IMG/VR virus record: IMGVR_UViG_3300008261_000032
Span: 1 to 64,000 of that record
DNA: 64,000 nt
DNA from: a virus
Reading direction: 5' to 3' (one strand)
Below, piece by piece: positions 1 to 64,000 of this stretch. A program made the position numbers and the translations under genes. Every line of letters begins with the position of its first letter. Position 1 is the stretch's first letter. The notes beneath the pieces were generated by a model. That model did not search any database, was not told where the DNA came from, and saw only the letters and a list, made by a program, of their open reading frames with translations.

Positions 1-138
1 GATATCTACAATTGAATACAACGTCATAACTGCGAAAGACAAGAAACCAATTACTGTTTTTTCATTATATTCATTATTATCTTTGAAGATTTGCGAGAAT
101 CTTGCTAACATAGTTTCTTGCACTTTCTTTGCGTCCAT
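1..138 (-). CDS. Partial small membrane protein (C-terminus outside window)
   Basis: Reading leftward from ATG at 138 gives MDAKKVQETMLARFSQIF followed by a polar stretch and a hydrophobic segment (GFLSFAVMTLYSIV) that runs off the window edge. A strong ribosome-binding site (GGAGG, 6 bases upstream) decides the start; it sits in the final codons of the upstream gene. No family recognised; probably a small inner-membrane protein in the same operon as the next genes. Confidence 0.7.
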   Translation of the reverse strand, partial: MDAKKVQETMLARFSQIFKDNNEYNEKTVIGFLSFAVMTLYSIVDI

Positions 139-139
139 A

Positions 140-541
140 TTAACCTCCTAGTGTATTTGAGAAGGATTGACCATCTTCTTCATCCATCTTTTGTACTAAC
201 ATCTTGTCCTTATCGGTGTCCGAGAACCAGTAATCGATAATTTTACCATAGGAACCGATAAAGGCACCTAACATAAGGAGGAGAAGTTCTTTCCATTCTC
301 CGTCAATTGCGGTTTGATTGTATACTGCCATGGTGATACCACCGACAATTAACATAAAGGTGATAAGAACAATTGCGGTGATGTTCCAACGACGGGCCAT
401 CATCTTGAACAACATTTCTTGAAACTTACTTTCTTGTGATGCTGGCTTTTCTGTTGTAGTCATTGGTGTTTCCTCAATTGGGGTATCATCTAAAACCGAT
501 GATTCAGTTGGTTCTGTAACTTCTTCTTCGTATTTAGACAT
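140..541 (-). CDS. Hypothetical two-helix membrane protein, 133 aa
   Basis: The first ~45 residues are acidic and Ser/Thr-rich; residues ~52-72 (ITAIVLITFMLIVGGITMAV) and ~83-100 (LLLLMLGAFIGSYGKIIDYW) form two probable membrane helices, followed by a charged tail. The size and layout resemble small phage membrane proteins such as holins, but nothing identifies a holin. It lies 6 bases after the next upstream gene and its stop overlaps the ribosome-binding site of the gene at 138. Confidence 0.75.
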   Translation of the reverse strand: MSKYEEEVTEPTESSVLDDTPIEETPMTTTEKPASQESKFQEMLFKMMARRWNITAIVLITFMLIVGGITMAVYNQTAIDGEWKELLLLMLGAFIGSYGKIIDYWFSDTDKDKMLVQKMDEEDGQSFSNTLGG

Positions 542-547
542 AATTTA

Positions 548-814
548 TTACCACTTTGGTTCTGCTTTTGTCCAGTCGTCTTTCTTTGGTGCTGGCTTTG
601 CTGCCGGTGCTGCTGCACCACCGCCCGAACCACCCTTGACTGTATTGTTGTTTTCAAGGTTAATAACTACTGGTGCGGCTGCTGGTGGTGGGGTTGTTGC
701 TTCATCACCACCCATCAATTGCTTACCAATAACACCTGCGATTGCGGTTACAATAATGGTTACTAAACCAATGATTGCGTTCTTTAATCCACCACCTGAA
801 CTTTCTTCTGACAT
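548..814 (-). CDS. Hypothetical single-helix membrane protein with Pro/Ala/Gly-rich tail, 88 aa
   Basis: An N-terminal membrane helix (residues ~12-30, NAIIGLVTIIVTAIAGVIG) is followed by a low-complexity Pro/Ala/Gly region and a C-terminus rich in Lys, Asp and Trp. A GGAGAAC ribosome-binding site precedes ATG at 814. Likely membrane-anchored; function unknown. It is in operon order with the flanking membrane and exported proteins. Confidence 0.75.
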   Translation of the reverse strand: MSEESSGGGLKNAIIGLVTIIVTAIAGVIGKQLMGGDEATTPPPAAAPVVINLENNNTVKGGSGGGAAAPAAKPAPKKDDWTKAEPKW

Positions 815-823
815 AACGTTCTC

Positions 824-1201
824 CTATTGTTTGTTGATGATTACTGGAATCTTGACAATATTGCCAGAGACATCCAGTAGGTTTAAGTCATAAGAACCAT
901 TTTTAATCTTGCTATAGTCAAGGTTAATTACTTGATTGACTTTATCTGCGGCGAATCCTTCTACTGCCAATACCTTACCATCAATACTGGTAAGTTGTAA
1001 ACTATACAATGCGCCTGGTGTGACTTCAACTAACACCGATGCATGTCCATCCGTAGTTGTAACTTTTTGTGTTCTAAACTTAGTGGAGGTTGATGTCACT
1101 CCCAAATCAAGTGGTTTACTCATATCTGGATTAAAAATATTATTGTCGTAGCAACCAATTACTAAAAGGAAAATTATCCCGTATCGTAAATAGTTTTTCA
1201 T
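824..1201 (-). CDS. Predicted lipoprotein with a T9SS-tail-like C-terminal domain, 125 aa
   Basis: Residues 1-17 form a signal peptide ending in a lipobox-like LVIGC with Cys17 as the probable lipidated residue. The C-terminal ~65 residues show the pattern of a small beta domain: SIDGKVLAVEGF, then an INLDYSKIKNGSYDLNL turn, then DVSGNIVKIPVIINK. This resembles the type A sorting domain of Bacteroidota secretion (T9SS). The resemblance is by eye only. It is 7 bases from the larger exported protein upstream and probably works with it at the cell envelope or virion surface. Confidence 0.7.
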   Translation of the reverse strand: MKNYLRYGIIFLLVIGCYDNNIFNPDMSKPLDLGVTSTSTKFRTQKVTTTDGHASVLVEVTPGALYSLQLTSIDGKVLAVEGFAADKVNQVINLDYSKIKNGSYDLNLLDVSGNIVKIPVIINKQ

Positions 1202-1208
1202 ATTACTC

Positions 1209-3254
1209 CTATCGGAAGTTACTGATACCGACCAAACGGATTACAGTAGAGGAAAGGTTAATACCAACCTGATTACCCTTATTATCTGCTGCGTCCATAA
1301 CCTGTGTCAAAACCACAGAGGTGTTTAGGTCTACACCAGCCTTCAATGCTACGAGTTGTAACTTGAATGGGGTGAGATTTGCTCCTGTTAATGGGTTCTT
1401 TAAATCTTTATCAACTGCGCCAAAACGAATGGTTCCATCTGCCATTGGATGAACAAACGATATCCAACTTGGGGTATCAATATTCATCTTGACAAACTTG
1501 ACCAATGTTGGGTCAATCTTTACTTCATATTGTAGACCAGACAATGCAATACCCTTTGTATCTACATTAAATGGAATGTTGATGGTGTCACCAGTAACCA
1601 CAACATTATTAACCTTTGTATCAATGCTTCTACCATCTGGAACTACCAAGTTACCCCAACCATAGATTGCTGCTTGTTGTTCTGTTACTAATGAAGAATG
1701 TGAAAGATTCACATCACCCTTCAATGCGTAACGAAGGTCAAGGGTTTGTTCACCTGTGGTAGTTCTTGCAAACACATACCCAGGTGTTTTATTTACAAAA
1801 CTGATTGTAGAACTGATTGCATAATCTACATTTTGGTTATTGACGTTTCTAATGTTAGCGTTATATGCTGATGTTCCGTTGGTTGCCTTAGTGAAATTAC
1901 TTGCCACCTTGAAGAACGCCCATGCTCCATCTTGGGACATCCAAGTGACAGGACCATTGTATACATCCAAGATGTTCATCCACTTTACAGAAGATGGCGT
2001 CACACCTGCTGGGAACTGACGCATATCTACATAAAAACGAGTTTGTCCTGCACCATATCCATTAAGATTGATAATGGCCCATTCGGTTTGACCTGGTGTA
2101 ACATTGACAATTTTACCACTCATTAATGCATCCCAATTAGTCAATGGTGTGTTGTCGTAATCTGCACCATAGAACAATGGAATACTGATACTACAATTTG
2201 CTGCACACCCTGCTGGTGGAACCATAATAGTGTCCAGTCCTGTTACTGCGTTGAATAGGACTTGTAAATCACCACCATCAAATTCACCATTATTATTCAC
2301 ATCAGCTGCCCAATACTTCATACCCTTGTTGATGTTGTTATTCTTAAATGTGCGGTCAAGATTTTGGGTAATCCATTCTTGTTGTGCTGCGGTAAAGTCT
2401 GAGATAGTAGTTGCTGCCAAACTTAACTTGTGTAAACTATCCGCTGGAACCGTTACGCGGAAACGATATGGTGTGTTTACTTGTAATTGTTGTGCAAATG
2501 AGAATTGACCATTACCACCCACGGCTGCATTGGTAACTTCTGTGGGTTGTGTCATTGTATCTGTGACGGACAATCTCATTAATCCTTTCAATCCTGCGGA
2601 CACATTAGCACTATGTTTTACATCACCAACAACTAAGTTATTTGCGTTAGGTGCTAATTGAATCCAGACCCCCTTTGCTCCCACATTTTGTGTGTTAGTC
2701 ATTGTTTGACCATTGACATCATATCCAATTGCAAAGTTCATATATACAGAATCATATGGGAACCCTGCATCAGTTTTTGCAATTCTAAATCTTAGTTTAA
2801 TGTAAGTGGCGTGTTCCATATTTGCTGCACTGGACACGTTCACATTGATACGATTGATAGCGTGATAAGGAACTGTAACCGAATTACAAGTGTAACTGGC
2901 ATTCATATAATTGTTCCAACCAGTATCCGTAGTATTATTTGCGTTTCTATTGAACTTACAATTTGGATAATAGTTGTTGGTGTAGGTAAAATTTGCACCT
3001 TGCGGAATACCTGCGCCTGGTTGTACATCTAATAATGTGATTGCGTCTTTTTGATGTTGAAAATCAAAAAACACTGAACGAATAGTTGAGAAATTAGGAT
3101 TCAACTTAACTTCTAACGAAATTGTATCGTTCTTTACAATTGCTCCACCATTAACATTTGTGGTAATCGTGTTTGCACCCCACCAGAGTGCGGGTTGCGC
3201 TTCTACTTTAAAGATAGGCAGAAGTAGAAGAACTGCCGTCAATAGTTTTTTCAT
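1209..3254 (-). CDS. Exported multidomain protein with cohesin-like and dockerin-like segments, 681 aa
   Basis: A signal peptide (residues 1-20, ending VEAQ) is followed by a beta-rich region (~25-200) resembling a cohesin module. Around 315-340 a dockerin-type calcium loop is visible (AADVNNNGEFDGGDLQVLF: Asp/Asn at 1, 3, 5, then Gly, acidic, then a helix). A second, weaker GDVNLS segment lies at ~505-515, and a C-terminal cohesin-like beta domain (~543-675) has the VDTKGIALSGLQYEVKID signature. Cohesin-dockerin pairs bind tightly in cellulosomes; here both types occur in one chain. It sits between a predicted lipoprotein and another exported protein, so an envelope or capsid-surface role is likely. 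The exact role is unknown. Confidence 0.8.
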   Translation of the reverse strand: MKKLLTAVLLLLPIFKVEAQPALWWGANTITTNVNGGAIVKNDTISLEVKLNPNFSTIRSVFFDFQHQKDAITLLDVQPGAGIPQGANFTYTNNYYPNCKFNRNANNTTDTGWNNYMNASYTCNSVTVPYHAINRINVNVSSAANMEHATYIKLRFRIAKTDAGFPYDSVYMNFAIGYDVNGQTMTNTQNVGAKGVWIQLAPNANNLVVGDVKHSANVSAGLKGLMRLSVTDTMTQPTEVTNAAVGGNGQFSFAQQLQVNTPYRFRVTVPADSLHKLSLAATTISDFTAAQQEWITQNLDRTFKNNNINKGMKYWAADVNNNGEFDGGDLQVLFNAVTGLDTIMVPPAGCAANCSISIPLFYGADYDNTPLTNWDALMSGKIVNVTPGQTEWAIINLNGYGAGQTRFYVDMRQFPAGVTPSSVKWMNILDVYNGPVTWMSQDGAWAFFKVASNFTKATNGTSAYNANIRNVNNQNVDYAISSTISFVNKTPGYVFARTTTGEQTLDLRYALKGDVNLSHSSLVTEQQAAIYGWGNLVVPDGRSIDTKVNNVVVTGDTINIPFNVDTKGIALSGLQYEVKIDPTLVKFVKMNIDTPSWISFVHPMADGTIRFGAVDKDLKNPLTGANLTPFKLQLVALKAGVDLNTSVVLTQVMDAADNKGNQVGINLSSTVIRLVGISNFR

Positions 3255-3255
3255 A

Positions 3256-3741
3256 TTACTCCGATAGTTTGTTAATCAAGCTCTCACAAGATTTTTTTAA
3301 GGCGTTTGAGAGACTTGTTTGGTTGAATTTGCCGCCTTCGTCAATTAACAAAGTAGACATAGAAATTTCCGAAGAACTTTCCTCAACAACCACGGGTTTC
3401 CCCTTCTTACCATTAACAACCATTGTTCCACGCAACCGTATCACAACCGTTTCTGCGTTTGAATGGAACACGGAGACATTCTTCTTGGTGGTCAGTACAT
3501 CCAAGAATATAATTTCAACTTGAAGTCGTGCTGGTGATTTTGGATTGAGGTTATATTCCTTTTCCAACAAGAATTCTTCAAGGATATTTTTCACACCAAA
3601 TTCAAGACCACGATTTCCTGCAACGGGACCAATCACAACAGAATTGGTCACTTTTTCTACGAATATTTCTTTTTCTTGTGCATAAGCGGGGGTGGTTAAT
3701 AACCAAAAAGCACCCCAGGCGGCATAAAAATGGTTCTTCAT
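3256..3741 (-). CDS. Hypothetical exported protein, 161 aa
   Basis: The start is placed at ATG 3741, where GGAG lies 7 bases upstream; an in-frame ATG at 3786 lacks such a site and would add 15 residues before the signal peptide. The signal peptide is MKNHFYAAWGAFWLLTTPAYAQ with cleavage after AYA or AQ. The mature part is alpha/beta and has an N-terminal VVIGPVAGNRG segment. The layout recalls CsgG/LpoB-like periplasmic proteins but this is not firm. Its stop lies one base before the ATG of the cohesin-like gene, so the two are co-translated. Confidence 0.75.
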   Translation of the reverse strand: MKNHFYAAWGAFWLLTTPAYAQEKEIFVEKVTNSVVIGPVAGNRGLEFGVKNILEEFLLEKEYNLNPKSPARLQVEIIFLDVLTTKKNVSVFHSNAETVVIRLRGTMVVNGKKGKPVVVEESSSEISMSTLLIDEGGKFNQTSLSNALKKSCESLINKLSE

Positions 3742-3789
3742 AAAATGTCTCCAAATGTAAAGTAGACAATTAGATAAAGAACCCATTTA

Positions 3790-3830
3790 ATAAAAATATT
3801 CCAACGTAAACATAAATATCACGTTGGAAT
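3790..3830 (-). terminator. Rho-independent-type terminator after the glycosyltransferase gene
   Basis: On the minus strand a perfect 10-bp inverted repeat (ATTCCAACGT / ACGTTGGAAT, arms 3821-3830 and 3798-3807, 13-base loop) is followed by ATTTTTATT. It lies between the stop at 3858 and the start at 3741 and would separate the two operons. Confidence 0.65.
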
Positions 3831-3857
3831 ACATTAAAATCAATTATAATATACTAT

Positions 3858-4892
3858 TTACCGAAGTTTCAAAGACAAATCAATGTAGGTATCAATATCT
3901 ACAGGTGGTAAATCGATGTTAGTTAAAACAATTTCCCGTATTACATCCTTGGGTTGGTTTTCCCAGACAACCCTGTGGACTTTTTCTTCGAAAAATTTGT
4001 TATGTTCTTCTAAATCAGTAAAATCCATCGACTTTCTACAGGCCAAACAGAATTCTTCTCTAGGAAACACAAATCCATATTTACAGTTTATCGTCGGCGA
4101 GTCTGTCTTATACCCGCAGCCTTTAATATTTTTTATGGCCAATTCAAAATTATCACCATATATCCAGTGGTCACAATGAACAAAGTTTCCAAATTTCAAG
4201 GTGGCGGTTCCCAACCTATGACCTAGGCCCGATGCGGCTATTTCTGCCTGTCCCCACAGTGGATTTCCTTTTAGTTCTTGCGGTTCATTATTTTCATCTA
4301 TAAATTCACCAAGCGGGAAAATCCCTACATCATAGTGTGTTTGATTTCTACGGACGGTCGGATTATTACCATACTCCCGTTTGTTTAAATATAAAAACTT
4401 TTCAGTTTCTTTTTTAATATTGTCCCGACGTATCCAATATCCGTAACCATATTGGCGGTCATCAATATCATGCTGATACCGGCGTAGTTGTATCTGGTCA
4501 ATAGAGGTATCTTCGTCCAATAACTGTATACAGCCCATCAACCATTCGGTACCAAACCCGCTGATGGACTTTGGTAGTGTTACCCAATCTCCTTCCAAAA
4601 ATAAGGAGTAGTCATAATTTTTTAGATGCTTATTAAGAGCGTTGATTCCGTATCCCACACCAAGATTTTTTCCAGTGTGATGTAATTCGAAATCAATAAT
4701 GTGTCCCCATTTTTCTTTCATTTCATAGAACACTACATCGTTTGGACCACCGCTAGGACCATTGTGGTAGATATACCACTTAGTTCCTTGAGCAACGGCT
4801 GTATGTTCCATAAATGTATTTATGGTCAATCGTAAAAATTTATCTCTATTATCTGCGTCATGGGTCAGTGTACCGATGGCGAATGTACTCAT
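3858..4892 (-). CDS. Glycosyltransferase-like protein (GT-A type), 344 aa
   Basis: The N-terminal half resembles family 2 glycosyltransferases: a beta strand (FAIGTLTHDADNR), a HTGKNLGVGYGINAL segment typical of the nucleotide-sugar pocket, and YSLFLEGDW where a metal-binding DxD-like motif is expected. The C-terminal part carries aromatic residues and a Cys pair (CLACR). It probably transfers a sugar from a nucleotide donor; acceptor unknown. Start and the preceding methyltransferase stop overlap as ATGA, so they are co-translated. It is isolated from the large glycan cluster at 35-55 kb. Confidence 0.75.
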   Translation of the reverse strand: MSTFAIGTLTHDADNRDKFLRLTINTFMEHTAVAQGTKWYIYHNGPSGGPNDVVFYEMKEKWGHIIDFELHHTGKNLGVGYGINALNKHLKNYDYSLFLEGDWVTLPKSISGFGTEWLMGCIQLLDEDTSIDQIQLRRYQHDIDDRQYGYGYWIRRDNIKKETEKFLYLNKREYGNNPTVRRNQTHYDVGIFPLGEFIDENNEPQELKGNPLWGQAEIAASGLGHRLGTATLKFGNFVHCDHWIYGDNFELAIKNIKGCGYKTDSPTINCKYGFVFPREEFCLACRKSMDFTDLEEHNKFFEEKVHRVVWENQPKDVIREIVLTNIDLPPVDIDTYIDLSLKLR

Positions 4893-5446
4893 AGTGTAAC
4901 CCTCTTAATCCAACTAGTATCCACAAACGTTTGGTCTGGATATCCTATAGTTTCTATTATGCCGTCCATCACCCCTTGATATACCGGATGGTAATCGTGT
5001 CCCGCTATAAACCCACCAGACTTTATCAAAGGGTAGTAATTTTTTATATCTTTTTTAATCTGGTCATACGTATGTAATCCGTCTATATAAATAAAATCAA
5101 ACTTTTGCGTAATCAAATCTCGAATCGCAAAGTCTGATAGTTTCTTTATGAGTTCTATATTGTTGTATGGCGTGATATTCTTGACAAACACAGAGTATAC
5201 GTCCGCTAAATCCATAAACTGGCATGTGATGTCGTTTACATCGTAGTCATTTAAATACGGGTCAATTGCAACTACTCGTCTAAAATGTTTAGCAAAGATT
5301 ACCGTAGATTCTCCCGCATAAGAACCTATCTCTACCATATCCATTTCTTTTGTATTGGCAAATGAATTAACGTAACGAATTAAATCTTCTAGTCCCCTAG
5401 AATATAATTCATCACGCATAACAAATAACTGATTTTTGTTTGACAT
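4889..5446 (-). CDS. Class I SAM-dependent methyltransferase (Methyltransf_24-like), 185 aa
   Basis: Motif I is MVEIGSYAGEST (residues ~37-48), an acidic strand end RVVAIDP follows, and FDFIYIDGLHTYDQIKKDI plus a GGFIAGHDY segment are characteristic of the Methyltransf_24 family, which includes glycan O-methyltransferases. The protein probably methylates a sugar made or transferred by the adjacent glycosyltransferase (inference). The upstream sequence ends at the tRNA-Ile gene, 23 bases away. Confidence 0.8.
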   Translation of the reverse strand: MSNKNQLFVMRDELYSRGLEDLIRYVNSFANTKEMDMVEIGSYAGESTVIFAKHFRRVVAIDPYLNDYDVNDITCQFMDLADVYSVFVKNITPYNNIELIKKLSDFAIRDLITQKFDFIYIDGLHTYDQIKKDIKNYYPLIKSGGFIAGHDYHPVYQGVMDGIIETIGYPDQTFVDTSWIKRVTL

Positions 5447-5469
5447 AAATTTACAGTAAAATTGGAGAG

Positions 5470-5543
5470 TCCGCCGGGAGGGACTTGAACCCCCACATCT
5501 TTCGCATATAAGGCGACTGCCTTCACCATTTGGCTACCGGCGG
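5470..5543 (-). tRNA. tRNA-Ile (anticodon TAT)
   Basis: Perfect 7-bp acceptor stem CCGCCGG/CCGGCGG with discriminator A, T-loop TTCAAGT, anticodon loop CTTATAT. The outermost anticodon-stem pair is a G:A mismatch. No encoded CCA. It would read AUA. Last gene of the cluster in the direction of transcription. Confidence 0.85.
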
Positions 5544-5547
5544 ATAA

Positions 5548-5621
5548 TGCCTCCACTTGGATTCGAACCAAGCCCTAAAAGATTAAAAGTCTCTTGTGCT
5601 AACCGCTGACACTATGGAGGC
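5548..5621 (-). tRNA. tRNA-Lys (anticodon TTT)
   Basis: Acceptor GCCTCCA/TGGAGGC, discriminator A, anticodon loop CTTTTAA closed by a five-pair stem with one G:U, T-loop TTCGAAT. No CCA encoded. Confidence 0.9.
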
Positions 5622-5635
5622 GTACTTCTATTATA

Positions 5636-5664
5636 ATACTACCATACCACGGGATGTTTGTCAA
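5636..5664 (-). promoter_or_regulatory. Sigma70-type promoter ahead of tRNA-Lys
   Basis: Minus strand TTGACA (5664-5659), 17-bp spacer, TAGTAT (5641-5636). It would start RNA about 8 bases before the tRNA-Lys gene, so the last two tRNAs have their own promoter. Confidence 0.6.
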
Positions 5665-5665
5665 G

Positions 5666-5738
5666 TGGACCTGAACGGGATCGAACCGATGACCTCCTGA
5701 ATGCAAATCAGGCGCTCTCCCAGCTGAGCTACAGGCCC
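5666..5738 (-). tRNA. tRNA-Ala (anticodon TGC)
   Basis: Acceptor GGGCCTG/CAGGTCC, discriminator A, anticodon loop TTTGCAT on a perfect CCTGA/TCAGG stem, T-arm CGG-TTCGATC-CCG. Confidence 0.95.
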
Positions 5739-5756
5739 TTCTGTTTTTATAACCAA

Positions 5757-5839
5757 TGCCCAGGGCGAGACTCGAACTCGCAAGACCGTAAGGCCGGCAG
5801 ATTTTAAGTCTGCTGTGTATACCATTCCACCACCAGGGC
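5757..5839 (-). tRNA. tRNA-Leu (anticodon TAA)
   Basis: Class II tRNA with a long variable arm; anticodon loop CTTAAAA on GCAGA/TCTGC; acceptor GCCCTGG/CCTGGGC with one T:T mismatch; discriminator A. Confidence 0.93.
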
Positions 5840-5849
5840 AACTTAGATG

Positions 5850-6066
5850 AAAAATCCTCCCATTGGGTTAGGGAGGAACCTATCTATTATCCTAGCTGTC
5901 ATCCTCAGCGTAGGTTTATCTCGTCAATTGACACGCTTCTCGTCGGAAACTTCCCCTGTGCCGTTATGGTGGCATCTCAACAACGAGGGGTCAAGCGGAG
6001 CGGGGGCATAACATCCGACCCCGGATAGTTCCATAACTACTTCCCTTCACTTGTCAAACACTTAAC
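5850..6066 (-). ncRNA. Candidate structured non-coding RNA inside the tRNA cluster (~217 nt)
   Basis: A 343-base interval between tRNA-Leu and the next small gene holds no plausible reading frame, but is bounded by a near-perfect sigma70 promoter (see 6073-6101) and an intrinsic terminator (CCTCCC, 9-base loop, GGGAGG, then ATTTTT at 5876-5850). Internal stems visible by eye on the minus strand: TAGTT-ATGG-AACTA, GGGGTC...GACCCC, CTCGT...ACGAG, TGCC...GGCA, AGCGT...ACGCT (enclosing GTCAATTGAC) and GCTG...CAGC. It does not show tmRNA, RNase P or tRNA features. Function unknown; the coordinates of both ends are predicted. Confidence 0.6.
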
Positions 6067-6072
6067 ATCTTA

Positions 6073-6101
6073 AATATATACTAGACTACTGCGTTTGTCA
6101 A
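6073..6101 (-). promoter_or_regulatory. Sigma70 promoter of the candidate non-coding RNA
   Basis: Minus strand TTGACA (6101-6096), 17-bp spacer, TATATT (6078-6073). Predicted RNA start near 6066. The downstream sequence has no ribosome-binding site or reading frame. Confidence 0.75.
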
Positions 6102-6132
6102 GTCCCATCTCAATATATAGTATTTAATCAAA

Positions 6133-6181
6133 TAATAATATGTAATTATTTTCTAAATTTGACAATTTTTACATATTATTA
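6133..6181. repeat. AT-only inverted repeat
   Basis: TAATAATATGTAA (6133-6145) is repeated inverted as TTACATATTATTA (6169-6181), 13 of 13 matching with a 23-base loop. It begins just after the stop codon of the 36-residue gene and may act as a weak 3-prime-end hairpin of its mRNA. No gene is seen between it and the promoter at 6073-6101. Confidence 0.6.
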
Positions 6182-6182
6182 A

Positions 6183-6293
6183 TTACTTACGTTTCTTCTT
6201 ACCAGTCTTAACAAATGCAGATTTAACAGTTACACGTTTGAACCCGCCACCCTTTGCCTTTATTTTACGTGAATGTGATTTACGAATTGTCAT
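6183..6293 (-). CDS. Very basic 36-aa protein
   Basis: The frame encodes MTIRKSHSRKIKAKGGG, then a Lys-rich C-terminus ending GKKKRK. About 14 of 36 residues are Lys or Arg, with no acidic residue. A GGAG site 8 bases upstream of the ATG supports translation. Composition suggests a nucleic-acid-binding peptide; no family recognised. It sits between the non-coding RNA and tRNA-Ser. Confidence 0.75.
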   Translation of the reverse strand: MTIRKSHSRKIKAKGGGFKRVTVKSAFVKTGKKKRK

Positions 6294-6317
6294 AATATCT
6301 CCTATATTATGGGTGAA

Positions 6318-6401
6318 CGGAAGGTGAGGGATTCGAACCCACATGACCGATTAAGGTCGTCGGTTTAGTAGACCGGTGCAATACCATTATGCGAACCTTC
6401 C
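6318..6401 (-). tRNA. tRNA-Ser with unusual anticodon ACT
   Basis: Acceptor GGAAGGT/ACCTTCC with discriminator G (typical of Ser), long variable arm (GACC-TTAATC-GGTC), anticodon loop CTACTAA so anticodon ACT. The outer anticodon-stem pair is C:A, and the T-stem has one mismatch. Bacterial tRNAs for AGU/AGC normally carry GCT; A34 is rare. Confidence 0.8.
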
Positions 6402-6408
6402 AACTTCT

Positions 6409-6663
6409 TTACTTAGTCTTATTTGTGACCGTCTCGTATAACTTCTCAAATTCATGATGAGTATTCACTTCGTCATCAAAATTCTGCTTATGGTATACTT
6501 TTGCTAACTTACGGAATACCTTTTTATTGAGATTGAGTTCTTCGCAGATGTCCCCAATCACATTCTTTTGAAGGTCACGTTCCGCTTCTACGCGGGTCAT
6601 TGAGGTACTCATATCCTTCAATGCGCCTTCTAACTTTAACTTATCGTTTGGTGTCAAATTCAT
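6409..6663 (-). CDS. dsbA: T4 DsbA-like double-stranded DNA-binding protein, 84 aa
   Basis: The start is ATG 6663 with AGAGG upstream; longer readings of this frame run through tRNA-Cys. The C-terminal half (ICEELNLNKKVFRKLAKVYH and HHEFEKLYETV) matches the layout of phage T4 DsbA (ELGVDGKMFNRLLALYHK...EEVVELYDTV), a small helical protein that binds DNA near late promoters and supports late transcription. The N-terminal half is a probable helix pair. It lies between tRNA-Ser and tRNA-Cys. The DsbA name refers to the T4 protein, not to the disulfide oxidoreductase. Confidence 0.75.
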   Translation of the reverse strand: MNLTPNDKLKLEGALKDMSTSMTRVEAERDLQKNVIGDICEELNLNKKVFRKLAKVYHKQNFDDEVNTHHEFEKLYETVTNKTK

Positions 6664-6684
6664 AATAACCTCTTGTTTGTGGTA

Positions 6685-6759
6685 AGGGCGAGGCCGGATT
6701 CGAACCGGCGGCTTTGGAGTTTTGCAGACTCCTGCATTGGGCCTCTCTGCCACCCGCCC
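6685..6759 (-). tRNA. tRNA-Cys (anticodon GCA)
   Basis: Acceptor GGGCGGG/CTCGCCC, discriminator T as usual for Cys, anticodon loop CTGCAAA on GGAGT/ACTCC, T-loop TTCGAAT. Confidence 0.95.
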
Positions 6760-6762
6760 AAT

Positions 6763-6912
6763 TTATTGCTTGGTATCTATCGCGTGTTGGATATTACCAC
6801 CTTCCAATCCTTGCATTTCTTCACGTGACGGAGTGATAGAAAATATAAAGATTAAAAAAAGTATAGTTGCTATAGTGGCAATAATTTTTGGTAGTTTATC
6901 TTCTTTTTCCAT
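6763..6912 (-). CDS. Small single-helix membrane protein, 49 aa
   Basis: Start at ATG 6912 is set by a strong AGGAGG site; the longer frame upstream is a translation of tRNA-Pro. One membrane helix (residues ~9-25, IIATIATILFLIFIFSI) is followed by a polar tail. No known family. It sits between tRNA-Cys and tRNA-Pro with 3 and 11 bases spacing. Confidence 0.8.
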   Translation of the reverse strand: MEKEDKLPKIIATIATILFLIFIFSITPSREEMQGLEGGNIQHAIDTKQ

Positions 6913-6923
6913 ATTTCCTCCTA

Positions 6924-6996
6924 TCGGGGAGACAGGACTCGAACCTGCGACACCACGCTCCCAAAGCGTGTACTCTACCAACTGAGCTACTCCCCG
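6924..6996 (-). tRNA. tRNA-Pro (anticodon TGG)
   Basis: Acceptor CGGGGAG/CTCCCCG (C1:G72 as typical for Pro), discriminator A, anticodon loop TTTGGGA on CACGC/GCGTG. Confidence 0.95.
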
Positions 6997-7006
6997 TAAC
7001 AATTCA

Positions 7007-7036
7007 AATATAATACATCGGTATAGTTTAAGTCAA
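7007..7036 (-). promoter_or_regulatory. Sigma70-type promoter ahead of tRNA-Pro
   Basis: Minus strand TTGACT (7036-7031), 18-bp spacer, TATATT (7012-7007), in the 49-base gap between tRNA-Thr and tRNA-Pro. It suggests the cluster is read from several internal promoters. Confidence 0.55.
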
Positions 7037-7045
7037 GTGCCTAAG

Positions 7046-7118
7046 AGCTGACAACCAGGATTGAACTGGTGACCTCCACTTTACCAAAGTGGTGCTCTAC
7101 CAACTGAGCTATGTCAGC
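7046..7118 (-). tRNA. tRNA-Thr (anticodon GGT)
   Basis: Acceptor GCTGACA/TGTCAGC, discriminator T, anticodon loop TTGGTAA on CCACT/AGTGG. The same T discriminator is found in the second tRNA-Thr of the cluster. Confidence 0.95.
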
Positions 7119-7121
7119 GAG

Positions 7122-7167
7122 GGGCGAATGACGGGAATCGAACCCGCAACCCTCGGAACCAATCGCC
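7122..7167 (-). pseudogene. tRNA remnant reduced to acceptor stem plus T-arm
   Basis: Reading leftward, GGCGATT (7167-7161), a 13-base linker, a complete T-arm (GCGGG-TTCGATT-CCCGT, 7147-7131) and ATTCGCC (7129-7123). The first five bases of the two end segments pair. D-arm and anticodon arm are absent, so this 46-base element cannot decode; it looks like an internal deletion of a tRNA gene. It could still fold into a minihelix recognised by RNase P. Confidence 0.6.
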
Positions 7168-7172
7168 ATAAG

Positions 7173-7246
7173 CGCTCCTGGAGGGACTCGAACCCCCAAC
7201 CCACTGAGTAGAAATCAGTTGCGCTATCCAATTACGCCACAGAAGC
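7173..7246 (-). tRNA. tRNA-Arg (anticodon TCT)
   Basis: Acceptor GCTTCTG/CAGGAGC, discriminator G, anticodon loop TTTCTAC on ACTGA/TCAGT, T-loop TTCGAGT. Confidence 0.94.
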
Positions 7247-7249
7247 AAG

Positions 7250-7323
7250 TACACCAGGCTAGAGTTGAACTAGCGACCTTTCGTGTATCAGACGAATGCT
7301 CTAACCAACTGAGCTACTGGTGT
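7250..7323 (-). tRNA. tRNA-Ile (anticodon GAT)
   Basis: Perfect acceptor ACACCAG/CTGGTGT, discriminator A, anticodon loop CTGATAC on TTCGT/ACGAA. Confidence 0.95.
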
Positions 7324-7326
7324 ATA

Positions 7327-7409
7327 TGGGAGTGGAAGGATTCGAACCTACTCAGCCGATGGCAACGGATTTACAGTCCGGCGCAGCTCTCCAACTCTGC
7401 AGCACTCCC
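7327..7409 (-). tRNA. tRNA-Tyr (anticodon GTA)
   Basis: Class II tRNA with a long variable arm; acceptor GGGAGTG/CACTCCC, discriminator A, anticodon loop CTGTAAA. Confidence 0.94.
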
Positions 7410-7601
7410 TTATTCTATTTCACCTTCATACTTACAAATTTCAATTTTAGTGTAACCCCGAGTAGAAACACTTGGCCAAAACGCGACATCATGTGCATCC
7501 AATTCCAAATCACCAAACGTGTTTTTTAATTCACGAACCGCATCTTCACGGGTTTGATACGCATGTGGGGTGACTACCCCGTTGTAAGTAATATAGTACA
7601 T
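7410..7601 (-). CDS. Hypothetical 63-aa protein
   Basis: Start at ATG 7601 follows a GGAGG site; residues upstream in this frame come from tRNA-Met. The sequence begins MYYITYNGVVTPHAYQTRED and is a small alpha/beta protein with aromatic strands and a central acidic helix. Family not recognised. Its stop codon is directly next to tRNA-Tyr. Confidence 0.75.
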   Translation of the reverse strand: MYYITYNGVVTPHAYQTREDAVRELKNTFGDLELDAHDVAFWPSVSTRGYTKIEICKYEGEIE

Positions 7602-7619
7602 AAATCCTCCTTGTGTCAA

Positions 7620-7693
7620 TAGCTGGGGCCGGAATCGAACCGGCGACCCCGGCATTATGAGTGCCGTGCTCTAACCGACTGAGCTACCCAGCC
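7620..7693 (-). tRNA. tRNA-Met (anticodon CAT), elongator type
   Basis: Acceptor GGCTGGG/CCCAGCT (G1:U72), discriminator A, anticodon loop CTCATAA on CGGCA/TGCCG; D-arm GCTCAGTCGGTTAGAGC. It lacks the C1:A72 mismatch of the initiator. A lysidine-modified Ile role is possible but less likely because an Ile-TAT gene is also present. Confidence 0.88.
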
Positions 7694-7891
7694 TTATTGT
7701 GTCTTATACCCTGGATCTCTTGGGATAACCATCCAACACAACAGATAAAATACTACCGCAGGAAGTGGAGAAAAAAATGCGGCGACGAAGAGTAACCGTA
7801 TAAGAGTTGGGTCAATTTCTAATGCTTCAGCGAATCCACCACATACCCCAGCAATCTTGTTTTCTTTGTTACTCAAATACACACGTTTCAT
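7694..7891 (-). CDS. PspC-domain membrane protein, 65 aa
   Basis: The protein begins MKRVYLSNKENKIAGVCGGF and continues AEALEIDPTLIRLLFV, the hallmark of the PspC domain, followed by a membrane helix (~38-58) ending CWMVIPRDP. In bacteria PspC senses or signals inner-membrane stress. Start ATG 7891 has AAGGAG upstream; longer readings pass through tRNA-Asp. It is a single-domain version placed between tRNA-Met and tRNA-Asp, perhaps interfering with host membrane-stress sensing (inference). Confidence 0.85.
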   Translation of the reverse strand: MKRVYLSNKENKIAGVCGGFAEALEIDPTLIRLLFVAAFFSPLPAVVFYLLCWMVIPRDPGYKTQ

Positions 7892-7913
7892 AACACACTC
7901 CTTGACGGTGAAA

Positions 7914-7987
7914 CGGAATGGACGGGACTCGAACCCGCAACCACCGCAGTGACAGTGCGGTGCGCTAACCAATTGCGCCACCACTCC
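7914..7987 (-). tRNA. tRNA-Asp (anticodon GTC)
   Basis: Acceptor GGAGTGG/CCATTCC, discriminator G as usual for Asp, anticodon loop CTGTCAC on CCGCA/TGCGG. Confidence 0.95.
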
Positions 7988-7988
7988 A

Positions 7989-8060
7989 CAGGCCCACCAG
8001 GACTCGAACCTGGAAAAACAGTTTTGGAGACTGTTGTGTTGCCAATTACACTATGGACCT
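7989..8060 (-). tRNA. tRNA-Trp (anticodon CCA)
   Basis: Acceptor AGGTCCA/TGGGCCT, discriminator G, anticodon loop CTCCAAA on ACAGT/ACTGT. Only one base separates it from tRNA-Asp. Confidence 0.95.
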
Positions 8061-8349
8061 ACAACCACCGATAGAAACCAAGGGCATCAATAAACAACCA
8101 CACTAAGTTTACAATTACCATTGGCATGTCACGCTTGTCCCAAAAACTATGTAACATTCCTGCGTGACCAAAGAATAACAGAGTATAGGCGACAGAGAAT
8201 GGAATGGGGAGTTTTGCTGCTAACATCACTCCACCAATAATCAAAATTAAAATCGCCCACCACTTTCGTGTATGAATCCGATGTTCTGCGGTGTCGGTCA
8301 ACTCAATTGGCTTTTGTGAAATAAGTTCTTTGACAACTTGTACTGGCAT
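8059..8349 (-). CDS. Small polytopic membrane protein, 96 aa
   Basis: A ~28-residue polar N-terminus is followed by probable helices at ~30-47 (WWAILILIIGGVMLAAKL), ~50-66 and ~75-95 (MVIVNLVWLFIDALGFYRWL). The GGAG site before ATG 8349 supports the start. The stop codon overlaps the first two bases of tRNA-Trp. Family not recognised. Confidence 0.8.
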   Translation of the reverse strand: MPVQVVKELISQKPIELTDTAEHRIHTRKWWAILILIIGGVMLAAKLPIPFSVAYTLLFFGHAGMLHSFWDKRDMPMVIVNLVWLFIDALGFYRWL

Positions 8350-8370
8350 ATTATTCTCCGAAATTAAAAG

Positions 8371-8443
8371 CTCCCAGAGAGGGACTCGAACCCCCGACCC
8401 GGTGATTAACAGTCACCTGCTCTACCGACTGAGCTATCTGGGA
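8371..8443 (-). tRNA. tRNA-Asn (anticodon GTT)
   Basis: Acceptor TCCCAGA/TCTGGGA, discriminator G, anticodon loop CTGTTAA on GGTGA/TCACC. Confidence 0.95.
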
Positions 8444-8449
8444 ATACTA

Positions 8450-8545
8450 CTAAAACTTATCTTCTTCCAAAAACTTTGCGATTACAAATGTACTCACACA
8501 AATAGAAATTGCAATAAATAAAAACGTGATTACTGCTGCTACCAT
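8450..8545 (-). CDS. 31-aa membrane peptide
   Basis: ATG 8545 is preceded by AGGAGA at a good distance. The product MVAAVITFLFIAISICVSTF continues VIAKFLEEDKF: one membrane helix with a short acidic tail. It fits exactly between tRNA-Asn and tRNA-Phe. Function unknown. Confidence 0.65.
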   Translation of the reverse strand: MVAAVITFLFIAISICVSTFVIAKFLEEDKF

Positions 8546-8560
8546 ATTATTCTCCTATAG

Positions 8561-8633
8561 TGCCAAGAGAGAGAATCGAACTCCCGACACGATGCTCTTC
8601 AGGCATCTGCTCTACCAACTGAGCTATCTTGGC
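8561..8633 (-). tRNA. tRNA-Phe (anticodon GAA)
   Basis: Acceptor GCCAAGA/TCTTGGC, discriminator A, anticodon loop CTGAAGA on GATGC/GCATC. Confidence 0.95.
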
Positions 8634-8647
8634 GGTTTGTTAAAAAG

Positions 8648-8719
8648 AGCGGGCGATGGGATTCGAACCCACGACAACGTGCTTGGCAAGCACGGACTCT
8701 ACCACTGAGCTACACCCGC
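8648..8719 (-). tRNA. tRNA-Gly (anticodon GCC)
   Basis: Acceptor GCGGGTG/CGCCCGC, discriminator T, anticodon loop TTGCCAA on CGTGC/GCACG. Confidence 0.95.
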
Positions 8720-8725
8720 AACCAA

Positions 8726-8824
8726 CTATTTTTTACGTCCCCATCTATGACGTATAACTAATGTAGACCAAATACTAAATAATAAAAAGAATCCGAGAAC
8801 ACAATACAAAATTATGTTATTCAT
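8726..8824 (-). CDS. 32-aa membrane peptide
   Basis: The product starts MNNIILYCVLGFFLLFSIWS and ends in the basic tail RHRWGRKK, a typical N-out/C-in single-helix peptide. Its ATG overlaps the stop of the upstream 43-residue gene as ATGA, so translation is coupled. Function unknown. Confidence 0.65.
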   Translation of the reverse strand: MNNIILYCVLGFFLLFSIWSTLVIRHRWGRKK

Positions 8825-8952
8825 ATTTCATGCTCATCCGTAATGTTCAATTTATACCGATATGGTTTTTCTTCGGTTGCAAGATATGCTGCACCAACTG
8901 AAAAAATTATCATGCTGACACACACAATTGAAAATATAATGTATTGCAACAT
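8821..8952 (-). CDS. 43-aa membrane peptide
   Basis: ATG 8952 has GGTGG upstream. The product has an N-terminal helix (MLQYIIFSIVCVSMIIFSVG) and a polar tail ending TDEHEI. Coupled by a four-base overlap to the next peptide. Function unknown. Confidence 0.65.
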   Translation of the reverse strand: MLQYIIFSIVCVSMIIFSVGAAYLATEEKPYRYKLNITDEHEI

Positions 8953-8955
8953 ACG

Positions 8956-9417
8956 TTACACCACCTTTTTAATTTTGCCAAGTGCTCCTGCAATCATACA
9001 TCCACTTGTCGGTGTTGCTACACTAAATGTAGCGGTCCATTCATTTTCTGCCATAGATACCCATTCAATTACCGTGTCTGGTGTATATAGTACGGCTGGA
9101 TGGTTTTGTACTTTCTCTTCTGCCCATCCACCGTCTTGTAATAATGTGGCAAATTGTTCTCTTGTTATCGGTGCGTTATCTTTGTCAAAATAAGAACACC
9201 GTAATACAAACTTATTTGCGTCTACATCAAATTGAATCCACCACGCTCTACGTGGCATGTTTTCACCAAGAGAAGTCTGGCCAAATACATTAGATGGTAG
9301 AATACGACGAGCAAACATATCACATAATGTATCATCTCCACAAACATAATTCGCAGAGAAATTAGCCGTTTCTAAATAACCAGTGATTTCTTCTACTGTA
9401 GGTGTTTCTGATAACAT
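8956..9417 (-). CDS. Hypothetical 153-aa protein
   Basis: Start ATG 9417 with GGAG upstream; earlier in-frame codons belong to tRNA-Lys. The sequence is a soluble alpha/beta protein (MLSETPTVEEITGYLETA at the start, a C-terminal beta region with TATFSVATPTSGCMIAGAL). No family recognised. The largest protein gene inside the tRNA cluster. Confidence 0.75.
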   Translation of the reverse strand: MLSETPTVEEITGYLETANFSANYVCGDDTLCDMFARRILPSNVFGQTSLGENMPRRAWWIQFDVDANKFVLRCSYFDKDNAPITREQFATLLQDGGWAEEKVQNHPAVLYTPDTVIEWVSMAENEWTATFSVATPTSGCMIAGALGKIKKVV

Positions 9418-9438
9418 ACGTGTCTCCAAAAAAGTGAG

Positions 9439-9511
9439 TGCACCCTGAAGGAATCGAACCTTCAACCTGGTGATTAAGAGTCACATGCTCTGCCAATTGA
9501 GCTAAGGGTGC
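9439..9511 (-). tRNA. tRNA-Lys (anticodon CTT)
   Basis: Acceptor GCACCCT/AGGGTGC, discriminator A, anticodon loop CTCTTAA on GTGA/TCAC. Confidence 0.94.
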
Positions 9512-9516
9512 ATCAG

Positions 9517-9589
9517 AGCCACAAGTCGGAATCGAACCGACGACCACCTCATTACAAGTGAGGTGCTCTACCAACTGAGCTATTGTGGC
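9517..9589 (-). tRNA. tRNA-Thr (anticodon TGT)
   Basis: Perfect acceptor GCCACAA/TTGTGGC, discriminator T, anticodon loop CTTGTAA on CCTCA/TGAGG. Confidence 0.95.
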
Positions 9590-9592
9590 AAA

Positions 9593-9675
9593 TGCGTCAG
9601 GAGGGAGTCGAACCCACACGCCATTGAGGCGCCAGCTCCTAAGGCTGGTGCGTCTGCCAATTCCGCCACTAACGC
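9593..9675 (-). tRNA. tRNA-Leu (anticodon TAG)
   Basis: Class II with long variable arm; acceptor GCGTTAG/CTGACGC, discriminator A, anticodon loop CTTAGGA on CCAGC/GCTGG. Confidence 0.95.
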
Positions 9676-9680
9676 AAATA

Positions 9681-9881
9681 CTATTCTACATTCCATCCTT
9701 TACCATTCATCGGATTGTCGTAAATACGAATATCATCTGAATAGTAGTGCTTGACTACACCACCGTCAAGCCTGACTACCCATACGGTATTTACATTGAT
9801 GCCGTAGTCAATCAATAAAATTGCTTGACCATCTCCGTGAGGAGTCTTTACCGATAATGGAGTTCTAAATTCGTGTATCAT
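9681..9881 (-). CDS. Hypothetical 66-aa protein
   Basis: The start is placed at ATG 9881 (MIHEFRTPLSV); upstream codons come from tRNA-Ser. The ribosome-binding site (TTAGGT) is weak. The protein looks beta-rich (AILLIDYGINVNTVWVVRLD), perhaps an SH3-like fold. Function unknown. Confidence 0.65.
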   Translation of the reverse strand: MIHEFRTPLSVKTPHGDGQAILLIDYGINVNTVWVVRLDGGVVKHYYSDDIRIYDNPMNGKGWNVE

Positions 9882-9898
9882 ATAACCTAATAAGAAAG

Positions 9899-9983
9899 CG
9901 GACAGGGAGGGATTCGAACCCCCGGAGGCTTTCACCTCTTCGGTTTTCAAGACCGATGCAATAAACCACTCTACCACCTGTCC
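9899..9983 (-). tRNA. tRNA-Ser (anticodon TGA)
   Basis: Class II; acceptor GGACAGG/CCTGTCC, discriminator G, anticodon loop CTTGAAA on TCGGT/ACCGA, long variable arm (GAGGTGAAAGCCTC). First tRNA in the direction of transcription. Confidence 0.95.
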
Positions 9984-10069
9984 AACACTGTAAATATAAC
10001 TACCTATGCTAAATTACACAAGGCCCTAATCATATCTCAATAATACATATTTAACTACAAAATATAAAT

Positions 10070-10106
10070 AAAAATGGGGAGAACCGTTTGGCCCTCCCCA
10101 TTCTTA
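10070..10106 (-). terminator. Rho-independent terminator
   Basis: On the minus strand an ATGGGGAG/CTCCCCAT stem with a 14-base loop is followed by TTTTTATTT, 18 bases after the stop of the gene at 10124. It separates the small-gene operon from the tRNA cluster. Confidence 0.8.
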
Positions 10107-10123
10107 TTTACAGAGGGCCGATA

Positions 10124-10438
10124 TTACGCGACCGTGTACATTGAGATGGAACGACCACGAGCCGCAGGACGGCTGGAGTTGGTCATACCAACGTACTCGA
10201 ACATGCCAGTGCCGAACACGGCGTTGACGAACGAGAGGCGGGTGCGGGTCTGCTGAGCGCGGACACCATCACGGGTAAGATACGTGTGAACGTCATCAGC
10301 GGTCACGGTACCAGTCGAACGACGATTGGCGAGTGAACGAAGATACGAAGCAATCCGACGAACGGTGCTCTCGCGCTCCTGCTGATTGTAGGTACGAACC
10401 TCGAAACGGGTGTTGCGACTGCGATTACGCTTTGCCAT
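10124..10438 (-). CDS. Hypothetical basic protein, 104 aa
   Basis: The N-terminus (MAKRNRSRNTRFEVRTYNQQ) and the body are rich in Arg (about one in six residues). The middle, TVRRIASYLRSLANRR followed by TVTADDVHTYL, suggests helices; it may bind nucleic acid. Its codon use is more GC-rich than that of its neighbours. It has its own promoter and terminator, so it may be strongly expressed. Confidence 0.75.
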   Translation of the reverse strand: MAKRNRSRNTRFEVRTYNQQERESTVRRIASYLRSLANRRSTGTVTADDVHTYLTRDGVRAQQTRTRLSFVNAVFGTGMFEYVGMTNSSRPAARGRSISMYTVA

Positions 10439-10502
10439 ACTAGTAACCTCTTTGTTGAATTGATTGCGTCATTCCCTTTGAACAACGCTTACCGTATTAA
10501 GA

Positions 10503-10531
10503 AGTCTAAGGTCTAAAGTAGTATCTGTCAA
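10503..10531 (-). promoter_or_regulatory. Sigma70 promoter for the 104-aa gene
   Basis: Minus strand TTGACA (10531-10526), 17-bp spacer, TAGACT (10508-10503); the ATG is 65 bases further on, leaving a leader of about 58 bases. The 130-base gap holds nothing else visible. Confidence 0.7.
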
Positions 10532-10568
10532 TACGGTTGAAAATGTAGTTGGTAGTTAACCTGTAATA

Positions 10569-10808
10569 TTAGAAAGTATCTTCTACTACGGTAGCGGTCT
10601 GACCAATCCGCTGAGACAATACTGAACAAAGACTATTTACAAAATCCAAGTCTCCGTCAATATCGCCATACCAAATCTTCCCGAATTCACGGGTACCAAT
10701 AAGAACATTCTTTGAAACGTTCTTACCTTCCATCATGTTTCCTACGGGACCAAACAACTCAACTGCGACCTGCACTGCGGGCTGAACATCTTCTGCTGAA
10801 TAAAACAT
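10569..10808 (-). CDS. Hypothetical 79-aa protein
   Basis: Begins MFYSAEDVQPAVQVAVELFG; a small alpha/beta protein with acidic GDIDGDLDFV. No recognised family. The AATCTATTTGAGGAAATATG context gives a GAGG ribosome-binding site, and the gene follows the zinc-ribbon protein by 6 bases. Confidence 0.7.
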   Translation of the reverse strand: MFYSAEDVQPAVQVAVELFGPVGNMMEGKNVSKNVLIGTREFGKIWYGDIDGDLDFVNSLCSVLSQRIGQTATVVEDTF

Positions 10809-10814
10809 ATTTCC

Positions 10815-11195
10815 TCAATCTATTTGAGGTTCTTGATTCGCCACCTTTGGTGGCACGAAAGTGTGTACTTCACTGTACTTTAATGCATAACACGTAGTAC
10901 ATAACGTTTGTATCTCCGGTAAGTCTTTTCGTCTAACGCCATGCTTACCGCATCCTTCACATAGCTTTGCACTTATTCTTTCAAATTTATATTCAAGTGC
11001 GTCCAAAATAAAACGCTGATAGTCGTTGAGAATATCAGCGCGAACAAATCGTATCATTAACATACCATTCGTCCTACTGACCTCAGCTATTCCAGAGCAG
11101 AATGGTAGTTGCTTTTCTATTTCAAAAACCTTTTCTACTAAGTTATGCCAACCTGATTCTAATTTATTTATAGCCTGATCTTTTGTTGTTTGCAT
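10815..11195 (-). CDS. Zinc-ribbon protein, 126 aa, paralogue of 58502-58831
   Basis: Residues 14-100 share a layout with the gene at 58502: an N-terminal helix with a GW..LV.KV motif, a hydrophobic strand pair, a helix, then a CxxCG...CxxC zinc ribbon (CEGCGKHGVRRKDL, TLCTTCY, residues ~79-103). Such proteins are common in large phages with unknown role. ATG 11195 is preceded by a purine-rich but poor ribosome-binding site and a leader with two hairpins. Confidence 0.75.
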   Translation of the reverse strand: MQTTKDQAINKLESGWHNLVEKVFEIEKQLPFCSGIAEVSRTNGMLMIRFVRADILNDYQRFILDALEYKFERISAKLCEGCGKHGVRRKDLPEIQTLCTTCYALKYSEVHTFVPPKVANQEPQID

Positions 11196-11221
11196 TTTTC
11201 TTTTTGCTTCTTTTTCTTTTT

Positions 11222-11277
11222 ACAGAGAAAAGCTAAAAAGGCACACGTTCTCTGTTTAAGATAAATGGTATTTATCT
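11222..11277 (-). promoter_or_regulatory. Two stem-loops in the leader of the zinc-ribbon gene
   Basis: Arms ACAGAGAA (11222-11229) and TTCTCTGT (11248-11255) pair perfectly over 8 bp; AGATAAAT (11259-11266) and ATTTATCT (11270-11277) form a second 8-bp hairpin with a 3-base loop. Both fall between the promoter at 11319-11346 and the ATG at 11195, so they are in the 5-prime leader. Confidence 0.5.
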
Positions 11278-11318
11278 ATGATGTGTTGTACCTCGGTGCG
11301 CGCCTTCTTGTGTTTATA

Positions 11319-11346
11319 AGTATACTGACTGTTGGAAAAATGTCAA
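11319..11346 (-). promoter_or_regulatory. Strong sigma70 promoter
   Basis: Minus strand TTGACA (11346-11341), 16-bp spacer, TATACT (11324-11319). Predicted start near 11312, giving a leader of ~117 bases before the zinc-ribbon gene. Confidence 0.75.
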
Positions 11347-11350
11347 GGGG

Positions 11351-11704
11351 TCACTTTTTCTTTTTCCAATTATCTTCATCTTCGTCGCCTTCTTCTTCTT
11401 CAAACTTACGAATTCCTTCTTCAAAAGATTCACGTAAATCTTCAAATTGGTCAGGAGATTCTTGATGCGACTGTTGTTGCTGTATCATTTGTTCAGCAGA
11501 ACTCTGTAAGGCATCTACAAATCCTTCTGCCGCTTCCATAGTTGCTTGGGTGACTTTTTCAATTTTATTGATTTTTAGTCCTAGTATCTGAACAATACGG
11601 TGTATCATCGCTATTTCTTGTGTCATCTTAAATGACAATACCAATAAGATGACAACCCCAAAGATACTAATACCTGCTAACATACCTAAAAGAAATGTAT
11701 TCAT
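11351..11704 (-). CDS. Membrane-anchored coiled-coil protein, 117 aa
   Basis: A membrane helix at residues ~5-25 (LLGMLAGISIFGVVILLVLS) is followed by a helical region with Gln-rich stretch (residues ~66-80) and a very acidic tail (EEEEGDEDEDN) ending in KKKK. Probable inner-membrane protein with a cytoplasmic coiled coil. Function unknown. Confidence 0.75.
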   Translation of the reverse strand: MNTFLLGMLAGISIFGVVILLVLSFKMTQEIAMIHRIVQILGLKINKIEKVTQATMEAAEGFVDALQSSAEQMIQQQQSHQESPDQFEDLRESFEEGIRKFEEEEGDEDEDNWKKKK

Positions 11705-11725
11705 AATAACCTACCTTAATAAGTG

Positions 11726-12049
11726 TTACCCAATACCAAACCCAGATTGCATTCTTAACTGAGGTGGAGCTGGACATTCTTCGAATTCATCTTTCGCAGA
11801 ATTATATTTAAACCACAGCCTAAATCCGCTCAGTTCCAAGTTTGGCCGTACGACATTCAATACGGACTCTTCAATTACAGCATACTGATATAAGATTCCA
11901 TCAGACAAATTATCTACGTTATTACGTACTGTATAGACTGCCGTATGTAAGTCTGTAAATATGGCTGGTGTACGCCGGAGCCCCAATACTTTATCGGTGT
12001 ATAAATCAATCACCGTGATGGTGTAGACAATATCAATCTTCGTGGTCAT
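11726..12049 (-). CDS. Hypothetical 107-aa protein
   Basis: A soluble alpha/beta protein starting MTTKIDIVYTITVIDLYTDK. The C-terminus is Pro-rich (CPAPPQLRMQSGFGIG). The start lies 17 bases inside the upstream gene, suggesting coupled translation. Family not recognised. Confidence 0.7.
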   Translation of the reverse strand: MTTKIDIVYTITVIDLYTDKVLGLRRTPAIFTDLHTAVYTVRNNVDNLSDGILYQYAVIEESVLNVVRPNLELSGFRLWFKYNSAKDEFEECPAPPQLRMQSGFGIG

Positions 12050-12389
12050 TGAATCGGTCGTCTGGGATTACAAACTCTGACGATAACCGATTCCTATGTT
12101 CGTTCATCTCATGCCGAAGATTACTCAATTCGACTTGTAAAGTTGAAGTCAATGCAACCTGTTGATAGTAGCGTTCACGCCATTCGTCTACTTCTTTACG
12201 AAGGCGAACGACCTCATCACGTACATTGTCCAATTCCTCACGGAGCTCTGCACGTAATGCAGTATGCTCATCCACAAATGACTTTGCGTTCAAGAATCTT
12301 TCAACGACCTTGAACGCAATGCCACCGAGAATGGCTGATGCACTAATTTTTATAAATTCTGGCCCTACGCCGAAATCTACAATATCCAT
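12033..12389 (-). CDS. Membrane-associated coiled-coil protein, 118 aa
   Basis: Residues ~10-30 (EFIKISASAILGGIAFKVVE) are a weak membrane helix; residues ~42-105 are a heptad-like coiled coil (ELREELDNVRDEVVRLRKEV). This layout occurs in many phage membrane proteins; no specific function. Confidence 0.72.
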   Translation of the reverse strand: MDIVDFGVGPEFIKISASAILGGIAFKVVERFLNAKSFVDEHTALRAELREELDNVRDEVVRLRKEVDEWRERYYQQVALTSTLQVELSNLRHEMNEHRNRLSSEFVIPDDRFNDHED

Positions 12390-12419
12390 GCCTATACCAA
12401 TGAAGGTGACGCAACCAAC

Positions 12420-12653
12420 TTATAAATTGTCTAACACATATTGATTGCATAGCGGTTCATTTCGCATTACAATCAAAGTATCACGCGCAGACCTTGCAAT
12501 ACTTAAAAACGACGGACATACCACCTTCTTCCGTTCCTCATTTTGATGGGCATAATGCCGTTTCAAAGAGAGGTGTATATAAATACTTAGCGTTATCGAA
12601 AGCATTAACGCCGTAATCAATCCAATATTACGTTTAATATTGGCAAATTTCAT
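12420..12653 (-). CDS. Small membrane protein, 77 aa
   Basis: Basic N-terminus followed by a helix at ~10-30 (IGLITALMLSITLSIYIHLSL) and a polar domain with two Cys (VVCPSFL, EPLCNQYV). Either an uncleaved signal anchor or an exported protein. It follows the 59-residue gene by 4 bases. Confidence 0.7.
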   Translation of the reverse strand: MKFANIKRNIGLITALMLSITLSIYIHLSLKRHYAHQNEERKKVVCPSFLSIARSARDTLIVMRNEPLCNQYVLDNL

Positions 12654-12657
12654 TGTA

Positions 12658-12837
12658 CTAATCCTCGTAGAATTCGATGTCGTCTAATTCTATGTCTGGG
12701 TTTGCACCTATGATACCGTCTTGGTCTAGCAAATCAGACATATCTAACGCACTTTGAACATATTCCAAGGCGTCTGCTTCTGTTTCTCCATAGACAATCA
12801 AGTTTACTGGTACGATATATTTGTTTAATTTATTCAT
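12658..12837 (-). CDS. Hypothetical acidic 59-aa protein, apparently leaderless mRNA
   Basis: The gene starts at ATG 12837 (MNKLNKYIVPVNLIVYG). A longer frame would begin upstream of the promoter and is excluded. The product has a beta strand, an amphipathic helix and a very acidic C-terminus (ELDDIEFYED). The -10 box of a consensus promoter ends 7 bases before the ATG, so the transcript probably begins at or next to the start codon. Confidence 0.72.
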   Translation of the reverse strand: MNKLNKYIVPVNLIVYGETEADALEYVQSALDMSDLLDQDGIIGANPDIELDDIEFYED

Positions 12838-12843
12838 AGTTGA

Positions 12844-12872
12844 AGTATACTCCCAACGAAATGTGTTGTCAA
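12844..12872 (-). promoter_or_regulatory. Consensus sigma70 promoter with no room for a leader
   Basis: Minus strand TTGACA (12872-12867), 17-bp spacer, TATACT (12849-12844). The expected RNA start is ~12837, the A of the ATG. The divergent gap up to 13056 also carries a possible plus-strand promoter (TTAACA, 18 bp, TATATA) for the next gene. Confidence 0.75.
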
Positions 12873-13056
12873 GTACCCTACTAGGTAACGTATATAAATA
12901 GGTTATTAAAACCATTCGTATAGGGTAAAATTTTTTCCTGGGAAATTTTTTACGCCCTGTGGGAACAGCCTTTAATTCGGCTAGCGGGAAATCCCATTAA
13001 CATTCTTGGGGAACCGTACGTATATATAGATACACCCTCCAATACAAGGAGAACCT

Positions 13057-13512
13057 ATGAAAGCATTATATCTACTGTTAGTACCTTCCGTACTATTAGG
13101 ACAAGAAGTTTCACCCCCACAACGGGGAGAAGAACGCCGAGAACCTAATAGAGTGGAACGCCCAGAACCAGTACGGTCACACCCACCACAACCTGAAAGT
13201 CCACGGGTACCCGAACCAGTTGGACCCCCAGAATCCCCACGACCTGAAACCTCCCGTCCCTATACACCTGTACCTGTATGGAATGTAGACCCATTTATTG
13301 GATTACAAGACTGTTGGAACCGATATGCAACTGGCCGATGGAATTGCCGTCCGTGGATAGCTGTAGAAATGGATATGTCCCGACGAAATCGTACTCTAGA
13401 GGATAGACGCAGACCTAATAGAAATCAATTAACCGAAAGGCAACGACGACAATTGCGTGCCTTACGAGAAGAATTTATTCGTAAGCGTAACCGAATACTC
13501 AACAATCCATAA
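13057..13512 (+). CDS. Exported Pro/Glu/Arg-rich protein, 151 aa
   Basis: ATG 13057 follows AAGGAGAACCT. Residues 1-15 look like a short signal peptide (MKALYLLLVPSVLLGQ). Residues ~18-72 are a low-complexity Pro/Glu/Arg/Ser stretch, then a folded segment with two Cys (LQDCWNRYATGRWNCRPW) and a basic helical C-terminus (LTERQRRQLRALREEFIRKR). Possibly a periplasmic or envelope-binding protein; no family recognised. First gene of the plus-strand block. Confidence 0.72.
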   Translation: MKALYLLLVPSVLLGQEVSPPQRGEERREPNRVERPEPVRSHPPQPESPRVPEPVGPPESPRPETSRPYTPVPVWNVDPFIGLQDCWNRYATGRWNCRPWIAVEMDMSRRNRTLEDRRRPNRNQLTERQRRQLRALREEFIRKRNRILNNP

Positions 13513-13538
13513 AATCTGTAAAGTCTGTAATGGAACCT

Positions 13539-13588
13539 CCCCCAAGTCTTATCTCTATAAAGGATAGGGCTTGGGGATATTCTTTTAG
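13539..13588 (+). terminator. Terminator after the Pro-rich gene
   Basis: CCCCAAG (part of 13540-13547) pairs with CTTGGGG (13570-13576) and TTATC with GATAG inside it; the hairpin is followed by ATATTCTTTT. It ends the transcript of 13057-13512. Confidence 0.65.
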
Positions 13589-13730
13589 GGTAAATACTTT
13601 ATAAGAAAGCGAGCTATAGGGGAAAAAATGGGCAGCGAGGCGCGGACTGGCCACCCGCCGGGCCCGCAGCCGCCCCCCGGCATGGCATTCCCTAGAAAGT
13701 CATCGTTACCTATTCGTTACATTGGAGCCC

Positions 13731-13758
13731 TTCCATTCTACGTCGAATGTGGTATATT
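13731..13758 (+). promoter_or_regulatory. Plus-block promoter 1
   Basis: TTCCAT (13731-13736), 16-bp spacer, TATATT (13753-13758), inside a GG/T-TATATT context shared with the other plus-block promoters. It lies downstream of the ATG at 13747 of the longest frame, which argues for a later start of the next gene. Confidence 0.6.
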
Positions 13759-13785
13759 CCAGTACCTTCACCCGAGACGTTGCGG

Positions 13786-13947
13786 GTGGTACTGGAGTTC
13801 GTTTGGAAAGCCCGCTGGTTTCTGGTTGGGTATGTGGTCCTTGCGACACTCTACGGCATCGTGATGAAGGTGCTCCCCTTCCTTCTCTGGTCCTTTGCCA
13901 TCAAGTCTGCCGTGGGTTCAGTCTTTTCCCTCTTCTCATCTCTCTAA
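13786..13947 (+). CDS. Small membrane protein, ~53 aa (start uncertain)
   Basis: The frame encodes a hydrophobic protein with two probable helices (WFLVGYVVLATLYGIVM and FLLWSFAIKSAVGSVF). The longest version starts at ATG 13747 but this lies within the promoter, so GTG 13786 or TTG 13780 is preferred; neither has a strong ribosome-binding site. Codon use matches its neighbours. Function unknown. Confidence 0.55.
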   Translation: MVLEFVWKARWFLVGYVVLATLYGIVMKVLPFLLWSFAIKSAVGSVFSLFSSL

Positions 13948-13958
13948 GGAGTCCCCGC

Positions 13959-14036
13959 ATGGTACTTGACCTCATCATCATCCTCGCCACCCTCTTTATG
14001 GGGTACCAATACGTCCAAGGGTGCCGAGGGCGGTAA
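13959..14036 (+). CDS. 25-aa membrane peptide
   Basis: ATG 13959 is preceded by AAGGAG at good spacing. The peptide MVLDLIIILATLFMGYQYVQ ends GCRGR: one membrane helix and a basic end. It follows the previous gene by 11 bases. Function unknown. Confidence 0.55.
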   Translation: MVLDLIIILATLFMGYQYVQGCRGR

Positions 14037-14041
14037 CGGTC

Positions 14042-14110
14042 TGTCCAACCTCTGTCCAATTGTAACAAGTTGGGCAGGGGTCTTGTGTTTCCCCGATAAT
14101 AGGTTATATT
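14042..14110 (+). promoter_or_regulatory. Plus-block promoter 2 with upstream TGTCCA pair
   Basis: TGTCCA occurs at 14042 and 14053 (11 bp apart), followed by AATTGTAACAAG; then TTGTGT (14083-14088), 16-bp spacer, TATATT (14105-14110). The same module order recurs at 17208, 20142 and 22367. Confidence 0.7.
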
Positions 14111-14136
14111 ACATTCAACAATCAAACGAGGTTACG

Positions 14137-14313
14137 ATGACGGTAGAGACTGGTAAGGTGTACAAGATTTTCGGAAACAAGCAGATGCTGGTGGTGAAGG
14201 TTGACCGCACCAATATCCACACGGTGTGGCCGAACGGGATGGTCCCCGCTCGTCAGAGTGACCGACTCTACCCGATTGGGTGGGCCAAGCACTTCTACCC
14301 GGTGGCCGTCTAA
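14137..14313 (+). CDS. Hypothetical 58-aa protein, SH3-like composition
   Basis: Start ATG 14137 (MTVETGKVYKIFGNKQMLVV) lies 27 bases after the -10 box and follows ACGAGG. The protein is beta-rich with Trp and basic residues, like small SH3/KOW-type phage proteins. The stop overlaps the next ATG (TAATG). Confidence 0.7.
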   Translation: MTVETGKVYKIFGNKQMLVVKVDRTNIHTVWPNGMVPARQSDRLYPIGWAKHFYPVAV

Positions 14314-14396
14314 TGGCGGTCGGGGTCTTTGGGGTCTATCTGTTCGTCTGCATCGTGCTGTTCGGGGTGTATGAATTCTTGACAGATAAATCTTAA
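14313..14396 (+). CDS. 27-aa membrane peptide
   Basis: Starts within the TAATG overlap with the preceding gene. MAVGVFGVYLFVCIVLFGVY is one membrane helix, ending EFLTDKS. The TCTTAAT direct repeats of the next promoter begin inside its last codons. Confidence 0.55.
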   Translation: MAVGVFGVYLFVCIVLFGVYEFLTDKS

Positions 14397-14447
14397 TCAA
14401 ATCTTAATGTTCCAGCCCTTGTGGTAGACCCCCTCCCCCACTATATT
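14389..14447 (+). promoter_or_regulatory. Promoter 3 with 11-bp direct repeats (TCTTAAT x2)
   Basis: TCTTAAT at 14391 and 14402 (exactly 11 bp apart) precede TTGTGG (14419-14424), a 17-bp spacer and TATATT (14442-14447). The same pair stands ahead of the MoxR and VWA genes. Tandem 11-bp repeats just upstream of -35 are how OmpR/PhoB-family regulators bind. Confidence 0.65.
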
Positions 14448-14477
14448 ACATTCAACAACTCAAACAAGGAAAACGAA

Positions 14478-14867
14478 ATGGCTACCCGCAGTTTCATCGC
14501 CAAGTATGACCACGACACGAACGAGTACACCGCCATCTATTGCCATTGGGATGGGTACCCGCAGGGTGTCGGTGTGACCCTCCGTGACCACTACAACGCT
14601 AGCGGACAGATTGATACACTCCTGACCTATGGTGACATCTCCTCGCTCCGTGAGGACACGAACGAGACGAAGGCGGATTCATATCAGGTGGTGCAGGGTG
14701 ACAAGGACGCCGTTGCGGTCACCTTCAAGTACTTCACCCAGATGGTCGAGCACTATCGTGGTATGAATTGCGAGTATGGGTATGTGTGGGAAGATGGAAA
14801 GTGGAATTGCTACGCTTTGGACCCGCAGGAAATCAACCTTTATGAGACGGAGGATGCAAATGTCTAA
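14478..14867 (+). CDS. Conserved phage protein of unknown function, 129 aa
   Basis: Starts MATRSFIAKYDHDTNEYTAI and continues CHWDGYPQGVGVTL, a signature I recognise from many unrelated phages and plasmids, where it is a single small domain of unknown role. Start supported by AAGGAAAACGAA. It is under a promoter with TCTTAAT repeats. Last 8 bases overlap the next gene. Confidence 0.82.
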   Translation: MATRSFIAKYDHDTNEYTAIYCHWDGYPQGVGVTLRDHYNASGQIDTLLTYGDISSLREDTNETKADSYQVVQGDKDAVAVTFKYFTQMVEHYRGMNCEYGYVWEDGKWNCYALDPQEINLYETEDANV

Positions 14868-15042
14868 TGTTCGCGCCGAGTTCGAGTTCCTGAATCGCCT
14901 AAGGCGCTCAGGTGAGACGAATATGTATGGGGCGTCCCCGTATCTCGCCTGTGCTTTCAGTCTCCACAAGCGTGAGGCCAGCAAGATTCTGGTCGAGTGG
15001 ATGGAGTGGGTAAATCAGAATCCTTCTAACCGTGACCTCTAA
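14860..15042 (+). CDS. Hypothetical 60-aa protein
   Basis: ATG 14860 follows GGAGG at correct spacing, within the end of the preceding gene. Helical protein (MSNVRAEFEFLNRLRRSGET; CAFSLHKREASKILVEWMEW). Stop overlaps the next start as TAATG. Unknown function. Confidence 0.7.
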   Translation: MSNVRAEFEFLNRLRRSGETNMYGASPYLACAFSLHKREASKILVEWMEWVNQNPSNRDL

Positions 15043-15206
15043 TGAGTAAGCCACTCTACCCCGAACACGGCATGCTGTATGACCTTGCGATGATGGAGGC
15101 AGAAGAGGAGTATAAGGCATGGGTGAAGTCCCGCAAGAAGAAGAAGGGCATGAAGGTGTTCGCTGTTCGGTCTAATAAGATGGAGAACGCAGATGCCGAT
15201 ATTTAA
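15042..15206 (+). CDS. Hypothetical 54-aa protein
   Basis: Coupled to the previous gene by TAATG. Starts MSKPLYPEHGMLYDLAMMEA, has an acidic helix and then a run of basic residues (KSRKKKKGMKV). The downstream HNH gene may have been inserted directly behind it. Confidence 0.62.
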   Translation: MSKPLYPEHGMLYDLAMMEAEEEYKAWVKSRKKKKGMKVFAVRSNKMENADADI

Positions 15207-15342
15207 GGTCGAGGGAGTCAAGGGGGACCACCGCATCAGCGAACATGCGTCCAGCGAGACGAAGGCAGGGCCCCCATTAGTAGTACCCATTACGCTTCTC
15301 AGGCCGGGTATGAACGTGGGGGTTCTCTTCTGGAGTAGTAGT

Positions 15343-15954
15343 ATGGATTACAAACGGCAGTATGACCTATTGATGGAGAAAGCACGGCAACGTGGAACTG
15401 TAGAAGGATATAAGGAACGGCACCACATAATTCCCAGATGTATGGGAGGAAGTAACAAAAAAGAAAACTTAGTAGAGCTGTCCGCAAGAGAACACTATGT
15501 AGCACATCGGTTGTTGTATATGTACTATAAGACACCACAAACAGCTGCCGCATGGTTTGCTATGGCAGCATACGATACGCAACACAACAAAGTCTCCGCT
15601 AGGAAATATGAATTGGCGAGAAAAACTATGAGCGCCGTACGCACGGGAGCAGCTCTTTCCGCAGAACATCGTAAAAGAATAAGTGACGGGAGTAAGGGAA
15701 GGGTAGCGTGGAACAAAGGTAAAAAACTATCTGTAGAACATCGTAAAAAGGTTAGTGACTCCCTTAAGGGGCACACTGTCTCAGCAGAAACCCGTAAAAA
15801 ACTATCTGATGCCGGTAAAAATAAAAAATACACAGAAGAAACACTCATAAAATTCCGTGCTCGTCGTAGGGTAGTATCGGTAGAAACCCGTAAAAAAATT
15901 AGTGAAAGTAATAAAAAAAGATGGGAGCGGGTCTTGACAAACGGAAGCATCTAA
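15343..15954 (+). CDS. HNH homing endonuclease with NUMOD3-type repeats, 203 aa
   Basis: The HNH core is ERHHIIPRCMGGSNKKENLV followed by ELSAREHYVAHRLL (residues ~25-58): His27/His28, Asn42 and His51/His55 are the catalytic and metal-ligand candidates. Then at least four copies of a ~16-residue (L/V)S-E-(H/T)RKK-(I/V/L)S repeat typical of NUMOD3 DNA-binding modules (~105-200). The start at ATG 15343 has GGAG upstream; the frame is open to 15193 but those 50 residues have no related features. It is much more A-rich than the neighbours, a sign of transfer. Cuts DNA at a specific site to spread its own gene. Confidence 0.85.
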   Translation: MDYKRQYDLLMEKARQRGTVEGYKERHHIIPRCMGGSNKKENLVELSAREHYVAHRLLYMYYKTPQTAAAWFAMAAYDTQHNKVSARKYELARKTMSAVRTGAALSAEHRKRISDGSKGRVAWNKGKKLSVEHRKKVSDSLKGHTVSAETRKKLSDAGKNKKYTEETLIKFRARRRVVSVETRKKISESNKKRWERVLTNGSI

Positions 15955-15962
15955 TGTATATT
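15934..15962 (+). promoter_or_regulatory. Plus-block promoter 4
   Basis: TTGACA (15934-15939), 17-bp spacer, TATATT (15957-15962), overlapping the last codons of the HNH gene. It restores transcription downstream of the insertion. Confidence 0.75.
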
Positions 15963-15990
15963 TCATATTCCCCCAAGTAAGGAGCAGTCT

Positions 15991-16179
15991 ATGAGCAAGA
16001 AGGAGCGAGTGTTCAACGTGGCGTTCGGTGTCGGTATCTTCGGTATCGTCTATGCAATGTTTCTTAATCTCTTCAGCCCCAGTTATGTGACGGTGGCGTT
16101 CACCAACGCGGTCACTTATGCACAGGACGACTCTAGTAGGTTATACTTAATACATAACGAGAACGGATTACCGCCGTAG
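15991..16179 (+). CDS. Small membrane or exported protein, 62 aa
   Basis: ATG 15991 follows AAGGAG. Residues ~10-28 (AFGVGIFGIVYAMFLNLFS) form a membrane helix; the rest is polar (VTYAQDDSSRLYLIHNENG). A second TATACT box lies in the last codons and may start the following non-coding region. Function unknown. Confidence 0.65.
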   Translation: MSKKERVFNVAFGVGIFGIVYAMFLNLFSPSYVTVAFTNAVTYAQDDSSRLYLIHNENGLPP

Positions 16180-16442
16180 CCCCGAAAGGGGAGGGCGATA
16201 GGTTCAGTACGCAGCCTGTCAGCGAAGATGAAGCCAAGTTAGATAATCACGTTTCTCAAACATACGGGCGTTGTGGTATGGGTCACCTAACCACCTAACC
16301 ACCTAACGCTAACAAGGGACGGCACCCCCTTCAAGAATAGGTCCGGCGGTTTACTTACCGAGTCCCGCAGAAAAGACTCCGACGCGTCCCTGCGATAGTG
16401 GGAACCCTCGCACCTACTCCGGTGCGGGGGTTTCGAGTTTTT
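16150..16442 (+). ncRNA. Candidate non-coding RNA (~280-290 nt) with terminator
   Basis: The 380-base interval 16180-16559 has no supported gene. A GGTTATACTTAATAC box at ~16146-16160 resembles the -10 of the local promoters, and a GC-rich hairpin with T-rich tail (CGCACC-TACTCC-GGTGCG, 16408-16430, then GGGGGTTTCGAGTTTTT) closes it. Inside: CCCC-GAAA-GGGG hairpin, three tandem CACCTAAC units (16284-16307), GGGAC...GTCCC enclosing CGGT...ACCG. No -35 is obvious, so the start is weak. It may instead be an untranslated tail. Confidence 0.4.
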
Positions 16443-16449
16443 GCCGGCT

Positions 16450-16532
16450 GTGATAAAACAACCCGAAGAAACCCCGAAGGAATTGTAACAATGTAAAATA
16501 CCCCTTGTGTTTCTCTGATATAAGGTTATATT
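16450..16532 (+). promoter_or_regulatory. Plus-block promoter 5 with TGATAAAAC and ATTGTAACAAT words
   Basis: GTGATAAAAC (16450-16459), CCCGAAGAAACCCCGAAG, AATTGTAACAAT, then TTGTGT (16505-16510), 16-bp spacer, TATATT (16527-16532). The CCCGAAG block recurs at ~22315. Confidence 0.7.
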
Positions 16533-16559
16533 TAGGGTAACTTCCAAACGGAGAACGAA

Positions 16560-16754
16560 ATGAAGTACACCATCCGCAAGCAGGACACCATCACCCGCAA
16601 CTACGGCCTCTACTGGGGCCACGCGTTGGTGGAGGGCGGGTTCTCCGACCGCTCGATGGCGGAGGACACGCAGGAGTGGTTCCAGATGCACTACCCGAAC
16701 GGCCCCCATACCTATCGGGAAGTTGCGGGGTGGGGCTTGACCCCCGACCGATAA
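16560..16754 (+). CDS. Hypothetical 64-aa protein
   Basis: ATG 16560 follows ACGGAGAACGAA. Starts MKYTIRKQDTITRNYGLYWG; the rest is rich in aromatic residues (EWFQMHYPNGPHTYREVAGW). No recognised family. The next promoter overlaps its 3-prime end. Confidence 0.7.
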   Translation: MKYTIRKQDTITRNYGLYWGHALVEGGFSDRSMAEDTQEWFQMHYPNGPHTYREVAGWGLTPDR

Positions 16755-16765
16755 TAGGTTATATT
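16737..16765 (+). promoter_or_regulatory. Plus-block promoter 6
   Basis: TTGACC (16737-16742), 17-bp spacer, TATATT (16760-16765), within the last codons of 16560-16754; ATTACATTCAAC follows as at 14106 and 14443. Confidence 0.7.
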
Positions 16766-16792
16766 ACATTCAACCCAAACGGAGAAAGTAAA

Positions 16793-17155
16793 GTGTATCA
16801 CGTTCCGATGTGTGTGATGTGTGGGGAGAACGAGGTGGGCACCTTCCAGTCCCACGACCAGTTCTGCGGCGATATGTGCGCCGACCGCTACGCTGAGGCG
16901 CTCGAGGTGGACAAGTTCTACGAGGGTCGGACGGAGGACGAGGCGGACTATATGGACCAGCTCTGCCAGACGTGTCGGACGCACGAGGCAGTGGAGGATG
17001 GGTTCTGCAGCTTCCAGTGCGAGAACCTTTTCCACGACCGCTATAAGGCGGAGGAGGGGTCCAGCGACCAGATGTACGAGGACCGCTACGAGGACCATAT
17101 GGCCCAGTACGACGATGACCCGTCGCCGTATGGCGGGACGTACAGCGAGGAGTAG
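16793..17155 (+). CDS. Acidic protein with two duplicated zinc-finger modules, 120 aa
   Basis: GTG 16793 is used as start because GGAG lies 8 bases upstream. Two copies of a CxxC...FCxxxC...RY module are visible: CVMCGENEV/FCGDMCADRY (~7-33) and CQTCRTHEA/FCSFQCENLFHDRY (~55-82). The C-terminus is strongly acidic and Tyr-rich (MYEDRYEDHMAQYDDDPSPY). FCS-type zinc fingers bind RNA or protein; the host target is unknown. A terminator follows directly. Confidence 0.75.
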   Translation: MYHVPMCVMCGENEVGTFQSHDQFCGDMCADRYAEALEVDKFYEGRTEDEADYMDQLCQTCRTHEAVEDGFCSFQCENLFHDRYKAEEGSSDQMYEDRYEDHMAQYDDDPSPYGGTYSEE

Positions 17156-17159
17156 GACT

Positions 17160-17181
17160 AGGCCCCTTCGGGGGCTTTTTT
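17160..17181 (+). terminator. Rho-independent terminator
   Basis: GCCCC-TTCG-GGGGC stem with a UUCG-type loop followed by TTTTTT, immediately after the stop of the zinc-finger gene. Confidence 0.85.
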
Positions 17182-17186
17182 GTGCC

Positions 17187-17295
17187 GTTTTATCACGCCG
17201 GCCGGTTTGTCCAGGTATTCCTAGTCTTGTCCATATGTAACGAAATAAAGAAATATCGCGCAACCCCTTGTGTTTCTCTGATATAAGGTTATATT
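17187..17295 (+). promoter_or_regulatory. Plus-block promoter 7 with full upstream module
   Basis: GTTTTATCAC (17187-17196), TGTCCA at 17208 and 17228 (20 bp apart), ATGTAACGA, then TTGTGT (17268-17273), 16-bp spacer, TATATT (17290-17295). Drives 17324. Confidence 0.75.
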
Positions 17296-17323
17296 CAGTA
17301 TATACTCAAATGGAGAAAAGAAA

Positions 17324-17536
17324 ATGTTCGAACCGTTTGTTGGTGAGATTGTCAATGCGTGGAACGGGTGGGAAGATAAGTGGGAGGTTGGTATCGTGAC
17401 GAAGTATGACGGTGGGTATTTCTGGGTGAAGCACGAGATCCCGAACCCGAACCCGAAGGTTCGTCGGAAGTATTACCATCTGTGGTATAAGGCTAGCGAA
17501 CTCATCCCCGTCACCCCCTTGACTTCTATTCAATAA
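17324..17536 (+). CDS. SH3/KOW-like small protein, 70 aa
   Basis: The sequence MFEPFVGEIVNAWNGWEDKW then EVGIVTKYDGGYFWVKHEI has the strand pattern of Tudor/KOW/SH3-like mini-domains, with many aromatic residues. Good AAATGGAGAAAAGAAA site before ATG 17324. The following promoter overlaps its end. Binding partner unknown. Confidence 0.7.
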   Translation: MFEPFVGEIVNAWNGWEDKWEVGIVTKYDGGYFWVKHEIPNPNPKVRRKYYHLWYKASELIPVTPLTSIQ

Positions 17537-17547
17537 AAGGTTATATT
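17519..17547 (+). promoter_or_regulatory. Plus-block promoter 8
   Basis: TTGACT (17519-17524), 17-bp spacer, TATATT (17542-17547), overlapping the end of the previous gene. Confidence 0.75.
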
Positions 17548-17573
17548 TAGTACACAACCCAAATGGAGAGACG

Positions 17574-17771
17574 ATGAAGTACAGCGAGTTGGACAGTATC
17601 CTTACCCGATTTATCGACATCAACCGCGCCAAGTATGGTGACCACGCCTACACGGCGGGCTACCTTTCCTCGCTCGTCTGTCAGATTGGGGAGGAGAACC
17701 CCGAGGCCGGTGAGTATATCGCTCGCCAGATTCGTTCCTATAACCGTAACAACAGCAAGGTGATTGCGTAA
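17574..17771 (+). CDS. Hypothetical helical 65-aa protein
   Basis: Starts MKYSELDSILTRFIDINRAK; all-helical prediction with LSSLVCQIGEENPEAGEYIA. GGAGAG site before ATG. Its stop overlaps the next ATG (TAATG). Family unknown. Confidence 0.72.
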   Translation: MKYSELDSILTRFIDINRAKYGDHAYTAGYLSSLVCQIGEENPEAGEYIARQIRSYNRNNSKVIA

Positions 17772-18076
17772 TGAGCACAAACATTCTCACGCCAGCCGGC
17801 AACGTATTCCGTAAGGACACGGTAACGTTCGTTCACATCTATGACGTACTCACGCATATCGGATTTACCGACTATGACGCTGATGAGATTCTGTATGACA
17901 TCGGACGGAACGTAACGTGGGGCGACGCCGCCTATACGCTCATCGGCAATAACTTCGCCCTCCATCTGATTCAGGAAGCAGCAGTCGAGAGTGACTTCCG
18001 CCCCGAGACGATTGCGGAACGATTCTGGGAAGTAGTGGAGAAGAATACTTACATCAACTTGGAGAATGACGGCTAA
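17771..18076 (+). CDS. Hypothetical 101-aa protein
   Basis: Coupled to the previous gene. Starts MSTNILTPAGNVFRKDTVTF and is mixed alpha/beta with acidic helices (IQEAAVESDFRPETIAERFW). No known family. TAATG links it to the next gene. Confidence 0.7.
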   Translation: MSTNILTPAGNVFRKDTVTFVHIYDVLTHIGFTDYDADEILYDIGRNVTWGDAAYTLIGNNFALHLIQEAAVESDFRPETIAERFWEVVEKNTYINLENDG

Positions 18077-18240
18077 TGGACAACGCAATGGCAGACATTC
18101 AGGCGGACGATATGAAGCACGGGTTGTACGATGAGCCGAAGCGTGCAAACTTGGACGAGGCTCTCACCGATTGGATTGCCTTCGCAGAGGAGCAGGAAGA
18201 GCTGCGACAAACCGCCCGTGACTTGGGGATTGAGTTATAA
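18076..18240 (+). CDS. Hypothetical acidic 54-aa protein
   Basis: Third gene of a chain linked by TAATG overlaps. MDNAMADIQADDMKHGLYDE, then a charged helix (WIAFAEEQEELRQTARDLGI). Unknown function. Confidence 0.6.
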   Translation: MDNAMADIQADDMKHGLYDEPKRANLDEALTDWIAFAEEQEELRQTARDLGIEL

Positions 18241-18258
18241 GGTAATATTGAAGACCCC

Positions 18259-18287
18259 TTGACAAAATCGTGGTGAGTAGTTAAACT
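18259..18287 (+). promoter_or_regulatory. Plus-block promoter 9
   Basis: TTGACA (18259-18264), 17-bp spacer, TAAACT (18282-18287); leader of ~40 bases before ATG 18335. Confidence 0.65.
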
Positions 18288-18334
18288 TCATATAGTAAGT
18301 AAAAAACACTAAACAACTAAACGAGGATACACAG

Positions 18335-18739
18335 ATGAGCAAGACCGTTGGACTGGACCGAGCAGTGGAGTATGTCGAGAAGCTGGAGCACTTCCGTGCG
18401 TCTTTTGAAAAGGCTGACCGTGGGTGTCAGGATTTCGGTGAGACTGTCCAGATTGAGACTGGCCGTAAGTTTGACAAGGTGTATGTGCAGACCAAGGTGC
18501 AGAAGCTCGGTCGGTATATGGTTGACCGCAACAGCTGGGTCATCTACGGCATCAAGTCTTGGGCTCAGGTCAATCTGCGTCGGGAGTACGGCACTCTGGA
18601 TACGGTGGACCAGTACGATTGGTCGGCTCACTATGGTATCCCCAAGGCGGGAACTGACGCAGAGAAGCTTCAGACTCAGCGTGAGCAGGCTATTCAGTCG
18701 AGCTACAAGAAGCGTGGTCGTCCCCGTAAGAATCCCTAA
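18335..18739 (+). CDS. Protein with a C-terminal AT-hook-like tail, 134 aa
   Basis: Helical N-terminus (AVEYVEKLEHFRASFEKADR), a central beta region (FDKVYVQTKVQKLGRYMVDR) and a C-terminal SSYKKRGRPRKNP, where RGRP is the core of the AT-hook that binds the minor groove of AT-rich DNA. Possibly a small DNA-binding protein acting on host or phage DNA (inference). Good AGGATACACAG context before ATG. Confidence 0.75.
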   Translation: MSKTVGLDRAVEYVEKLEHFRASFEKADRGCQDFGETVQIETGRKFDKVYVQTKVQKLGRYMVDRNSWVIYGIKSWAQVNLRREYGTLDTVDQYDWSAHYGIPKAGTDAEKLQTQREQAIQSSYKKRGRPRKNP

Positions 18740-19041
18740 TGAAGCTCAAAATCAAATCCACATTGAACCCGGCAATCGTCAACAATCGCATCGTTGCGGG
18801 TACCATTGAGGAAGTGAACGGAGAACGCTGGAACCATCCATATGTAGCGGTTAGGGGGAAGATTACCCTTGACGATATTGAGTGGGTTAGGCGTCAACCT
18901 GAGCAAAACTACACGGAGAAAACGGTATACAGCACCAAAGGCAATGAGAAGTATATCGTGAGGACGTACAAGGATGGACGCAAGACCTGCACGTGTTATG
19001 GGTTCATGTATCGCAAACAATGTAAACATCTAAAGGTGTAA
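18739..19041 (+). CDS. SWIM-type zinc-finger protein, 100 aa
   Basis: The C-terminal CTCYGFMYRKQCKHLKV fits the SWIM consensus CxCx(n)CxH (residues ~83-97). SWIM domains bind DNA or proteins. The N-terminal part is beta-rich (KSTLNPAIVNNRIVAGTIEE). Coupled to the preceding gene by TAATG. Confidence 0.75.
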   Translation: MKLKIKSTLNPAIVNNRIVAGTIEEVNGERWNHPYVAVRGKITLDDIEWVRRQPEQNYTEKTVYSTKGNEKYIVRTYKDGRKTCTCYGFMYRKQCKHLKV

Positions 19042-19044
19042 CCA

Positions 19045-19209
19045 ATGCAATGCCAGATGAAGCTCGACAACGGAAGAACGTGTGGTGGGTATGTGTGGAA
19101 GTGCAAGGCGTGTAATGGTGCCGGCTGCTCGAACAATGATTGCCGAAATCAGGCGTTCGACAATACCAACGGGCGGTGCTTCCGTTGTGGACAGACGAGC
19201 GCCCGATGA
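19045..19209 (+). CDS. Cysteine-rich zinc-binding protein, 54 aa
   Basis: Eight cysteines in 54 residues: C3, C13, then CKACNGAGC (20-28), C33 and FRCG (45-48), consistent with two zinc sites. It starts 3 bases after the previous stop and its TGA overlaps the next ATG (ATGA). Not homologous to anything I recognise. Confidence 0.65.
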   Translation: MQCQMKLDNGRTCGGYVWKCKACNGAGCSNNDCRNQAFDNTNGRCFRCGQTSAR

Positions 19210-19562
19210 CCCTCGACGAGCTGAAGCAGGAAGCTGCGGTGAAAGCTACGGAGATTGAAATTCAATGGGAGCGGATGAATGACCCCAAGACCGCAAAGGA
19301 TTTCGAGAATGCGCTCGAGGTCGGCACTATCCTTATCCCAGATATGGAAAGTCTGTATCTCAAGCTGACCAGCGGCAAGTCGGTGGTGTTCGAGGATAGC
19401 GAGAGTCCGCTTCCGTATGATGACCAAGAGAAGTATACGGCATTAATCGAGGATGCGCTCTTCGAGGCCTACATCATTCAGGAAGTCTTACACAAGTTCC
19501 GGTGCATCACAAATATTCTTGACCTCGCCAACCCCCTTGACAAAGACCCCAATGCCGATTAG
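19206..19562 (+). CDS. Hypothetical 118-aa protein
   Basis: Starts MTLDELKQEAAVKATEIEIQ within the ATGA overlap; an acidic, helical protein. Longer frames upstream are shadows of the Cys-rich gene. A promoter lies in its last codons. Confidence 0.7.
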   Translation: MTLDELKQEAAVKATEIEIQWERMNDPKTAKDFENALEVGTILIPDMESLYLKLTSGKSVVFEDSESPLPYDDQEKYTALIEDALFEAYIIQEVLHKFRCITNILDLANPLDKDPNAD

Positions 19563-19565
19563 ATT
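19537..19565 (+). promoter_or_regulatory. Plus-block promoter 10 with no leader
   Basis: TTGACA (19537-19542), 17-bp spacer, TAGATT (19560-19565). The expected RNA start at ~19572-19573 coincides with ATG 19573. Confidence 0.65.
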
Positions 19566-19572
19566 TACTGGT

Positions 19573-19734
19573 ATGATTAACTACGACGAGCTGGACGACA
19601 TTGACACACATCCCCGGCGTGAGACTATCCGAGCCTCGCAGAAGCCCGTGGGGAGTCTCACCGACAACCGCCGCAAGGTGAAGCCCCAGCGTGACGGGGC
19701 GCATAAGCGGATGATGGAGTGGCAGCGTGATTAA
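19573..19734 (+). CDS. Hypothetical basic 53-aa protein
   Basis: MINYDELDDIDTHPRRETIR followed by a Lys/Arg-rich C-terminus (RRKVKPQRDGAHKRMMEWQR). An earlier in-frame ATG at 19552 lies within the promoter spacer, so ATG 19573 is preferred; the mRNA may be leaderless. Overlaps the next GTG start by 8 bases. Confidence 0.62.
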   Translation: MINYDELDDIDTHPRRETIRASQKPVGSLTDNRRKVKPQRDGAHKRMMEWQRD

Positions 19735-19999
19735 TATTCTATTCGGTAAGCGGAACAGCTACAGCGATATGGTGCGGCATTTCAATGAAGGGAACATTCC
19801 GCACGAGACGCTTCCCAGCGAGCCGACCGCAGAGCATTCGGTACTGGGGCCGGATGCGAACCTTCCGCTGATTGTCAAGGAGCTGGCCCCGATTCAGCTG
19901 GACAATATTCGGAAGGAGCGAGAGAAGCTCCAGAAGCGGTTGCAGGAGATGGCGGTATATGAGGCTACCTTGACCGCCCTCCTCGACATCGTAAAGTAA
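19727..19999 (+). CDS. Hypothetical 90-aa protein with C-terminal coiled coil
   Basis: GTG 19727 with GGAG 10 bases upstream. The C-terminal half (LDNIRKEREKLQKRLQEMAV) is a coiled coil. Unknown function; a terminator follows. Confidence 0.7.
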   Translation: MINILFGKRNSYSDMVRHFNEGNIPHETLPSEPTAEHSVLGPDANLPLIVKELAPIQLDNIRKEREKLQKRLQEMAVYEATLTALLDIVK

Positions 20000-20027
20000 A
20001 AAAACCTATACGGCTGCAGCCTGGTTT

Positions 20028-20053
20028 CCCCGCATATCCTGCGGGGTTTTTTA
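20028..20053 (+). terminator. Rho-independent terminator
   Basis: CCCCGCA-TATCC-TGCGGGG followed by TTTTTT, 29 bases after the previous stop. Confidence 0.85.
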
Positions 20054-20062
20054 TTGCCCGAA

Positions 20063-20219
20063 ATGATAAAACAGCATGGTAGCTGTGATAAAACATTGTA
20101 ACAATTGTGTAACAAAGGCGTTATACCTCTTGACAAACGCCTGTCCAGCTATTCCTAACCTTGTCCAATTGTAACGATGTTGCGCACCCCCTTCCCTTTC
20201 TTCGATATAGGGTTATATT
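20063..20219 (+). promoter_or_regulatory. Plus-block promoter 11 with paired TGATAAAAC and TGTCCA words
   Basis: ATGATAAAAC (20063) and GTGATAAAAC (20085), 22 bp apart, ATTGTAACAATTGTGTAACA, a TTGACA at 20130, TGTCCA at 20142 and 20162 (20 bp apart), AATTGTAACGA, then TTCCCT (20192-20197), 16 bp, TATATT (20214-20219). Most elaborate regulatory region of the block. Confidence 0.7.
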
Positions 20220-20246
20220 TCACCCATAACCTAAATGGAGAACAAA

Positions 20247-20945
20247 GTGAAGCTGCTGACTATCGGGAACACAAAGACGGTGAAGGGCGAGGCTATGGGC
20301 TACATGACCTTCATCATGCACCTCGCGCCGTCTACCTTGTCGGGATACAATACCTGCCCGATGGCTTCGGCTGGATGTGCGTCGGCTTGTCTGAATACGG
20401 CCGGTCGTGGTCGCTTCACCGCCATTCAGGAGGCCCGTATCCGCAAGACCCGCTGGTTTTTTGAGGACCGCGAGACCTTTATGGCTCAGCTTGTGAAGGA
20501 TATCGAAGCGGCTGAGCGGAAGGCGGAACGTGAAGGGATGATTCCCGTTTTCCGTCTCAATGGAACGTCCGATATCCGCTGGGAGACGGTGCCCGTCACG
20601 ATTGACGGCGTGACCTATCCTAATATCTTCCTCGCGTTCCCTAATCGCCAGTTTTACGATTACACGAAGCTGACGAACCGAAAGGTCAAGGCTCTCAACT
20701 ATCACTTGACCTTCAGCCGTTCGGAGTCTAACGAAATCGACGCGCTCCGTATGTTGGGGCAGGGCATGAACGTGGCAGTCGTGTTCGACGAACTCCCCGC
20801 TAAGTGGGCTGGTGTGAAGGTTATCGACGGGACCGAGACGGACCTGCGGTTCCTCGACGAGAAGGGCGTCATCGTGGGGCTGGTCGCCAAGGGCAAGGCG
20901 AAAAAGGACAATAGCGGGTTCACCGTACTCCAGAGGGCAGCGTAA
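20247..20945 (+). CDS. GP88-family phage protein, 232 aa
   Basis: GTG 20247 is chosen because GGAG lies 8 bases upstream; the ATG 12 bases earlier contains that site. The N-terminus VKLLTIGNTKTVKGEAMGYM, then LAPSTLSGYNTCPMASAGC and ASACLNTAGRG are the recognisable signature of the mycobacteriophage Gp88 family (Cys spaced Cx6Cx3C). The family is widespread in phages; a link to radical-SAM-like Gp37/DUF5131 proteins has been suggested but not shown here. It stands alone behind the most complex regulatory region and is coupled by TAATG to the next gene. Confidence 0.82.
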   Translation: MKLLTIGNTKTVKGEAMGYMTFIMHLAPSTLSGYNTCPMASAGCASACLNTAGRGRFTAIQEARIRKTRWFFEDRETFMAQLVKDIEAAERKAEREGMIPVFRLNGTSDIRWETVPVTIDGVTYPNIFLAFPNRQFYDYTKLTNRKVKALNYHLTFSRSESNEIDALRMLGQGMNVAVVFDELPAKWAGVKVIDGTETDLRFLDEKGVIVGLVAKGKAKKDNSGFTVLQRAA

Positions 20946-21160
20946 TGCGACTATGTTTCAAATGTAAGTGCGTCATCCCCATGGAGCGACTCGACGTGCT
21001 CCCCGATACCCAGACCTGCGTGCAGTGTAGTGGCGTCGAGAAATACGTGGGCGCAATGGTGTATGACCATAAGACGGCAGGTCGCCTTGCCTACGTCAAT
21101 CCCAAGAACAAGGAAGCAGTAGAAACCCTGAAGCGTTTCGTTAACCGAGCGAGGAACTAA
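20945..21160 (+). CDS. DksA/TraR-type zinc-finger protein, 71 aa
   Basis: CFKCKCVIPMERLDVLP followed by TQTCVQCS reproduces the DksA/TraR C4 zinc finger (C..C...IP..RL..LP.T..C..C). Such proteins bind RNA polymerase through its secondary channel; the long coiled-coil tip of DksA is absent, so an altered role is possible. Coupled at both ends by TAATG. Confidence 0.72.
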   Translation: MRLCFKCKCVIPMERLDVLPDTQTCVQCSGVEKYVGAMVYDHKTAGRLAYVNPKNKEAVETLKRFVNRARN

Positions 21161-21363
21161 TGAAGCAGCACTTTATTGACATTGTGAAACTAATGGAAAC
21201 CCCAGAGCAGGGTGGCTGGTATGTAGTCGAGGGCAAGCAGGGACGCTACCATGTCTCTGCCCTAGGGGGACGGGCTGCAAAGGGGCTCCCCAAGGGGGCG
21301 CAGGTCAAGCTGTACCGAAATGAGGGAAAACAGATGTCTGCCTATGTTCTCAGTAGGGCTTGA
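21160..21363 (+). CDS. Hypothetical 67-aa protein
   Basis: MKQHFIDIVKLMETPEQGGW, then a beta region rich in Gly and Lys (RYHVSALGGRAAKGLPKGAQ). Last gene of the GP88 mini-operon. Unknown function. Confidence 0.68.
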   Translation: MKQHFIDIVKLMETPEQGGWYVVEGKQGRYHVSALGGRAAKGLPKGAQVKLYRNEGKQMSAYVLSRA

Positions 21364-21388
21364 CAAACTCCCCCGATTGTATTAGATT
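21360..21388 (+). promoter_or_regulatory. Plus-block promoter 12
   Basis: TTGACA (21360-21365), 17-bp spacer, TAGATT (21383-21388), starting in the stop codon of the previous gene. Confidence 0.7.
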
Positions 21389-21421
21389 TAGAGACTTCCC
21401 CAAACATCCAAGAGGATACAG

Positions 21422-22255
21422 ATGAGCATCAAGATTGTGAAGCGCGGTCGTCCGAGCAAGGCTGACATCCAGGCCCGTGAGAACGCCAAGCCGAAGGTCC
21501 GTAGTGATTCGCAGATTCTTTCCGACCTAAAGGAGCGTTTCGATATTCTTTCACTTCTCACAAAGGGTGCCGTTGCGAAGAACATCCGCGCGATGGTGGT
21601 GACGGGTGCGCCAGGTGTCGGTAAGACGTACACGGTGGAGCAGATTCTGGAACATTCCAAGGTGCCCCACGAGATTGTGCGTGGCTCTCTGTCGGCACTT
21701 CACCTTTATATGCTGGCTTACACGTATCGGAACCCGGGCAACGTGATTGTCCTCGACGATGCTGATTCCATCTTCAACGACGAGGATGCGCTGAACATCC
21801 TCAAGGCGCTCTGTGATACGTCGAGCACCCGTAAGGTGTCGTACATGAAGGAGGCTCCGCAGCTGAAGGAGAACGACATCCCGCAGCAGTTTGAGTATAA
21901 TGGTGCAATGATTTTTATTTCTAACCTTGATTTCCAGACGTTCGTGGACGAGGGGAAGAACAAGTACGCTCAGCACTTCGAGGCACTGATGTCTCGCTCC
22001 CTCTATCTCGACCTTCGGCTTCACAGTCGGGACGAGCTCGGTGTGTGGGTCAATCACATCGCCAACGCTGGGAAGATTTTCGACCGCGAGGACGTACCCC
22101 AGAACCTTCGGGTTCCTATCCTCTCGTTCCTCCGTACTCACCGCAATGACCTTCGTGAGCTGTCCATCCGTACGCTGATGAAGCTGTGTGGGCTCGCTAA
22201 GGATAATCCCGCTAAGTGGGAGTCAATCGCTCGAGTCCTCCTGACCCGCGCATAA
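21422..22255 (+). CDS. AAA ATPase, 277 aa
   Basis: Walker A GAPGVGKT (residues 62-69), Walker B VIVLDDAD (~108-114) and an ISNLDF sensor-1-like segment. The N-terminus carries KRGRPSKAD, an AT-hook-like GRP motif. A C-terminal helical bundle follows. It resembles small single-domain phage AAA proteins that load or remodel nucleic-acid complexes; no partner gene is adjacent, so the substrate is unknown. Followed by a strong terminator. Confidence 0.82.
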   Translation: MSIKIVKRGRPSKADIQARENAKPKVRSDSQILSDLKERFDILSLLTKGAVAKNIRAMVVTGAPGVGKTYTVEQILEHSKVPHEIVRGSLSALHLYMLAYTYRNPGNVIVLDDADSIFNDEDALNILKALCDTSSTRKVSYMKEAPQLKENDIPQQFEYNGAMIFISNLDFQTFVDEGKNKYAQHFEALMSRSLYLDLRLHSRDELGVWVNHIANAGKIFDREDVPQNLRVPILSFLRTHRNDLRELSIRTLMKLCGLAKDNPAKWESIARVLLTRA

Positions 22256-22268
22256 CATATGGGGAAGG

Positions 22269-22297
22269 GCCCCCGGCTACGGCTGGGGGTTTTTTCT
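22269..22297 (+). terminator. Rho-independent terminator
   Basis: CCCCCGGC-TAC-GGCTGGGGG hairpin followed by TTTTTT, 15 bases after the ATPase stop. Confidence 0.8.
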
Positions 22298-22304
22298 TGC
22301 CCGC

Positions 22305-22456
22305 GTGATAAAACACCCGAAGAAACCCCGAAGTCAAAATGTCCAAGTTTTATCACCGCCGCCGCTTGTCCAGCTTTAGTCCTAGACGTGTCCAATTGTA
22401 ACGAAAAAAAGAAAATTGCTCCGCCCCCTTGTTTCTATTCAATAATCGTTTATATT
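22305..22456 (+). promoter_or_regulatory. Plus-block promoter 13 with full upstream module
   Basis: GTGATAAAAC (22305), CCCGAAGAAACCCCGAAG, GTTTTATCAC (22347), TGTCCA at 22367 and 22389 (22 bp apart), AATTGTAACGA, then TTGTTT (22429-22434), 16 bp, TATATT (22451-22456). Confidence 0.72.
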
Positions 22457-22488
22457 TAGACCATAACCTCAAAGGAGAAACAAAGCAG

Positions 22489-22908
22489 ATGGCGTACATG
22501 AATCAGACCAAAAAGCAGACCATCGCCGCTAAGGTGAAGCCTATCCTTGCCAAGTACGGCATGAAGGGTTCGCTCTCGGTGCGCAATCATTCCACGATTG
22601 TGCTCAAGCTGACGGCTGGTCCGATTGATTTCATCGGTGACCTGGTTGAGCAGCGGCAGTTCGGCTACGTCAACATCGAGCTAAATAAGGATGAGATGCG
22701 GAAGCGCTACGAGCTGAGCATCAATCCCTACTGGTATCAGGAGCACTACACTGGTACGGCTCTCGCCTTCCTTTCTGAAGTCATCCCCGCGATGAAGGGT
22801 GCGGACTGGTACGACCGCTCCGACATTCAGACGGACTACTTTGACACCGCGTATTACTACGATGTCAACGTGGGAAGCTGGAACAAGCCCTACACTCTCA
22901 CCAAGTAA
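22489..22908 (+). CDS. Hypothetical 139-aa protein
   Basis: ATG 22489 follows AAAGGAGAAACAAAGCAG. MAYMNQTKKQTIAAKVKPIL, AKYGMKGSLSVRNHSTIVLK and LTAGPIDFIGDLVEQRQ form a compact alpha/beta protein that I recognise as a widespread phage/plasmid family of unknown function. C-terminus Tyr-rich. First of a four-gene run. Confidence 0.75.
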   Translation: MAYMNQTKKQTIAAKVKPILAKYGMKGSLSVRNHSTIVLKLTAGPIDFIGDLVEQRQFGYVNIELNKDEMRKRYELSINPYWYQEHYTGTALAFLSEVIPAMKGADWYDRSDIQTDYFDTAYYYDVNVGSWNKPYTLTK

Positions 22909-22918
22909 GAGGAAAAAA

Positions 22919-23059
22919 ATGAGCAATAAGGAAATGACCGCAGAGCAGTTTTTCCAGCAGCTCCTAGAGGACGCGCTGTGGCACGAGACTCACAAGCCCG
23001 AGCCGGCCCCGTGGAAGGGCAAGGTGCTCGAACGGCTCATCGCCCAGGAGGGCAAGTAA
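22919..23059 (+). CDS. Hypothetical 46-aa protein
   Basis: ATG 22919 has AAGAGGAAAAAA upstream. MSNKEMTAEQFFQQLLEDAL is a helix; the rest is charged. Longer frames upstream are shadows. Unknown function. Confidence 0.65.
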   Translation: MSNKEMTAEQFFQQLLEDALWHETHKPEPAPWKGKVLERLIAQEGK

Positions 23060-23061
23060 AA

Positions 23062-23247
23062 ATGGCTAAGCTTACCGTTGGCAAGATTCTCAAGGCCGCT
23101 CAGTCTGACGCCGGTATCGGCTTCTGCGTCAAGTGCGGCACCCGGCACACGCAGGTCGAGCCCGATGCTCGGAAGTATACCTGCCGCAAGTGTGGGCTCC
23201 CCAAGGTCTACGGCGCAGAAGAGCTGCTCATGATGGTGGGTGCATGA
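23062..23247 (+). CDS. Zinc-ribbon protein, 61 aa
   Basis: Starts MAKLTVGKILKAAQSDAGIG; CVKCGTRHTQVEPDARKYTC followed by RKCG is a CxxC...CxxC zinc ribbon (residues ~22-44). AGGAGG lies ~12 bases upstream. Its TGA overlaps the next start (ATGA). Confidence 0.7.
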   Translation: MAKLTVGKILKAAQSDAGIGFCVKCGTRHTQVEPDARKYTCRKCGLPKVYGAEELLMMVGA

Positions 23248-23438
23248 TAACTAAAAAGCTCCCCCACCTATCGGGGCGCAAGCAGTGGGTCTATACCTGC
23301 CGGACTGCGCACTATACGTGGCAGACTGTTGTGGTGGCTAATAGTATAAAGGAAGCCCGCCGCATGGGATATCGAGATGCCCTTGCCGTTATGGGGCGGT
23401 GCGCAGTGATACGATCCGACGATGTACGACCGGCGTGA
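23244..23438 (+). CDS. Hypothetical 64-aa protein
   Basis: MITKKLPHLSGRKQWVYTCR, then VVVANSIKEARRMGYRDALA. Small alpha/beta protein coupled by ATGA to the zinc-ribbon gene; last gene of the plus block. A minus-strand promoter at 23571-23597 could make RNA antisense to it. Confidence 0.62.
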   Translation: MITKKLPHLSGRKQWVYTCRTAHYTWQTVVVANSIKEARRMGYRDALAVMGRCAVIRSDDVRPA

Positions 23439-23570
23439 TAAAACAAAATGATAAAACAGGTTTACATAATACACATTATCGGTAGTTCGGTATTTCTTCG
23501 GTACTGTCAAAATGACAGGTGTATAGAAATAAATCACCTAATGTCATAATGTCGCACCCGACTGTCAATA

Positions 23571-23635
23571 TAACCTATTAACGGGGACCGTCAAACCTGG
23601 ACAGCCCCCACCGTGAAAGCTGGACAGGTCCTAGT
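23571..23635 (-). promoter_or_regulatory. Minus-strand promoter pointing into the end of the plus block
   Basis: Minus strand TTGACG (23597-23592 region), 16-bp spacer, TATATT next to TGACAG repeats, with two TGTCCAG words upstream (in 23600-23630). No minus gene lies downstream before 23244, so it would give an untranslated or antisense RNA. The interval 23439-23630 also holds GTGATAAAAC (23435) and ATGATAAAAC (23448). Confidence 0.5.
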
Positions 23636-23804
23636 AGTCCTCCTCCCAGTGCTCGACGGGCATGAGCTCCTGCCCTGCCCAGTTATAGAGCTGACCACAG
23701 CGGTCGCACTCACAGGTGAATTCACCGAGCCACACCTTGTGGCCGCAGTGGCAGGTGCCGGACTCCACACGGCCCTGCTCGTCCCGCTTGATGTTTTTAA
23801 TCAT
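23631..23804 (-). CDS. Zinc-binding conserved phage protein, 57 aa
   Basis: ATG 23804 is preferred over TTG 23822. CHCGHKVWLGEFTCECDRCG followed by QLYNWAGQEL is a four-to-five-Cys zinc site that I recognise from many phages. No strong ribosome-binding site. The promoter (TATAAT at ~23912-23917) gives a leader holding ATGATAAAAC at 23827 and 23848 (21 bp apart). Confidence 0.72.
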   Translation of the reverse strand: MIKNIKRDEQGRVESGTCHCGHKVWLGEFTCECDRCGQLYNWAGQELMPVEHWEEDY

Positions 23805-23826
23805 AGAAAAGTCAATACCCAAAAAA

Positions 23827-23917
23827 ATGATAAAACGGGGTCAAAATATGATAAAACGAATGTAACAATATTGTAACAATTTAATAAGTCAAAATGTCAG
23901 CCGGCCTGTCATTATAA
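23827..23917 (-). promoter_or_regulatory. Minus promoter and leader with paired TGATAAAAC words
   Basis: CCCGTTAATATGTTATAATGACAG on the minus strand is nearly the same as the box at 23571. Downstream lie two ATTGTAAC-type words and ATGATAAAAC at 23827 and 23848, exactly 21 bp apart. Confidence 0.55.
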
Positions 23918-23937
23918 CATATTAACGGGAATGGGGA

Positions 23938-24108
23938 CTACTTTAGTACGATTACTGGTCCCCACTGCTCGCTCCCCAACTGCACGATACCCTTGAGCTT
24001 GATATCGACCTCATTCCCATTGTCATCCAGTCCCCGCACCACAATCGGCAGGTGGGGATGCACGGCAACGGCTTTTCCTAGCGAATTATAAATGTCTACA
24101 GCTTTCAT
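23938..24108 (-). CDS. Hypothetical 56-aa protein
   Basis: ATG 24108 preceded by TGAGGTATTGCT. The product MKAVDIYNSLGKAVAVHPHL, then a beta region ending QWGPVIVLK, is short but has good codon use for the region. Upstream are two TGATAAAAC words (24124, 24145; 21 bp apart). Confidence 0.6.
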   Translation of the reverse strand: MKAVDIYNSLGKAVAVHPHLPIVVRGLDDNGNEVDIKLKGIVQLGSEQWGPVIVLK

Positions 24109-24159
24109 AGCAATACCTCAAAAATGATAAAACGTGGTCAAAAAGTGATAAAACGGAGA

Positions 24160-24240
24160 CTACTCGTCATCTCCATCGGCTCCCGCAAAGAATGCGAGGG
24201 CCAGTACAATTAGGAATAAATACAATACGGCATAGTTCAT
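24160..24240 (-). CDS. 26-aa membrane peptide
   Basis: MNYAVLYLFLIVLALAFFAG followed by ADGDDE: one membrane helix with an acidic end. The start lies just after the stop of the upstream gene. Weak ribosome-binding site; tentative. Confidence 0.45.
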   Translation of the reverse strand: MNYAVLYLFLIVLALAFFAGADGDDE

Positions 24241-24245
24241 AGCGG

Positions 24246-24428
24246 TCACGCTTCCATCAATTCATCGTCAATACAGCTACATACATCAAAGGAATCATCC
24301 AGCGTGACCATATAGTAGAGCGTACGACCATTATAGGCCACTTGAATTTCATGTATCGTCCCATATTGCCCATTACATGCGGGCTCAGAGTGATTAATAA
24401 TTTGTACATAGTCATTCACCTTGAACAT
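24246..24428 (-). CDS. KOW/SH3-like small protein, 60 aa
   Basis: ATG 24428 has GGAG 9 bases upstream. MFKVNDYVQIINHSEPACNG, then QYGTIHEIQVAYNGRTLYYM is the strand-loop-strand pattern of KOW/SH3-like mini-domains. Upstream frame (to 24515) has no site. A TATACA box precedes it. The gap 24429-24609 shows several GATAT(C) words but no gene. Confidence 0.68.
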   Translation of the reverse strand: MFKVNDYVQIINHSEPACNGQYGTIHEIQVAYNGRTLYYMVTLDDSFDVCSCIDDELMEA

Positions 24429-24609
24429 ATCTCGCAACTCCATTGAAAAGATTGTATAGAAAACACGCTCTACTACAGAAATTTTTTTGCTCGCGATAGA
24501 TGAACACGAGCGCATCTCCGGCGCGTGATATCCCTATTCTATAGAAATGATATCACTCCGATATATCTTTGATATCTAATAACACTTTATATTATATACG
24601 GTACTGTTC

Positions 24610-24789
24610 TTATGGTATAAGGTCGTCATTCTCTGCTGGTCTTTCCCCTTCATAGTACGTATAGATACACTGGAGACTGCAGAAATACCTGCCGTCCTTT
24701 TCGTATACACTCCTGCTATTGGGGACTACTGAGCGCCGACAGCTATTGCATTCATGTGGGAATTGGTCTGCTATGATATGGCGTGTCAT
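24610..24789 (-). CDS. FCS-type zinc-finger protein, 59 aa
   Basis: ATG 24789 follows CAGGAGAGA. HECNSCRRSVVPNSRSVY, then YFCSLQCIYTYY gives a CxxC...FCSxxC zinc site like those of 16793-17155. The C-terminus is acidic. No longer frame exists. Confidence 0.7.
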   Translation of the reverse strand: MTRHIIADQFPHECNSCRRSVVPNSRSVYEKDGRYFCSLQCIYTYYEGERPAENDDLIP

Positions 24790-24885
24790 ATAGTCTCTCC
24801 TGTTATACTGGTATCTATACTATTATTATTAAATCTAGTGGGGGTGACCACAGGTTGTCAATAGGGTTTTGTTAAATACTATTTA

Positions 24886-25152
24886 TTAACACTCTGTTCC
24901 GTTGACGTGCTTTCCCAGCATCGTTTGGATAAGAAGCTCCTCACCCCTATTGGGAGCCCGGCGGTCAGCGGTATACTCGTCTGCCAGTTGGACCACCGCA
25001 TCCTGCCAACTGTCATCCAGAAATCCGATACCGGTAGCGAGTGCCTTACACATATCAAGGAATTCGTGGATATCTACTGCGTCCTCGACCTGAGCGATAG
25101 TGACCGTCTTGCCATAGGCGGTGACCTTGATACTGAATTCGTGATTACTCAT
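24886..25152 (-). CDS. Hypothetical 88-aa protein in the MoxR operon
   Basis: MSNHEFSIKVTAYGKTVTIA, then a helical region (DIHEFLDMCKALATGIGFLD; WQDAVVQLADEYTADR). It starts 12 bases after the MoxR stop and probably works with it. No family recognised. Confidence 0.7.
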   Translation of the reverse strand: MSNHEFSIKVTAYGKTVTIAQVEDAVDIHEFLDMCKALATGIGFLDDSWQDAVVQLADEYTADRRAPNRGEELLIQTMLGKHVNGTEC

Positions 25153-25164
25153 TGTGACCTCGTA

Positions 25165-26337
25165 TTAGAAATTAGAGTTATTATTAGTGGTATCCGTGAC
25201 CGACTGCCACGGAGTCTCGGCCCCACCCTCCACGGGGAGGTACTTCTGGACCAGCTGCCGCATGTAGGTTCGCTCAGAGTCGTTCCCACCGGCGTTCGAG
25301 AAGAAGGGGTAGATACAGGCCTCAGCCGTCTCAGCGAGCGAGAATCCGTCATTCAAGAGTCCAGCCATCTCGACCGTGATACGTGACGAAATGGAGGTAG
25401 TGACCTTCGGATCCTCACTACGAACCTGCTGACGGGTATGGTCGGCAATCTCAGCGATAGACTCAACAAGGTTGACCTCGACCTCGGGATACGTCATCTG
25501 GAGAAGGGTAACCTCATCCGACCGACTGAGCGGCTCCATCTCGACAATCGAAGCGAATCGGTCCAGCATCGCTCGGTCAAGAACGCGAGTGGCGGTATAC
25601 TCAGCTCCGATATTCGCCGTAGCGATGAAGGTGACACCATTGGCGACCTTAATCGTCGGAGTATTCGGCATTTCGTCAATTCGGAGATACCGCTGATTCT
25701 CGTCAAGGACCGTCATCAGAATATTCCAGGCGTCAGCGTGACCACGGGTCAGCTCGTCGAGAAGGATGATGGCGTTCGGAGTCTGAATCGCCTTGACGAA
25801 CAGAGCCTCGGCGACGAACGTACCCTTGTCCTTGCTATAATGGGTATTACCGATAAGCGTCGAACGCGGGTCTTGGGTCGCGCCGATATTGAAATAGAAG
25901 AACTGACGACCATCCAGAGCCTCAGCGACTGACTGAGCGGCGAGAGTCTTACCACACCCCGAAGGACCAGTCATTAGGATATTCTTGCCACGGAGAGTGG
26001 ACCGCATCAGATACCGCCACTTAAGCGGGGAGATGATGAGATGGTTCGGCTTCAGCTCGTCGCACTTGGAAAGAAACTCAATAACATCCTGCTCAAGCTC
26101 ATTCTTCACATTATTCACCTTTTTGGTAGGGACAGCCTGCTTGACCAACGCCTCGTAGTCGGCAAGGTCGGCATCACGCCACTGCGTCTTACCCGTCTTG
26201 GTCATAGCTAGACGAAGAGCGCAATCGTTCTGAAGGGCCCGCTTGCGGGAATGGAGAGGAACCTTACGGGTCACATCCTTTCCGGCCGCGTCAACAGCGG
26301 TCATATCGTCGAGAACCTTAACAATCATCGTGTTCAT
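25165..26337 (-). CDS. MoxR-type AAA+ ATPase, 390 aa
   Basis: Start ATG 26337 with GAGG 6-9 bases upstream. Walker A GPSGCGKT (124-131), Walker B ILLDE (191-195), sensor-1 ATAN (239-242) and arginine-finger DRAMLDRF (254-261) define a MoxR/CobS/GvpN-like ATPase. MoxR proteins act as chaperones that remodel a protein complex or insert cofactors, together with a VWA-domain partner; such a protein is encoded at 27886. The N-terminal 110 residues are an unfamiliar helical extension. The promoter carries the same TCTTAAT repeats as the VWA promoter, so both are likely co-regulated. Confidence 0.88.
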   Translation of the reverse strand: MNTMIVKVLDDMTAVDAAGKDVTRKVPLHSRKRALQNDCALRLAMTKTGKTQWRDADLADYEALVKQAVPTKKVNNVKNELEQDVIEFLSKCDELKPNHLIISPLKWRYLMRSTLRGKNILMTGPSGCGKTLAAQSVAEALDGRQFFYFNIGATQDPRSTLIGNTHYSKDKGTFVAEALFVKAIQTPNAIILLDELTRGHADAWNILMTVLDENQRYLRIDEMPNTPTIKVANGVTFIATANIGAEYTATRVLDRAMLDRFASIVEMEPLSRSDEVTLLQMTYPEVEVNLVESIAEIADHTRQQVRSEDPKVTTSISSRITVEMAGLLNDGFSLAETAEACIYPFFSNAGGNDSERTYMRQLVQKYLPVEGGAETPWQSVTDTTNNNSNF

Positions 26338-26369
26338 GCTTACCTCAATGTGTGGGGTGATTTTCATAT

Positions 26370-26431
26370 ACTGAAATATACACTGCCCAGAGGTGAAAAG
26401 GAAGTCAACAAACATTAAGATTCCATTAAGA
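26370..26431 (-). promoter_or_regulatory. MoxR promoter with 11-bp direct repeats
   Basis: Reading leftward: TCTTAAT at 26431 and 26420 (11 bp apart), GTTTGTTGACTTCCTTTTC, then GTGTATATTTCAGTATA. The upstream layout is shared with 30101-30118 and 14391-14408. Confidence 0.65.
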
Positions 26432-26450
26432 TTTCCCAGTAATAGGCATA

Positions 26451-26478
26451 TAAAAAGACACCCCGAAGGGTGTCTTAA
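26451..26478 (-). terminator. Rho-independent terminator after the C1q-like gene
   Basis: Minus strand AAGACACCC-TTCG-GGGTGTCTT followed by TTTAT, 20 bases after the stop at 26499. Confidence 0.82.
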
Positions 26479-26498
26479 TATAATATATTAATTGTAGA

Positions 26499-27467
26499 TT
26501 ATGCTACTTGTGTCATTGTTGCGATAATCGATGGAATTGCGGGAGCAATTGATGAAGTTGGTAGAGCGGGAAGCGTGATATTCGCATTGTCTGTTGCCCA
26601 CATAATTTCGATATACTGCCCGGCAGATAGTTGTGATAGGAAGTTCCATGCTGCGACAATGTACGGACTATTTGTAATTACGTCAACGTTGGTAGCTGAA
26701 TGTGGTACATTTGAGCCCGTCACTCTGAACCAAATCTTTGCGGTAGTACCAGACCCACCGCCGCCCCCATTAGATAATTGCGCGGAGAATTGTAGATTAT
26801 AAAGTCCAGCATTTGTTACAGTGATACGAGAAGAACTTACAATACTGACGCCACTTGAAATATCTGTATTACTAAACTTCATCGGGTATGCGGTATTAAT
26901 TGACCCCGATTGTGTGGTAATATCATAGAATTGACCATAGTTGAATAGGCTGTGTCCATTATATGAGTATCCACCAGTACTTGCGCTGTGAACACCACTG
27001 AATGACCCAGTAAACGACCCAGTGAATGAACCAGAGTTGATTTGTGAAGAACTCGATACAACTCCATTTGGAATACCAATCGTCAATGTGTTGTTGGTAA
27101 TAACAGTAGTTACGCCATTACTTCCACTGAAAGTAAGTGTATCACCGCCTGCCCCATTATTAAGCGTAATAGTATCATTACCAGTTGACCCACTTAATGC
27201 CAACGTGGTTGAAATTTGTGCAGAACTAGATACAGTCCCACTCGGTAGTAATGTCTTGACTTGGGCAGAACTTGAAACGGTTCCAGCTGTCACTGACCCC
27301 GTGACATTAATTGTTGTGCCTTGTGACCCAGAAACTAAAAACGCTTGATTATTATACAGATGCAAAAGTTGATAACTACCACTAGCAACACTTCCAAGTG
27401 TTGTGAGATAGGACTCAACATCTGTTATGTAATCAGGTACTTCTACAATTTTATATTGGAGTGGCAT
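26499..27467 (-). CDS. Fibre-type protein with C1q-like C-terminal domain, 322 aa
   Basis: Residues 1-45 (MPLQYKIVEVPDYITDVESY and on) repeat a module also found twice in the next gene. A Ser/Thr/Gly-rich middle has tandem GTVSSSAQ and SGSFTGSF units. The last ~150 residues form a beta jelly roll like C1q/TNF domains (GLYNLQFSAQLSN, a long loop, then AGQYIEIMW). A trimeric virion appendage or receptor-binding protein is likely. It lies between MoxR and VWA genes with its own terminator. Confidence 0.78.
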   Translation of the reverse strand: MPLQYKIVEVPDYITDVESYLTTLGSVASGSYQLLHLYNNQAFLVSGSQGTTINVTGSVTAGTVSSSAQVKTLLPSGTVSSSAQISTTLALSGSTGNDTITLNNGAGGDTLTFSGSNGVTTVITNNTLTIGIPNGVVSSSSQINSGSFTGSFTGSFSGVHSASTGGYSYNGHSLFNYGQFYDITTQSGSINTAYPMKFSNTDISSGVSIVSSSRITVTNAGLYNLQFSAQLSNGGGGGSGTTAKIWFRVTGSNVPHSATNVDVITNSPYIVAAWNFLSQLSAGQYIEIMWATDNANITLPALPTSSIAPAIPSIIATMTQVA

Positions 27468-27476
27468 ATTGATACC

Positions 27477-27797
27477 TTATGTTTGCGGTACGACCGCTTC
27501 AGGAGTGGTTGCTTGGAAAGTGCTAAACTTTTTGAATATTGCCGTGTTGTTATATAACTCTACTAACTGCCACTGCATTTGACCTTTAGTATTAAATGCT
27601 GCCTCAACATCAGCGATGTAATCAGAAAGCTCAGTTACATTATATTCTACAACAAGGGCATAACCAGTTCGGAATACTCCATAATCATTATAGATATGAA
27701 TTAATTCTCTACCAAATAATCCGTGATAATTAAGAAATGCTTCAAGGTCATATAAGTAATTATTTGAGAGCTCTGGTAGTGCGTAGGTAACAGCCAT
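27477..27797 (-). CDS. Protein with two copies of a 45-residue module, 106 aa
   Basis: ATG 27797 is preferred to TTG 27809. Copy 1 (residues ~3-45: YALPELSNNYLYDLEAFL, HIYNDYGVF) and copy 2 (~48-92: YNVTELSDYIADVEAAF, LVELYNNTAIF) match the N-terminus of 26499-27467. The shared module suggests the two proteins assemble together on the virion. Confidence 0.72.
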   Translation of the reverse strand: MAVTYALPELSNNYLYDLEAFLNYHGLFGRELIHIYNDYGVFRTGYALVVEYNVTELSDYIADVEAAFNTKGQMQWQLVELYNNTAIFKKFSTFQATTPEAVVPQT

Positions 27798-27844
27798 AGT
27801 TGTACTCAAAGTAAAGTGTACATATAAATATTGGGTATAAAAAG

Positions 27845-27872
27845 AAAACCCCGTATCTCTACGGGGGTTACT
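27845..27872 (-). terminator. Rho-independent terminator of the VWA gene
   Basis: Minus strand CCCCCGTA-GAGA-TACGGGG followed by TTTTCTTTTT, 14 bases after the VWA stop. Confidence 0.82.
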
Positions 27873-27885
27873 TGACCTATAACGG

Positions 27886-30033
27886 TCACTCCTTGACCAG
27901 TAGGAGCTTATTTAAGGTTTTTAGGACATTCACCACACTCGCCACATCCACAAACTCCGCTTCTTGTCCGTACATAGTACGGAACATTTTACGGATATAT
28001 GACTGTTCGTGATGCTGATAATCGCTGATGAAATAACTCATAATCCGAACACCCATCTCTCGCATCACTCGAACACAATTCTTGGTCTGCTTAAACGCCT
28101 GCTCACCACCATAATCAAAGTGCCGACCATTGTGCTTGAATGAGCACCCCGGCTCACCATCAGAGAAGTTGATAAAGTACGTAGTGTGAGTCTTAGCGCA
28201 CTCCTTAATCAAGTCCATCGTCGCGGGATAACACAGACCTTCCGGCGTAGACCCATTCGAACACAGATACGGGAACAGTGCCTTCGCCTTTACAAAGTTA
28301 TCCACTCGACTGTCATACACCACGGCGACCATCGGGATACCCGTTCCAAGATTCCCACGAAGCGAAATCACCACTTCGAGATTCCGAATCTTATCGGAAG
28401 CGTAGGCGAGCGCCGTCATCACCGTCATTACACGTTCCCACTTTCTGCCACCCATCGAGCCAGAGGCATCAACAGAGAGATAGAGAAGGACGGGATTGTA
28501 CGAATCCACCGTAGTCCGCTTGAACACGTTCTCAATATCCATTCCCAGCTGTGAGAGGATACGGCGGTCAATCTTGCCGTGCTCTTGACGAGTGAAGTGT
28601 GTAATCTGCGGCTCGTTACGAACTTGCAACTTGTGGGCGAGAATCTGCCCCATCTTCAACCCATTGAGGAATCCACGATAACTATAATTATAATCGTGGT
28701 TCAACGTACGGCGGTCACGAATTGCCCAGCTATTAGCGAACGGGAACCAATCAGCAACCATAATCTCCTTCGTAAGCTTCTTCGTGACGAGACACGGAAT
28801 CTTTCCATAAATCGGGTCAGAGTTTTCCGTCATATCCGCCGAAGCAGAATCAATCGAATCAATCTGCGTCTGCTCATTCTTCTTGAGCTTCTTCTTCTTC
28901 GCAGTCTGGTCCATCATATCCTTCATCTTTTCAATCGCACTATTCGCCTTCTTTTCATTGTATCGATTCTGGGGAAGATCGTAATTCGGCATTCCCTCAT
29001 TCTTTATATCATCAGTATCCTCGTCGGACTCAATAGATAGACCATCCATCGCGTTAGACTCACTATCTTCCTCAATATCGGCGTGGAACTTTGCACGCTT
29101 TAGAATCTCAATCATCAGCTCATTCGACATCTTCCACAGAAGCGGGAACTGCTCATAGTCATACGCTTGCAGAGCATCGGACGGATGCCGCAAAGAGAGA
29201 ATCGGGTTGATTAACGAATCATCACGAGACAGCCGCCACGTAGTCCACTCTGGCATCTTCTTCTCATCGAAGCGGTGAATGTTCGGCAAGTCAATCATCT
29301 TCACCATCTTGCCAAGACCCGGCAACGCCTTCTTGTCGAAGTGCGGGGAAAAAATCATCAGAAGCCAATTCACATAATTCTCAACAGTCGGCTTCCGCCA
29401 ATCGCGATTATACTTCAGATTCTTCTCCACATCCGTATTGAAGAAATACTTGGTGTACATCGCGTCATAATACGGACGATACCCCGGTGCCATCTTATAT
29501 ACATAAGAGTCAATACGGCGGTCCTCAATAACATTCATCAACGTCTTGATATGACGGAACAAAGTACGAAGCGCCGACTGGTTCTGGTGCTCCTTCTCAT
29601 AATAATCGGAAGCACTCGCATCCAGCTTGTGCAACTTAACCATCTTCCGAAGCTTCGGATGAAGCGCGGCATAGAACACATCTTGGTGCGTAGAAATATG
29701 TGCCAGAAACGGGAAATCAGAAAGGAGACAATGTGACCCCTCATGCAGAGCGAGTCCCACCATCGGGTCAAAGTTTTTCGGATTATCGTCGGCGGAAATA
29801 ATCACCTGCTTACCATCCGTATACGATTCCTTACCAGACGAATACTTAACAATGATGGACGAATCATTCGTAAGAATACGAACGAAATTGGTAATAGCTC
29901 GACGAATCGTAGCAAGCTTCACCACGCGGTCAATACCAGAACTTACATCATTCTCTTTGTTAATGTCGGTTGAATCGAAATCGAACACAGAGTTGTCATC
30001 AATCCAATACGAGCTGTGATGTTTGGTAGCCAT
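27886..30033 (-). CDS. VWA-domain protein with HExxH-like site, MoxR partner, 715 aa
   Basis: Start ATG 30033 with AGGAAACT upstream. Near the N-terminus LALHEGSHCLLSDFPFL (HEGSH at 97-101) is a zinc-protease-like motif. A central helical region contains an acidic stretch (~350-420). The last 195 residues form a VWA domain: DASGS MIDAS (522-526), a conserved Thr/Ser and FSDGEPG (~623). The order (peptidase-like, acidic, VWA) is that of CobT/BatA-like partners of MoxR ATPases. Protein likely undergoes ATP-driven remodelling with 25165-26337. Whether it still cleaves peptides is unknown. Confidence 0.85.
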   Translation of the reverse strand: MATKHHSSYWIDDNSVFDFDSTDINKENDVSSGIDRVVKLATIRRAITNFVRILTNDSSIIVKYSSGKESYTDGKQVIISADDNPKNFDPMVGLALHEGSHCLLSDFPFLAHISTHQDVFYAALHPKLRKMVKLHKLDASASDYYEKEHQNQSALRTLFRHIKTLMNVIEDRRIDSYVYKMAPGYRPYYDAMYTKYFFNTDVEKNLKYNRDWRKPTVENYVNWLLMIFSPHFDKKALPGLGKMVKMIDLPNIHRFDEKKMPEWTTWRLSRDDSLINPILSLRHPSDALQAYDYEQFPLLWKMSNELMIEILKRAKFHADIEEDSESNAMDGLSIESDEDTDDIKNEGMPNYDLPQNRYNEKKANSAIEKMKDMMDQTAKKKKLKKNEQTQIDSIDSASADMTENSDPIYGKIPCLVTKKLTKEIMVADWFPFANSWAIRDRRTLNHDYNYSYRGFLNGLKMGQILAHKLQVRNEPQITHFTRQEHGKIDRRILSQLGMDIENVFKRTTVDSYNPVLLYLSVDASGSMGGRKWERVMTVMTALAYASDKIRNLEVVISLRGNLGTGIPMVAVVYDSRVDNFVKAKALFPYLCSNGSTPEGLCYPATMDLIKECAKTHTTYFINFSDGEPGCSFKHNGRHFDYGGEQAFKQTKNCVRVMREMGVRIMSYFISDYQHHEQSYIRKMFRTMYGQEAEFVDVASVVNVLKTLNKLLLVKE

Positions 30034-30049
30034 AGTTTCCTGTCGTTTG

Positions 30050-30118
30050 AGGTTATATATGAAATATAACCCGCCGTACGTAAAAGTAAAGTGAAGAAAC
30101 ATTAAGATTTCATTAATA
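30050..30118 (-). promoter_or_regulatory. VWA promoter with 11-bp direct repeats
   Basis: Reading leftward: TATTAAT (30118), TCTTAAT (30107), 11 bp apart, then GTTTCTTCACTTTACTTTT and GGGTTATATTTCATATA. The -10 box matches the plus-block type. Confidence 0.65.
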
Positions 30119-30202
30119 TTCTGGTTCTATAAAAGGGTAATAATTGGTTAAACCCAGTATAATCAGATATTTATATGGAGGTAATAATTTAATTATAATA
30201 CT

Positions 30203-31798
30203 ATGCCAGATAATAATATCACGCAATTTCAAATATTGAGAGGTAGTCAAGGCCAGAATGATGTATATACTGGCCGGCCGGGTGAATTATCAGCAGATAT
30301 TAGTTTATATGAACTAAGATTGCATGATGGTACCACCCCCGGCGGGCACATCATTGGCGGTGGTGGCATCGGACCACAAGGAAATACAGGTCCACAAGGT
30401 GCACAAGGACCGTCAGGTGGACCACAGGGCCCACAAGGCCCAGCGGGCTCTAGTGGGCCCCAAGGCCAATCCGGTGTTATGGGGTTGCCTGGCGTACAAG
30501 GACCGCTGGGGCCACAGGGTGTTCAAGGTGACCAAGGACATCAAGGGGTAAGAGGATATCAAGGATTACAAGGCCCACAAGGACATCAAGGCATCCAGGG
30601 ACCCACAGGGCCACAAGGTAGTCAAGGTGATGTTGGCGTGATGGGTCTTCCTGGTATACAAGGTTATCAAGGGCCCTTGGGTCCACAAGGTATTCAAGGT
30701 CCACAAGGTGTTGCGGGTGTAATGGGTCTTCCTGGTATACAAGGTACCCAGGGACCACAAGGACAAACTGGCCCGCAAGGCATTGGTTCACAAGGTGTTG
30801 CGGGTGTAATGGGTCTTCCTGGAATGCAGGGTAACCAAGGCCCATTTGGACCGCAAGGTAGTCAAGGTCCGCAAGGTGATGTAGGTGTTATGGGTCTTCC
30901 TGGTGTACAAGGTATGCAAGGACCGGCAGGGCCGCAGGGACCACAAGGTGATGTAGGTGTAATGGGTCTTCCTGGTGTACAAGGTATGCAGGGAAGTACG
31001 GGTACACAGGGTAATCAAGGTCCATTAGGTAACCAAGGATTACAAGGACCGCAAGGTGTTCAGGGTCCACAAGGAAATCAAGGACCGCAAGGACGCCAGG
31101 GCCCACAGGGGGATGTCGGTGTAATGGGTCTTCCTGGTATACAAGGTTATCAAGGATTACAAGGCCCTCAGGGCAACCAAGGACCGCTTGGACTACAAGG
31201 TAATCAAGGACCGCTTGGACCACAAGGAAATTTGGGACCACAAGGCAATTTGGGTCCACAAGGCCGTCAAGGCCCACAAGGCAATCAGGGGCCGCAAGGT
31301 GTTCAAGGTGATATAGGTAACCCAGGTCCAACTGGTCCACAAGGTAGACAGGGACCGCAAGGTAATCAGGGTCCACAAGGGCGGCAAGGTTCAGAAGGTA
31401 CGCAAGGTGACACCGGTGCACAGGGCAGACAAGGCCCACAAGGAAACCAAGGCCCAACCGGACCTACCGGACCTACCGGCCCAACAGGCCCACAAGGATT
31501 CCAAGGATTTACTGGATTAACGGGCCCGACAGGTTCACAAGGTAATCAAGGACCAACTGGCAACACTGGTACAACTGGTCCACAAGGTGCTACTGGTGCG
31601 CCAGGATCACCCGGACCTACAGGCCCACCAGGAGCACAGGGGGATACTGGTGCACAAGGATTCCAAGGATTAACCGGACCCTCTGGTTCTGGTGTCCCAT
31701 CCAACCCATGCGGAACTGGTGTATATTATTTAACGTGGAATTGTAGTACGAATCAAGCAGAATGGAAGTGTTTAGACTTAAATGACGCTTGTGCATAA
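30203..31798 (+). CDS. Collagen-like tail-fibre protein, 531 aa
   Basis: Residues 1-55 hold a phage fibre N-terminal motif ([20 protein letters not shown], then [14 protein letters not shown]) that attaches fibres to the tail. Residues ~56-495 are about 145 Gly-X-Y triplets, rich in GPQ, with the longer unit [10 protein letters not shown](V/I)QG recurring. The last ~35 residues have three Cys (NPCGTG, WNCSTN, WKCLDL, DACA) and probably cap the trimer. Collagen-like triple helices give rigid fibres. First of three structural genes on the plus strand; ATG 30203 has GGAGG 25 bases upstream (weak). Confidence 0.88.
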
Positions 31799-31820
31799 CA
31801 AATATATTTGAGGAATTATT

Positions 31821-32825
31821 ATGGCTAGATTTTATGCAGTTTTTGACCCAAGTACAACGGCTGCGATAGGAAATTCTCCATACTTTTATGAAAAAAGATA
31901 TATTGGAGCAAACGCGGGAACATCGTCCCAACTGTCAGCGAGTGCTGCACTATTGAGAAATGGATTGATGGCTTCTCAGTCAATACTTTCTACTGAAATG
32001 TATGCACAGATGGATTCTTCAAACGAAGATGGTAGTAAAGGTATCATTATCCCATATGACTCATTAACTACAAGTGGGTCTAATCTTGTATTCAGTAACG
32101 TATACACCAGTAGTATTTCTGGGGTGGTACATCCTGCTAATCCGCTCACCAGACCGTCTGATACATTTATTAGTTCGTCTGACCCGAGACTTTATGCCAC
32201 GGGAGATTCTGGGTCTATACTTAGTTCGTATTATACAAATGCCGGGGCAGCGGTTAATGAATTATTGCGTAATAAAATTCAAGTAGCAGTTGGTAATACT
32301 ACAAACGCAGGGCCATTTCAACGTGACGCATGTTTTGGAAAAACCAACCAGAGAAATACAAGTATAAATTATGATTATGATTTTAGTTATTTTGCATGGG
32401 ATGATTTTCAACCAGGAGACCCAACGTTTAATTTCACACAACAAACAGGTCTTATTAGAACGGTAAACAACGACATAACATTTAATTTTAGCACAAATTT
32501 CGTAAGTGATCGAGCTGGAACGTTATACATTCAACAAGCGGAACTCAGTCCAACTGGCTCCTCTCTTCCTATTTATAAATTAAAAGATACATCTAATAAT
32601 AATTTAGATGGTCAGTCTATTGATTTATCGGGTGGAGCTTTGTCGTTCACAGCAAGAATTTCTGGTAGTACCATGCCAGCTGGAGGATATAAGCTAACAC
32701 TCACAGCATATTTTAGAGATGCAACATACACAGGTTGTATTTCGCCATGTACTTCATCTGCTGCATATGGACCAAACTCGTGCGAATACACCAGTACAAA
32801 CCAGTTTGTACAACTAATACCATAA
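31821..32825 (+). CDS. Structural protein, probably fibre-associated, 334 aa
   Basis: [20 protein letters not shown] begins a Ser/Thr/Gly-rich beta protein with a C-terminal beta domain ([25 protein letters not shown]). Good TTGAGGAATTATT site before ATG. It follows the collagen-like fibre, so fibre tip or chaperone is plausible. Confidence 0.72.
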
Positions 32826-32841
32826 TATCTGGGTTAATCTT

Positions 32842-33285
32842 ATGACGTTACCAGCATCAGGACAAATCGCAATGTCTCAAATTAATGGAGAACTAGGACG
32901 GTCCTCTACTGCAGAAATATCATTAGATACCGCAGAAAATGGTGGATATATTACGTTAAATAGTGGATGCTCTACACCGCCGTCATCGACGAATCCTGCG
33001 AGTATGAGTGAATGGTATTCGTATACCCAATGTTGTAACACGGGGACGTATTATGTAGACAGTAGTGGAACGGCAGGGTCAGATTGTGGTGGCGGAGCAT
33101 ACTCGTTTACACAAACAGTTTATAGTAATAATTGCGGAGCTTTAGCTAGTAGTTGTAACTTATATAGTAGTGGCGGTGGAGCATGTAGCGGAAACTTTAA
33201 CGTATACTGCTTCACAGACTTTAGTTCATATTGGTGTACTAACTCCTCGGGAACAGTAACCAGTACTGGTGGTTGTACAACATAA
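32842..33285 (+). CDS. Virion-associated protein, 147 aa
   Basis: The start [20 protein letters not shown] followed by [17 protein letters not shown] is a motif I recognise at the N-terminus of many phage structural proteins; [10 protein letters not shown] ends the domain. The rest is Ser/Gly/Cys-rich (11 Cys), perhaps disulfide-linked. Downstream terminator at 33303. Confidence 0.78.
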
Positions 33286-33302
33286 CAGTATATAAAATAA
33301 AA

Positions 33303-33338
33303 ACGACGACCTAGTTCAGGTCGTCGTTTTCTTTTGCC
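33303..33338. terminator. Bidirectional terminator between convergent genes
   Basis: ACGACGACCT-AGTTC-AGGTCGTCGT with T-rich ends on both strands (TTTTCTTTT on plus; TTTTTATTTT on minus) at the junction of 33285 and 33311. It overlaps the last codons of the minus gene. Confidence 0.85.
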
Positions 33339-33484
33339 TCCGCTGCTTCTATCTCATCATCCCAATCAAGTCCCATCGCTTCGTAGTACATCTGGACATT
33401 CCAGTTTCCCAAAAAGACTTTTTGAACCGTAGACCGAAATTCTGAAAGAGATAGCTCGGCAACTAGCTCTTCAACGAATTCCAT
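33311..33484 (-). CDS. Hypothetical acidic 57-aa protein
   Basis: ATG 33484 has CGGAG upstream (GTG 33499 is less likely). MEFVEELVAELSLSEFRSTV, then an acidic tail (DWDDEIEAAEAKENDDLN). Promoter TTGACG (33546-33541), 16 bp, TATATT (33524-33519) directs it. Confidence 0.68.
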   Translation of the reverse strand: MEFVEELVAELSLSEFRSTVQKVFLGNWNVQMYYEAMGLDWDDEIEAAEAKENDDLN

Positions 33485-33518
33485 AAAACACTCCGTCACA
33501 TTTGAGGTGGGTACAATA

Positions 33519-33546
33519 AATATAACGGAATGTTGGAAACCGTCAA
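33519..33546 (-). promoter_or_regulatory. Sigma70 promoter for the 57-aa gene
   Basis: Minus strand TTGACG, 16-bp spacer, TATATT, in the gap before the start at 33484. Confidence 0.65.
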
Positions 33547-33549
33547 GTG

Positions 33550-33699
33550 TTACTTGCTCTCGACGGTGATGAGCTTACCGAAGCTGTACTTCTCACCCGT
33601 AGGAGCGATAAACTCCTTCTTCAGATGCCAGCCGCGTCCCCACCCAGCAGACTTCTTCGGGGTATTCGTGGCCTTCGGGGTCGTAACAGTGTTAGTCAT
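33550..33699 (-). CDS. Hypothetical basic 49-aa protein
   Basis: ATG 33699 follows GGGAGATTAGT. MTNTVTTPKATNTPKKSAGW, then a compact beta segment (EKYSFGKLITVESK). It has its own promoter. Unknown function. Confidence 0.65.
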   Translation of the reverse strand: MTNTVTTPKATNTPKKSAGWGRGWHLKKEFIAPTGEKYSFGKLITVESK

Positions 33700-33779
33700 A
33701 CTAATCTCCCTGTAGGGATGTTATCTCTGTTGGTGTACCCGCTTATCGGATAATGCACCGTCACCAGAGGTATGTATAT

Positions 33780-33808
33780 AGTATAACGAATACACCCCGC
33801 ATTGTCAA
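33780..33808 (-). promoter_or_regulatory. Consensus sigma70 promoter
   Basis: Minus strand TTGACA (33808-33803), 17-bp spacer, TATACT (33785-33780); leader of ~75 bases to ATG 33699. Confidence 0.75.
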
Positions 33809-33828
33809 GTGGGGTTTAATATAAGCTA

Positions 33829-34485
33829 TTATTCTCGACCAAGCTCTCGCATGATTTCGTCACGGATGTCATCAAACCCATCTTCCGTATTGTCAGGTTC
33901 GTCCGCATCGAGCTCTTTCATATCGCCGGGTCTTGGGTCAACCTGCCAGACTTTAGGTATCTTTTCGGGGTCACCAAACGACTTTTCTATATATCCTTTA
34001 TGAGCTACCGTAGGTGCGCCAGTAGTCAAGAATAAACAATTATAACATAATAATTGAAGATTGTCTTGGGCGAAATCCTTCACACCGTTTTTAAATGTGA
34101 TTAATAAAGGTGACTTACTATCGGTGATACGCTTTTCTTTAAACCCACATAACGCACATTCTTCTCGTAGAAGGTTTCTGGCAATCATTCGATTCTTCAA
34201 CCGAACCAAATTATACCCAGGGTATTTATTCGCAAAGATATCTTTAAGTTTGACCACACTGGCTCTAGAACCAAATCCTTTTGGAGTACCGATTCCTGTG
34301 GGATTGGCATGAGAATCAAAGAGCTGGTATATTTTGGCGTATCGCTTGTATCGTTCAAACCCAACCCCAAGGAATCGGGCGGCTTCCATATTACTCTTGG
34401 TGTTGGCTTGGGCATGTTCGATTTCCGCCCGTGATATCGGGAGTGCTCGACCGCCTTTATTACCAGCTCCAATTCGTTTAGGCAT
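33829..34485 (-). CDS. HNH-like zinc protein, possibly inactive, 218 aa
   Basis: The N-terminal ~50 residues include ISRAEIEHAQANTKSNMEAA, a helix-turn-helix-like segment. Central CALCGFKEKR and LLCYNC (with QDNLQ before it) give a CxxC...CxxC HNH-type zinc scaffold, but the two catalytic His of HNH nucleases are not at the expected places (ITFKNGVKD). Probably a DNA-binding relative. C-terminus acidic. It overlaps thyX by 8 bases. Confidence 0.68.
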   Translation of the reverse strand: MPKRIGAGNKGGRALPISRAEIEHAQANTKSNMEAARFLGVGFERYKRYAKIYQLFDSHANPTGIGTPKGFGSRASVVKLKDIFANKYPGYNLVRLKNRMIARNLLREECALCGFKEKRITDSKSPLLITFKNGVKDFAQDNLQLLCYNCLFLTTGAPTVAHKGYIEKSFGDPEKIPKVWQVDPRPGDMKELDADEPDNTEDGFDDIRDEIMRELGRE

Positions 34486-35146
34486 TGTGTGCGAAATCGT
34501 TAATCATCGGGAAGATTTCACTAATTGCCTTTGCACATGCCAAGGCGATGTCCCGATGTTCCTTTTGAGTAGCCATATCGGAACGGATATCGATATAGTG
34601 AATCCACGAACGAATCGTCCCATTTACGTACATACGGGACATCGTAAGACCTTCGGGTAAGACTGCCCGAGCGACTTCCTTTGCGATACCTTGGCTGATG
34701 GCCCACGTATACAGCCCCTTGGACTTTTCAATAAGTTCCCATTGCATCTTTTCCCACATTTCTTGTAATTGAGTGTCATCAGTCTCAATAGAATTCTGAC
34801 GATTCTTTTGGTCTTGGAGTCTTGCCTCCCGCGTCTCGAACGTCAATTCCTTCACTGGGTCGGCGTAACGCTGACTGAACTCTTGGAATGTGAACGAACG
34901 ATGACGAAGAATCTGACGAGCGATATCACGGGTCGTCTCAATTTCAATAGTGGCGTTTGCCATCTCGAACGGTGACCAATGCTTATGCTTGACCAGATAC
35001 TTAATCAACTTATCAGAAGTGTCGGTGTTCTGTTGATTGCTGGGATTACTCACCCGAGCACAATATGCGATTAAGTCCAATACATCGGAATCTAATGGTA
35101 AATCTTCCGTACACGGTACTGTAAAGGAAACTAGTTTTGCTTTCAT
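34478..35146 (-). CDS. thyX: Flavin-dependent thymidylate synthase ThyX, 222 aa
   Basis: ATG 35146 with AGAGG upstream. RHRSFTFQEFSQRY (residues 81-94) is the ThyX motif RHRx7S that binds FAD and dUMP; length is as usual for the family. It makes dTMP from dUMP with folate and FAD. dUMP would come from the dCMP deaminase at 59256. Supports phage DNA synthesis. Confidence 0.93.
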   Translation of the reverse strand: MKAKLVSFTVPCTEDLPLDSDVLDLIAYCARVSNPSNQQNTDTSDKLIKYLVKHKHWSPFEMANATIEIETTRDIARQILRHRSFTFQEFSQRYADPVKELTFETREARLQDQKNRQNSIETDDTQLQEMWEKMQWELIEKSKGLYTWAISQGIAKEVARAVLPEGLTMSRMYVNGTIRSWIHYIDIRSDMATQKEHRDIALACAKAISEIFPMINDFAHNA

Positions 35147-35156
35147 ACAACCTCTC

Positions 35157-35942
35157 TTAAATTGTCTTTTCAAGTAATGTGGATAATGCTTTTTGTAGTG
35201 CGTCTTTAACCGAACTCATAGCTGGATGTGAGGGGATTATACAATTTGGTCGAGATGCTGCCGAAGCGTTTTTAAACTCTTCTTCGGTATACCAATTTGC
35301 CGTAACCCCAATCATATCAACAATCTCATGCATAGTAATAGAACCACGATTAACCAAGTTATACGGGCCGTTTGGTGCATCCGTTTCAATCAAGGTACAG
35401 GCCACTTCAATTGCCTCGTCTAAATCGGTTATGGAGTTGTGACCTCCATCGAATAACTTTCCAGTCTTAGCATACTTCAGAATTTTAGCAAGGAAATTCT
35501 TTGGTTCATCAATACCAGTAAATGGTAGTCGAATACGATAGACTTGTGCCTTGTCCTTTAAATAGGCATCGGAAATGCCTTTACTAATGGAGTATGTACT
35601 TCCAAAAAAGTTAGGTAAGGCGTTGATATCATCAATGGTCCCTTCATAGATGCACCCACTTGATACGTGGGCCAATCTAGCACGGGTCTTACTTACAATA
35701 TGATGTAATTGAATTGGAAACACTGCATTACCTAGATAGGTTTCTGACTTGTTCTTTTCACACGCATCTATGTTAGGAATTCCAGTAACCCCTGCACAAT
35801 TTATAACCCAATCAAATTCTTCTTGTGCTAAAATGTCAAATACATTTGTGTGAGTGCTTATCGTAATGGTGTGACCACGACGATTCAACTCATTTTGCAT
35901 TCTTGTTCCAATCCATCCACTACCAACTATTAAAACTTTCAT
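35157..35942 (-). CDS. rmlD: dTDP-4-dehydrorhamnose reductase-like (RmlD), 261 aa
   Basis: A Rossmann start GSGWIG (residues 7-12) and an active-site YSISK (Tyr/Lys of the extended SDR family). Family assignment rests on size, order and the adjacent rmlC, A and B. It would reduce dTDP-4-keto-rhamnose to dTDP-L-rhamnose. Slightly short (usual ~290 residues). Confidence 0.78.
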   Translation of the reverse strand: MKVLIVGSGWIGTRMQNELNRRGHTITISTHTNVFDILAQEEFDWVINCAGVTGIPNIDACEKNKSETYLGNAVFPIQLHHIVSKTRARLAHVSSGCIYEGTIDDINALPNFFGSTYSISKGISDAYLKDKAQVYRIRLPFTGIDEPKNFLAKILKYAKTGKLFDGGHNSITDLDEAIEVACTLIETDAPNGPYNLVNRGSITMHEIVDMIGVTANWYTEEEFKNASAASRPNCIIPSHPAMSSVKDALQKALSTLLEKTI

Positions 35943-35957
35943 TTACGTATCCTAGTA

Positions 35958-36500
35958 TTATAACATCTCTATGTCATTTAGTAAAGGGGCGGCCGCATCT
36001 TTTTCTGATAAGATAGGGTTATCCGATAATGGCCATTTTATGTTTATGGTAGGGTCATCCCATCTGATAGACTTTTCATGTGCTTTATTATAATACTCTG
36101 TGACTTTGTATTGCACTGTCACCATATCAGTTAATGCAAGAAATCCGTGAGCGAATCCATCGGGAACCCATAATTGTTTTTTATTATCAGCTGATAGTTC
36201 TACTCCTACCCATTGTTTGAACGTTGGAGACTCCTTTCGTATATCTACCGCAACATCAAATATCGAACCGTGTGTGACTCGTACCAATTTGCCTTGTCCG
36301 TTTGGTTTTTGATAGTGCAACCCACGAAGAACGTTTTTATAGGACACACTTTGATTGTCTTGGACAAATGTAACATCGGTGTTAGTCAACTCTAAAAACT
36401 TATTAAGATTGAAACTTTCGAAAAATATACCCCGCAGGTCGTTATGAACAGACGGATGGAGTACATATACTTCTGGTAATTTAGTGTGTTCTACTTTCAT
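35958..36500 (-). CDS. rmlC: dTDP-4-dehydrorhamnose 3,5-epimerase (RmlC), 180 aa
   Basis: ATG 36500 is chosen over TTG 36506. HNDLRGIFFESFN, VLRGLHYQKPNGQGKLVRVT and LWVPDGFAHGFLAL are diagnostic RmlC cupin motifs, including the catalytic His in RGLHYQ and the conserved Tyr/Asp region. Overlaps rmlA by ~20 bases. Confidence 0.93.
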   Translation of the reverse strand: MKVEHTKLPEVYVLHPSVHNDLRGIFFESFNLNKFLELTNTDVTFVQDNQSVSYKNVLRGLHYQKPNGQGKLVRVTHGSIFDVAVDIRKESPTFKQWVGVELSADNKKQLWVPDGFAHGFLALTDMVTVQYKVTEYYNKAHEKSIRWDDPTINIKWPLSDNPILSEKDAAAPLLNDIEML

Positions 36501-37386
36501 TGTCAAATAAGTTAATTAAGTATTTGCCGTATTGTGTGTTCTTGCATGCGCTAAGGAATCCAGTTATATCCATTTGAGTCACCCACTTTTTTCGAATAGA
36601 AATTTCGTGAGGACTTCCTATTAAAATACTTTGATAGGACTGAATAAACTTAATAAAGTTAGACGATTCTAACAAGGCATCGGGAGTTCCGGCGTCAAAC
36701 CATACCATTCCGCGTTGTAACTTGGTAGCGAACAATTTCCCTTCACGTAGATATAATTCGTTTATATCAGTAATTTCTAATTCACCACGCGCTGAGGGGT
36801 GTAGACGTTTTACCTTATCGTATACGTCGGGAGGATAAAAATAAAGTCCAGTAATTGCCAAATTACTTCTAGGTGATTTTGGTTTCTCTTCTACGTGAAC
36901 CACTACATTATTTTCACCAAGTTCAGCAACACCAAATCGTTCTGGGTCGGACACCGTATGTAAAAAGACATGCGCATTGATATTGTTTCCAGCGTGCAAT
37001 AGTTGGTCACTAAACCCTGCTCCGTAGAATATATTATCTCCCAATATCAGCACGTGTCTGTCAAAGTTAGAGACATACTTATGTCCCATCTCTTCTCTTA
37101 CAATATTAAAGGCATCGGCAATACCAAGTGGTATCTTTTGTTCCAATACCGTCACATCAATCCCTAACTCCGTCTTACAATTGCTGAATAATTCCTTAAA
37201 GCGTTCCTTTTCATGTGTAGAAGAAATTATAATGACATCACGAATACCCGCTAACATCAATGTGGTCAACGGATAATAAATCAACGGCTTGTCATAGACA
37301 GGAAGTAATTGTTTTGTGGTAACTAACGTGGATGGATACAATCGTGTAGACTTACCACCCGCTAAGATTATCCCAAGTTTACGCAT
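36481..37386 (-). CDS. rmlA: Glucose-1-phosphate thymidylyltransferase (RmlA), 301 aa
   Basis: ATG 37386 with AAGGTC upstream. The N-terminal LAGGKSTRLYP (8-18) and KQLLPVYDKPLIYYPL are nucleotide-binding and sugar-binding signatures of RmlA; ILGDNIFYG and EITDINELY follow. It joins dTTP and glucose-1-phosphate. Full length for the family. Overlaps rmlB by 19 bases. Confidence 0.94.
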   Translation of the reverse strand: MRKLGIILAGGKSTRLYPSTLVTTKQLLPVYDKPLIYYPLTTLMLAGIRDVIIISSTHEKERFKELFSNCKTELGIDVTVLEQKIPLGIADAFNIVREEMGHKYVSNFDRHVLILGDNIFYGAGFSDQLLHAGNNINAHVFLHTVSDPERFGVAELGENNVVVHVEEKPKSPRSNLAITGLYFYPPDVYDKVKRLHPSARGELEITDINELYLREGKLFATKLQRGMVWFDAGTPDALLESSNFIKFIQSYQSILIGSPHEISIRKKWVTQMDITGFLSACKNTQYGKYLINLFDNESRTH

Positions 37387-38336
37387 GACCTTACCCACTC
37401 CATATTGTTTAAGTACCAATCAATAGTTTTTACTAACCCATCTTGAAATTTAATTGAAGGCCTCCATCCCAATTCGTGCTTGATGTGGCAAATGTCAACT
37501 GCATATCTGAAGTCGTGTCCTTTTCTATCCAACACGTGGTCTATTAACGAAATTGGCTTTCTCATAATCGTCAAGATATGTCGGGCCACATCAATGTTAG
37601 TACGTTCGGATTCACCGCCGATGACATACGTATCGCCAATTTTACCACTCTCTAAAACACGTAGAATAGCATTACAGTGGTCAGTTACGTGTAACCAATC
37701 TCTTACATTAAAACCAGACCCATAAACAGGAATACGCTTGTCCATATAAGCGTTCAAGATAACCACGGGAATGAACTTCTCTGGAAACTGCCGTGGGCCG
37801 TAGTTGTTTGAACAATTCGTAACAATCGCCGGAAGTCCGTAAGTATGGTGAAACGCGCGTACCAAGTGGTCGGCTGATGCCTTCGTAGCGGAATATGGAC
37901 TGTTAGGCGAATATGGAGTCTTTTCGGAAAACGGCGTATCGTTTAATTTTAATTGACCAAAGACTTCATCAGTTGAAATATGTATGAATTTAAATTTATT
38001 AGTCTTGTGGTACTTTAATAAACACCGCAATAAATTATAGGTTCCAAATACATTCGTTTGAACAAACGCATCGGGAAATTCAATTGAGCGGTCAACGTGA
38101 GTTTCCGCTGCAAAGTTTACAATATAATCTGGCTGGTGCTTTACGAGGAGGTCATATACTTCATCATAGGCAATGTCCATCTGATAGAAAGTATATCTGG
38201 ATGATTTAGGATGTGGAGAGACACCCGCATACGTCAAGAGGTCTATATTAATGACCTCCATATCCGTATTCTCTAAAATATATTCTATAAAATTACTACC
38301 AATGAACCCGTTTCCGCCTGTTACTAAAATTTTCAT
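37368..38336 (-). CDS. rmlB: dTDP-glucose 4,6-dehydratase (RmlB), 322 aa
   Basis: TGGNGFIGSNF (6-16) NAD-binding motif, ISTDEVFGQL (catalytic Asp/Glu pair) and YSATK (Tyr-x3-Lys) are those of RmlB. It turns dTDP-glucose into the 4-keto-6-deoxy sugar. First enzyme after RmlA in the pathway; order in the operon B, A, C, D in transcription direction. Confidence 0.94.
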   Translation of the reverse strand: MKILVTGGNGFIGSNFIEYILENTDMEVINIDLLTYAGVSPHPKSSRYTFYQMDIAYDEVYDLLVKHQPDYIVNFAAETHVDRSIEFPDAFVQTNVFGTYNLLRCLLKYHKTNKFKFIHISTDEVFGQLKLNDTPFSEKTPYSPNSPYSATKASADHLVRAFHHTYGLPAIVTNCSNNYGPRQFPEKFIPVVILNAYMDKRIPVYGSGFNVRDWLHVTDHCNAILRVLESGKIGDTYVIGGESERTNIDVARHILTIMRKPISLIDHVLDRKGHDFRYAVDICHIKHELGWRPSIKFQDGLVKTIDWYLNNMEWVRSCVNLG

Positions 38337-39181
38337 AGACTATTGATGTACTCCCTAAGTTTATCAGACGGTTTCCAATTCAACCGTGTTAATGAATCAT
38401 CATTCTCTCGTAATGTTTGTCTATAGTTACCGGGTTGGTCGGCAATGTGGACTTTCTCAGCTCCAAAATGTTGTTTAAACATTTCGTATACTTCGTTAAT
38501 CGAATAGTTCATTCCAGTTCCCAACTCCCATGCATCGGTATGATGTTCATCGTACATACCAATACGAACTAGACCATCAACAATATCATCAACGTGTGTA
38601 AAATCACGCCGTTGTTCTCCATCACCGACAATTGTGATTGGCAATCCATCGCGGACTTGACGGCGCCAGATACCAATTACAGCTGCCCAGTCTCCATCCA
38701 CAATTTCATGCGGACCATAGACATTGTAGAACCTAGCGATTTCAAAATTAGTCTTGTAAATAGTTCTATACATCTTTAGAACTTCTTCTCCCAAATGCTT
38801 GTACATCGCATAGGGGGACTGGTATGGATTATGCCAACGAGAGGATGACCCAGCATATACTAACTTTGTATTATTGATGCGGCACCATTCAGCCACCGCT
38901 TCCGTTCCTTTGACATTGACGCGGAAGGTTTCTGATGGATTTTTAAATGATGGTTGAATGCGTGATAGTGCTGCCAGATGATAACACAAATCAACTTTTA
39001 TTGATGTTAACCGTACGATATCGGTTATATCTGCGGCTACGTAGGCAGCCCCAGTCTGTTCGTTATTCTTCAATCCACTATCATAATTGTCAACGGAGAT
39101 TATTGTATGCCCGTCGCGGAGTAATCTTTTAATTAAGTTAGTACCAATGAATCCTGCTCCACCCGTAACCATTATATTCAT
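38333..39181 (-). CDS. NAD-dependent sugar-nucleotide epimerase/dehydratase, 282 aa
   Basis: TGGAGFIGTNL (6-16), GSSSRWHN and YAMYK (Tyr-x3-Lys) define an extended SDR epimerase of the GalE/WbpP type; DFTHVDDIVDGLV is a typical C-terminal motif. Substrate unknown; a UDP- or GDP-hexose is likely. It overlaps rmlB (ATGA), so it is part of the same sugar operon and may feed the aminotransferase at 45170. Confidence 0.85.
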   Translation of the reverse strand: MNIMVTGGAGFIGTNLIKRLLRDGHTIISVDNYDSGLKNNEQTGAAYVAADITDIVRLTSIKVDLCYHLAALSRIQPSFKNPSETFRVNVKGTEAVAEWCRINNTKLVYAGSSSRWHNPYQSPYAMYKHLGEEVLKMYRTIYKTNFEIARFYNVYGPHEIVDGDWAAVIGIWRRQVRDGLPITIVGDGEQRRDFTHVDDIVDGLVRIGMYDEHHTDAWELGTGMNYSINEVYEMFKQHFGAEKVHIADQPGNYRQTLRENDDSLTRLNWKPSDKLREYINSL

Positions 39182-39183
39182 TT

Positions 39184-39420
39184 TTAATAATCCCCGTAAA
39201 TCGAAAATTGTTTGACTACCGGCGCCGGGTCTGGAGCGGTGTCTACCTTATAAATATATCCTGCTACCGCGTCAATATAAAATTGTCGTGTTCCGTGCTG
39301 TTGAAAATGTGCCTCTAAGGCTTCTGTTAATGGAGTATAAACCAATCCATCGGGGATGTCAACTGCTACCCACCGATCACCCGGCGGGACTCGTTTGAAG
39401 ATTTCTTTTTTGATTTCCAT
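39184..39420 (-). CDS. Hypothetical 78-aa protein
   Basis: MEIKKEIFKRVPPGDRWVAV, then a helix (LTEALEAHFQQHG) and beta end. Two bases separate it from the epimerase start and it overlaps the stop of the 523-residue gene. No family recognised. Confidence 0.7.
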   Translation of the reverse strand: MEIKKEIFKRVPPGDRWVAVDIPDGLVYTPLTEALEAHFQQHGTRQFYIDAVAGYIYKVDTAPDPAPVVKQFSIYGDY

Positions 39421-40991
39421 TACTTTTTGTCTCTTACAATATGTCTAAACAATAATTTCGGACTACCTTTATCCTCAGTCTTTAAATCAATTTGTAATGT
39501 TTGTGGTCCGCCGGTATTCATCTCAATCACTACCTTTACTCCATCGTACTTTACTTTGAATGGAATCTTTGGTTCGCAATAATGTGATGGAGACTTTAGT
39601 TCTGATTGATTTGTAGATTTATTGATAACTAAAGTGTGGACGTTTTTACCACACCCGTGAACTGCTCTCCACATTTTCAATAAACGCTTTTGACCTTCAT
39701 TTGTATTAGCAAGCTTTTCCATCTCTCCAGCGTACTTTTTAAGATATTCTTGCTTTAATGCTGACTTTAACTTTACCTTTTCTTCGTCTGGAGTATCGGG
39801 AGTCCACTTATACTTTCGTAACATATCAGGCCATGCTCGGTCAATAGCACCGCCTTCTGGTTCTCCTAAATAGTCCACACCAGCTTTCTTAACGCCAGAA
39901 TTTTTCATTGTGATGTTACGTGGGTCGGTATAAATCTTTGCCGAGATTTTCATAATACCCTTCTTACCACCAACTTCATAATCTAATAAAATATCTGTTG
40001 GGTCGGTTTTTGGGTCAATGCCCAATTCTTTCAAACGAGTTTTACCTACACCTCCGACTTGCAGACAATTAGTAATCTTTGCACCTTGGGGTAATGCATT
40101 ACGAACAGCCTGGGCCGCAAGCTTGTTGCGTTCATCCGCTGCCTTAGCATCACCGCCTAGTTGACTATATCTACTTTCGACGCTCTTATATGCATCTTCA
40201 TTTTCTTTACTGGGGAATAAATGTGCGGCTACCCCTGCTTCATTATGCTTACCACTTAAATCTGCTAATGCTCTATCTGCAGCGTTTCCACGCATACCAA
40301 TTTCAATACCTTCGTCTGCGATAATTTGATTCATTAGCTTGGTGACTGCGGTTCCGGCTTGTCCACACATATGTTTTGGAGTAAGTCCGGTGGTAGGAGT
40401 CATATAAATCTTTTTACCACTTGCTCCACCCTCAATCATCTTCAAATTAGCCATTTCTCTGACTGCGTTAACTTGCTCTTCATATGATGGAGCACCAAGA
40501 AAGGCTCTCCATAACTTAGTAAACGTTTGGAACCGTGTAGATTCATCAGGACTATCAAATCCACGTGATTCCATCGCAACTTCTGTATCTTTTAAGATTT
40601 GCTCATCACGGGCAGCAGACCCTTTAGTTAGTGGCTTTGGGGGAATATTACCGGGAGCGTTGGACATCGGAACTTCTTGACTTTGTGGTACGTCCGGCTT
40701 TGCCGTAGGTTGCGGTTGCGCAACTTTTGTCGTGGTCGGCTGTGTGGTAGCCGTCGTCGCCTTTTTATCAGTAGAGGGGTCTTCCCCCTTAGCCTGAGTT
40801 GGAGCGGCAAGACCTTTTGCAAATCGCTCAGCCGCTGCCTTTGCAGTTTCCCCGCGACCAGTCTTTAGAGTTTCCCCAGAGGTATTTTTTCCATACCAAA
40901 TACCGCCTGCCGTTTGCCAAGCGGTGCCGGGCTTACGTTCTACTTTTTCTTCTCGAATGTATGATAAGAATTCTTTTAGGAGCTTTCGCAT
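39420..40991 (-). CDS. Hypothetical 523-aa protein, possible PD-(D/E)xK-like domain
   Basis: Residues 1-60 hold a basic helix (MRKLLKEFLSYIREEKVERK) typical of phage internal or head-core proteins; ~70-120 is a Pro/Thr/Lys-rich linker. The C-terminal domain contains DPTDILLDYEVGGKKGIM followed by KISAKIYTD, which has the spacing of a PD-(D/E)xK nuclease core (D...D/E...KxSxK), and two CG/C pairs (CGQAG, CGKNV). Function unproven; could also be an internal virion protein. Confidence 0.55.
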   Translation of the reverse strand: MRKLLKEFLSYIREEKVERKPGTAWQTAGGIWYGKNTSGETLKTGRGETAKAAAERFAKGLAAPTQAKGEDPSTDKKATTATTQPTTTKVAQPQPTAKPDVPQSQEVPMSNAPGNIPPKPLTKGSAARDEQILKDTEVAMESRGFDSPDESTRFQTFTKLWRAFLGAPSYEEQVNAVREMANLKMIEGGASGKKIYMTPTTGLTPKHMCGQAGTAVTKLMNQIIADEGIEIGMRGNAADRALADLSGKHNEAGVAAHLFPSKENEDAYKSVESRYSQLGGDAKAADERNKLAAQAVRNALPQGAKITNCLQVGGVGKTRLKELGIDPKTDPTDILLDYEVGGKKGIMKISAKIYTDPRNITMKNSGVKKAGVDYLGEPEGGAIDRAWPDMLRKYKWTPDTPDEEKVKLKSALKQEYLKKYAGEMEKLANTNEGQKRLLKMWRAVHGCGKNVHTLVINKSTNQSELKSPSHYCEPKIPFKVKYDGVKVVIEMNTGGPQTLQIDLKTEDKGSPKLLFRHIVRDKK

Positions 40992-41028
40992 ATTTCACCA
41001 GAAAAGGATACTATAATAAATAGTAATA

Positions 41029-41214
41029 TTATTCTTTATCTGGACGCTTTTGGTGTTTCACGCTGGACTTTTTCTTTTGACCACGTGCCTCTTCCTCTTG
41101 ACGACTCCGGCGGCCAATCTTTTGGAATCCCGTGTATTGTTCGTCTACATTGAAATCATCTTCGAATTCAAAGTCATCATCGTCAATTCGTCCATTAAAA
41201 CTCCACTTCGGCAT
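41029..41214 (-). CDS. Hypothetical 61-aa protein with acidic and basic halves
   Basis: ATG 41214 follows AGGAGAATACGTA. MPKWSFNGRIDDDDFEFEDD, then a basic tail (SSVKHQKRPDKE) ending the protein. Looks disordered. Unknown function. Confidence 0.7.
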   Translation of the reverse strand: MPKWSFNGRIDDDDFEFEDDFNVDEQYTGFQKIGRRSRQEEEARGQKKKSSVKHQKRPDKE

Positions 41215-41236
41215 TACGTATTCTCCTATTATAAAG

Positions 41237-41599
41237 TTATTTTGCCCACTTACCACGATTAACCAACTGACAGATGACCCCGTATACCGATAGGTCTTGG
41301 AAGGTATCTTCCACTGCCTCACCAACATTGTCCTGCTTTCCCAATACGACTAGCTGCTTCAACCGCTGAATCTTATCGTTCATGCGGAACCAGAGTCCAG
41401 TCAAGGACAACTTGATATCATCTGAGGTTGCAAGAGATGTACCGACCGAGATATTACCGGGACCATAATTGGACTGCTTCAGACAGAACGTTTCATATTG
41501 TTCCATCATAATCTGCTTGTACATGCCCATCATTTCAGGGTATTCTCGTTCTATTTGTGCAACGATATCTGGATTTTTAAAATCATAGTCTATTTGCAT
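41237..41599 (-). CDS. DUF1599-family (Nmad1-type) protein, 120 aa
   Basis: CLKQSNYGPGNISVGTSL, GLWFRMNDKIQRLKQLV and DTFQDLSVYGVICQLV match the DUF1599 helical domain, linked to phage nucleotide modification. Its fold resembles all-alpha nucleotide pyrophosphohydrolases. It overlaps the glycosyltransferase upstream by 17 bases. Confidence 0.82.
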   Translation of the reverse strand: MQIDYDFKNPDIVAQIEREYPEMMGMYKQIMMEQYETFCLKQSNYGPGNISVGTSLATSDDIKLSLTGLWFRMNDKIQRLKQLVVLGKQDNVGEAVEDTFQDLSVYGVICQLVNRGKWAK

Positions 41600-42491
41600 T
41601 ATAACCTCTTAAAAGATTGTTCAACTCTATATTAAACATTTGTGTGTTGTGATTCTTATATTCTTCACGCCGGTCAATTAATTTAATCTTATTTTTTAAA
41701 TAAACATCACGGTCAAAATAATTCTCACACACAACAAGTTCTTCATTTCTAAATTGCTTTATATTGGGGTCGCTGAGTATGTGCGTTCCCCACATAATAT
41801 ATGTATCTTCTAATCCATAATGACTAAAGCTATCTGGAATTGGAACGGTTGTCAAGAGGGCATGCGATATTATCGTAAACCACCCACCCGCAAATTTCAT
41901 ATAGGGTTGCCCTTGTGAAGTGTTACGCACTTCTGATAAAGTAAATTCTGTTATATTAGACAAGACGGCATCTTCATATGGATTGTTTTGCCGTTCATAC
42001 CCCAATGGCTTATCAAGGAATCTGGGAGATACCAGACAATCCCACGTACTGTCCCACAGCCGAACCGTTGATGGAGTCAATACAAATTTATTAATTCCAG
42101 CATCCTCTATTATTTCAATAGAATTAAATGTTGTATATAATGTTTCTTCTGGGAAAATAATATCGACATCCAACCACAAATACCAAGTTGCGTTAGTGTC
42201 AAACGCCTTGTGCTTTCTAGCTGTGGTACATCCGTTGATAGTGGTAGACACCGTGAACTTTGATTCTGTCCAATCTACCAATTTAGCGATATCTTCAAAT
42301 TCTTCTTTACATTGTTGCCGTGTCCATTCACTCCGTGACCAATCCACGATTTCATCAGATACGCCCATAATTACATTAAATCGATGTCGGTGTTGTGGAA
42401 ATAACAACTTGGCAGATTCCCGCAACCGTTTAATAGTAGTTCGTAGTTCACTTAACTCTGTGGGCAGGATAAAGATAACAATCTCAAGCAT
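41583..42491 (-). CDS. GT-A glycosyltransferase, 302 aa
   Basis: LRTTIKRLRESAK at the start, then TWYLWLDVDIIFPEE with the DVD metal site and a late FAGGWFTIISHAL acceptor-side segment. Donor and acceptor unknown. First of the glycosyltransferases of the right-hand cluster counted in this direction; overlaps the next by 8 bases. Confidence 0.8.
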   Translation of the reverse strand: MLEIVIFILPTELSELRTTIKRLRESAKLLFPQHRHRFNVIMGVSDEIVDWSRSEWTRQQCKEEFEDIAKLVDWTESKFTVSTTINGCTTARKHKAFDTNATWYLWLDVDIIFPEETLYTTFNSIEIIEDAGINKFVLTPSTVRLWDSTWDCLVSPRFLDKPLGYERQNNPYEDAVLSNITEFTLSEVRNTSQGQPYMKFAGGWFTIISHALLTTVPIPDSFSHYGLEDTYIMWGTHILSDPNIKQFRNEELVVCENYFDRDVYLKNKIKLIDRREEYKNHNTQMFNIELNNLLRGYNANRL

Positions 42492-43284
42492 ATTTTTTAA
42501 GTAAATGTTGTTTTAATTGTGGGTCACGGTCGTACTGATGCACGATACAAAACGTATCAGATTTCTCAGAGGTTACCGTCCAATCAACAGAAACAAAAGG
42601 TGGTGTCTCTAAAAGTTTATCGGTATGGGTATGCCGTTTAATCCACGACACTCCCATATGAACCACCAGCCCCTCATTCTGTTTTACAAATTGTACATCA
42701 TTCTCAAAGTGTTTTAAGTTAATTAACACATTGTATGCGGCTTGGTCACTTAGTTGAGATGGGTTACTGGTGGTTAATGACCACCGATATATTTCATTGA
42801 ATAAATCTCTGATATATTCACGCTGACCAACGATGGTTCCAGCACAATACGAAGGCTTGTGTTGTAGAGACTCCCATTCCTCTGGGAAGGATGTCCCAGC
42901 ATTTACTACTGCCCACTCTTCATCTTTGAAGGTGATGGCTTCTGACGTAGCTAGTATGGGCTTTTTCATATTCTTCTCTAACCATTCCGTGGGGTCTTGT
43001 TGGAATATAACGTCCTTAACATCGGTCCATATGAGAACATCATCATCCAATAAGTTACACAGCTGGCTAACATCGTGGAACCGCTGTACGATGATATGTT
43101 GCTGTAGATGTCCCTCATAGACTTCCCAACCACTGTCATTTAAAAATTGTGTGGTAGCTTCTGGAACATCATATACCAACATAATCTTCTTTCCCGTAAA
43201 TCCAGACTTTGCGATGGAATTTACGTAAGGTTTGATATCATCCACACCGTATTTTGTTATACATCCTATTATGGCTATTTTCAT
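42484..43284 (-). CDS. Glycosyltransferase-like protein, 266 aa
   Basis: MKIAIIGCITKYGVDDIKPY, ADN-type VLIWTDVKDVIFQQDP (DxxD metal site) and a C-terminal VHMGVSWIKRH. Fold resembles capsular glycosyltransferases. One-base overlap with the next gene. Confidence 0.75.
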   Translation of the reverse strand: MKIAIIGCITKYGVDDIKPYVNSIAKSGFTGKKIMLVYDVPEATTQFLNDSGWEVYEGHLQQHIIVQRFHDVSQLCNLLDDDVLIWTDVKDVIFQQDPTEWLEKNMKKPILATSEAITFKDEEWAVVNAGTSFPEEWESLQHKPSYCAGTIVGQREYIRDLFNEIYRWSLTTSNPSQLSDQAAYNVLINLKHFENDVQFVKQNEGLVVHMGVSWIKRHTHTDKLLETPPFVSVDWTVTSEKSDTFCIVHQYDRDPQLKQHLLKKYA

Positions 43285-44048
43285 TATATTTCTACCAATG
43301 TATGGTTTTTAAATCCCGTGATGATTTCGAATGCGTCCCACCGTTCTCCAACTTCCCAATGCTCGGCAAGATATGGATTTTGTATTACTGGGTATCCACC
43401 CAACATCATTACATACTGAACGATAAAGTCTTGCCATCCAACTATATGACTATACCCCGCTAAGGTATCATAATCATTCCACAACTCTTCTTTACAACGT
43501 TCCCATGCGGATATGTAATGCTCTCGGTTAACAAAGGCACCGCCTCCTGCCCCATACCCAGGCGCTTCGCTTATCCCACCTCGTTGCTTAGAATATTCTA
43601 ACAGTCTCCCATCAATATTGTTTGGTCTGTTAATACCGGTGGGTGAAGGACAAGTAGGATGTATAGCAATTGATAAGTCTTGCTGGAGTAAAGTTATCGG
43701 ACGTAAAATAAAATCATCCTCTTCAAGAATAATCATATACTTTGAATCTGTAGAACAACAAGCCTTATACAAATTATTTAACCATTCAAACGAATGGGTT
43801 CTTGGCCAATGAGTACGACCGACCGTTACATAACCGAAATCACCACAATACCCTAATTGAAACGCATTACGATTTACAGTAGCATCAAGTTGTTCAGCTA
43901 TCTTTGTATAATTTTCTACATCACCTTCGTAGTCAACTTGAATAAACAAATCTGCGTCTGGATAAAATCTCCGCAAACTACGTAAAGACTTTGACCCCGC
44001 TTCATAGTTTCTCCATGCCCACAAGAACGCACTAATCGGTTTACTCAT
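43284..44048 (-). CDS. Glycosyltransferase-like protein, 254 aa
   Basis: MSKPISAFLWAWRNYEAGSK, YMIILEEDDFILRPITLLQQ (acidic EEDD metal site) and a Gly-rich GYGAGGGAFV loop fit a GT-A fold. It runs in an unbroken operon. Confidence 0.75.
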   Translation of the reverse strand: MSKPISAFLWAWRNYEAGSKSLRSLRRFYPDADLFIQVDYEGDVENYTKIAEQLDATVNRNAFQLGYCGDFGYVTVGRTHWPRTHSFEWLNNLYKACCSTDSKYMIILEEDDFILRPITLLQQDLSIAIHPTCPSPTGINRPNNIDGRLLEYSKQRGGISEAPGYGAGGGAFVNREHYISAWERCKEELWNDYDTLAGYSHIVGWQDFIVQYVMMLGGYPVIQNPYLAEHWEVGERWDAFEIITGFKNHTLVEI

Positions 44049-44719
44049 TATTCGTTTCTCATCAATTTATAAAGATTGTTTTGTGTTGCGGTTTTAAATT
44101 CGTCACATACCCATCTGACGTTTTCTATACCGACTTGGTTTGCCATTGTAACAAATATATTGTGCATAGCCACTCCAACTCCATACGGCGGATTGACCTC
44201 CATTTCAAAAATAGCATTTATTAAGTTCTGTGTCATGCTATATGGAAATACGATGAACGTGTCGTTGACAATCGGGATATGCATGAACTCCGGCTCTCTC
44301 CACAAAAAGTTACACTTTGTGAAATCGTAGTGGTATTCTTTAAATGGGTTCTTGAAGAAGTTGATATCATATCTGGTAGAGATTACTAAATCTAAATCTT
44401 CGCCAAGTAATTGATTTAAACTATTAATGTACGAGTTAGAAATAACCTTAAGTCCATTCGGTAGCTTATCCCCACCACCAACTTTATTCAACCCAGAATC
44501 AACAAACACAGACTTTTTTACTGGTGTGTACGTATTCAAGATGTCATTCTTCTTTTGGCTATCATAACTATACAAATAGAAATATATGTCGTGTCCCTCG
44601 TCACGTAAAGGGGTCACCACATTTGCAAAAAATCCACCTACGGCATCCTCATAGTTTCTATACCGACCAAACATCCCGTCATTGTAAGAAACGCCTACTA
44701 AATTAATTCCTATTTTCAT
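44048..44719 (-). CDS. Putative glycosyltransferase of the SRYD family, 223 aa
   Basis: Contains VISTRYDINFFKNPF, the S(T)RYD motif shared with 46362-47069 and 49058-49744. MKIGINLVGVSYNDGMFGRY begins the protein. The group is known from phages and glycan clusters but is not well studied. Overlaps the GNAT start. Confidence 0.65.
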   Translation of the reverse strand: MKIGINLVGVSYNDGMFGRYRNYEDAVGGFFANVVTPLRDEGHDIYFYLYSYDSQKKNDILNTYTPVKKSVFVDSGLNKVGGGDKLPNGLKVISNSYINSLNQLLGEDLDLVISTRYDINFFKNPFKEYHYDFTKCNFLWREPEFMHIPIVNDTFIVFPYSMTQNLINAIFEMEVNPPYGVGVAMHNIFVTMANQVGIENVRWVCDEFKTATQNNLYKLMRNE

Positions 44720-45170
44720 ATTTCATTACGATTGATTCAACAGATTCACCATTTTTTTCCATAGGGTATCTACTGATTTCAACAAACCCCAATGAATTGT
44801 ACAAATGTTTTGCTCTGTGATTGGTTGATAACACTTCTAAATACAACTCGTTTGTATTGTACTTTTCCAAAACAAATGGCATGAAGAATTTATAAGATTG
44901 TTTTGCTATACCTTTTCCCGTGTGTTCTGGTGCTATGTCCGCGCCAATATAAAGTTTATCTTCTTGGATACTCAATCTAAAATATCCTACGACAATTCCA
45001 TCCAACTCTATTATCCAGTATGGAATGTTATTGGTTGTCAGTCCTATCCACGCAATGGTTTCTTCCAACGTGAATGTCTTATCGGTGTGTAAGAATTCTT
45101 TAGCATACCCATTACGAACCCTATTAACAAATGGGGCATCGTCTACGGTGATTGGACGAAATAACAACAT
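44703..45170 (-). CDS. GNAT N-acetyltransferase, 155 aa
   Basis: ATG 45170 (MLLFRPITVDDAPFVNRVRN) abuts the aminotransferase stop. ADIAPEHTGKGIAKQSYKF has the acetyl-CoA loop (Q/R-x-x-G-x-G/A) and LYLEVLSTNHRAKHLYNSLGF is the fourth GNAT motif. It probably acetylates the amino sugar made by the DegT enzyme. Confidence 0.83.
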   Translation of the reverse strand: MLLFRPITVDDAPFVNRVRNGYAKEFLHTDKTFTLEETIAWIGLTTNNIPYWIIELDGIVVGYFRLSIQEDKLYIGADIAPEHTGKGIAKQSYKFFMPFVLEKYNTNELYLEVLSTNHRAKHLYNSLGFVEISRYPMEKNGESVESIVMKYENRN

Positions 45171-46342
45171 TACCAACCCTTCTTTATACAATCAACGATA
45201 TATTCACGTTGTTCCTCGGTTACCCACCAGCCGACCGGAATAGAAACAACATTACCAATAGTTCTATCCAATGCTGGAAGCTCAGTCTTAAACTGTTGTA
45301 ATCCACTGTGCTTATCATTTCGTTCGTGTACCTGAGATACCGTGATGTTGCACTCTTTCATCCAGCGGTAAAACCCAGGTCTATCTTGCACCAACATACT
45401 ATAAATCCAGAATGCTGAATCCCGTTCTGGATGTCTAGTTAAGGTTGTCACTCCAGAGACATCCAAAAGATTTGTGTCGTAGTATTTTGCGTTACTCTTA
45501 TGGGTATGGACGATATGATGTACATCTTGTAAGTTCGCCATACCAACAGTAGCACATACATCATTCATATGGAACTTGAATCCCCACTCTGGAATATCTG
45601 CCTCGCATCTAAAATCCGTACGTCCCTTTTCATCACGGTCAATTCCATACCAACGTAAAAGCCGTGCCCGCTTATTCAAGTGAGGAGGAACTACTAAGAT
45701 ACCACCATCCACCGATGTTATGTGCTTGATAGCTTGGAGACTGTACATAGTTAAGTCACCGTAAGTTGCGAGACTCTTATTCTTATATAAAGAACCCATC
45801 GCGTGAGCACAGTCTTGTAAAATGACTGGAGAGAACCCAAATTTCTCTTTACACTTTTTCTTAATAAGCTGTAGTCTATCCAAATCCAACGGGTATCCTC
45901 CCCAATGCATAGCTATGATTACCTTGGTGGTTGGAGAGAGCTTACGTTCCAAATCATCCAAGTCCATATTCAACGTAGTCGGGTCGAGGTCAACCCATTT
46001 AATATTTAACCCGTTGGCTAATATCGGAAAGTTTGTAGCGGTACAGGTCAACGAGGTGGTAAGTACTTCATCACCGACATTTAATCCCGGCCAATCAATT
46101 TCACTATATCCGTCTACCAGCACGTATGGTTGCTTTAACATATGTAATGCTAAATGTAGTCCAGATGTACCAGAGTTCAGTGTAACTAAATGCTCGACCC
46201 CCAAGTACTGACGAAGTTGTTCTTCAAATTCATCGACCTTAGGGCCCTGCCCAATGTATCCACTGTCTAATACCTTTGCGACTTCTTCTTTCGCTAGTGG
46301 GTTCATCCAAACTTTAAATAAAGGGATATTGTTTGACGCCAT
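45170..46342 (-). CDS. DegT/DnrJ/EryC1 sugar aminotransferase, 390 aa
   Basis: NSGTSGLHLALHML (57-70) binds PLP phosphate; QDCAHAMG (Asp177) and YSLQAIKH (Lys206 is the Schiff-base Lys) are the core of the family. It moves an amino group from Glu to a keto sugar nucleotide, perhaps a dTDP-4-keto-6-deoxy sugar made by RmlB. The adjacent GNAT suggests the product is N-acetylated, as in FdtB/FdtC or RmlB-linked pathways. Confidence 0.9.
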   Translation of the reverse strand: MASNNIPLFKVWMNPLAKEEVAKVLDSGYIGQGPKVDEFEEQLRQYLGVEHLVTLNSGTSGLHLALHMLKQPYVLVDGYSEIDWPGLNVGDEVLTTSLTCTATNFPILANGLNIKWVDLDPTTLNMDLDDLERKLSPTTKVIIAMHWGGYPLDLDRLQLIKKKCKEKFGFSPVILQDCAHAMGSLYKNKSLATYGDLTMYSLQAIKHITSVDGGILVVPPHLNKRARLLRWYGIDRDEKGRTDFRCEADIPEWGFKFHMNDVCATVGMANLQDVHHIVHTHKSNAKYYDTNLLDVSGVTTLTRHPERDSAFWIYSMLVQDRPGFYRWMKECNITVSQVHERNDKHSGLQQFKTELPALDRTIGNVVSIPVGWWVTEEQREYIVDCIKKGW

Positions 46343-46361
46343 AATATGTTTTCTCTTAAGC

Positions 46362-47069
46362 TTAGGTAAGTTTCCTTTCCGAAATTATATTTCCGTTCTC
46401 ATCACCCCACCATAACCAGTTATCTCTAAATAATCTGAATGCTAGTAGATGGGTTGAACGAGCTTTATCAAGCAGTCCAGCTCTATTGAGTATCATAGTC
46501 CAACTTGATTCTGCACTATTTAAAATTCCAGTTTCTCTAGAATATTCTATTAATTTATTAAATACATTATGGAATAACATCTCTGAATGCTTATGATTTG
46601 CTACGCAGAGATTGTCATCGTAATGTGCCCCACCAAGTCCATGATGTATTAAGTTGTTGTCAAACAAATGTAAATCAATTGGACTATTCACGCCCATATC
46701 ATACCGACTCCGTATAACAAAATCGTATGAAATATTTGTGTCATATAGATTCTGATATACTTTTTGCCAACTATAGACCATAGGGAACTGTCTAAAGCAA
46801 CTCATTACATCGTATTGTGGAAGCGGTCTTGATGTATCTTTGTGTGGTAATGAAATACCTTGCTTAAAATGGGTAAACTTGAATGGGTCTTGTATTTGTA
46901 ATGATTTCACCTTGTTGGTGTATATCTGCGGTACCTTTTCCCATTCCTCATCTTTCCATGCGTGTAAATAAACGTCGGTGTCATAATTTTCTATAACATG
47001 CTTCCACGTGGCATTATATCCATCTTCTACCTTACGGGCTAATCCCGACAACAGCAATGCTACTTTCAT
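46362..47069 (-). CDS. Putative glycosyltransferase of the SRYD family, 235 aa
   Basis: ATG 47069 (MKVALLLSGLARKVEDGYNA). IRSRYDMGVNSPID shares the RSRYD box with 44048 and 49058. AWKDEEWEKV and HAWKD segments match members of the same group. Weak ribosome-binding site. Confidence 0.65.
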   Translation of the reverse strand: MKVALLLSGLARKVEDGYNATWKHVIENYDTDVYLHAWKDEEWEKVPQIYTNKVKSLQIQDPFKFTHFKQGISLPHKDTSRPLPQYDVMSCFRQFPMVYSWQKVYQNLYDTNISYDFVIRSRYDMGVNSPIDLHLFDNNLIHHGLGGAHYDDNLCVANHKHSEMLFHNVFNKLIEYSRETGILNSAESSWTMILNRAGLLDKARSTHLLAFRLFRDNWLWWGDENGNIISERKLT

Positions 47070-47074
47070 ACAAA

Positions 47075-48442
47075 TTACTGTTGGTTTTCTAAGAAATACT
47101 TCAAATCTTCTGGTGTTCCGAGTCCCCACATCTTGGGTACGTCAAATGGTTTAACCTTCAAGCCAGATTCAAGTGCCTGGTTGAACACGGGGCAGACGTA
47201 GAATTCGTTATTTACTCGAATGTTCTTTTCAATCATCTGTTCGGCAAACTTTACGTAATCAGACCCCCGCTTCCAATAATAGATACCAACCGTCGCTATA
47301 TCCGAAATGGGATTCTTTTCGGCAACTTCGGTCACATACCCTTGGACATCCACCTTAGCAAATGACCACTTAGGGTGGGTAGCTCTAAATGTTACAATAC
47401 CCCCATCAAGGTTTTGTTCCACCATCTTGTACATAAACTCGTTAGAATCCCACTCAACAAACTGGTCGGAGTTTGCCATCAGTAAGGGTTCATCCGTATT
47501 GATGTGTTCTTTGGCGAGTAAGGTAGTACATGCCGCACCCTCGGTCATACCATTCACTTCCACAATTTTGCAATTTGGTGTAATGAGATTGAGTAACGTA
47601 TCAAGATTATACTTCTCACGATGTTCCTTTTGCACCACATAAATAAATGTGGCGTCAATATTCAAGTTCTCAGCAACCACTTGAATCATTGGCTTTCCAC
47701 GAACATCAATTAAGGGTTTTGGAAATGTATAGCCGGCCTGTTGGAATCTACTACCTGCACCTGCCATTGGAATTAATACGTTCATCTTACCACCTTGCCA
47801 TTTAGGAATTGTAAAAGACTTCTTCTCTTGTAACTTATCATATAATTTTTCTTTTGTCAAGTCACGCGGGTTATTTACTCTTAATACATTTGCACGACTT
47901 CTAGATGCCGCTAATAACCCAGGAGGAGAATCCTCAACTATTAACGTTTCTTCTGGAAGAACCCCCATCATACTCATCGCTTTCCAGTACATTTCTGGAT
48001 GAGGCTTACTGTTTTTGACATCTTCATTAGAAATGATTAAGTCCATATACTCTATTAATCCTAGTTTGGATAACATAGTCAATACAGACCGACGAATAGA
48101 GTTCGAACAGCACGCGGTCATATATCCGTCAGATTTTAATGAAGCGAATATCTCTTGGAGCCGTTTATCTTGTGGGAGTTCAGATAATGCTTCTAGTGTG
48201 TACTTTTGCTTACGTTCCCAAATTTGCTTATGGAATGATGGGTCTAACTGCTTTCGTTCGGTGAGCATTTCCAGCTTCTCATTAGTTTTTAATCCGTCAT
48301 ATGTTGAGAGATGCTCATCCCACGAAATTGCCATATTAGAATTACCAGTCACATCAACAATAGCAGAGTTTAGAGTTTCATAATGAATCTCTTTGGCTTC
48401 TACTAATACCCCATCCAAATCAAATATAATTAATTTAGTCAT
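47075..48442 (-). CDS. Bifunctional HAD phosphatase / nucleotidyltransferase, 455 aa
   Basis: Domain 1 (1-205) is HAD: FDLDGVL (7-13, nucleophile Asp8), CSNSIRR (threonine/serine site), SKPHPE (Lys), VEDSPPG (acidic motif). Domain 2 (219-455) is an NTP-transferase: MAGAGSRF (226-233), PKPLIDVRGKPM and a ANSDQFVEWD metal segment. The fusion combines removal of a phosphate from a sugar phosphate with nucleotidyl transfer, as expected for making an activated sugar (heptose pathways use such a pair, on separate proteins). Substrate unknown. Confidence 0.85.
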   Translation of the reverse strand: MTKLIIFDLDGVLVEAKEIHYETLNSAIVDVTGNSNMAISWDEHLSTYDGLKTNEKLEMLTERKQLDPSFHKQIWERKQKYTLEALSELPQDKRLQEIFASLKSDGYMTACCSNSIRRSVLTMLSKLGLIEYMDLIISNEDVKNSKPHPEMYWKAMSMMGVLPEETLIVEDSPPGLLAASRSRANVLRVNNPRDLTKEKLYDKLQEKKSFTIPKWQGGKMNVLIPMAGAGSRFQQAGYTFPKPLIDVRGKPMIQVVAENLNIDATFIYVVQKEHREKYNLDTLLNLITPNCKIVEVNGMTEGAACTTLLAKEHINTDEPLLMANSDQFVEWDSNEFMYKMVEQNLDGGIVTFRATHPKWSFAKVDVQGYVTEVAEKNPISDIATVGIYYWKRGSDYVKFAEQMIEKNIRVNNEFYVCPVFNQALESGLKVKPFDVPKMWGLGTPEDLKYFLENQQ

Positions 48443-49046
48443 GGGACTTCCTCTTAAAGTGTACGTTCATCTCAGCAGATAACCAGTCGTTTTGAGTTTC
48501 ACTATAAATTTCAAACCCGTTGTCAGTTAAAAACTTTCTGACATCTTCGATTCGATTGTTTACGTTGTCGTAAAGGTTGACCGCATTAGCTGCCTCAACC
48601 ACGCCTTGCTTTACTATATCGACCTTACTTCCCAGACTCTTTAAAACATTCAAATCATTACCTTGTGCATCAATATGCAATTCATCAATCTCATCAATTT
48701 GATACAATGTACAGAAATCGAATAGGGTTATCGTCGGAACAATATATGCATGTGTCACTTGAAAGTCTGGGCGGTCGGGCCACTTCTGATGAATGTCCTT
48801 TGCAAAATCATGCAAGCTACTGCAGCCCCAATCTCCAAATCCAGCAACATTGAACTTCTTAAATGAATTTTCCACATCTACTGCAAATGGTATGATTCTA
48901 ATATTAGAGTTCTCAAAAGAAAGTGGCCATAAATGTTGTGTAATTAATTCCCACGTTGGTTCAAACGCATAAACGATTGACCCATCTGCTGCCATCTCTT
49001 TTGTTTCTGCGCCTCTATTTGCACCGACATCGATTTTTACTTTCAT
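48435..49046 (-). CDS. FkbM-type methyltransferase, 203 aa
   Basis: MKVKIDVGANRGAETKEMAA (SAM motif I), AFEPTWELI, and DELHIDAQGNDLNVLKSLG are FkbM-family signatures. It methylates a sugar or similar hydroxyl. Overlap of 8 bases with the upstream gene. Confidence 0.85.
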   Translation of the reverse strand: MKVKIDVGANRGAETKEMAADGSIVYAFEPTWELITQHLWPLSFENSNIRIIPFAVDVENSFKKFNVAGFGDWGCSSLHDFAKDIHQKWPDRPDFQVTHAYIVPTITLFDFCTLYQIDEIDELHIDAQGNDLNVLKSLGSKVDIVKQGVVEAANAVNLYDNVNNRIEDVRKFLTDNGFEIYSETQNDWLSAEMNVHFKRKSHD

Positions 49047-49057
49047 ACTTCCCTCAA

Positions 49058-49744
49058 TTATAAATCTAAGAATTTAAATGGATTTTCTGGCCAATTGGTA
49101 ACAACACTACTACTACGTACTAGTCGGTGATTGATATCACGCTGCATTACTCGAATTTGTTCTGAATCTAGTTGGTGCTTTAAGAAAGTTTCTGGGTGCC
49201 ACCGATTGATGCTGGTAGCAATACTGTTGATATTTACTATGGTATCGCAATATGTTTTCATTGCTTCGAACTTACCAATTGCTACTCTATCTTGATATCC
49301 ACCGAAATTAAACACTTCATCTGGAATGAAGATGTCATATTTATCTTCTTCTAATTCGGTAATGATTGGTTCGATATTAAATTTATCTTGAATAATGACA
49401 TCGAATCTGCTACGAATTACATAATCATATGGTTCATCAATAATATCGAATGACCGCTTTAAAGAATAATACATTAGCAAAACGTTGTCAATTCTTCCTT
49501 CAAAACTCATAGTGTTTGATAACGTTAATTGCCGAAACAAGTATTCTAAAATTTCTTGTTCATTACGTTCAATCAATATTTGCTTTGGTTTATATAAGTC
49601 CAATACCCGATAATCATCCCACGTGTGAACGAACACATCTACATTATAATTGTTGTTTAAGAAGGCGTCGTAGATATACGGAAAACAGAACATTCCACTC
49701 CGAGACTTACCAGACAATATTAAAGCTATACGTTTATCTGCCAT
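49058..49744 (-). CDS. Putative glycosyltransferase of the SRYD family, 228 aa
   Basis: MADKRIALILSGKSRSGMFC, then YDYVIRSRFDVIIQDKF (RSRFD box). Third member of the group in this cluster. Overlaps the neighbour by 11 bases. Confidence 0.65.
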   Translation of the reverse strand: MADKRIALILSGKSRSGMFCFPYIYDAFLNNNYNVDVFVHTWDDYRVLDLYKPKQILIERNEQEILEYLFRQLTLSNTMSFEGRIDNVLLMYYSLKRSFDIIDEPYDYVIRSRFDVIIQDKFNIEPIITELEEDKYDIFIPDEVFNFGGYQDRVAIGKFEAMKTYCDTIVNINSIATSINRWHPETFLKHQLDSEQIRVMQRDINHRLVRSSSVVTNWPENPFKFLDL

Positions 49745-50477
49745 ACTTTACTTTATCCAGATGCATAAACAACCCCTCTCCGTGAGCAACCTTGAATTGT
49801 TGTTGTGCCCACCATTTAGAGATGTTACCTTCGAGAGCAATGCCATCGCCAGAGAACTGAGAAACCGTGTCCATATAAAATTGCGTACTGTACAAGCATG
49901 GATTATTAGTCCAGTTACCATATCTACTTGTTGTAGTATAGTACTCTTCTTGTTTATCAATTAGTGGAGAGAATGCAACGTTAGGATGTTCTGTCCAATG
50001 TACTGCGTCTAATAGATGCGGAGAGGTACATCCAATCTCTTCATCGTAGTATGTGAGTTCATTTCCTTGATGACGGAAACTGAAGTGCGGGAATCCAGGA
50101 GACTTTCGATGCCGATACCGTACACAATCAAATCCGTTCTGTAGTAAGTGTATACCAGATTGTAGCCGACCGAATGTTGTAATAAAGTTTTCGATAAGAT
50201 TCCAATCATGCTCCAATGTCATAAAATACGGCTGATTGGTGTTCTTAGCTAGTTCAATAAATCCCTTTCCTATACCGATGTTATTTTCTAATGGAATATA
50301 CCGTACCTCAAAGTGTTCCGCAATCATCTTATCAGTTTCAGAGAACTCTTGAAATAAGATTACTGCATCTTCCACCATCGTAAACAATCCATTTTCGTGA
50401 TAGGTCGCTAGAGTATCAATAAGCGTTTGTCCAGACCGCCAAGCTAATATGCCTAATCCGATAGGTAATTTGTTCAT
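49734..50477 (-). CDS. Family 2-like glycosyltransferase, 247 aa
   Basis: MNKLPIGLGILAWRSGQTLI, LENNIGIGKGFIELAKN (nucleotide pocket) and YFMTLEHDWNLIENF (metal site) are GT2-like. The 4-base overlap with 50474-51352 suggests coupled translation. Confidence 0.8.
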   Translation of the reverse strand: MNKLPIGLGILAWRSGQTLIDTLATYHENGLFTMVEDAVILFQEFSETDKMIAEHFEVRYIPLENNIGIGKGFIELAKNTNQPYFMTLEHDWNLIENFITTFGRLQSGIHLLQNGFDCVRYRHRKSPGFPHFSFRHQGNELTYYDEEIGCTSPHLLDAVHWTEHPNVAFSPLIDKQEEYYTTTSRYGNWTNNPCLYSTQFYMDTVSQFSGDGIALEGNISKWWAQQQFKVAHGEGLFMHLDKVKYGR

Positions 50478-51352
50478 AACCCGACAGCCCTCAGTAACGT
50501 GTCTACCCGCTGAACCTGCGTATGTCCGTTCAAAACTTTAAGTCTACCACGTTGTGCTATAGCCTCACGTTCTTCGTGATTCTCTGCATAATAGTTCATT
50601 AAGTTGATACAATCCGCCATATCATTGTAATATACGATATCTACCTTATCTGTAAATAATTCATCTAATTTACGTGAGGTATCTAATCTATCCGTTAATA
50701 CCATTCTGCCGCACGCCATAGCTTCAAAGAGACGACGGGTAACTTCTCCCCAACGGCTGTTTTGTACTACCATCAAGCCACTTTGTAGGAATTTAGTATG
50801 TTCTATACCAATCATACCGTTTTTATTACCAATCATGCCATCCGAATGGTGAGTAAGATGGTCAAGGAATTGACTGCCGCCCAATCCACGACTAGTAACG
50901 GCTATGTACTCTATATCCACATCCATAGGAACGTGGAGCCTGGTGTCCGCAAAATGAGTCCACCACAGAGCATTAATACCAGCCGCTGTGTAGGATTGAT
51001 AGGAAGTATAATCAGGAGTAAGTGTTAAGTGGAATCTGGATGCTTTGGGAAAATTTCTAGCATAGTTCTGTGGGTCATCTCCACTTTCTTGTACCCACAC
51101 AGCGGGAACCAAGTCCTTATTTAAATATGGGGAATCAAACCGTCCCCAATCCATAAATAATACCATATCAGTATGCGGCTTGGACTCTACCCATTCACGG
51201 AGATTGTTATCGTGATAGATACCCGTGCGATTACTTCCTATGGATACTATCTCAACCTCCCATCCTCTGCCCTTGAATTCTTCAATCAAAGACAACGGCG
51301 TAGACCAAACTTCAGTCGGCTCGTACGCATATATAAATGTAACCTTTTTCAT
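50474..51352 (-). CDS. GT-B glycosyltransferase (Glyco_trans_1_2 type), 292 aa
   Basis: The C-terminal domain carries RRLFEAMACGRMVLTDRLDT followed by an IVYYND segment, the E-x7-E type nucleotide-sugar site of the Glyco_trans_1_2 family. N-terminal Rossmann part is short. Donor unknown. Confidence 0.83.
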   Translation of the reverse strand: MKKVTFIYAYEPTEVWSTPLSLIEEFKGRGWEVEIVSIGSNRTGIYHDNNLREWVESKPHTDMVLFMDWGRFDSPYLNKDLVPAVWVQESGDDPQNYARNFPKASRFHLTLTPDYTSYQSYTAAGINALWWTHFADTRLHVPMDVDIEYIAVTSRGLGGSQFLDHLTHHSDGMIGNKNGMIGIEHTKFLQSGLMVVQNSRWGEVTRRLFEAMACGRMVLTDRLDTSRKLDELFTDKVDIVYYNDMADCINLMNYYAENHEEREAIAQRGRLKVLNGHTQVQRVDTLLRAVGL

Positions 51353-51358
51353 AATATA

Positions 51359-51646
51359 TTACCAATTATTTATTGGACATTTGGAGGTGACGAACGCCAC
51401 TTTAACCTTCATAAAGCACCCGCACTCCACGCATCTATCATTTTTTAGTTTAGGACAACTCAAACAAGTAGACCATCGCTCGTTACGAACCACATCCTCA
51501 ACTAACGTTTTATTTCCTTTTACTGCATTACCAACGATTTTACTACCATCGTTAAACAAATTCTTTGCCATCTGCATAACCGAAGGTAGCTCTTCCGCAG
51601 GTACACAATCCTCTTGTGGACATATCTGCTCGTTCTCATCAATCAT
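51359..51646 (-). CDS. Zinc-binding phage protein, 95 aa
   Basis: C-terminal pattern CLSCPKLKNDRCVECGCFM followed by KCPINNW has seven Cys spaced CxxC...CxxCxC...C, as in small DUF6171-like proteins in phages. N-terminal acidic half contains two more Cys. Unknown function. Confidence 0.72.
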   Translation of the reverse strand: MIDENEQICPQEDCVPAEELPSVMQMAKNLFNDGSKIVGNAVKGNKTLVEDVVRNERWSTCLSCPKLKNDRCVECGCFMKVKVAFVTSKCPINNW

Positions 51647-51653
51647 AACACTC

Positions 51654-51797
51654 TCAACTTTTATCTATATCATCCGGTTGGCGGAGTTTTCCAGAGAAAA
51701 TATATTCCCAGACCACCCACCAAGTTTTCTTTTCAGTCAATACATCTAAATCTAAAATCGGAAACTTCTTTGGTCGTTCCTTATCAGAATTCAGCAT
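51654..51797 (-). CDS. Hypothetical 47-aa protein
   Basis: ATG 51797 (MLNSDKERPKKFPILDLDVL) is preferred; upstream codons overlap the previous gene and include only a TTG. Trp-rich (KTWWVVWEYIF). Weak ribosome-binding site; tentative. Confidence 0.5.
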   Translation of the reverse strand: MLNSDKERPKKFPILDLDVLTEKKTWWVVWEYIFSGKLRQPDDIDKS

Positions 51798-51831
51798 GTC
51801 GGTACCGTTAAAGGGTATATCTATAAATAGA

Positions 51832-52236
51832 CTAATCTTCAACTGAACCAATCAAAATCTGACGTACTTGAGTCATCCCACTTAAATTAAATGTTCTGTA
51901 TGAGCGGTCTTTAACATACTTCGACGCCGCAAATGTTTCGTATGCTTCATCTGTGTTTAATCCCTCGACCACACTCTTCTTTCTATCTTCATAGTCCAGA
52001 GAAGTACTCTTACGAAAAGATGCAAAGAATTCTAGCAATTCAGTGTCAGACAATTCATCTATGACGAACCCGTGTAGTTGTGGTTCCGTAGCTCGGTCAT
52101 TTTTACGATTCGGGTCTACGACCAATACAACATACTGACCGCTCCCACCGGACTTCTTGGAGTAGTTAAATTGAATCATCATCCCAGATTGTACGTTACT
52201 GAGACTGATAAATCTGCGTTCACTACGTAGTGGCAT
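51832..52236 (-). CDS. Hypothetical 134-aa protein
   Basis: MPLRSERRFISLSNVQSGMM, then YVVLVVDPNRKNDRA and a long helical tail. Short acidic and basic patches; seen in large T4-like phages with unknown role. One-base overlap with the glycosyltransferase upstream. Confidence 0.7.
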   Translation of the reverse strand: MPLRSERRFISLSNVQSGMMIQFNYSKKSGGSGQYVVLVVDPNRKNDRATEPQLHGFVIDELSDTELLEFFASFRKSTSLDYEDRKKSVVEGLNTDEAYETFAASKYVKDRSYRTFNLSGMTQVRQILIGSVED

Positions 52237-53567
52237 TATTCACCTTGCTTTTTGGGTAATTCAATCTTTTTTAACTTCGGTAAAACCAATTGAACTTGCT
52301 TAGGGAATTCTGGTACGTACTTGTCGAGGAGTTCCCACGTACGCTTTTGAATTGCCTTGTAGGAGAACTTCTTAAAGTTTTCCTTCCCCAACTTCTTTGC
52401 TCTCTTATGGAACGCATCATATTCCATAAAGACTGCAGCGAGTGCATTAGCAGACTGTTGTAAGTCTGGAGCGAACCAAGACGATTCCTTAATCAAGACA
52501 TTATCCCATACTGAACTTTCGTGGATAGGCTTAAGTTCACCGCCGACCAGTACAGCATCTTCTGGGTTTAAAAAGTCCATATGACCACTCCAGCCCGAAG
52601 CGATAACTGGCTTACCACTAATAGATGCTTCAAGTAATGGACGACCAAACCCTTCGCCCTTCGTCAAACTAACGTGTGCCTTTACCTTCGGGTGATTATA
52701 CAACGAATTCATTTCATCATCGGTCAATTCACCATGCAATAAATAAATATTTGGCATAGGTTGACCTTCTTCTAATACTACTTGCTTACGGATAGTGTCT
52801 ATCTTATTCAACATTTCTCGCTTATCAAGAATGGAGAACCCACCACCACTGGTCTTTAGAATAAGAGCCGGGGGTGCTACCTTGGTTTGCTTAAATGTTT
52901 CAAGGAATACCCGTACCAAGAATGATACATTCTTTCTATCTTCTCCAAAGTCCCCACGGAGCCAATGACCAACGAAAAGATAACAGAACTTTTCTGGTAT
53001 GGTTTCCATCACGGTTTTAATCGAAGGAAGAATATCAGCTTCGTATTCCAACTTCTTCATAATTGATTGGTCTATACAATTATGTAAAACTTCGATTGGC
53101 TTGGTTACTTCAAGTGTACCCAACTTTTCTCCATTTGGGCCCGTTCTCATATACTTTGAAGTAAGGAGTACATTCTTAGAATGCTCAGATATAGTAAACA
53201 CGGCATCCATTCGGTTACAAGCATCAACCCATTGAGCAGAGGCGGCAGTGGTTTCGATACCAGCCGTGATACCGATATTATATTTACCTAACGCTTCAAA
53301 TTCTGTAGGAATGGTAATCGTAACAAACAAGTCTGGCTTTTGAATAAGATTTTGAGTAAGGATACGGTCAATAATCATCTTATCCTTTGGATTATCTGGA
53401 TTCAGTGCGTTCATTGGAGTCTCACCCCAATTCACAGAGATAACCTTAACATCATACTTATCATATTCAATAAGATGTCGGATGATGTCACGACTCATAT
53501 CTCCGTAACCAGAACGGGTGGCGCATGGAGCACGGACTATACATAACGGTTTAACTTCGGTATTCAT
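52236..53567 (-). CDS. GT4-type glycosyltransferase, 443 aa
   Basis: N-terminal CATRSGYGDMSRDIIRHL and C-terminal SLTKGEGFGRPLLEASISGK followed by PVIASGWSGHMDFL (E-x7-E donor site) are family 4 hallmarks. It transfers a sugar with retention. The Lys-rich C-terminus ends in KKIELPKKQGE. Confidence 0.88.
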   Translation of the reverse strand: MNTEVKPLCIVRAPCATRSGYGDMSRDIIRHLIEYDKYDVKVISVNWGETPMNALNPDNPKDKMIIDRILTQNLIQKPDLFVTITIPTEFEALGKYNIGITAGIETTAASAQWVDACNRMDAVFTISEHSKNVLLTSKYMRTGPNGEKLGTLEVTKPIEVLHNCIDQSIMKKLEYEADILPSIKTVMETIPEKFCYLFVGHWLRGDFGEDRKNVSFLVRVFLETFKQTKVAPPALILKTSGGGFSILDKREMLNKIDTIRKQVVLEEGQPMPNIYLLHGELTDDEMNSLYNHPKVKAHVSLTKGEGFGRPLLEASISGKPVIASGWSGHMDFLNPEDAVLVGGELKPIHESSVWDNVLIKESSWFAPDLQQSANALAAVFMEYDAFHKRAKKLGKENFKKFSYKAIQKRTWELLDKYVPEFPKQVQLVLPKLKKIELPKKQGE

Positions 53568-53592
53568 AATATACTCTCTATCGTAAAAATTA

Positions 53593-54996
53593 TTATGCCT
53601 TAACTAATTCAAACTTACTTCTTGGAACCCATTCTTGCAATCCCTTATCAATATTTTCTATAAACAATTCACACATACGTTCTGCGGTAAATTGACCAGC
53701 TCCCAAAGCGTACTGACGCCCGAGCTCACCACGGCGCTTACGTTCTTCACGTGACATATTATAGACTTCCATCATACGGTCTGCTGCGTCTTCGAACGAG
53801 GCACGGTCGTCGAAGATATATGGAGTCAACGGTGACCCTTGTAATGAGCGATTCGATGGGAACATTGGGAATGCCCATTCCCCGTGCTTCTTGTACCGAC
53901 CATCGTGATTGCTACCCCATTCGTAGGTGAAATGCTTATCTGGATTAAGGTAGTTTCCTTCCTCGTCCATAAATCCACATTGGTCTTGTAATCCACCGGT
54001 CACGTTGACAATGATAGGAGTACCGGCCACAATACTTTCACACGTACCCAATCCGAATCCTTCGTTACTGGACATATTGATAGATACGTCGGCGATATTA
54101 TACAGATGGTTGAGGAATCCTGCTTCCACTCTATCAGCAGAGAATATAATATACTTCTGCACTTCAGGCGTCACATCCCGAATGACCGCTGGTAAATCCG
54201 TCCCGTTGTCATCCACGGGCTGTGTATGGAGAACTAAGCGTACTTTTTCACGTTGCTCTGGTGTGAGCTTCGACATAAATACCTTGAAGGCGTAGATGAT
54301 ATCCGATGTCTGCTTCCGGCGAATGTTCCGACTATTATAGAAGACAACATAATCGATTTCGGCTTCACCAAATAACTTCTTACGAGTTTCCAACATACCA
54401 GCGTCATCAACTGGAAGTGGGTGATACCGCTTGGTGTTAATGCCGTGTGGGATATAAGCAAGATGCCGCGGGTTCCGTGGTCCGAGTACTTGCTTGTTAA
54501 TATTATATGTCTGCTTACTAATTGAGAATAGTGAATCGCACGACATATAATACCCTTGATTGTACATAGGATATGGAAGGTCGTCCCAAATGTTGTAATA
54601 CATCAGCGGCATCTTTTGACGGAGTTCGTGTTCCATCTGGTAGAGCCAAATCCAATAGCGGGGGTCGGTGAAGTGCAGAATAGCATCTGGCTTTTCTGTT
54701 TCAATTAATGTGCGAATCAACCGACTATCACCATATCCGTTATATGGATAAATGCGAACATAGGGGTCATCTACTCCCACTTCACTCTTTAGTGCTTCTG
54801 AAAGGTCTAGGATTTTGCCGGCATCGGGATGGTTTACGCCTGCACCAACTTGTATCCAATTATACCGATGGCAAGTACCTTCGACTATTTCTCTTGACAT
54901 TACTCCTACGCCAGATGTAACCCGTAGGTCATCCGAGAGTAGGAGGATTTTCTTGCGTTCATTTTTTGGTAAATAACCTTGTCTCATATATTTCAT
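53593..54996 (-). CDS. GT4-type glycosyltransferase, 467 aa
   Basis: N-terminal LLLSDDLRVTSGVGVMSREI and C-terminal SSNEGFGLGTCESIVAGTPI, then VNVTGGLQDQCGF (E-x7-E site). It is the first enzyme of the operon by transcription order and starts 2 bases before the stop of the upstream ribbon-helix-helix gene. AAGGATG ribosome-binding site. Confidence 0.88.
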   Translation of the reverse strand: MKYMRQGYLPKNERKKILLLSDDLRVTSGVGVMSREIVEGTCHRYNWIQVGAGVNHPDAGKILDLSEALKSEVGVDDPYVRIYPYNGYGDSRLIRTLIETEKPDAILHFTDPRYWIWLYQMEHELRQKMPLMYYNIWDDLPYPMYNQGYYMSCDSLFSISKQTYNINKQVLGPRNPRHLAYIPHGINTKRYHPLPVDDAGMLETRKKLFGEAEIDYVVFYNSRNIRRKQTSDIIYAFKVFMSKLTPEQREKVRLVLHTQPVDDNGTDLPAVIRDVTPEVQKYIIFSADRVEAGFLNHLYNIADVSINMSSNEGFGLGTCESIVAGTPIIVNVTGGLQDQCGFMDEEGNYLNPDKHFTYEWGSNHDGRYKKHGEWAFPMFPSNRSLQGSPLTPYIFDDRASFEDAADRMMEVYNMSREERKRRGELGRQYALGAGQFTAERMCELFIENIDKGLQEWVPRSKFELVKA

Positions 54997-54998
54997 CC

Positions 54999-55166
54999 TT
55001 ATAAAGAAATACTGCCGCTCATACTAGATGATATCAGATTAACCCACAAGAATTCTGTTTGTGAGGAAATAAGCATCCCACGTTGACTACAGAACTGCTT
55101 AACGTGTTCGTAGATATCAGTCTTAACTTGAATGGTAGTATTTTTGTTGATTTTCTTTTTAGCCAT
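54999..55166 (-). CDS. Ribbon-helix-helix-like DNA-binding protein, 55 aa
   Basis: Basic start MAKKKINKNTTIQVKTDIYE followed by HVKQFCSQRGMLISSQTEFL. The strand-helix-turn-helix order is that of MetJ/Arc-type repressors and of small T4-like phage proteins. ATG 55166 has AAAGGTAATTGTT. It is the first gene of the glycosyltransferase operon and could autoregulate it (inference). Confidence 0.68.
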   Translation of the reverse strand: MAKKKINKNTTIQVKTDIYEHVKQFCSQRGMLISSQTEFLWVNLISSSMSGSISL

Positions 55167-55207
55167 AACAATTACCTTTCTATAGAATTCTATAGATAAG
55201 TATCATC

Positions 55208-55873
55208 TTAAACTGCCAAAAGCTCATTTATATTTACAATTCTATAATTTATACCCTGCACCCGTTTATGCATATGCCCAGAGTATATGTCAGTAGTACC
55301 CAATTTATGCCACAAATCCTCTATGATAAGTTGATTTGGGTCAGTCCAGTCAATGCTCACTTCAAAGTGTAACTTCCATAGCGGGTCAAAGTTTTGTTGG
55401 ATAACTGAATGTGGTGGACAATGAGTAAAAAACATATCAATCGTTTTCCCTTCAGCATTCTTCAATAAACGAGAAATCTGAGCTTCTGTGATATCCTCGT
55501 TTGCATCCCAATGCTGCCCATCACGAAGTAGCCAAGCCTTATTAATACTAGACGCCCCGCCCATCACGGCGACCGTTCTATGGTCTAACTCCATTACGGT
55601 ACCGCGTGGAATGTAAAACAAATTACGGTCATCCCATACTTGGGTTATGGTGTCACACTCTACCCAGCGTTGGCAATCGTCGTGATTCCCATCAATAAAA
55701 TAAATTGGAATATGTGCATCTTTTGTATTTTCACGGAACCACGCTTCGGTATCTGGGAACAACCCAAAGTCTCCAAGCTGAACAATAGAGGTAGCGTGTG
55801 CTTCTTTAGCGACTGCTATCGCTTCTTTTAATACTCCAGCATTCCCGTGAATATCGCCTAATAGTAAAATCAT
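55208..55873 (-). CDS. Metallophosphoesterase, 221 aa
   Basis: GDIHGN (6-11), QLGDFG (32-37), GNHDD (62-66), THCPPH and GHMH (~198) are the five metal-ligand motifs of the calcineurin-like family. Likely a phosphodiesterase or phosphatase; the substrate in phages is unknown. Four-base overlap (ATGA) with the gene upstream. Confidence 0.9.
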   Translation of the reverse strand: MILLLGDIHGNAGVLKEAIAVAKEAHATSIVQLGDFGLFPDTEAWFRENTKDAHIPIYFIDGNHDDCQRWVECDTITQVWDDRNLFYIPRGTVMELDHRTVAVMGGASSINKAWLLRDGQHWDANEDITEAQISRLLKNAEGKTIDMFFTHCPPHSVIQQNFDPLWKLHFEVSIDWTDPNQLIIEDLWHKLGTTDIYSGHMHKRVQGINYRIVNINELLAV

Positions 55874-56103
55874 TTGTCTACCATCTTTTTAAGTTTCTTT
55901 GCTTCAGTCTTAGTATACGAATCAACTGACCAATTATTATCGCTACAGTTAATTAATGTCCGCATGACTTCCAGTACGGTTTCCTTATCGTTCACGTTAA
56001 ATTCAATCGGACCCCACTCATCAGTATCAATCAGTATGAGCATTTTTCCGTTGAAGTCCAACCGTAGCGAATCTACACGTTCCAATTTCTTTTTACGGGG
56101 CAT
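55870..56103 (-). CDS. Hypothetical 77-aa protein
   Basis: Basic N-terminus (MPRKKKLERVDSLRLDFNGK) and a Lys-rich end. ATGA overlap with the metallophosphoesterase. No family recognised. Confidence 0.7.
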   Translation of the reverse strand: MPRKKKLERVDSLRLDFNGKMLILIDTDEWGPIEFNVNDKETVLEVMRTLINCSDNNWSVDSYTKTEAKKLKKMVDK

Positions 56104-56112
56104 ACTGTCTCC

Positions 56113-56268
56113 TTACTTACACGTAACTCTGTGACCCTTACACTTATGAACTACATATGGACGTATTGTATGACCGCAATATGGACATATACAATAACTT
56201 GGACCCATAATCCAACGGGTCAAAAATATTGCAAGTAATATTATTCCTATTGCGACAAAGATATCCAT
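56113..56268 (-). CDS. Membrane protein with zinc ribbon, 51 aa
   Basis: One membrane helix (MDIFVAIGIILLAIFLTRWI) is followed by CICPYCGHTIRPYVVHKCKG and HRVTCK, six Cys with a CxxC...C...C site. The gene lies between 55870 and 56270, linked by short spacing. Function unknown. Confidence 0.68.
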   Translation of the reverse strand: MDIFVAIGIILLAIFLTRWIMGPSYCICPYCGHTIRPYVVHKCKGHRVTCK

Positions 56269-56269
56269 C

Positions 56270-56539
56270 TTATCCCCCGAGGAAGGTTGCCGAAATCCAA
56301 ATCCCTACATAACTTCCGACCACCGACCCAAGTGCATATCCTGCCCATTGGTGGAATTGGTCTTGTCCGTGTGCAATCTTACGAATCACAAAGAACTGAA
56401 TAGAAGCGATTAAGAAATCACTTACTGCCGCTGTGTGGTAATGGGTATCGGCAACAGCACGAAAGTTAATACACCAGATAGAATAACTCAATATCTGGAT
56501 AAAGAACAGTACTGATGCTTCCTTTAACTTCTTCATCAT
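56270..56539 (-). CDS. Small polytopic membrane protein, 89 aa
   Basis: Helices at ~7-30 (SVLFFIQILSYSIWCINF) and ~60-88 (AGYALGSVVGSYVGIWISATF), with an internal hydrophobic segment (DFLIASIQFFVI). Overlaps the next gene by 4 bases. Confidence 0.72.
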   Translation of the reverse strand: MMKKLKEASVLFFIQILSYSIWCINFRAVADTHYHTAAVSDFLIASIQFFVIRKIAHGQDQFHQWAGYALGSVVGSYVGIWISATFLGG

Positions 56540-56934
56540 ATCATAACCTCAAACATTTCATGTAATGCGTCAACCTTCACAGAGGTATACTTCGCAAGTA
56601 AGACCAACTCTTTTGCCGCAAAGTTCTTATCGTGGTCATCATATCCAATCGCATGAACCAACTCATGTATGAGAGTCAAGATGTCCCGTTGGGTTGGGGC
56701 AAGTTCTAATATCTCCCCATCACACCAACTATACTTCTGCAACCCCTTACCGAATCGGATAAGAGGTATTTCCTTTTTAATCTTCTCCGCCTTCCAAATC
56801 TTCTTGGCATATCGTACCAGATAACCCAATGACCGTTGCTTCGTGATATACGCAAAACGGCGGTCATGGTACATATCTGTTTCAAGTTGATACACTCGAC
56901 GGGTATCAATCATTTGCTTATAACGTTTCTTCAC
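56536..56934 (-). CDS. SprT-like zinc protease, 132 aa
   Basis: GTG 56934 follows AAGGAG and overlaps the stop of the methylase (GTGA). TLIHELVHAIGYDDHDKNFA has HExxH (His/Glu/His) and a later His, fitting a small SprT-type metallopeptidase. A DNA-protein crosslink repair or capsid role is possible. Confidence 0.78.
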   Translation of the reverse strand: MKKRYKQMIDTRRVYQLETDMYHDRRFAYITKQRSLGYLVRYAKKIWKAEKIKKEIPLIRFGKGLQKYSWCDGEILELAPTQRDILTLIHELVHAIGYDDHDKNFAAKELVLLAKYTSVKVDALHEMFEVMI

Positions 56935-57542
56935 AGATACATCTCCTTGACATAATCCCACACGATGATGTTCATCGCGGCACTCACATTGAACGACCTG
57001 AGAACACCACGTTGCGGAATGGACATCTTGTAGAAGTGCGGATTCTCTGCAACGGCGATAGGTAATCCGTGACTTTCTGAACCGAAGATAAACAACGGAT
57101 TTTCCAGTTCTTCCTTGTACAATAGACGAGCCTTATGTGACCCAATCTCTGTACCACCGTGTTCACACAATACGACACTATTCCACTTCAACAGATATTC
57201 CAACCGTTCGTTGATTGATTCGTCAGCGTGTATCGGGTCATCAAAATTATATTGGACGATATTAATGTATTTCTCGGCACCTACGGTAGACCGCTTATCA
57301 AATTTCTTTCGCCCAAAGATATAAAAGTTTTCTGCACCTAAAAGACACGCCGAACGAATCATCATTCCGATATTCAGTTCCCCCGTGATATTGATACATC
57401 CCACGGAAAACCTGCGTTGCTCACTCATCGTGATGGCAACATTCTGTTCAACTGTATTGTTCTTGTACTCATCCCGCACATTGTAATGGTTACTAGCCGT
57501 ATTAGCGATAATCTTGCTATAGTTCACCATCGGGTTTTCCAT
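56931..57542 (-). CDS. SpoU-family RNA 2'-O-methyltransferase, 203 aa
   Basis: ATG 57542 (MENPMVNYSKIIANTASNHY). GELNIGMMIRSACLLGAE, FIFGSESHGLP and SIPQRGVLRSFNVSAAMNI are the three SPOUT/TrmH motifs. Likely methylates tRNA or rRNA ribose. Such enzymes in phages may protect tRNAs encoded by the phage (inference). Confidence 0.88.
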   Translation of the reverse strand: MENPMVNYSKIIANTASNHYNVRDEYKNNTVEQNVAITMSEQRRFSVGCINITGELNIGMMIRSACLLGAENFYIFGRKKFDKRSTVGAEKYINIVQYNFDDPIHADESINERLEYLLKWNSVVLCEHGGTEIGSHKARLLYKEELENPLFIFGSESHGLPIAVAENPHFYKMSIPQRGVLRSFNVSAAMNIIVWDYVKEMYL

Positions 57543-57543
57543 T

Positions 57544-58413
57544 TTACACCCCGTACTTGCAAAGGTCTTTACGTTCACGGAATACACAATACTTACAGGC
57601 ACTCTTACTTGCCTTATGTTTAATCGTATCAGTCTTATACTGACCAGACTCGTTGAAACAATCTGTCAAGAAATTCTCAAAGTCTGTCCATGCCCGATTG
57701 ATTGACGGCTTTCCGTGCGGCGGTTCGAACGGACTGACACGCGGAATCGGATACGGAGAATTCTCAGAAATGGTACGCTTCAGAATAATATACTCAACCC
57801 GAACCGATTCTAGCGGTACGTTGAAATGCTCAGAGATAAACTTCTTGTAGAGAAGCAACTGACTAATCTTAGTCTTGTCGGACTTCTGTGCCTGCGTCCA
57901 CCCGGCACGGCTGGTCTTTAAATCATAAAGAGTAATGAGTCCTGTCCGTTCGTTCTTCGTAACGATGTCTACGAACCCCACATACTTCACGCCGGGACGA
58001 ACCTCTACATCAATCGGATATTCGATGCCAACAAGCGTGGTATTCTGATTCGGGAACAGCTTCTTCTGATTCGCCTGAACATACGACAAAATCTGTGTGC
58101 CTTGGTGGTAGAACTCTTCTAATGTTGGGCGGTCACACGGAAACACCTTGACCCCATCAACTTCCTTGACGGCTTCCTTGAAAAGCGCATGAAACTTAAT
58201 CTTTAGATTGTCATCAAGGTCTATACCGTTTGCAAATGATTCACTCTTGTTGAAAAGAATGTCTAGCCACTCTTGAATGACTTCGTGCATGGCGGTACCA
58301 AAAATGGTATGGATGGAGGAATCATCAATCTTGTGACCCTCGACATACTTCAAGCGCCAAGACTCTGGGCAATTTGCCCAAGTTGTATACTGACTATACG
58401 ATACTTTGTTCAT
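57544..58413 (-). CDS. Cas4/RecB-like exonuclease with FeS cluster, 289 aa
   Basis: ATG 58413 with AAGGTT upstream. SYSQYTTWANCP begins with the first Cys (C15); GTAMHEVIQEW (His), YVGFVDIVT (D149), LYDLKTS (D164, K166) make the PD-(D/E)xK core; CKYCVFRERKDLC (C273, C276, C285) complete a four-Cys iron-sulfur site. The protein acts on DNA ends. Overlaps the SpoU start. Confidence 0.88.
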   Translation of the reverse strand: MNKVSYSQYTTWANCPESWRLKYVEGHKIDDSSIHTIFGTAMHEVIQEWLDILFNKSESFANGIDLDDNLKIKFHALFKEAVKEVDGVKVFPCDRPTLEEFYHQGTQILSYVQANQKKLFPNQNTTLVGIEYPIDVEVRPGVKYVGFVDIVTKNERTGLITLYDLKTSRAGWTQAQKSDKTKISQLLLYKKFISEHFNVPLESVRVEYIILKRTISENSPYPIPRVSPFEPPHGKPSINRAWTDFENFLTDCFNESGQYKTDTIKHKASKSACKYCVFRERKDLCKYGV

Positions 58414-58441
58414 AAATAACCTTTGGATAATAGACACATGA

Positions 58442-58470
58442 AATATACTCAAATGAGGCGTAAAAGTCAA
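58442..58470 (-). promoter_or_regulatory. Sigma70 promoter for the exonuclease operon
   Basis: Minus strand TTGACT (58470-58465), 17-bp spacer, TATATT (58447-58442). The -35 overlaps the end of a GACCCC-GAAA-GGGGTC hairpin, which probably terminates the gene upstream. Confidence 0.72.
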
Positions 58471-58488
58471 GACCCCTTTCGGGGTCTA
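58470..58488 (-). terminator. Hairpin terminator overlapping a promoter
   Basis: Minus strand GACCCC-GAAA-GGGGTC followed by TTGACTTTT, after the zinc-ribbon gene stop at 58502. The T-tract is also the -35 region. Confidence 0.6.
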
Positions 58489-58501
58489 TTATAAACTATT
58501 A

Positions 58502-58831
58502 TTACTGTTCTACTGGTGTCCAATCGCCTCTGTGCTCTTCGCATCGGGTCTGATACCACGTTCCCTTCTTCACCAATCCCGCAGGAGAACCACATTGTTC
58601 ACAAATCTCTAAACTCTTTCGTCCCACTTCGGTAATAACATCTTCTATTTCACGGACGTAATATTCAGTATATATACGAAGGCCACCCCATTTTTCCTTT
58701 ACTTGGATAATTCCTACAGGAACCCCCAACCCAACCTTTGCATTATAAACACGACGAACAAGAGACTCCCATCCCTTGCCTACACGGGCGATTGCATCTT
58801 CTTCGGTGAGGTATTTAACTAATGGCTTCAT
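58502..58831 (-). CDS. Zinc-ribbon protein, 109 aa, paralogue of 10815-11195
   Basis: Same layout as 10815: GWESLVRRVYNAKV helix, hydrophobic strands (GIIQVKEKWGGLRIYTEYY), helix, then CEQCGSPAGLVKKGTWYQTR with a following CEEH. Overlaps the next gene by 17 bases. Confidence 0.78.
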   Translation of the reverse strand: MKPLVKYLTEEDAIARVGKGWESLVRRVYNAKVGLGVPVGIIQVKEKWGGLRIYTEYYVREIEDVITEVGRKSLEICEQCGSPAGLVKKGTWYQTRCEEHRGDWTPVEQ

Positions 58832-59039
58832 TTTTGGTTACCCATGCGGTGAATTCTGTTTCTAATGTGGAAATTCTATTGTTTAAATCTTCTTCGGATT
58901 GTAAATTAGCAAGATGGTCATAGATTGCCTTGTCTCCATCTTGTATCGTAAGATGAATAGAGTTTGGTGCATCTTGTAACAATACATACCGATAACCTTT
59001 AGATGTTTTTTCTACTTTACGATTTCTATAAAGGTTCAC
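58815..59039 (-). CDS. Hypothetical 74-aa protein
   Basis: GTG 59039 is chosen because AGGTTCACG lies just upstream; an ATG frame start would extend into the previous gene without a site. Begins VNLYRNRKVEKTSKGYRYVL. Acidic C-terminus. Unknown. Confidence 0.62.
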   Translation of the reverse strand: MNLYRNRKVEKTSKGYRYVLLQDAPNSIHLTIQDGDKAIYDHLANLQSEEDLNNRISTLETEFTAWVTKNEAIS

Positions 59040-59259
59040 CGTGAACCTCGTATGATGAGGTGTTGGGTAATCCGCTATATTCACAGTTATCAACTATATC
59101 TCTGAGTCGATTAATTTCTTGTTGAATTTCGTGTAATGATTCTGATATACGAGCTTGTGCTTTTTCTGGTGTGTTTCCAAATGTTTGTTCCCAATTGCTC
59201 TTATATGTCTCAGCGTCCACGCTCAGCGGGCGTGGGCTATCACCTTTTCCGTTACTCAT
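59026..59259 (-). CDS. Conserved small phage protein, 77 aa
   Basis: MSNGKGDSPRPLSVDAETYK, then a NWEQTFG motif, is a signature I recognise from many phages with unknown function. ATGA overlap with dCMP deaminase (stop at 59256). Confidence 0.78.
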   Translation of the reverse strand: MSNGKGDSPRPLSVDAETYKSNWEQTFGNTPEKAQARISESLHEIQQEINRLRDIVDNCEYSGLPNTSSYEVHGEPL

Positions 59260-59774
59260 TGTAGTTCACCAATATTAATAAAAGGTTTTATTTCACCATA
59301 ATAATGAACGGTGCACTTTGCTTCTTGTAACATCTGTATACTACGTTGGGTATGTTCGTTCCAGTGGTCACCCTTTGCCCCTTCACCACGTTCACAGAAT
59401 ATAATCTTGATTCCAGAATTGATAATCGCACGAGTGCAATCAACGCATGGAATGTCACACGTTAGGAATAAAATACAACGGTCGGTTGATACACCAATAC
59501 GAGCGGCGTTGATAATTGCATTTCGCTCAGCATGTTCCATCCAATAATATTTCTCTGGACGTTCCTGCCGTTCTTCACGGAAATCTTCAATCCCACGTGG
59601 AAATGAATTGTATCCCGTAGAACGGATTTCATTATTGGAACCGACAATAACCGCACCAATCTGGGTAGTCTTATCCTTCGACTTCAGTTTAACTGTATGT
59701 GCGATTTTTCGGAAGTATTCTGCCCAAGTCAATTTAACCATAGTAACCATTCTCTCTGCTGTTGCTACTGTCAT
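59256..59774 (-). CDS. dcd: dCMP deaminase, 172 aa
   Basis: HAERN (81-85) with the catalytic Glu83, and PCVDC (109-113) zinc ligands C110/C113. The enzyme turns dCMP into dUMP for thymidylate synthesis by ThyX. Start ATG 59774 overlaps the stop of the clamp-loader gene (ATGA); an internal ATG near 59738 (MVKLTWAEY) is possible. Confidence 0.93.
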   Translation of the reverse strand: MTVATAERMVTMVKLTWAEYFRKIAHTVKLKSKDKTTQIGAVIVGSNNEIRSTGYNSFPRGIEDFREERQERPEKYYWMEHAERNAIINAARIGVSTDRCILFLTCDIPCVDCTRAIINSGIKIIFCERGEGAKGDHWNEHTQRSIQMLQEAKCTVHYYGEIKPFINIGELQ

Positions 59775-60202
59775 AGCTTAGCTTTCTTTAGTGTTTTGTT
59801 ATCGATTCCATACCCCTCACATAAACTCCGAAGGGCGTCCTTATGTTCCCCATAATAAATATCCAAATACATCATCGCTTCACTTTCAGACACAGTAAAA
59901 TGCTTCGCAACCAGTGTGACTAACCAACCTTCATACTTGGTTTCATTCTTTGACTTTACATATTTGTTATATTGCTTACCGCGAGGAATCGTGGTCGCAA
60001 AGAATAAATAGTGAACATCGGACGGTAGATTGTACTTTTGAATCTCATTGACCAGCGGGAGCTGATGAATGTTCATACTGAGGAATCGATTGACCATATA
60101 GTTACTATAGGTCCGCTTCTCCCCGTCATCCAATCCAGAGAAATAATTTTTCTTCTGGGATTGATAGATTTCATTAATATGGTCAAATAGAGTCTTCGCC
60201 AT
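59771..60202 (-). CDS. 62: Clamp-loader small subunit (T4 gp62-like), 143 aa
   Basis: Second ATG at 60202 (MAKTLFDHINEIY) is used because AGGAGG lies 6 bases upstream. YSNYMVNRFLSMN, HYLFFATTIPRGKQYNKYVK and LVAKHFTVSESEAMMYLD follow the order of T4 gp62 (YSKFMVEN, NYLMAAVPRGKRYGKW, LLAKRYQVNTNDAI). With gp44 it loads the sliding clamp. Short relative to T4 (187). Confidence 0.82.
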   Translation of the reverse strand: MAKTLFDHINEIYQSQKKNYFSGLDDGEKRTYSNYMVNRFLSMNIHQLPLVNEIQKYNLPSDVHYLFFATTIPRGKQYNKYVKSKNETKYEGWLVTLVAKHFTVSESEAMMYLDIYYGEHKDALRSLCEGYGIDNKTLKKAKL

Positions 60203-61028
60203 CTTCATCCTCCTGCATTACAATCTGTTTGTTTGACCAGCCATTGTCAACCCCTTGCAGGATTTCAATGCGTTCGACTTGACCATCCTTTACGTGAACC
60301 TTCTGAATCAGTTGGGTATACGGCTTGATTTCAGAATACCCGAATACGGGAATCTTCAATTCCTTTATCATCCGCTTCCGTTCCTTCTTTCCACAGAGGA
60401 AATAGATATACCGATGCTTTGCGGTTTCCTCTTTTCTGTAGAAGGTTTGACCAATTGTCTTTGCCAGATTATCCACCGACTTGTTTCCCCAACGGGCTCC
60501 AACGGTTCTGCTGTGAGTCCAGAGGTCATCTTCATTGATTCGGATACTGAAATCTGGCATCAACTTCGAATACCCACAACCTTGATATAACCAATTCGTT
60601 GCCCGATAAATCCCGCCGGTATGTGCTTGTTCGGGGTCAGCATAACTGACCAAGACTTTCACCTTGGGGTCATGCTTCTTCATCCACTCAAACGATTTGG
60701 AAATCACAAAACTTTCCAGATTCTTTCCATATCCGTCCAAGCACACCAAGCGGGTCAATTCTAGCACTTCGTCAAGTTCCAATCCATCCACAATACTATC
60801 CACCGTTCTATTGCTGACGGGATGCCCATAGGTCATACACCCAATGAGCTTCTCGTTCGCACCAGCAAAGAATATATGTTCGGCATCTTCCACATAAAAT
60901 ACCCCAAGGGCATATCGGGTGGAACTGAACTTATGTGTATAGTGATGAGTCTGAATGAAATCTCGTGCCACGGATTTCGATATTTCTCGCACCGTGACAC
61001 GGGAAGTCTCAACGAAGGTTGTTTCCAT
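60183..61028 (-). CDS. Mom-like DNA-modification / GNAT-fold protein, 281 aa
   Basis: DFIQTHHYTHKFSSTRYALG, LIGCMTYGHPVS, VLELTRLVCLDGYGKN, LVSYADPEQAHTGGIYRATN and WLYQGCG match the family around Mu Mom (acetyltransferase-like; adds a modification to adenine). It could modify phage DNA against host restriction; the assignment is from motif order only. ATG 61028 overlaps the upstream stop (TAATG); C-terminus acidic. Confidence 0.68.
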   Translation of the reverse strand: METTFVETSRVTVREISKSVARDFIQTHHYTHKFSSTRYALGVFYVEDAEHIFFAGANEKLIGCMTYGHPVSNRTVDSIVDGLELDEVLELTRLVCLDGYGKNLESFVISKSFEWMKKHDPKVKVLVSYADPEQAHTGGIYRATNWLYQGCGYSKLMPDFSIRINEDDLWTHSRTVGARWGNKSVDNLAKTIGQTFYRKEETAKHRYIYFLCGKKERKRMIKELKIPVFGYSEIKPYTQLIQKVHVKDGQVERIEILQGVDNGWSNKQIVMQEDEDGEDSI

Positions 61029-61357
61029 TAGTCCTCTAATACGAGCTTCGGACGAGTGGGCTCTGGTTCAGCCGCTTCTGTACGAGTCGCTTCGGTCGGC
61101 TCTTCTGCGCCGGCCGGAGTCACCGGACGGAACATCTTGTTCACATATCCACATGCTACGCAAGAAAATGTCGGAATAGGAACAATTCCTTCCTTACCGT
61201 TTGGTGAGACGAGAGCGGATACCTTCTTCATCAAGAGAACTTCTTGGAAAGTCAGATTACCGCAATTCTCACAGACAATATCGGTAGCCAATGAAAGGTC
61301 AGGTGCCTGCTGATTACGCATCTGGCGCGGGTCGGGCGGGATAAACTTACTGGTCAT
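61028..61357 (-). CDS. Zinc-ribbon protein, 109 aa
   Basis: CENCGNLTFQEV and CVACGYVNKM give a CxxC...CxxC ribbon (~29-70); the last ~35 residues are Glu/Thr/Pro-rich. It lies between the two clamp-loader genes and the Mom-like gene. Unknown. Confidence 0.74.
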   Translation of the reverse strand: MTSKFIPPDPRQMRNQQAPDLSLATDIVCENCGNLTFQEVLLMKKVSALVSPNGKEGIVPIPTFSCVACGYVNKMFRPVTPAGAEEPTEATRTEAAEPEPTRPKLVLED

Positions 61358-61366
61358 AATTTCCTC

Positions 61367-62281
61367 TTAGTGCATTAAAATGTTATACATCGTTGCCATA
61401 AAATTAATTTCTTTATCTACTACAAATGCGTCACGATATTGACCTTCTGCGAGAGCGAGAATCGTCTGTGGGATTCGGTCGGACGCATACTCTTGAACCT
61501 TATCATAAAGCAACCGATACAGCTCAGTAAAGTCACGAATCCCAGCGTCAGTCACAATCTGACGAATCTCATTCATCTTACTAGCGGATGGTTGATTACT
61601 GGTCAAAGTATCCAAAATCTTCAACTTACTATCTCCAGCGATAACTTCGTGAACATTGATGACCAGCTTCCCATCACGGGTCTGTAACTGGGCGGTACCA
61701 ATAATCCGACGAATATCGGGATAATATGCATTAACCAACGTAGCAATCGCCTGCTTCTCGAATGTCACCTGCTCCTTCGTCAAGATGTGAGTGAGATGTA
61801 CCGCCACATCTTTCTTCGACGGTGGAATCAATGCCGAGGTCTGACACCGACTGATAATCGCAGGAATAATACGTTCCACATAATTACAAGTCAGCACAAA
61901 CCTTGTACGGTGACTGAACACTTCCATCATATTACGAAGTGCGGCCTGAGCGTCTGGTGTCAGATAATCGGCCTCATCCAAGAATACAATCTTCAACGGA
62001 GCAAACCCCGATGTGGACGCAAAGTTCTTAATCTTTTCCCGAATCACATCAATACCACGCTCATCAGAAGCGTTGATACTGAGCGAATCACACTCAATAT
62101 TCTTTAATAAAATCTTGGCAGCGGTGGTCTTACCCGTACCCGCAGTTCCATAGAATAAAAGATGCGGGATATCCTGCTTGGAAATATAATCAGCCAACTT
62201 CGCCTTTAGGGCATCGTTCCCAATATAGTTTTCCAATGTGTTCGGGCGATACTTCTCAATCCACAACGTGTTTTCTGTCAT
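61367..62281 (-). CDS. 44: Clamp-loader large subunit (T4 gp44-like), 304 aa
   Basis: Walker A GTAGTGKT (45-52), Walker B LDEAD (101-105), arginine-finger-like SRCQ (144-147) and ATP sensor regions define an RFC-like AAA+ subunit. Length and LWIEKYRPNTLENYIG start match T4 gp44. Opens the sliding clamp during replication. Confidence 0.95.
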   Translation of the reverse strand: MTENTLWIEKYRPNTLENYIGNDALKAKLADYISKQDIPHLLFYGTAGTGKTTAAKILLKNIECDSLSINASDERGIDVIREKIKNFASTSGFAPLKIVFLDEADYLTPDAQAALRNMMEVFSHRTRFVLTCNYVERIIPAIISRCQTSALIPPSKKDVAVHLTHILTKEQVTFEKQAIATLVNAYYPDIRRIIGTAQLQTRDGKLVINVHEVIAGDSKLKILDTLTSNQPSASKMNEIRQIVTDAGIRDFTELYRLLYDKVQEYASDRIPQTILALAEGQYRDAFVVDKEINFMATMYNILMH

Positions 62282-62295
62282 AGAATATTCCTATT

Positions 62296-63963
62296 TTATT
62301 GTTTGCCAAATACCAGCTTAATTACTGTACGGATATCACCTTCCGAGAGTCGGTCAGTTGCGCCAGAGGTAATAACTGCGTGAGCCAGTCCAACTACAAC
62401 TTCCTTAAGTTGAACGTCTACGTTCATTCTCTCACAGAGATGTACCACATCTTGGAGTGTCATGCCATTCGACTTCTGACCGTTACAAGAAGAACAGAGA
62501 ATCTGGCTGTTTTCCAGAATTGTAGGTCCACCAAAAGAATGCGGAGCAATGTGGTCTACCGCGTAATTACCATCCGTGAGTAACTTTGAGCAAAACCGGC
62601 AGCAATTCTTCTGTTCCGTGAGTAGAGTATCTACGATATCCTTATTAAAGTCTCGACGCTTATCCAATTTCGTAACTCCAAAATTCATATAACCCTTGGT
62701 GACGTAATGATAATAGATGTACAGCATATCGTCAAGTCGAGCGCCGCCCGTAAACACTTTATGGAACGGATACATCGTATCACCAACATTATCCGGCTGA
62801 ACACTATTTACGTGAACCTTGTTGTTTACCAGCATATATGACTGGTATGGTAGGTGTGGCTTTACGTTCTTGTCGTTCTTCAGTTCGCTGGTCGCTCGAT
62901 TGAAAGAGGTAAAGAAGTCGTCGGTATTAATTTTAACTTTACTAAAGTTAAAAGTACCGTTTACATTGTGCATCTCAGCGACTAGCATAATAAGCTTCTT
63001 TAGAGGACCAGCGAACCACTTTCCGCCCTTTTTAAAAATATCAAGACGCGGATTCTTAACGACAATATTATTAACAATTGACAGTAGTGACCGCAGATTC
63101 TTTTCCATCTTAGACCCCGGTACCGCCAACTCCCTCATAAGATACTCGTCACGATACATCTTGTCGAGAACTGATTGGGCGTCCATACCCGCGAACCGCG
63201 GCTTTCCGCTGGAGTCTTTTGCAAATATACCACCGCTGTATAGATAGTACATCGCCCACGATACAATTTCATCCGACTCTCGGCTGACTGCATCCAAGCT
63301 GGTGTAGTCAGCCTTCCAATCGTTCTTAATGAATGAACGGCTGGTGAACATCGAAAAAGCGTTAGGGGAGTCAACCGCACCAAGATTACGGTTCGTATCC
63401 GCAATAATATTATTAATAGCGTTCCGCTTGTCAGCGGGAGACATCTTGTTCAAATCATTAAGAGTAAGAAAAAGTGTTTCTGCATCATCATCGGTGAGAT
63501 TTTCATACTCTACAACGCTAAGAGAAAGATTATAGATGTAATCCTCTAGCACAGGATACTTCTGTATAATCTGTGAAAGATGCATAGCACCAATGTTGTA
63601 CTGGTTCCCGTCAACATCGGTAAGCGTACAGTCAATTGGAGTTTTAATGCAATTGTTTAGAAAGTAATATACAGTACGTGTGCGATGTCCTCCGTCCACA
63701 ATCTCATACTTCCACTCTAGACCATTTGGCCCCTTTGAGAATACGTAGCGAAAGTGGAGCTGAGGGATGGGATTGCCCATCAAAATAGAACGGATGAGAT
63801 TACGCTGCCAATTACTACCGCTGCCGTTCCGTACAAAGCCGAACACATCCGGTCGCTGATACTTTGGCGTGTCTACGAGAGTAGTACTATACTCCTTAGA
63901 AATTTTATCAAACGTCCACGACTTGACGTTTGCTCCTGATGATACGAGGGTCAGCCCAGCCAT
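62296..63963 (-). CDS. DUF262-HNH protein (GmrSD/ParB-HNH type), 555 aa
   Basis: N-terminal YQRPDVFGF (35-43) and VDGGHRTRTV (89-98) are the DUF262/ParB-like motif (DGQQR family). The C-terminus has CCRFCSKLLTDGNYAVDHIA (454-473) followed by SFGGPTILENSQILCSSCNG, a CxxC...DH...NxxxLCxxCN HNH nuclease. In cells this combination forms modification-dependent or defence nucleases (GmrSD, SspE-like). Here it is phage-encoded. ATG 63963 has AAAAGGAGAAGTT. Confidence 0.82.
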   Translation of the reverse strand: MAGLTLVSSGANVKSWTFDKISKEYSTTLVDTPKYQRPDVFGFVRNGSGSNWQRNLIRSILMGNPIPQLHFRYVFSKGPNGLEWKYEIVDGGHRTRTVYYFLNNCIKTPIDCTLTDVDGNQYNIGAMHLSQIIQKYPVLEDYIYNLSLSVVEYENLTDDDAETLFLTLNDLNKMSPADKRNAINNIIADTNRNLGAVDSPNAFSMFTSRSFIKNDWKADYTSLDAVSRESDEIVSWAMYYLYSGGIFAKDSSGKPRFAGMDAQSVLDKMYRDEYLMRELAVPGSKMEKNLRSLLSIVNNIVVKNPRLDIFKKGGKWFAGPLKKLIMLVAEMHNVNGTFNFSKVKINTDDFFTSFNRATSELKNDKNVKPHLPYQSYMLVNNKVHVNSVQPDNVGDTMYPFHKVFTGGARLDDMLYIYYHYVTKGYMNFGVTKLDKRRDFNKDIVDTLLTEQKNCCRFCSKLLTDGNYAVDHIAPHSFGGPTILENSQILCSSCNGQKSNGMTLQDVVHLCERMNVDVQLKEVVVGLAHAVITSGATDRLSEGDIRTVIKLVFGKQ

Positions 63964-64000
63964 AACTTCTCCTTTTGTTTTAGTGCCGTTGATTTAGAAG

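Follow-up and report, generated by a model that had tools for sequence, protein, structure and literature searches.

The locus raises the question of what occupies the 342-base interval at 5841-6182 of the window (the whole 64,000-nucleotide stretch of viral DNA analysed, part of a 70.7-kb IMG/VR record), between a tRNA-Leu gene (5756-5840) and the stop, at 6183, of a 36-aa ORF. The 21 tRNA genes of the window, all on the minus strand, lie within 5.4-10 kb. Since the RNA region adjoins a DsbA gene (Pfam Phage_DsbA), whose relatives are mostly in T4-like Vibrio phages, and the window also encodes a clamp-loader subunit, the virus is a T4-like phage. An earlier reading made from the letters alone (the sequence-only reading) had given the interval 343 bases, one too many, and had proposed that it encodes a structured phage RNA with its own promoter and terminator. 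The features at the locus are as follows.

5845-6066, minus strand: predicted non-coding RNA gene, from the predicted 5′ end to the 3′ tail, based on homologues and covariance models and without an Rfam match
6037-5845, minus strand: conserved core of the RNA
6073-6101, minus strand: sigma-70-type promoter, TTGACA (6101-6096), 17 nt, TATATT (6078-6073), predicted start at about 6066
5756-5840, minus strand: tRNA-Leu(UAA), the next gene after the RNA in all homologues
6183-6293, minus strand: very basic 36-aa ORF, upstream of the RNA promoter

The promoter and the terminator of the sequence-only reading both held up. The TTGACA-17-TATATT promoter matches the sigma-70-type consensus at 11 of 12 positions, only 10 sites as good occur in the 64-kb window (both strands counted), and it stands ahead of the RNA unit in all 15 loci examined, one of which matches at 10/12 (TAGATT). 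The terminator, UCCUCCC-9 nt-GGGAGGA followed by UUUUU (5877-5850, minus strand), has a folding energy of -12.0 kcal/mol, equalled by 4 of 200 shuffled sequences; a simple terminator scan with a loop limit of 8 overlooked it because its loop is 9 nt. The thermodynamic folding of the whole RNA was unremarkable (minimum free energy z = -0.25). Free energy alone gives no support for the RNA; its support is comparative.

The same RNA was found in 20 other phage contigs (21 with the window), the carriers being large freshwater viruses of bacteria. In L003, reached via the neighbouring methyltransferase, a copy with 83% identity occupies the equivalent position, and those in L010, L037 and L038 were obtained with patterns from conserved blocks. 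A covariance model of the first four sequences, all of the window's clade (R1), was run over 30 loci, nearly all of them reached through the neighbouring DsbA protein, and recovered divergent copies, scoring 34-93.6 bits, from another 16 contigs, which reduce to 10 distinct sequences. A second model (R2) was trained on just these ten, all outside the window's clade; in turn it scored 96-106 bits (E 1e-26 to 1e-29) against the window, L003, L010 and L037, with 105.8 bits (E = 7e-29) for the window. The homology is therefore reciprocal, since R1 finds the other clades and R2 finds the window's own. The family comprises 14 distinct full-length sequences and one with an internal deletion (L038). 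The full-length sequences fall into three clades: W (window, L003, L010, L037), A (L098, L100, L101, L103, L104, L107, L109) and B (L116, L117, L121). Their identity to the window RNA is about 70-93% (aligned positions of global alignments), and all belong to one phage lineage. BLAST searches at E≤10 gave nothing convincing for three homologues against GenBank phages or for the window RNA against plasmids, and pattern scans of bacterial and archaeal genomes gave no match. The pattern matches L009, L011-L036 and L039-L042 were rejected on inspection as chance for missing context. Weak covariance-model matches in L088/G011 (15.8 bits, without a tRNA and without the loop), in a Karamvirus (12.8 bits, within a CDS) and in LR745206 were rejected too.

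When segmented, the 14 sequences show one layout from 5′ to 3′: a strand K1 (GUUNNNG), P2, P3 around P4 around P5, P6, P7 and a short tail. In the window these elements are as follows.

6031-6037, minus strand: 5′ strand of pseudoknot PK1, GUUAUGG, partner of the P5 loop
6001-6023, minus strand: P2 hairpin, CGGGG (6023-6019) with CCCCG (6005-6001)
5928-5994, minus strand: P3 helix, UUGAC (5994-5990) with GUCAA (5932-5928), enclosing P4 and P5
5939-5987, minus strand: P4 helix, CUCGUUG (5987-5981) with CGACGAG (5945-5939)
5959-5974, minus strand: P5 hairpin, UGCC (5974-5971) with GGCA (5962-5959); its loop CCAUAAC (5969-5963) supplies the 3′ side of PK1
5891-5914, minus strand: P6 hairpin, CCUACGCU (5914-5907) with AGCUAGG (5897-5891), loop GAGGAUGAC (5906-5898)
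5850-5877, minus strand: P7 hairpin, UCCUCCC (5877-5871) with GGGAGGA (5861-5855), followed by a U-run (5854-5850)
5845-5850, minus strand: 3′ tail, UCAUCU, proposed to pair, as PK2, with GGAUGA (5904-5899) of the P6 loop

These elements keep their pairing while their letters change. The middle pair of P2 is G-C, C-G or U-A; the inner three pairs of P3 are GAC/GUC, GAU/AUC or GGC/GCC; clade W has CUCGUUG/CGACGAG as P4 where clades A and B have CUUACG/CGUAAG; the P5 stem occurs as UGCC/GGCA, CACC/GGUG and UAUC/GAUA. P6 has 8 different stems among the 14 homologues, every one complementary, around an invariant loop GAGGAUGRC. PK1 (K1/P5 loop) occurs as GUUAUGG/CCAUAAC, GUUGCGG/CCGUAAC and GUUGUAG/CUACAAC, with both-sided change at three pairs; in the 14 homologues 98% of its cells are paired in register, against 6-80% when one strand is slid by up to six, and these counts rest on the hand segmentation because K1 is misaligned in the R2-fitted alignment. 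In that alignment 96.4% of cells are paired and 21 of the 36 nested pairs show both-sided change, a number reached in none of 500 shuffles, and the covariation score is 0.473 as against 0.183 in shuffles (again 0/500). The sequences are related, and both the hand segmentation and the R2-fitted alignment are biased towards the structure; a MAFFT alignment of clades A and B, unfitted to structure, still gave 10 both-sided pairs (0/500 shuffles). In summary, comparison establishes the fold P2 to P7 with pseudoknot PK1, and since the shape is kept while the sequence changes, the RNA is real and functional.

A second pseudoknot, PK2, between the invariant P6 loop (GGAUGR) and the 3′ tail (YYAUCY) is probable. 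All six pairs are kept in 14 of 14 homologues, and the sixth is A-U in the window's clade versus G-C or G-U elsewhere; as this pair is the only informative change, PK2 is probable rather than proven. The comparative evidence thus describes a new architecture of six hairpins or helices, PK1 and probably PK2. The fold drawn in the sequence-only reading differed from it and had no pseudoknots, and three of its six stems were kept: CTCGT/ACGAG is P4, TGCC/GGCA is P5 and GCTG/CAGC is part of P6. Of the others, GGGGTC/GACCCC and AGCGT/ACGCT are not conserved among the homologues, and TAGTT/AACTA competes with a covarying pseudoknot strand. Two further helices were set aside, CUUACC/GGGGAAG for lack of clear covariation by eye, and an outer helix from RNAalifold (columns 29-34 with 235-240), which pairs with the terminator U-run and is unsupported in the other clades. 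A likeness of the P5 loop to helix 69 of 23S rRNA was dropped, because this loop is variable and takes part in PK1. In clade A (L098 6706-6730 and relatives), the P5-loop sequence ACUACAAC recurs, exactly or almost, in the 3′ region, which could therefore hold a competitor for the PK1 strand; the repeat is absent from clades B and W. The L038 copy (~625-740, plus strand) lacks the P3-P5 centre (~130 nt), the deletion lying between short GGTTG repeats, and may reflect natural decay or misassembly; unless it is misassembly, the RNA can decay.

The strand follows from P7, which has U-G pairs in 10 of the 14 sequences; on the opposite strand these would be C.A mismatches, and the RNA is hence assigned to the minus strand. 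The sequence-only reading had seen no plausible reading frame in the interval. A 36-aa ATG ORF does exist in the sense strand of the RNA (5924-6034); in each of the 14 homologues all sense frames are broken, so that no sense reading frame is conserved. Taken together, the reciprocal covariance models, the both-sided changes and the interrupted frames show that the minus-strand non-coding RNA gene in the interval 5841-6182 is real, as had been proposed.

We then compared the RNA with known classes. Rfam cmscan of the window returned only tRNAs at gathering scores and nothing credible for the RNA up to E = 10. With two homologues included, there was no match to GOLLD or ROOL (gathering and E≤10), nor, for three homologues at E≤10, to RNase P, 6S, SRP, T-box, riboswitches or CsrB-like RNAs. 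Neither ARAGORN nor Rfam detected a tRNA or tmRNA in the interval, in agreement with the absence of tRNA, tmRNA and RNase P hallmarks noted earlier. Small RNAs of phage tRNA regions are known from T4, whose RNAC and RNAD (species 1 and 2 RNA) are encoded in the tRNA region and have roles that are unknown (PMC3014915) and were detected by Northern blot (PMC9697503). The RNA described here likewise lies in the tRNA region of a T4-like phage. RNAC and RNAD differ from it in their lengths (139 and 119 nt) and their place after tRNA-Arg, and RNAC ends, by eye, in a tRNA-like T arm, which the window RNA lacks. R2 gave no match in the tRNA region when run over the whole T4 genome, and nothing convincing in T4, KVP40 and six other named phages. 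GOLLD is an orphan structured phage RNA often near tRNA islands, with many members of >800 nt that form RNA-only cages, and ROOL is a large orphan RNA, also often near tRNA islands, with multiple pseudoknots (PMC12286853). The window RNA resembles both as an orphan structured RNA of a phage tRNA region, and ROOL also in having pseudoknots; it differs from GOLLD in being ~200 nt long and without a match to an Rfam library that includes GOLLD; its core (198-211 nt including a few flanking bases) is below the several hundred nt of either. ROOL is much larger than this RNA. The putRNA of phage HK022 is a structured RNA near the start of the phage transcript (PMC9378689). It and other antitermination RNAs are like the window RNA in these two respects. 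The put element is shorter than the window RNA and acts in cis, of which the window RNA gave no sign. Being non-coding, with a covarying structure and within a phage tRNA array, the RNA belongs with the tRNA-island orphan structured RNAs as a kind, not as a homologous family. No description of it was found in literature titles and abstracts outside subscription papers. Hence, as the tests made detected no homology to the known RNAs of this niche, we regard it, on this comparative evidence, as a new family within a known kind.

The gene order around the RNA differs between clades. In clade W it is promoter, RNA, terminator and tRNA-Leu(UAA), and in clades A and B promoter, tRNA-Lys(UUU), RNA and tRNA-Leu(UAA). 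P7 is thus an intrinsic terminator in the window's clade only; the other clades, 10 of the 14 distinct sequences, keep the hairpin without the U-run, and the earlier view of a free-standing gene with its own terminator applies to clade W and not to most relatives. The core starts ~3-30 nt past tRNA-Lys and ends 4-9 nt ahead of tRNA-Leu in clades A and B (3 to ~20 nt and ~5 nt in clade B). Lying between two tRNAs without a terminator, the RNA should therefore be released by tRNA processing. A group I intron (Rfam, 60 bits) lies inside the adjoining tRNA-Leu(UAA) in L003 (2150-2336, plus strand) and L010 (5269-5455, minus strand), and L003 has an HNH-like ORF at ~1485-2165.

We lean towards the view that the product is a stable, trans-acting structural RNA. 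A discrete, compact non-coding RNA of ~195-220 nt, belonging to a T4-like phage lineage, would be produced alongside the phage tRNAs under a strong host-type promoter, in the window's clade as its own transcript and in clades A and B by release through RNase P on its 3′ side and 3′ tRNA processing on its 5′ side. It is presumably stable, because both ends would be held in pseudoknots. During infection it would act in trans, showing a rigid surface to a protein or the translation machinery, with the invariant GAGGAUGRC loop and the conserved strands GGGGAAG and GAYAAAC perhaps at the centre of this surface; a comparable role is suspected for further orphan RNAs that phage tRNA islands encode. 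We favour trans action because the RNA persists in two transcript contexts, would have both ends in pseudoknots and keeps its loop invariant. One clade gives the RNA a promoter and a terminator of its own and the others place it, with no terminator, between two tRNAs, an arrangement that a discrete product also fits better than a terminator-based switch; a sister phage that has tRNA-Leu(UAA) but no copy of the RNA likewise counts in favour. A more specific version is put forward tentatively. In it, this compact RNA with two pseudoknots, once freed by tRNA processing, would stand for a new functional class of phage RNA and might remodel host translation or RNA processing, or protect the phage tRNAs, as soon as infection begins.

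Three points weigh against this reading: the RNA can decay if the L038 deletion is natural, thermodynamic folding is unremarkable, and every homologue belongs to a single phage lineage. Moreover, a cis element would be expected to keep just as strictly to its place ahead of tRNA-Leu(UAA). A cis-acting leader might work through attenuation at P7 or through a put/EAR-like effect on the polymerase, and would control either how far transcription reads through into the tRNA-Leu(UAA) unit behind it or how that unit is processed; it would explain why the RNA always heads a promoter unit directly 5′ of this tRNA. In clade W, tRNA-Leu needs read-through, because a terminator intervenes and a near-consensus promoter is absent there, and GAGGA of the P6 loop could pair with the 5′ arm of P7. 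Against this, most sequences lack the U-run after P7, and Rfam gave no leader, riboswitch or T-box match. In addition, tRNA-Lys-Ile-Met-Leu(UAA) lie within a few nt of one another in the sister phage G047 (166 kb), which has no copy of the RNA, so that the tRNA does not need it. We consider the leader, the main rival, doubtful.

In two clades the RNA sits snugly between tRNA-Lys and tRNA-Leu, as would a passive spacer or folding scaffold that separates adjacent tRNA precursors for processing; neighbouring tRNAs of the same arrays do without one at distances of a few nucleotides, and such a role has no need of covarying pseudoknots, which makes it improbable. It seems very improbable that the RNA uses GGA/GAGG motifs to sequester CsrA/RsmA-type proteins or to act as an anti-Shine-Dalgarno decoy: the RNA has several GGA motifs and the invariant loop includes AGGAUG, which is near the CsrA consensus core, but GGA persists across clades only in the GGGGAAG strand, in the P7 arm and in the P6 loop, the last of which is probably taken up in PK2. 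A decayed mobile element or intron fragment, suggested by the adjoining group I intron in L003 and L010, can be virtually dismissed, given compensatory changes in a covarying fold of its own, no Rfam intron match and conservation in phages without the intron.

Large tRNA arrays occur commonly in phages, and to our knowledge RNAC and RNAD of T4 have gone unexplained for decades. The present RNA adds to the same niche a further family, unrelated to these two, that is testable because its fold is well supported, its ends are defined and its promoter is strong. If it acts in trans, tRNA arrays would also carry structural RNAs, and tRNA processing could mature them.

The basic 36-aa ORF upstream of the promoter, without a Pfam or PHROG match, has syntenic homologues upstream of the RNA in L037, L038, L098, L100, L101, L103 and L109, and is not beside it in L003, L010, L104, L107, L116, L117 and L121. 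It was rejected as an obligate partner, being missing beside the RNA in at least seven loci; it is possible that it encodes an RNA-binding protein that partners the RNA without being obligate. Between this ORF and the RNA promoter, an A/T-rich inverted repeat of ~50 bases (6133-6184, 81% self-complementary) is perhaps a terminator. Elsewhere in the window, a PspC-domain protein (7694-7984, minus strand; Pfam E 3e-20) is encoded among the phage tRNA genes, and 30203-31798 (plus strand) encodes a 531-aa collagen-like protein with GPQG-type repeats.
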